The notes under the pieces: model-generated
Told to the model about the DNA's origin: nothing
The model's input: only the letters and a program-made list of their open reading frames with translations
Database searches by the model: none
Part shown: piece by piece, positions 1 through 10,962 of the stretch
Layout of the letters: each line of letters begins with the position of its first letter
Position numbering within the stretch: position 1 is the stretch's first letter
DNA from: Chloroflexota bacterium
GTDB lineage: Bacteria > Chloroflexota > Limnocylindria > Limnocylindrales > CSP1-4
Length of the DNA stretch: 10,962 nucleotides
Assembly (NCBI GenBank): GCA_021812735.1
Contig: JAKAMV010000242.1
Location: 1-10,962, forward strand
Direction of reading: 5' to 3'
Program-made: the position numbers and the translations under genes

Positions 1-320
1 TCTCGGACTGCCGCGTCGACGATCAGGTACCAGCCCAGACCACCGGAGAAGTCGCTGCGCATGCGCCGGATACTCAGGATCGTGAGCGGGGTGTCGCGGT
101 AGAGCTCCATGCTCCCGCCTTCCCAGGGAGCGTCGAGCTCGGAGACGCTCTCGGCGGCGGCGATCTGCCCCAGGATGGCCTCGACGGCGTCGTCGCCGGC
201 TTCGGGGACCTGCGAAAGCATGCTCTCCCAGATTTGGACGGCAGCCGGGCGGACGAGCACGGGCTCGGCGTCGGACGGCGTCGCCGTCGGCTCCTGGGCG
301 GGCGTCGGTGTGGGGGTCAT
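1..320 (-). CDS. Conserved phage/actinobacterial protein of unknown function, C-terminus cut by window edge
   Basis: At least 106 residues are visible and the frame is still open at the left edge. The ATG at 320 lies in an ATGA overlap with the upstream gene and has a strong site, AAAGGAGAGG, just before it, so the start is well supported. The first ~25 residues are Thr/Pro-rich and probably disordered. Then comes a helical stretch (about 43-57, EAILGQIAAAESVSELDAPW) and a beta-rich part containing PLTILSIRRMRSDFSGGLGWY. The combination 'EAIL.QIAAA..V..LDAPW' plus 'PL.I..IRRM.SDF.GGLG' recalls a family I associate from memory with Actinobacteria and their phages, function unknown to me. An OB-fold or ssDNA-binding role is only a guess. 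It is the last visible gene of the series served by the 2520-2548 promoter. Confidence 0.75.
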   Translation of the reverse strand, partial: MTPTPTPAQEPTATPSDAEPVLVRPAAVQIWESMLSQVPEAGDDAVEAILGQIAAAESVSELDAPWEGGSMELYRDTPLTILSIRRMRSDFSGGLGWYLIVDAAVR

Positions 321-658
321 CGGACCTCTCCTTTCGGTGCAGCGGCATCTGGGACCGCCCCAGACGCGGGCGTGCCAATGGGGGATGGCGCAGCGCCGAG
401 GTGCTGGTCGCGGTGCTCCACGACTTCGGCGACGGCGCGCAGTGGCATGGGCCAGTTGTGGGCCCAGGTGGAGACGTATCGGTCGCAGAGGTAACAGTAG
501 GCGCCCGAGCCCCGTGCGTCAGCGCGCCAGCCCCACCACCAGCGGGCAGCGGGGTGACGAAGACGGGCAAGCTCGGTCATCCGAATATCCCCGGGGACCA
601 CGTCGCCTTGGTGACGGGCGGCCCAGGGTGTGCCGAACGGAGAGTGTTGCCGTCTCAT
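317..658 (-). CDS. Small protein with a C2H2-type putative zinc site
   Basis: 113 residues. The start ATG at 658 overlaps the preceding stop (ATGA) and has only a weak GGGA upstream, so it is probably translated by coupling. It could in principle be longer in this frame, but the ATGA join fits the pattern of the region. The notable part is residues 55-86: C55-x2-C58 followed by H82-x3-H86, a plausible Cys2-His2 zinc site. A Trp-rich stretch (RWWWGW, about 39-44) lies just before it. The last ~25 residues are Pro/Ala-rich and probably unstructured. No catalytic motif is evident. Small phage proteins with a 'CYLCDRY' core occur in actinophages as hypothetical proteins (memory, unsearched). Its role is unknown; nucleic-acid binding or host takeover would be an inference from the zinc signature. 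Confidence 0.72.
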   Translation of the reverse strand: MRRQHSPFGTPWAARHQGDVVPGDIRMTELARLRHPAARWWWGWRADARGSGAYCYLCDRYVSTWAHNWPMPLRAVAEVVEHRDQHLGAAPSPIGTPASGAVPDAAAPKGEVR

Positions 659-810
659 GTCGGTCGCGTCCCACGCCAGAGTGCCCAGAGCACGGCGACG
701 CCGGCGAGCGGGAGCGGGGCGAAGATCCAGGGCGGCCCAGCGGCCGCCAGACCGTCGAGCACGACTACCGCCAGCGCGAAGATGACGAAGGGCAGGATGA
801 TGCGCAGCAT
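655..810 (-). CDS. Small two-helix membrane protein
   Basis: 51 residues starting at ATG 810, two bases after the stop of the upstream gene, with GGAGG seven bases before the start. Longer in-frame extensions would run into the upstream gene and add Arg-rich, non-protein-like sequence, so the short form is preferred. Residues 1-18 (MLRIILPFVIFALAVVVL) and about 28-45 form two hydrophobic helices joined by a Gly/Pro turn. The tail WRGTRPT is positively charged, suggesting a hairpin in the inner membrane with a cytoplasmic C-terminus. It could be a second holin/antiholin or another small viral membrane protein. It sits among zinc microproteins, far from the muramidase, so a lysis role is not implied by position. 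Its last bases overlap the next start as ATGA. Confidence 0.72.
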   Translation of the reverse strand: MLRIILPFVIFALAVVVLDGLAAAGPPWIFAPLPLAGVAVLWALWRGTRPT

Positions 811-812
811 CG

Positions 813-1145
813 TCAGTCCTCCACCTGGCGCTTCCTGCTGTGCAGTCCGACCTTGCAGGCGCTGCAGATGCCGTCGTCGTCGGGGGTGACCCCGCACTCA
901 CAGGCGTTGCAGGCGCAGAGAAGACTCGAAAGTTGCGGGTGCGCGTCGAGCAGCGCCTTGAGCCGCTCCTCGAAGAGCTCTTCAGCGCGGGCGACAGTGA
1001 GGTAGTCAGCAGCGACCTCGGCTGCGCCAGGTGACCCAGTTGCCAGCTGTTGGTCCCACAAGCGGGTGTGGTGCTCTTGGGCTCTGATGAACGCTCGGTG
1101 CGCTGCGAGCAGCTGACCGAGCTGCTCGCGAAAGGACATCGTCAT
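813..1145 (-). CDS. Helical protein with C-terminal zinc ribbon
   Basis: 110 residues. The start ATG at 1145 has AGGAGG eight bases upstream; a second ATG two codons on (1139) is less well spaced. Residues 1-70 are predicted largely helical and charged (REQLGQLLAAHRAFIRAQEH, then ARAEELFEERLKALLDAH). The C-terminal quarter is cysteine-rich: C77, C79, C82, C84, then C94 and C97 (ICSACKVG), arranged like a two-knuckle zinc ribbon. A helical body with a terminal zinc ribbon is common among small DNA- or RNA-polymerase-binding phage proteins, but nothing here identifies the partner. Two bases separate it from the membrane microprotein that follows, so they are surely co-transcribed. Confidence 0.78.
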   Translation of the reverse strand: MTMSFREQLGQLLAAHRAFIRAQEHHTRLWDQQLATGSPGAAEVAADYLTVARAEELFEERLKALLDAHPQLSSLLCACNACECGVTPDDDGICSACKVGLHSRKRQVED

Positions 1146-1157
1146 CAGCGGAGCCTC

Positions 1158-1406
1158 CTAGCCTCTGTTAGGCCATTGATAGAAATCCATCAGGTGCCAC
1201 ATGTTCGCCTGGGCGCCCAGCTTGATGATCGACTGCCAGTAGGCGGAATTACCGAACACGCGGACGTTCGCCAAGTCCACTGCAAAGAGCGAGCCGTCAT
1301 CGCGCATCACGAGCACCGTGCCAGTCGCCACGTCGGCGTCAAGGATGTCTGCCGGCAGCCAGGCCGTCTCTGCGTTTGGGCGCCACGCCCCCGGCATGTG
1401 GGTCAT
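1158..1406 (-). CDS. Hypothetical protein, 82 aa
   Basis: 82 residues from ATG 1406, four bases after the preceding stop. GGGAG lies about ten bases upstream, and an alternative ATG three codons in (1397) is possible. I do not recognise a family. The middle (about 20-52: ILDADVATGTVLVMRDDGSL then FAVDLANVRVFG) alternates like four short beta strands with a DDGS turn, suggesting a small beta-barrel or SH3-like fold. The C-terminus is helical and aromatic (YWQSIIKLGAQANMWHLMDF). No cysteines are present, unlike many neighbours. The 12-base gap to the following gene carries that gene's ribosome-binding site. Confidence 0.7.
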   Translation of the reverse strand: MTHMPGAWRPNAETAWLPADILDADVATGTVLVMRDDGSLFAVDLANVRVFGNSAYWQSIIKLGAQANMWHLMDFYQWPNRG

Positions 1407-1410
1407 CGTC

Positions 1411-1722
1411 TCAGATCTCCCGCGCCTGCGCCGCGGCCGCAGCGGCGTGGATCTTCTCCTTCACTGCCCAGTAGGCCTCCCAAGCGTCGGATGCTTCGGA
1501 TGCGGCGACCGTGTAGGCGTCCCAAGCAGCGTCGCGGCCGGGGACCGCAGCCCAGTAGGCCTTCCAGGCGGCGACGTCTTCGGCTCCGGAGGCGTAATAG
1601 GCGTCCAGCGCATCGTTCGCCTTGTTGACCGCGGCCTTGTAGGCGTCCCAGCGAGCAGTCCTCCTGGCGACCGCTTCCCGCCAGGCGGCGACGGCCGTGG
1701 AAAGCTCATCAGTCCCATCCAT
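1411..1722 (-). CDS. Alanine-rich helical protein with 14-residue Trp/Tyr repeat
   Basis: 103 residues. I chose ATG 1722 because AGGAGGG lies six to seven bases upstream. An in-frame start at 1851 would add 43 residues of low-quality sequence over the neighbouring gene. The protein is almost entirely helix-forming and very rich in Ala, Trp and Tyr. An aromatic pair W-x-A-Y recurs every 14 residues: W25/Y28, L39/Y42, W53/Y56, W67/Y70 and W81/Y84, with an extra W14 before them. Fourteen residues equal two heptads, so all pairs fall on one face of a single long helix, as expected for an oligomeric coiled coil or bundle. A short Gly/Pro break near 60-63 may form a turn. No enzyme motif is seen. 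Function is unknown; a structural or scaffold-like role is possible. Confidence 0.8.
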   Translation of the reverse strand: MDGTDELSTAVAAWREAVARRTARWDAYKAAVNKANDALDAYYASGAEDVAAWKAYWAAVPGRDAAWDAYTVAASEASDAWEAYWAVKEKIHAAAAAAQAREI

Positions 1723-1858
1723 TTCGTACCCTCCTGATGCCGGGCTCGATCTGACCTGTTCTGCACAACCGCGCGGCGTGCGCCGCGGCGGCATGCCACT
1801 CGGCGCAGTGGGCTCGATTGTGCAAGATGCTGTCGTTGCCGCGGTGGTCATCGGTCAT
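1709..1858 (-). CDS. Cys/His microprotein, 49 aa
   Basis: 49 residues from ATG 1858, overlapping the upstream gene's end by 11 bases and running 14 bases into the next gene. There is no good ribosome-binding site, so translation would rely on coupling. The sequence looks protein-like: HNRAHCAEWHAAAAHAARLC (residues 13-32) places C18, H22, H27 and C32 on a helix, a possible metal site, followed by a basic tail (IRRVRNGWD). The competing reading is a single 146-aa protein starting at 1851 in the frame of the following gene. I disfavour it because the downstream gene has its own strong site. Function unknown. Confidence 0.5.
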   Translation of the reverse strand: MTDDHRGNDSILHNRAHCAEWHAAAAHAARLCRTGQIEPGIRRVRNGWD

Positions 1859-2060
1859 CGCCGAGCAGAGCGTCGGCGAGCATCTCAGTGATGCGCATCT
1901 CGGCCACCTGCTCGGCTTCGTAGGCCCGGCAGGCGTCCGGATCATCGCCATGCAGCTCGCAGTGCCACCCGCCGTCAGCGTCCTCGAAGCCCGGATCGAG
2001 GTCGCCCCACGTTGCTGCCGCGAGCGGGTCGCGGTCGATCCCGAATACCGGCCTGGTCAT
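1848..2060 (-). CDS. Acidic Cys/His microprotein, 70 aa
   Basis: 70 residues. The ATG at 2060 overlaps the preceding stop as ATGA and is preceded by GGAGGTGA, a near-complete match to the anti-Shine-Dalgarno, so the start is firm. The protein is acidic (many Asp/Glu). It has a cluster H33, C34, H37 and C44 in the middle (GGWHCELHGDDPDACRAYEA) that could bind a metal, and a C-terminal helix (about 46-66). Small acidic phage proteins often act as DNA mimics or inhibitors of host enzymes, but that is only a possibility. I do not recognise the family. Confidence 0.75.
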   Translation of the reverse strand: MTRPVFGIDRDPLAAATWGDLDPGFEDADGGWHCELHGDDPDACRAYEAEQVAEMRITEMLADALLGDDR

Positions 2061-2491
2061 CGGGTCACCTCCACGATCGAGGCGCGGGCGGCGCGGGCGG
2101 CGGCGCCGGAGGCGTCGGCAGCGGCGATCGCGGCCTCGTGCATGACGGGGGCGTCGTAAATACCAGCGCGGGCGCTGGCCTCGGCGTAGGCAGCCTTGGC
2201 CGCGGCGTGGGCAGCCTGGGCCGTCTCGCGGTCGGCGACCGGGGCGAGAGCGGCGAGGCGGTCGGCGTGCTCCGTGAGTCCGGCACCCCGTAGGGCGCCT
2301 ACGGCCCGCTGGCGGGCAGCCTCGGCGGTGGCGAGCGCGGCCTGGTCGCGGGTGGCTACGCGGGCGGGAACGACGCCCCGGCCGTGGCAGAGGTGGCAGA
2401 GTCCGTGGTCGACGTGCGCCCAGCGCGGAACCCAGTCCGTGCCCTGGCAGCGCGGGCAGACGATGAGCTCGAGCTTGGTGCTCACGATCAT
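2057..2491 (-). CDS. DnaJ-like double CxxCxG zinc protein with Ala-rich helical tail
   Basis: 144 residues. The start ATG at 2491 has AAGGAGG eight bases upstream, and the predicted transcription start of the adjacent promoter (about 2513) leaves a leader of roughly 22 bases. A GTG ten codons upstream lies inside the -10 element and is rejected. Residues 12-37 hold two DnaJ-type knuckles, C12-P-R-C15-Q-G and C32-H-L-C35-H-G, the CxxCxG signature of DnaJ central zinc domains but with only two of the usual four motifs. Residues 45-144 are Ala-rich and helical. There is no J domain. As the first gene behind an apparently regulated promoter, it may act early. Roles as a zinc-dependent chaperone-like or nucleic-acid-binding factor are inference. 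Confidence 0.8.
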   Translation of the reverse strand: MIVSTKLELIVCPRCQGTDWVPRWAHVDHGLCHLCHGRGVVPARVATRDQAALATAEAARQRAVGALRGAGLTEHADRLAALAPVADRETAQAAHAAAKAAYAEASARAGIYDAPVMHEAAIAAADASGAAARAARASIVEVTR

Positions 2492-2519
2492 TCCGTGTGC
2501 CTCCTTCCTGGCGACCGAC

Positions 2520-2548
2520 ACACTAGCACTGTGCTAGTGGGCTGTCAA
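2520..2548 (-). promoter_or_regulatory. Sigma70-type promoter for the left-hand gene block
   Basis: On the minus strand a perfect -35 box TTGACA (2543-2548) is followed after exactly 17 bases by TAGTGT (2520-2525), which keeps the key T, A and final T of a -10 element. Predicted transcription start is near 2513, about 22 bases before the ATG at 2491 and upstream of its AAGGAGG. The -35 overlaps the stop codon of the preceding gene, so no spacer is wasted. A perfect palindrome occupies the interval between the boxes (separate entry). The element is predicted from sequence only. Confidence 0.65.
2521..2539. promoter_or_regulatory. Perfect 9+1+9 palindrome overlapping promoter: likely operator
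   Basis: CACTAGCAC-T-GTGCTAGTG is a perfect inverted repeat with a single-base centre. It fills most of the -35/-10 spacer and covers most of the -10 box of the minus-strand promoter. A dimeric repressor bound here would block RNA polymerase. No T-run follows it in the direction of transcription, so a terminator is unlikely. The cognate regulator is not in the window; a phage repressor or a host factor are both possible. Confidence 0.6.
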
Positions 2549-2784
2549 GAGGGAAGATGCACTTCGGCTGTGACGATGTGGCGGTCGCCCGGACGCCGGA
2601 GCTTGTCGCCCGAGACGACCTGCCAGCCTGGGCCGACCTGCCGGATCGTCAACCGAGCCCCGCACCCTGGGCAGAGGGCTCGGTAGAAAGCGAGCGTGTC
2701 GGCAACCGCCCGGGGACGGACCGGCCACGGTCGCACCGAGTGCGGGCAGAGCATCTGGGCGGGGAGGACTCGCCGCGCTGTCAT
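2545..2784 (-). CDS. Small putative zinc-binding protein, 79 aa
   Basis: 79 residues. The ATG at 2784 overlaps the preceding stop (ATGA) and has GGGAGG nine bases upstream. A CPGCG knuckle (C38, C41) pairs potentially with C13 and H15 (LCPH) to make a four-ligand site. Residues 42-60 (ARLTIRQVGPGWQVVSGDKL) look like a beta hairpin. The layout 'C..H - helix - CPxCG - beta strands' resembles rubredoxin-like or zinc-ribbon microproteins. It is the last gene before the internal promoter, whose -35 overlaps this stop codon. Function unknown. Confidence 0.72.
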   Translation of the reverse strand: MTARRVLPAQMLCPHSVRPWPVRPRAVADTLAFYRALCPGCGARLTIRQVGPGWQVVSGDKLRRPGDRHIVTAEVHLPS

Positions 2785-2909
2785 CGTTCGGCGCCTCCCC
2801 AGTGCAGTTGGATCAGGCCTCGGAACCTGACCGCGCGGCGACCGTCTCCCTCGACCATCGCGAAGGCGACGCGATTTCCGTTGACGGTCCGAGTCGGCAG
2901 ACTGCTCAT
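2781..2909 (-). CDS. Microprotein, 42 aa
   Basis: 42 residues, easily missed. It is bracketed by ATGA overlaps on both sides: its ATG (2909) overlaps the upstream stop, and its stop (2781) overlaps the next start. GGAGG lies nine bases upstream of the start. The translation begins MSSLPTRTVNGNRVAFAMVE and continues with a basic stretch (GDGRRAVRFRGLIQLHWGG). The alternation suggests a small beta sheet. Without this gene there would be a 121-base hole in an otherwise gap-free operon. I do not recognise it. Confidence 0.68.
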   Translation of the reverse strand: MSSLPTRTVNGNRVAFAMVEGDGRRAVRFRGLIQLHWGGAER

Positions 2910-3172
2910 GGGTGCTTGCCTCCGGCAGGATGAGATGGCTTGATCCGTGTCAGGTCGACGGGCGCTCCTGGCCTCGGCACGGTCAGGCCGGTCACCGCCT
3001 GCTGCATGAGCTGACCCTGGCGCGTCTCGTGGGCAAGCTCCCCCAGGAACCAGGCTGCCGTGTAGAGCTGTGCCGGGCTCGCTCGATCGATCCGGATCGT
3101 CAAGTCGGCCATCCCCGGTCCGGCAAACTCAAGGATGATGCGCGGCCGATCAGCGGATTCGTGCTCGTCCAT
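2906..3172 (-). CDS. Hypothetical phage protein, 88 aa
   Basis: 88 residues from ATG 3172, three bases after the preceding stop, with a GAAGGTG site inside the end of that gene. Residues 11-30 (RIILEFAGPGMADLTIRIDR) look like a beta hairpin, followed by a clear amphipathic helix (ASPAQLYTAAWFLGELAHET, 31-50). The C-terminal 25 residues are Pro/Lys-rich and probably flexible. The arrangement 'strand-strand-PAQLYAAAW helix' recalls small hypothetical proteins common in phages (from memory). Function unknown; it marks the change from structural to accessory genes. Confidence 0.72.
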   Translation of the reverse strand: MDEHESADRPRIILEFAGPGMADLTIRIDRASPAQLYTAAWFLGELAHETRQGQLMQQAVTGLTVPRPGAPVDLTRIKPSHPAGGKHP

Positions 3173-3175
3173 CGC

Positions 3176-3340
3176 TCACACCTTCGGCTTCGGCGCCGGA
3201 GCGGGGGTCGTGGGGGGGGCCGGTGGCGGGCCGACCTTGACCGTCGCTGCGGCCTCTTTCGCTGCCTGCTCGACGCGCCGCTGCGCGTCCTGTGCGCGCT
3301 TGAGTGCGTCGGCAAGGACCGCACCGGAGACTTCGGGCAT
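3176..3340 (-). CDS. Short helical protein with proline-rich tail, 54 aa
   Basis: 54 residues. ATG 3340 is chosen because AAAGGAG lies eight bases upstream; a start twelve codons earlier (3376) would overlap the preceding gene and lacks support. Residues 7-36 form one charged amphipathic helix (AVLADALKRAQDAQRRVEQA and on). Residues 37-54 are Pro/Ala/Lys-rich (GPPPAPPTTPAPAPKPKV) and disordered. A helix with a proline tail suggests a small adaptor that oligomerises and binds a partner through its tail. It directly follows the membrane-anchored 457-aa protein and may work with it. No family recognised. Confidence 0.7.
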   Translation of the reverse strand: MPEVSGAVLADALKRAQDAQRRVEQAAKEAAATVKVGPPPAPPTTPAPAPKPKV

Positions 3341-3353
3341 GGTCGTGCTCCTT

Positions 3354-4727
3354 TCAGGCGCCAGGGGCCGCCCCAACCGCGGTCGGCGACGGCTCGTTCG
3401 GCAGTGCTGTCTTCATGTGGATCGAGAGGAACGCCCAGGCGTCCCAAGGGAGGTATCCGAGCTGCTCGAGCTTCTGCTGGGCGGTCGCTTGGTCCCACAA
3501 CTTGGCTTTGAACCCCGCGGCGATCTCTGCTGCGGTCAGTGTATGCACGTTGGCCGCGCGCTCATAGTCCCAGATTCCGACGATGTCCGCGATGCCCGAG
3601 TCGGGGAGCTTGAGCTGCGCGAGGGTGCCCAGGGCGGTGGCTCGGCTGATCTTGTGGCCGACGTAGAGCGTGTGGATCCGGCCGACCGCCGCGAGCAGGA
3701 ACCGCTGTTGCAGCTCCACGTCGACGATCGAGAGGATGAAGTCTGCCTCTTCGGCGGTGTAGCGCAGCGACTCAAGGAGGTTCAGCGCGGTCGGACGATC
3801 GATCAGCCTGTCGCGGTAGAGAGTGCGCACGATCGACTCAGCCAGGTCCTTGGTCTTGGCCAGCTTCTGCTGGGCCCCCGAGTCGACGTACGCGGCTGCC
3901 AGCTCGTCAGTCAGCCCCGACTTCTTGAGCAGCGCGACCGCCTGGTCGCGTGTCAGGCTCCCCTCGTGGAACATCGCGGTGACGGTGCGCGGCGGTGGCA
4001 GGTACTCGGAGAGCGCCCGGTACGGTTCGAGCCACTTGTTGCGATAGTGCGACTCCAAGACTGCCTGCTCGAACGAGACGACGCCCAGACCGCGCCCTTC
4101 CCACGGGATGACGCCGCGGTAGGCCATCGTGGCCGCCTCGAGCGGGGACGGGCCGGATCCGACTGTGCCCAGCAGCCAGTCCCACTGCGTGACGTCACCT
4201 CCGAACGCGGCGAACTTCGCCTTCGCCTCGTCGACGGAGAGCTGCCCCTCGACCGCCGCCGTCATCGCGTCCACCGGCGACGGCTGCTGGACCGCCAGCT
4301 CGCGGATCAGGTCGGCCCACTCGTCGCGCAGGCGGCCCTGGCGGATGCCGGTGAGATACCGCGCCTGGTCGATCAGCCCACGGCGCAGCGCCACGGCCAG
4401 ATCCCCAGGAGCGGGGGCGTCGCCGGTGTTCAGCACCATCTCGTGGAAGCGCGCCTCGTCGATCCCCGACTGGCGCGCCTCGCCGGCCGCCGACGCTTCG
4501 TCGCGGATGTTGCGGACCACGGCGAGCGCGAGATCTGCCGGCGAGAGCGGGACGAGCGGGGTCGCGCTGTTGACCGCGTTCGTCAGCGCCTGCTCGTACG
4601 GTGCGAGGACCGCGCCGACCGCAGCGCCGACGAGCTGCCAGAGGATGATCTGGAGCAGCGTGTTGTTGGTCAGGGCACCGAGCGGTCCGGCACCGGCACC
4701 TGCACCTGCTGGAGACTCTGCGACCAT
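3354..4727 (-). CDS. Membrane-anchored helical-repeat protein, 457 aa, probable virion protein
   Basis: 457 residues from ATG 4727, one base after the upstream stop. A start 39 codons earlier would overlap that gene by 116 bases with Cys/Arg-rich unlikely sequence and is rejected. A Gly/Ala-rich N-terminus leads into a hydrophobic segment (about 23-42, TLLQIILWQLVGAAVGAVLA), likely a membrane anchor. The rest is a chain of about eight similar helical modules of ~35-50 residues. Many open with a 'P.P' start and follow 'hydrophobic helix - G.I/L - helix - G' (openings near 61, 106, 149, 193, 244, 293, 344 and 396). A typical stretch is SPVDAMTAAVEGQLSVDEAK. No Walker motif, protease triad or other catalytic site is visible. 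It sits beside another membrane protein, just after lysis, so it may be a virion membrane or genome-delivery protein (inference). It is too short for a typical tape measure. Confidence 0.85.
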   Translation of the reverse strand: MVAESPAGAGAGAGPLGALTNNTLLQIILWQLVGAAVGAVLAPYEQALTNAVNSATPLVPLSPADLALAVVRNIRDEASAAGEARQSGIDEARFHEMVLNTGDAPAPGDLAVALRRGLIDQARYLTGIRQGRLRDEWADLIRELAVQQPSPVDAMTAAVEGQLSVDEAKAKFAAFGGDVTQWDWLLGTVGSGPSPLEAATMAYRGVIPWEGRGLGVVSFEQAVLESHYRNKWLEPYRALSEYLPPPRTVTAMFHEGSLTRDQAVALLKKSGLTDELAAAYVDSGAQQKLAKTKDLAESIVRTLYRDRLIDRPTALNLLESLRYTAEEADFILSIVDVELQQRFLLAAVGRIHTLYVGHKISRATALGTLAQLKLPDSGIADIVGIWDYERAANVHTLTAAEIAAGFKAKLWDQATAQQKLEQLGYLPWDAWAFLSIHMKTALPNEPSPTAVGAAPGA

Positions 4728-4728
4728 C

Positions 4729-5778
4729 TCAGACCCTGACTCCGAGCAGCGGACCCAGCACGTCGTCCACCCCCGAGCGCAGTGCACCGCTGGCGCCGGC
4801 GACCGCCTGCGCCGTCCCTTGTGGATCGCGGATCGCTGCACCAAGGAGCCCGATGAGGAGCCCCAACGTCGCAGCGTCGCCGATCGCCGTGAGCGACGGC
4901 AGCTGCGGCTTCAGGTAGTTGCAGGTCGGACCGACGCACTCGCGCTGCATGGTCTCGACGCGCTCGATCACCTGCGTGAGTTCCTGCACGAGGGGGACCG
5001 CGAGCAGCGGAGCCAGCTCCTTGGCCAGGTCGGTGATCTGCCCCTCGACCGCTTTGACGTCCGCCCCGATCGTCGTGTCCGCCCAGGTCCGGACGCCGGC
5101 GATCGCGGCCTCGAGCAGCGCGACCTTGGCAGCCAGCTCGTCGGCGAGCCTGGCGTCCCCCTCAGCGCGCGCCTGCGTCTCTGCGGCGACGGTCGTCTGC
5201 AGCTCGAGCTCCAGCTCGTGGGCACGTACGTCTGCCAGGTGCCGCACGCTCACGACCTGGGCATCGGTGTACGCCTGCGCTTGAGCGACCGCCTCCTGGC
5301 GCGCCGCGGGGATCGCCTGGTGGAGGAGGTTGGCGATCGCCGACCAGATCGCACGGTTGAGGGGAGAGAGCGCGGCGACGGCGGCAGCGATCTGGGCAAC
5401 CTTGCCAGTCAACTCCGAGATCGTCGACCAGAGCGCGCTCGGGGCCCCGGCGAGCACCGCCGCGAGCGCGCGCACCTGGGCGATCAGCCCCTCGATCATC
5501 CGCACGGTGCTGCTCAAGAACCGCGTCAGGGCAGCGACGGGCGCGCCGATGAGCTGCGTCACCGGCGCCGCCATACCGTCGGCCCAGGCGAGCGCCCGCG
5601 CGGCGACCGCTGCGAGCGCCGACGCGACGAACCCGGCGGCAGCTCCGCCGACGACAGGGATCTGCTGGAGCGTCCAGGTCAGCGGCTTGGAAAAGAGAAC
5701 GCCGACCGCCCAGGCGAGAAGGAGCCCCGCCAGCCCGATGATGACGAGGTCGAAGGGGACGTCGAGGAGCAGGGGCAT
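4729..5778 (-). CDS. Membrane protein with long coiled coil, 349 aa
   Basis: 349 residues from ATG 5778, with GAGGG about eight bases upstream and nine bases after the preceding stop. An N-terminal transmembrane helix (about 9-29, FDLVIIGLAGLLLAWAVGVL) is followed by a second hydrophobic, Gly/Ala-rich region (43-64). Residues about 160-278 are highly charged, Ala-rich and helical and read as a long coiled coil (for example ARQEAVAQAQAYTDAQ, RAHELELELQTTVAAE). A Cys pair, C281 and C286, may form a disulfide. A C-terminal hydrophobic helix (303-316) precedes an amphipathic tail. The hydrophobic-coil-hydrophobic layout suggests a protein that spans or fuses membranes. It is separated from the 457-aa membrane protein by one base, and the two probably act together. 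It could be an infection conduit or internal virion membrane protein; this is inference. Confidence 0.84.
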   Translation of the reverse strand: MPLLLDVPFDLVIIGLAGLLLAWAVGVLFSKPLTWTLQQIPVVGGAAAGFVASALAAVAARALAWADGMAAPVTQLIGAPVAALTRFLSSTVRMIEGLIAQVRALAAVLAGAPSALWSTISELTGKVAQIAAAVAALSPLNRAIWSAIANLLHQAIPAARQEAVAQAQAYTDAQVVSVRHLADVRAHELELELQTTVAAETQARAEGDARLADELAAKVALLEAAIAGVRTWADTTIGADVKAVEGQITDLAKELAPLLAVPLVQELTQVIERVETMQRECVGPTCNYLKPQLPSLTAIGDAATLGLLIGLLGAAIRDPQGTAQAVAGASGALRSGVDDVLGPLLGVRV

Positions 5779-5787
5779 GCTGCACCC

Positions 5788-6012
5788 TCAGCCTTTGAGC
5801 GCGGCCACGGCCTCCATCGCCGCCGCGCGGGCCGCGACCGCCTGGCGGACCGACTCCGGCGTGTACTGCGCGTCCGGCACGAAGACCGAACCGGTCGCGC
5901 CGGACGCCGTGCGGAACGTCACCACGACCCCCGAGACGAACGCGCCGCTCGGTCCGGGACGGTAGTCCTCCCGCTGCGCGATGATCTCCCAGTTCGGCGT
6001 GTTCCCCGGCAT
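5788..6012 (-). CDS. Small beta-rich phage protein, 74 aa
   Basis: 74 residues from ATG 6012 with AGGAGG eight bases upstream, twelve bases after the muramidase stop. The core (about 24-46, AFVSGVVVTFRTASGATGSV followed by FVP) reads as two or three beta strands. 'YTPESVRQAVAARAAAMEAV' (50-69) is a helix. The arrangement 'NWE...V.VTFRT..G..GSVFVP...Y....VRQAV' is one I associate with small conserved proteins near phage structural or lysis genes, function unknown to me. Position between muramidase and membrane proteins suggests a late-expressed virion or assembly role. Confidence 0.75.
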   Translation of the reverse strand: MPGNTPNWEIIAQREDYRPGPSGAFVSGVVVTFRTASGATGSVFVPDAQYTPESVRQAVAARAAAMEAVAALKG

Positions 6013-6024
6013 CGGCTCGACCTC

Positions 6025-7197
6025 CTACTGCGGCCTCGGGCCCGTACCGCCGCCGCCGGTGAGCGCGGCAAGATCCGCGTCGACCCGGGCGGCAAGCTCG
6101 GGCAGGGTGACGTTCACGAGCGTGCGAAGCTGGTCCCATGCCGTCAGCAGACCCGATACGCCCGGACCGGGGGACGGTACAGGCCCCGGAAGCGGCGCAG
6201 GGATCCCGGTCCCTCCACCGGACTCCGGCGGAGGAGCACCGCCGCCTCCCCCCGGCGGCGTCGTCGCACCGCCACCGCCACCCGCCGGTGGCGGCGTGGT
6301 GGACGTCCCGCTCGTGATGTGCGCCACCAGCGCACTCGCTTGCCCCTCGAGGTAGCTGACCCCGTCGTCGAGCGTGGGAGGGTGACCGAAGTGCTCGCCA
6401 CTCAACCCCTGCGCGGCAGCCCAGGGCGGGCCGAGCAGGCTCGTGCCGACGGCATGGGCTACGTCGACCAGGCCGACGTAGATCGGCGCCAAGAGGACCG
6501 TCGGGTCGGTTGCCCCCGAGGGCACCGCCGCCGGCGCGGCGACCGTCGCGTTGACGATCCCGCCCGGCCAGTTCGTCCGCGTCCAGAGCGCCAAGCTCCA
6601 GAGCTGCGCCGACAGGTAGGACGCCCCGTCAGCGAGCGATGGGACGTGCCCGAGGTGGTCCGGCGTCAGCCCCTGCACGGCCGCCCAGGGCGGGTCGGCG
6701 ATGTCCGACCCGAGCGCGTGCGCGAGCCCGACGACCGCCACGTAGAGGTCGCGGTAGGCGCTCGTCGGGTCGATCGTCGGCGTGCTCGTGCCCGCCAGTG
6801 GCGCCAGGACCGTCTCCCAGAGGTTGACGAGCGACTGACCAGGCGGCGAGCCGTAGTGCCCGGCGTCCCAGGGCGACTGCCCCAGTGCGCGGAGCGTGGC
6901 TTCGACACCCTGCCCGGCAGTGGCCAAGACGCCCGTGTAGAAGCCCAGACCGAGCGTGGCGATGTAGTCGTTCACGCCGGCCTGGAGGTCTGAGTAGGAC
7001 CAGAAGACCAGCTCGCCTGTGTGGGGGTCGGTGTGCTTGATCCCCGCGACGTTGTGGTCGACGACGAAGAGCGTCGAGGTGCCCCACCCCGTCTCGAGCG
7101 CCCACTGCGTCAGCACCGCCCAGGCGTCGATTCCCCGGGCAGCCTGGACCTGCCGAGCGTACGGCAGGAGCTCGCTGACGAAGTCCGCCGGCGTCAT
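6025..7197 (-). CDS. Peptidoglycan glucosaminidase (GH73/FlgJ-like) with duplicated module and Pro-Gly linker
   Basis: 390 residues. Residues 1-~136 match the GH73 N-acetylglucosaminidase domain (FlgJ/LytG type). 'AVLTQWALETGWGTS' carries the expected catalytic Glu (E35), 'HNVAGIK' (48-54) corresponds to the usual NLFGIK motif, and 'YSDLQAGVNDYI' (68-79) to the conserved Tyr region. Such enzymes cut the GlcNAc-MurNAc backbone of peptidoglycan. Two copies of a ~60-residue module follow (about 145-205 and 231-291), sharing H-A-[LV]-G, PPWAA.QGL, H.GH.P.L.DG.SYL. They are then followed by a Pro/Gly linker (299-348) and a short helical C-terminus with a Gly tail. The modules are probably wall-binding. 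There is no signal peptide, so release would depend on the holin-like protein encoded just upstream (ATGA overlap), unless it is a virion-borne lysin. Confidence 0.88.
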   Translation of the reverse strand: MTPADFVSELLPYARQVQAARGIDAWAVLTQWALETGWGTSTLFVVDHNVAGIKHTDPHTGELVFWSYSDLQAGVNDYIATLGLGFYTGVLATAGQGVEATLRALGQSPWDAGHYGSPPGQSLVNLWETVLAPLAGTSTPTIDPTSAYRDLYVAVVGLAHALGSDIADPPWAAVQGLTPDHLGHVPSLADGASYLSAQLWSLALWTRTNWPGGIVNATVAAPAAVPSGATDPTVLLAPIYVGLVDVAHAVGTSLLGPPWAAAQGLSGEHFGHPPTLDDGVSYLEGQASALVAHITSGTSTTPPPAGGGGGATTPPGGGGGAPPPESGGGTGIPAPLPGPVPSPGPGVSGLLTAWDQLRTLVNVTLPELAARVDADLAALTGGGGTGPRPQ

Positions 7198-7412
7198 GGC
7201 CCCTTGACCGGTGGCTTGGTCGTCAGGTCGAACGTCCCGGCCGTGCCGTTTGCCGTCTCGTTCGCCAGCACGCCGATGATGGCCGCCGCGAACGCGTTGA
7301 GCGCCGCGAGCTGCTGTGCGTCGAGATGGATCCCGACGACCAGGACGAGCACGTTGAGCGCCGCCGCAACGAGCCCCAGCCAGAGCGCTGGGTTCCGTCC
7401 CAAGATCATCAT
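7194..7412 (-). CDS. Holin-like two-TM membrane protein, 72 aa
   Basis: 72 residues. Two adjacent ATGs (7412 and 7409) follow GGGAGGA; the second gives the more usual spacing, so the protein may be 71 residues. Residues about 9-27 (ALWLGLVAAALNVLVLVVG) and 36-50 (AALNAFAAAIIGVLA) are transmembrane helices joined by a short polar turn. The C-terminal ~22 residues are polar with Lys/Pro. Small size, two helices and position directly before a muramidase with a four-base overlap fit a class II-type holin that lets the lysin reach the wall. The 'GR.PALWL.L.AA..N..V' start resembles small membrane proteins in many actinophage lysis cassettes (memory). Confidence 0.8.
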   Translation of the reverse strand: MMILGRNPALWLGLVAAALNVLVLVVGIHLDAQQLAALNAFAAAIIGVLANETANGTAGTFDLTTKPPVKGP

Positions 7413-7437
7413 GCGTCCTCCCTACGATCTCGCTCCA

Positions 7438-7839
7438 TCAGGATACACCGGCGATCGCGGCCGGCGAAAGTGGCGACGAGGCGCCGAAGCTCACAGACCC
7501 CGTCTGCACGACGTCGAGCAGGAACTGCACGTAGAGCGTGTGGGCGAAGGCCCCTGTGTTGTACGCGCGCAGTTCCCAGGCGCCCGAGCTGATCTGATCG
7601 TGCAGCGGCCAGTCGATCGACTCGTCGTCGGCCACGATCCAGGCTCCAGCGTTCCAGGGGAGCACCGGCACGCCGGCGGCGCCGAGCGCCCAGCCAACCT
7701 CTCCGCGCGGTCCGGGCGGGATCCGCACGCGGATCTCGCGCACGATCCGCGCGGGCATGGCGAGCGACGTGACCTGCGGCGCACTCGCGGGCGTCCCCGC
7801 CGGGACCGTGACGGCGAACGAACGTACCTCGCTAGGCAT
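7438..7839 (-). CDS. Beta-rich probable virion protein, 133 aa
   Basis: 133 residues. ATG 7839 lies eight bases inside the end of the upstream gene and has no clear Shine-Dalgarno, so expression is probably coupled. The sequence alternates short hydrophobic strands with Gly/Pro turns: RSFAVTVPAGTPASAPQVT, IVREIRVRIPPGPRGEVGWA, GAWIVADDESIDWPL, WELRAYNTG, HTLYVQFLLDVV. This reads as a single beta-sandwich (jelly-roll-like) domain. Proteins with 'IPPGP.GEVG.A' and 'GAWI...DE.I.WPL..Q' seem familiar from metagenomic phages, but I cannot name the family. With the next two upstream genes it forms a block of beta proteins, probably vertex or fibre components. Confidence 0.76.
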   Translation of the reverse strand: MPSEVRSFAVTVPAGTPASAPQVTSLAMPARIVREIRVRIPPGPRGEVGWALGAAGVPVLPWNAGAWIVADDESIDWPLHDQISSGAWELRAYNTGAFAHTLYVQFLLDVVQTGSVSFGASSPLSPAAIAGVS

Positions 7840-8242
7840 AGAACAGCACGTCCGAGACGTCGGCAGATTGCGTCCCCGTATAGAGCGTCAGCAGCACCCG
7901 GATCTGCCACAGATCGCCGACCACGAAGTTGGGCGGCGTCCACGGCGACGCCAAGACAACCTGCACAACCGTGGGAACACCAGAAACGACCGGGTGCTGC
8001 GCCAGATTACTGATGTGCCCATGCTGGTCGATGAGCTGCCAGTTGAGGTATCCCGTCGCCCCCGCGGCCGTCCCGCCCTCGAGAACGCCTGACAAGATCC
8101 AGCCGAGAATCAACCCGTTCGGTGCTACAGCACCGTCTCGGTTGACGAACGCTCCTGCGCTGATCTGCGTCGTCGACGCCGTCAGCTGGGTGTTCTTCGT
8201 CTGGGCGACGATCCAGTCGGGAAGGTCGTTCGACATGATCAC
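7832..8242 (-). CDS. Beta-rich probable virion protein, 136 aa
   Basis: 136 residues if started at GTG 8242, which makes a GTGA overlap with the fibre gene; an ATG two codons on (8236) is equally plausible and has AAGG about ten bases upstream. After a short helix (DLPDWIVAQ) the protein is beta-rich: TQLTASTTQISAG, GLILGWILSG, TGYLNWQLIDQHGHI, VPTVVQVVLASPW, DLWQIRVLLTLYTG, DVSDVLFYA. The pattern resembles a jelly-roll carbohydrate-binding module, and it follows the fibre/spike gene directly. It may be a spike-associated or receptor-binding subunit (inference). No catalytic residues are evident. Confidence 0.76.
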   Translation of the reverse strand: MIMSNDLPDWIVAQTKNTQLTASTTQISAGAFVNRDGAVAPNGLILGWILSGVLEGGTAAGATGYLNWQLIDQHGHISNLAQHPVVSGVPTVVQVVLASPWTPPNFVVGDLWQIRVLLTLYTGTQSADVSDVLFYA

Positions 8243-9033
8243 GCGACCTTGACGGCGGTATAGCCGGTCGCAGTCGTCGCTGGCGTTGTCCCGTATGGAG
8301 CCACGATGACAGTCGACGCATTTCCGGTGGCGACATAGAGGCTGAGCGTCGCAGCCGCGCTCACCACTACCAACGTGGTCATCGAGAGTTCAACGTAGCC
8401 GCCAGAGAGCGCCGGCAGCTCGCTGTCAGCCTGCGTCGGTCCGTTGAGTGTCGCGGTCCCGGATGCCACGACGTCCCACGCAGACGCCAATGCCGCCGTC
8501 GCCGCACCGTTCGCGATCGCCAAGTTCCACGTGACAAGCCACGTGCCAACGGCGAGAGTCCCCGTAGTCATCACGAGCGTGTTCGTCCCACCCGCCACTG
8601 AGACGTTCGCGCTGAGCACCCCCGAGACGACACTGAGCGCCGGGCTCGGCGCCGCCGGCAACCCGTGATCATGGTCCGCCCTGGCGTCGGCGGCCGACGT
8701 CCCGACGGCGGCTGCCGCACCGTAGGCATCGGGTCCCACCACGGTGGTGGCGGCCGGCGGAGCGGGGTTCGCCGGCAACCCGTGATCATGGTCCGCTCTG
8801 GCGTAGGCGGTCGACGTCCCGACGGCGGCTGGGGCCCCGAAGACATCGGGTCCCACCACGGTGGTGGCGGCCGGCGGAGCGGGGTTCGCCGGCAACCCGT
8901 GGTCGTGATCGGCTCGCGCCGCCGATGTCGACGTGCCGACGGCGGCTGGGGCCCCGAAGGCATCGGGCCCCACCACGGTGGTCGCCAGCGGCGGCCCCCC
9001 GGCGCCAGAGATCGTACGGAACTCGACGCCCAT
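8239..9033 (-). CDS. Fibre/spike protein with three HxH repeats and beta-sandwich head
   Basis: 264 residues. ATG 9033 shares one base with the preceding stop (TGATG), with GGAG about nine bases upstream. After a 14-residue start come three tandem 39-residue repeats (15-53, 54-92, 93-131), each containing 'TTVVGPD.(F/Y)GA.AAVGTS...ARADHDHGLPA'. Every copy keeps an HxH motif (H43/H45, H82/H84, H121/H123). In the T4 long tail fibre tip, HxH motifs from three chains bind iron along a trimer axis, so this is probably a trimeric metal-braced stalk. Residues 132-264 are beta-rich and end 'ATGYTAVKVA', resembling the TNF/C1q-like heads of fibres and spikes. Role: host attachment. Both tailed phages and tailless viruses (for example PRD1 P5) carry stalk-plus-beta-head spikes, so this does not decide the morphology. 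Confidence 0.82.
   Translation of the reverse strand: MGVEFRTISGAGGPPLATTVVGPDAFGAPAAVGTSTSAARADHDHGLPANPAPPAATTVVGPDVFGAPAAVGTSTAYARADHDHGLPANPAPPAATTVVGPDAYGAAAAVGTSAADARADHDHGLPAAPSPALSVVSGVLSANVSVAGGTNTLVMTTGTLAVGTWLVTWNLAIANGAATAALASAWDVVASGTATLNGPTQADSELPALSGGYVELSMTTLVVVSAAATLSLYVATGNASTVIVAPYGTTPATTATGYTAVKVA
8641..8991 (-). repeat. Three tandem 117-bp in-frame repeats
   Basis: The repeat units encode the three 39-residue HxH modules of the fibre gene. The landmark CATCGGG on the plus strand recurs at 8727, 8844 and 8961, exactly 117 bp apart. The two copies nearer the N-terminus are more alike (PAAVGTST, GLPANPAP) than the third (AAAVGTSA, GLPAAPSP), suggesting stepwise duplication. 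Each unit also contains the short palindrome CCACCAC-G-GTGGTGG, except that the copy nearest the start is altered at its edge. Confidence 0.9.
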
Positions 9034-9320
9034 CAGCCCAGCTCCAGCTCTGCGGCTCCGGACCCGACAATCACCCGCAGCAGCTGACTGCCAGACGGAG
9101 CGACCGCCCAGAGCTGCTCGTTCCCGTCAACCTTGAGCGGCACCGACGCGCCCGCCGCCAGGCGGATCCCCCCGGTCGCTGAGGTATCAGCGGTGACCGA
9201 TTGTCCACCAATGTAGATGTCCGCAGTGTTCGTGCTGTCTGCCTGCAACAGCGCTCCGTACGTACCGGGGCCCAAGATCTGTTGGGCCCCGGTACCGATA
9301 GCGAAGGTCCGACTCTGCAT
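9033..9320 (-). CDS. Small beta-rich virion-associated protein, 95 aa
   Basis: 95 residues from ATG 9320, with GAGGGA about six bases upstream and 26 bases after the capsid-candidate stop. The sequence is beta strands and turns: TGAQQILGPGTYGALLQA, ADIYIGGQSVTAD, GIRLAAGASVPLKV, EQLWAVAPSGSQLLRVIVGS. The pattern 'D(I/V)Y(I/V)GG.SVT......G..L.AG.S..L.....LWAVA.SG...(L/V)RV' is one I associate from memory with small proteins near phage head or fibre genes. It could be a decoration, vertex or fibre-base protein. Its 5' end contains a perfect 14-bp hairpin (separate entry), which may set its expression relative to the gene upstream. Confidence 0.78.
   Translation of the reverse strand: MQSRTFAIGTGAQQILGPGTYGALLQADSTNTADIYIGGQSVTADTSATGGIRLAAGASVPLKVDGNEQLWAVAPSGSQLLRVIVGSGAAELELG
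9262..9295 (-). promoter_or_regulatory. Perfect 14-bp RNA hairpin inside the start of the 95-aa gene
   Basis: The arms 9262-9275 and 9282-9295 are perfect reverse complements (GTACCGGGGCCCAA on the plus strand), with a six-base loop. In the minus-strand mRNA the stem begins about 25 bases after the ATG at 9320, just past the usual initiating ribosome footprint. No T-run follows, so it is not a standard terminator. It could slow ribosomes, protect the 3' end of the upstream capsid-candidate message, or cause partial transcription attenuation. Coding constraint (a Gly-Thr-Gly-Ala...Leu-Gly-Pro-Gly-Thr peptide) does not by itself require such perfect pairing. Confidence 0.6.
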
Positions 9321-9340
9321 GGCCGTTCCCTCACTCCCGC

Positions 9341-9355
9341 CCGAGCCTAGCTCGG
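9341..9355 (-). other. Short hairpin with the stop codon of the 269-aa gene in its loop
   Basis: CCGAGC (9341-9346) and GCTCGG (9350-9355) form a perfect six-base stem whose three-base loop is the stop codon TAG (9347-9349 on the minus strand). No T-run follows, so termination is not expected. A second, stronger hairpin lies about 46 bases downstream in the next gene. Together they could stabilise the 3' end of the capsid-candidate message. Confidence 0.35.
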
Positions 9356-10156
9356 CAGATTCTGCGCGAGCTCGGCCATGTAGAGCACGACGTCACAGGC
9401 CGCCGCCGTCGCCGCGCTCGAGATGATCGACACGTAGATCCCGCCGGCGTTGGCGGAGTTGAGCACCGGGATGCAGGGCAGCCCGGACGCCATGGACAGC
9501 TCCACGAAGTACTTGCGCGTGGCTCCGGCGCGGAGGACGCCCGGCCCGGAAACGCGCAGGTTTCCGGTGTCGATCCCCTTGACCGCCACAGCCGCCACTG
9601 CCGTGTCCACGCTGTAGCCCAGCACGGCGTAGTCGGTGTTGGCGTGGAGCAGGTTCTCGGTCGTCGTCAGCAAGGTGTCGTACCACGCCCCGGCCGTGTT
9701 CGCCGCGGACGGGATCGTGACCACCACCGGCTTGATCGACTTGACGATCCCCGCGATGTCCCCCGGACTGTGGAGCCGTGCGGCAGACCCCGGCAGCTGG
9801 GAGTAGTAGACGAGCAGCGCACCGAGCGCCTTGCCGGTCGTCGCTGCCGTACTGAACTCGAACGTCAGCGTGTCCTGCGGCTCCAAGACCTGGGCCATCT
9901 CGGCGGTCAAGAGCGACTCCGACGGTGTCTGCCCAGGGTAGAACTGGATGCCCCGCACATTGTCGTGCAGGAGCGGGCTGCGAACGCGCCACGGCGCCAC
10001 CGCCGTGACCGCGTCGTAGTACGCCGCCAACAGTTTGGCGGTCGCTGTGTTTGGGAAGTTCCGGACTGTGGCGCTGTCGCCCGACGCCATCGTCCCCGCG
10101 GCGAAGCTCGCGCCAGACGTCGCTTGAAACGACGCGATCGTGTCGATTGCCGGCAT
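9347..10156 (-). CDS. Candidate major capsid protein with two similar beta domains, 269 aa
   Basis: 269 residues; ATG 10156 has GAGGAGG about seven bases upstream, the best site in the structural block, fitting high expression. The sequence is beta-rich with few charges. It seems internally duplicated: 'TLTFEFSTAATTGKALGALL' plus VYYSQL (96-121) resembles 'IYVSIISSAATAAACDVVLY' plus MAEL (240-263). 'VRNFPNTATAKLLAAYY' (31-47) resembles 'VTIPSAANTAGAWYDTL' (146-162). Two such domains of ~90-120 residues suggest a double jelly roll, the fold of PRD1/PM2-type capsid proteins; I recall PM2's P2 being similar in size. Conserved-looking points include RVRSPLLHDNVRGI (57-70) and GLPCIPVLNSANAGG (225-239). 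Alternatives are a tail-tube or other abundant virion protein of a tailed phage. The fold is an inference from reading. Confidence 0.55.
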   Translation of the reverse strand: MPAIDTIASFQATSGASFAAGTMASGDSATVRNFPNTATAKLLAAYYDAVTAVAPWRVRSPLLHDNVRGIQFYPGQTPSESLLTAEMAQVLEPQDTLTFEFSTAATTGKALGALLVYYSQLPGSAARLHSPGDIAGIVKSIKPVVVTIPSAANTAGAWYDTLLTTTENLLHANTDYAVLGYSVDTAVAAVAVKGIDTGNLRVSGPGVLRAGATRKYFVELSMASGLPCIPVLNSANAGGIYVSIISSAATAAACDVVLYMAELAQNLPS

Positions 10157-10185
10157 GATGGGGCCTCCTCAGCTCACGCAGTCGC

Positions 10186-10596
10186 CTAGCGCCGCTGGAA
10201 CTGGGACATGTGCCGCACCCAGCCGGTCATGCGCGCGATGTTCTGCTCGAGGTTGCCCCGAGCTGGCAGGGCCTGCACACCAGACGCGATGTACGGCAGG
10301 AGCTGGCTCATGAACGCCTGCATCTTCGGCTGGGCCGCCGTGGCGCCCGACGCCACCCTCGGGATCCCCTTGGTGACGACCGCCTGCTGCCACTCGGTCA
10401 AGCTGACCGAGCTGACACGCGACGCCCACTTGTCCTGTGCCGCGGCGACGTTCTGCGCCCAGACCTGCTTCTGCCGAGCGGCAGCCTGGCCGGGTGCGGT
10501 GCGCACACCCTCCACGCCGGACTGGATCCGCTGGGTCGACGCCCCCAGGTTCTGCGCCCACTTCGCGGCTGCCGCGTCGGGGGTCGGGATTGCCAT
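10186..10596 (-). CDS. Helical protein upstream of the capsid candidate, 136 aa
   Basis: 136 residues. ATG 10596 has AAGGAG about eight bases upstream and lies two bases after the preceding stop. An in-frame extension over the zinc-ribbon gene is rejected because it lacks a site and is Arg/Gly-rich. Composition is helical: AAAKWAQNLGASTQRIQSGV and later KQVWAQNVAAAQDKWASRVS, two related segments with the shared core K.(V)WAQN. The second half has VSLTEWQQAVVTKGIPRVAS and a PKMQAFMSQLLPYI helix. The pattern 'AKW..N......I..GV..V..APG..AA' plus 'VSL..W...V...GI.R(I/V)..GA' appears familiar from metagenomic phage structural regions. Lying immediately before the capsid candidate, it could be a scaffold or assembly protein (inference). 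Confidence 0.78.
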   Translation of the reverse strand: MAIPTPDAAAAKWAQNLGASTQRIQSGVEGVRTAPGQAAARQKQVWAQNVAAAQDKWASRVSSVSLTEWQQAVVTKGIPRVASGATAAQPKMQAFMSQLLPYIASGVQALPARGNLEQNIARMTGWVRHMSQFQRR

Positions 10597-10598
10597 CG

Positions 10599-10796
10599 TC
10601 AAACTCCTTGCACTCGCCGCGCCTGGCGCCAGCGGACGGCCCGCCGCGCTTGAGCGCCCACTGAAAGTCGAACCGCGTTCTCGACCGACCGCCGAACGCC
10701 GCAGGAGACGCAGACGCGGGCCCGGTCGGATCGCCACCGCCGGACCACTACGGTGCCACAATCTTCACAAGCGAACGGCTTGGTCGTCACGCTCAT
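10599..10796 (-). CDS. Zinc-ribbon microprotein, first gene of the operon
   Basis: 65 residues. C10-x2-C13 (CEDCG) and C29-x2-C32 (CVSCG) make a classic four-cysteine zinc ribbon, followed by an Arg-rich, probably nucleic-acid-binding tail (VRLSVGAQARRAVRWRQARR). There is no Shine-Dalgarno before ATG 10796. The -10 element of the adjacent promoter ends six bases before it, so the mRNA should begin at or next to the ATG and be read as a leaderless message. Being first in a long structural operon, it might regulate late transcription or bind the genome during packaging. Both are inference. Confidence 0.78.
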   Translation of the reverse strand: MSVTTKPFACEDCGTVVVRRWRSDRARVCVSCGVRRSVENAVRLSVGAQARRAVRWRQARRVQGV

Positions 10797-10802
10797 GCCG
10801 AC

Positions 10803-10831
10803 GTGATACGCCCGAGTGAGAGGATTGTCAA
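10803..10831 (-). promoter_or_regulatory. Sigma70-type promoter for the structural/lysis operon, predicted leaderless
   Basis: On the minus strand, a perfect TTGACA (-35, 10826-10831) is followed after exactly 17 bases by TATCAC (-10, 10803-10808). The expected start, about seven bases past the -10, falls at the ATG of the zinc-ribbon gene (10796). Both this and the second promoter (2520-2548) share a perfect -35, a 17-bp spacer and GTCGG directly after the -10, suggesting a common design. There is no palindrome in this spacer. Confidence 0.65.
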
Positions 10832-10962
10832 GTCGTTACCGGCGACCTACCACCTCCCCGAGGTCGGCACGGGGCGCTCGAGCATGTTTCACGTGAAACA
10901 ATCGCCTCTCCCCCCAGAGCCGCCAGAACGCCCCGTAGCGCCCCGCAGACCCCACACCCGAA
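10832..10962. other. Apparent intergenic region at right edge containing parS
   Basis: This stretch upstream of the operon promoter holds the parS site and is strongly C-rich on the plus strand. A near-direct repeat GCGCCCCG-like (ACGCCCCGT / GCGCCCCGC, about 10929-10946) is too short to call iterons. A minus-strand frame is open from the right edge to a TAA at 10836-10838 (with RYGAFWRLWGERRLFHVKH in its translation) and could be the C-terminus of a gene outside the window. At only ~127 bases in GC-rich DNA this is weak. No tRNA or terminator was seen. Confidence 0.5.
10885..10900. promoter_or_regulatory. parS: parS: perfect consensus ParB-binding palindrome
   Basis: TGTTTCACGTGAAACA is a perfect 16-bp palindrome identical to the consensus chromosomal parS recognised by the ParB/Spo0J/Noc-related CTPase clamp proteins of most bacteria, including Actinobacteria (core GTTTCACGTGAAAC). 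Chance occurrence of a given 16-mer in 11 kb is very small. It lies 53 bases upstream of the -35 box of the structural-operon promoter. ParB loads at such sites and spreads over neighbouring DNA, so the site could serve partition of an extrachromosomal phage genome or influence the nearby promoter. No parA or parB gene is in the window. Confidence 0.88.

Follow-up and report, generated by a model that had tools for sequence, protein, structure and literature searches.

Why would a viral genome carry a bacterial centromere? The DNA analysed here (the window, a stretch of 10,962 nt at 69.5% GC) contains at 10885-10900 the 16-bp sequence TGTTTCACGTGAAACA, which we take to be the chromosomal (host-type) parS consensus of the ParABS system. 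A preliminary description had called it a perfect consensus parS, placed it beside a phage structural-operon promoter with no parAB in view, and proposed that the virus borrows the partition machinery of its host. Our preferred reading, to which we give an even chance, is that the virus borrows host ParB through this site, as phage phi29 does with Spo0J.

The parS site and the operon beside it

The site itself is confirmed at 16 of 16 bases. A scan of the whole window found the 16-mer as an exact, single copy, and no second position matched parS at up to three mismatches. None of 200 dinucleotide-preserving shuffles contained a match, and the i.i.d. expectation for the 16-mer is 1.3e-7. The same 16 bases are the sole perfect even-length palindrome of at least 14 bases in the window. 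To the right, 62 bp (10901-10962) separate parS from the end of the window, a segment presumed, from genome sizes and the geometry of a relative described below, to lie near the right genome terminus. A reading frame that starts inside parS (MFHVKQ) was rejected as a gene: it is Pro/Arg-rich, reaches the window end and is unsupported.

To the left of parS, after a gap of 53 bp, the minus strand reads as a promoter-like pair, TTGACA (10831-10826) and TATCAC (10808-10803) with 17 nt between them, and we treat 10803-10831 as a candidate sigma-70-like promoter. The first ATG follows at 10796, 7 nt past the -10 element. This arrangement (10796-10831) puts the start of transcription at about the first ATG, so the mRNA is possibly leaderless. 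An automatic promoter scan of 10550-10962 returned no sites because its rule accepts only -10 elements with T as their sixth base.

The operon runs leftward on the minus strand and combines structural-type and lysis genes. Its first gene (10599-10796) encodes a 65-aa protein that matches PF24458 (DUF7573, E 2.9e-8) and carries paired CxxC motifs, which by our reading may form a zinc ribbon. Next come an ORF for a 136-aa protein (10186-10596) just upstream of the capsid-like gene, the putative major capsid protein of 269 aa (9347-10156), and a 264-aa protein (8239-9033) with three ARADHDHGLPA-type units, which at a guess could be spike- or fibre-like. These are followed by a holin (7194-7412; phrog_9752, E 1.1e-7), an endolysin with a glucosaminidase domain (6025-7197; PF01832, E 1.3e-11; phrog_3513), and a 349-aa protein without assigned function (4729-5778). 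The 136-, 264- and 349-aa proteins have no PHROG or Pfam match. A gene farther left (3354-4724) encodes a 456-aa, mostly helical protein that serves as a family marker. It has 382 homologs at E <=1e-3 among the candidates scored, and its model is helical (pLDDT 84, pTM 0.43).

What kind of virus does this operon belong to? AlphaFold modelled the 269-aa protein at pLDDT 90.2 with both halves as jelly rolls, and the best Foldseek matches of the model were PM2 P2, PR772 and PRD1 P3, and the GC1 capsid protein, all at low TM-scores. With moderate confidence, the model points to a tandem double-jelly-roll capsid protein of the tectivirus/PM2-like kind. The earlier placing of parS beside a phage structural-operon promoter thus survives in part. 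The promoter-like pair lies 53 bp off and the kind of operon was read correctly, but the capsid-like protein is of the tailless, double-jelly-roll type and the promoter does not register in the automatic scan. We rejected a tailed phage, as none of the ORFs scanned matched a terminase, portal or tail family. Host chromosome was rejected on the lysis genes and the capsid-like protein, with no chromosomal gene recognised among the ORFs scanned. Family profiles found no packaging ATPase of the P9/A32 type in the ORFs scanned, and no gene of the window could be assigned to replication, a terminal protein or lysogeny. Taken as a whole, the window is one arm of an uncultured virus, apparently from an undescribed group.

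Hundreds to more than 1,000 homologs of the lineage were found, many on contigs of ~14 kb, with four contigs in GTDB genomes and none in IMG/VR. Among GTDB contigs, the 456-aa protein had two matches and the capsid-like protein none. Searches of whole genomes with the capsid profile were positive in 1 of 2 (G002), 1 of 400 (G002 again), 0 of 27, 1 of 110 (G002 once more) and 1 of 396 (G519). Single homologs came from Limnocylindria, Baltobacteraceae and Thermoanaerobaculia MAGs, which are weak hints of host. Peptide-pattern scans of IMG/VR with the capsid-like protein, the 456-aa protein and the polymerase-like protein of the relative L123 (see below) found no relatives. Phage and plasmid records yielded one capsid match, at 27% identity and outside the plasmids, and nothing for the 456-aa protein, 8 kb of window DNA or the L123 polymerase. 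Local tblastn of the 23 window ORFs against 121 loci returned only that same capsid record and one marginal match at E 0.01. The record is a 3,063-bp circular Inoviridae sp. entry (MW202783), in which a protein at 1863-2405 is 27% identical to part of the putative capsid, an odd match for a filamentous phage.

Genome ends, relatives and ParB genes

The meaning of parS depends on where it lies in the complete genome. We surveyed the longest contigs of the best 120 homologs of three genes (capsid, 456-aa protein and polymerase), which gave 119 distinct values of at least 7 kb. They peaked at 13.5-14.5 kb with 34, against 7 at 13.0-13.5 kb, 3 at 14.5-15.0 kb and 5 above. Twelve values between 13,341 and 14,379 bp were common to all three genes, as expected for complete genomes, if equal values are taken as the same contig.

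The arm absent from the window is spanned by L123, an 8,101-bp contig from an Actinobacteria MAG that stops ~240 nt past the gene for a 697-aa protein. Searches with this protein gave no sequence match in PHROG, NCBIfam or PDB and no relevant family in Pfam. By hhalign, 414 columns of its profile aligned to a profile of phi29-type DNA polymerases, exonuclease and polymerase motifs included (84.8% probability, E 6.6e-6, in a single profile comparison), versus 0.3% with an unrelated profile. The reference profile recovers the phi29 polymerase structure. The alignment suggests that the 697-aa protein is a remote member of the protein-primed group of family B DNA polymerases, which makes a linear protein-primed genome likely, though not proven, for L123 and, through this relative, for the window virus. 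Together, the L123 arm (7,233 bp) and the window arm (7,608 bp) amount to 14.8 kb, so the right end of the window, and parS with it, should lie near a genome terminus. Compared in search of inverted terminal repeats, the terminal sequences of the window and L123, which come from different viruses, were no more similar than shuffles.

Two whole-genome matches to the capsid were found, both distant: L126, from a Chloroflexi MAG and with a capsid 30% identical, and L128, of 13,649 bp. Neither contains parS at up to three mismatches, and the same search was negative in the partial contigs L122 and L123.

The statement that parS stands without parAB in view held up for the ORFs scanned. Neither ParA nor ParB was found with Pfam in 18 of the 23 listed window ORFs, the other five being short or overlapping, while ~3 kb of the genome lies outside the window; nor was a ParB found in 10 ORFs of L123, which covers the missing arm. 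Extending the search for parB to relatives gave a mixed answer, with these negatives on one side and L128 on the other. At 10400-11224 of its plus strand, among genes that point away from the capsid operon, L128 encodes a 274-aa protein with a ParB_N match above the cut-off (PF02195, 36.5 bits, E 5.2e-9). The same protein scored 17.7 bits for HTH_ParB, below the cut-off, and 52.8 bits for TIGR00180 against a cut-off of 58.45. Because L128 has no parS at up to three mismatches, its ParB, if functional, would read another site. The family of the window virus meets ParB biology in two ways, as parS and as a ParB_N protein, and the two were never seen together.

Could the window virus nonetheless encode its own ParB-like protein in the ~3 kb outside the window, with parS as the cognate site? 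The ParB_N protein of the distant L128 speaks for this. Yet L123, a closer relative that contains the missing arm, shows none among 10 ORFs scanned, and L128 itself lacks parS at up to three mismatches. Moreover, we infer that the polymerase would fill most of the space left by a 13,854-bp sibling contig, whose capsid-like protein is 96% identical. We therefore regard a ParB of the virus's own as unlikely.

parS sites in other viral genomes

Among 20 cultured phages searched at up to one mismatch, phi29 carries four one-mismatch sites of the sequence TGTTCCACGTGAAACA, AD70P2 has one site and Voltaire two exact ones; the other 17, including all five tectiviruses, have none. In Glutamicibacter phage Voltaire (8742-8776), the two exact sites start 19 bp apart, at 8742 and 8761, between an annotated amidase gene and the major tail protein gene (8797).

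Terminal parS is also present in a phi29-superfamily phage, L070 (PF03175, PF05894, PF25622). Its genome ends in a perfect inverted terminal repeat (ITR) of 150 bp, and both copies of the repeat hold an exact parS, at 132-147 and 11579-11594. Among 13 relatives of L070 in IMG/VR, three carry parS with one mismatch no more than 160 nt from an end: L136 inside a 127-bp ITR, L130 near both ends and L129 at one end. L131 has two-mismatch sites within 240 nt of both ends and one exact internal site. The remaining 9 of 13 have no terminal parS, four of them with ITRs of at least 107 bp. Eight of the 34 phages checked held 18 sites in total at up to one mismatch, where the control averaged 0.017 sites, and 26 genomes had none. 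Since it was parS that brought L070 into the set, this phage is not an independent case; leaving it out gives 16 sites in 7 of 33 genomes.

These genomes also bear on a regulatory interpretation. Host ParB spreading from parS could silence or time the structural promoter, at a distance of 53 bp; the late operon would then follow the ParB/CTP state of the host, and segregation would be secondary. Such a switch has the promoter-like pair in its favour, as well as the Voltaire sites just upstream of a major tail protein gene, and KorB, a ParB-family clamp, is reported to silence distant promoters on plasmid RK2 (PMC11790492). Against it, the sites of L070, L130 and L136 occur at both genome ends and not just by a late promoter, and the promoter pair in the window was not reported by the automatic scan. 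Moreover, chromosomal ParB often affects transcription only mildly. On balance, we consider a primarily regulatory role improbable and borrowing for segregation the better account.

Exact parS is widespread in uncultured viral sequences. At least 120 IMG/VR stretches contain it, compared with 5 that contain a control palindrome matched in composition. The excess, at least 24-fold, is a lower bound measured with a single control palindrome on a sample that was not random. Among 120 parS records (L001-L120), ParB_N was matched in four (2/50, 2/50 and 0/20 in three batches), three of them above the cut-off, and 116 gave no match; many of the records are fragments, so the ParB count is a lower bound. 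The Pfam ParB_N profile was positive in 10 of 14 known genomes used as a control, and a custom ParB search seeded with the L128 protein found nothing in the 120 loci. Several records without a ParB_N match hold clusters of exact parS, with five sites each in L016 and L043 and three each in L052 and L062.

Placement leans towards intergenic DNA and contig ends. In 64 parS records that were available whole, we counted ORFs of at least 90 aa. Sites fell outside ORFs in 47 of 80 cases, compared with 449 of 3200 random positions. In 15 of the 64 records, parS lay within 250 nt of the record end against 5.4 expected, a number reached in 1 of 2000 simulations, although assembly breaks will account for part of these ends. 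The effect was weaker at 500 nt (17 of 64 against 10.4 expected; 50 of 2000 simulations).

This abundance tells against the view that the palindrome is an operator of some other viral or host regulator, or a replication or packaging signal, and resembles parS by coincidence. Palindromes that lie close to termini and promoters commonly act as operators, the window has one site, and the distant relatives L126 and L128 have none. However, all 16 bases match where the i.i.d. expectation is 1.3e-7, and parS, in contrast to the one composition-matched control palindrome, is frequent in viral contigs. Coincidence is accordingly quite improbable in our judgement. An assembly artefact or a piece of host chromosome near oriC, which the closeness of parS to the contig end might suggest, is very unlikely: a single operon combines lysis genes with the gene for a capsid-like protein, there are hundreds of homologs of which many are on ~14 kb contigs, and no chromosomal gene was recognised among the ORFs scanned.

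Proposed borrowing of host ParB, and known systems

How would borrowing of host ParB work? The protein would recognise the perfect parS, close as a CTP clamp and slide into the viral DNA. Host ParA and ParB would then handle the viral genome: during its persistence as a linear, plasmid-like or carrier-state molecule, they would co-segregate it or park it together with the origin of the host. ParB accumulates only on closed DNA, and in vitro an open end can be capped by a bound protein (PMC7053999). On a linear genome, a terminal protein could supply the roadblock that ParB clamps require close to the end of the molecule. For the window virus, we infer the linear genome, the proximity of the terminus, ParB binding and the benefit to segregation alike.

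The proposal made at the outset, that the virus borrows host ParABS, finds partial support. A host-consensus parS is present in a viral genome, the ORFs scanned contain no ParB, and there is precedent: entrapment of the phi29 genome in the spore is reported to involve host Spo0J (PMC9437464, citing Meijer et al. 2005). Lysogenic tectiviruses persist extrachromosomally without an integrase (PMC11768872), and for a virus with that lifestyle a borrowed partition system would pay. On the other side, parS is absent from the distant relatives L126 and L128, from the five tectiviruses and from 26 of 34 protein-primed phages, the capsid call has low TM-scores behind it, and the polymerase call one profile comparison. 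The window also holds a single parS. Host parS arrays often hold several sites.

A broader idea is more tentative, and we rate it as possible but doubtful. Unrelated small linear protein-primed viruses, some with double-jelly-roll capsids and others phi29-like, may independently have placed a host centromere at or near their ends without a parB. ParB clamps held in place by the terminal protein would make such a genome a passenger of host segregation, and orphan host-type parS would be a general viral device. Borrowing of host ParB is precedented, and its mechanism is not new in kind; the virus group, the terminal placement and the apparent breadth of parS carriage look new. Among the open-licence papers listed in a literature search, none dealt with parS in tectiviruses or in the terminal repeats of phages.

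If viruses routinely carry a host centromere without a partition gene, then 16 bp could secure them stable inheritance, a position at the origin or information on the cell-cycle state of the host. The phi29/Spo0J case would then also cover a group of viruses that are probably tailless, along with phages whose terminal repeats contain parS. A further question becomes accessible to experiment: how can a ParB clamp operate beside the end of a linear genome when, in vitro, it needs DNA that is closed?

Bacillus phage phi29 is one of the closest known systems. It is protein-primed, has host-type parS and no ParB_N match of its own, and host Spo0J is reported to take part in trapping its genome in the spore (PMC9437464). 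Unlike the window virus, with one perfect site near its presumed terminus and a probable double-jelly-roll capsid, phi29 is tailed and its one-mismatch sites are scattered. The Astrithrvirus-like members of the phi29 superfamily (L070, L129, L130, L136) share parS within 160 nt of their ends and the lack of a ParB_N match. They differ in genome size, 11-12 kb, and the polymerase, packaging and capsid genes of L070 are of the phi29 type.

Tectiviridae (PRD1, GC1, Forthebois, MuffinTheCat, LNA9) resemble the window virus in its predicted jelly-roll capsid fold and, as far as its family can be reconstructed, in a ~15 kb genome and a protein-primed-type polymerase. In contrast to it, the five records lack parS, and the phage collection gave no sequence match between them and the window's capsid-like protein. 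Chromosomal ParABS uses the same 16-bp consensus. Chromosomal parS lies near oriC, often in several copies and with parAB close by, whereas the window parS sits in a virus with no parAB in view. P1-type plasmid prophages, finally, are likewise viruses that use a centromere. P1 supplies its own ParA and ParB together with its own centromere site, whereas the site in the window is the consensus of the host.
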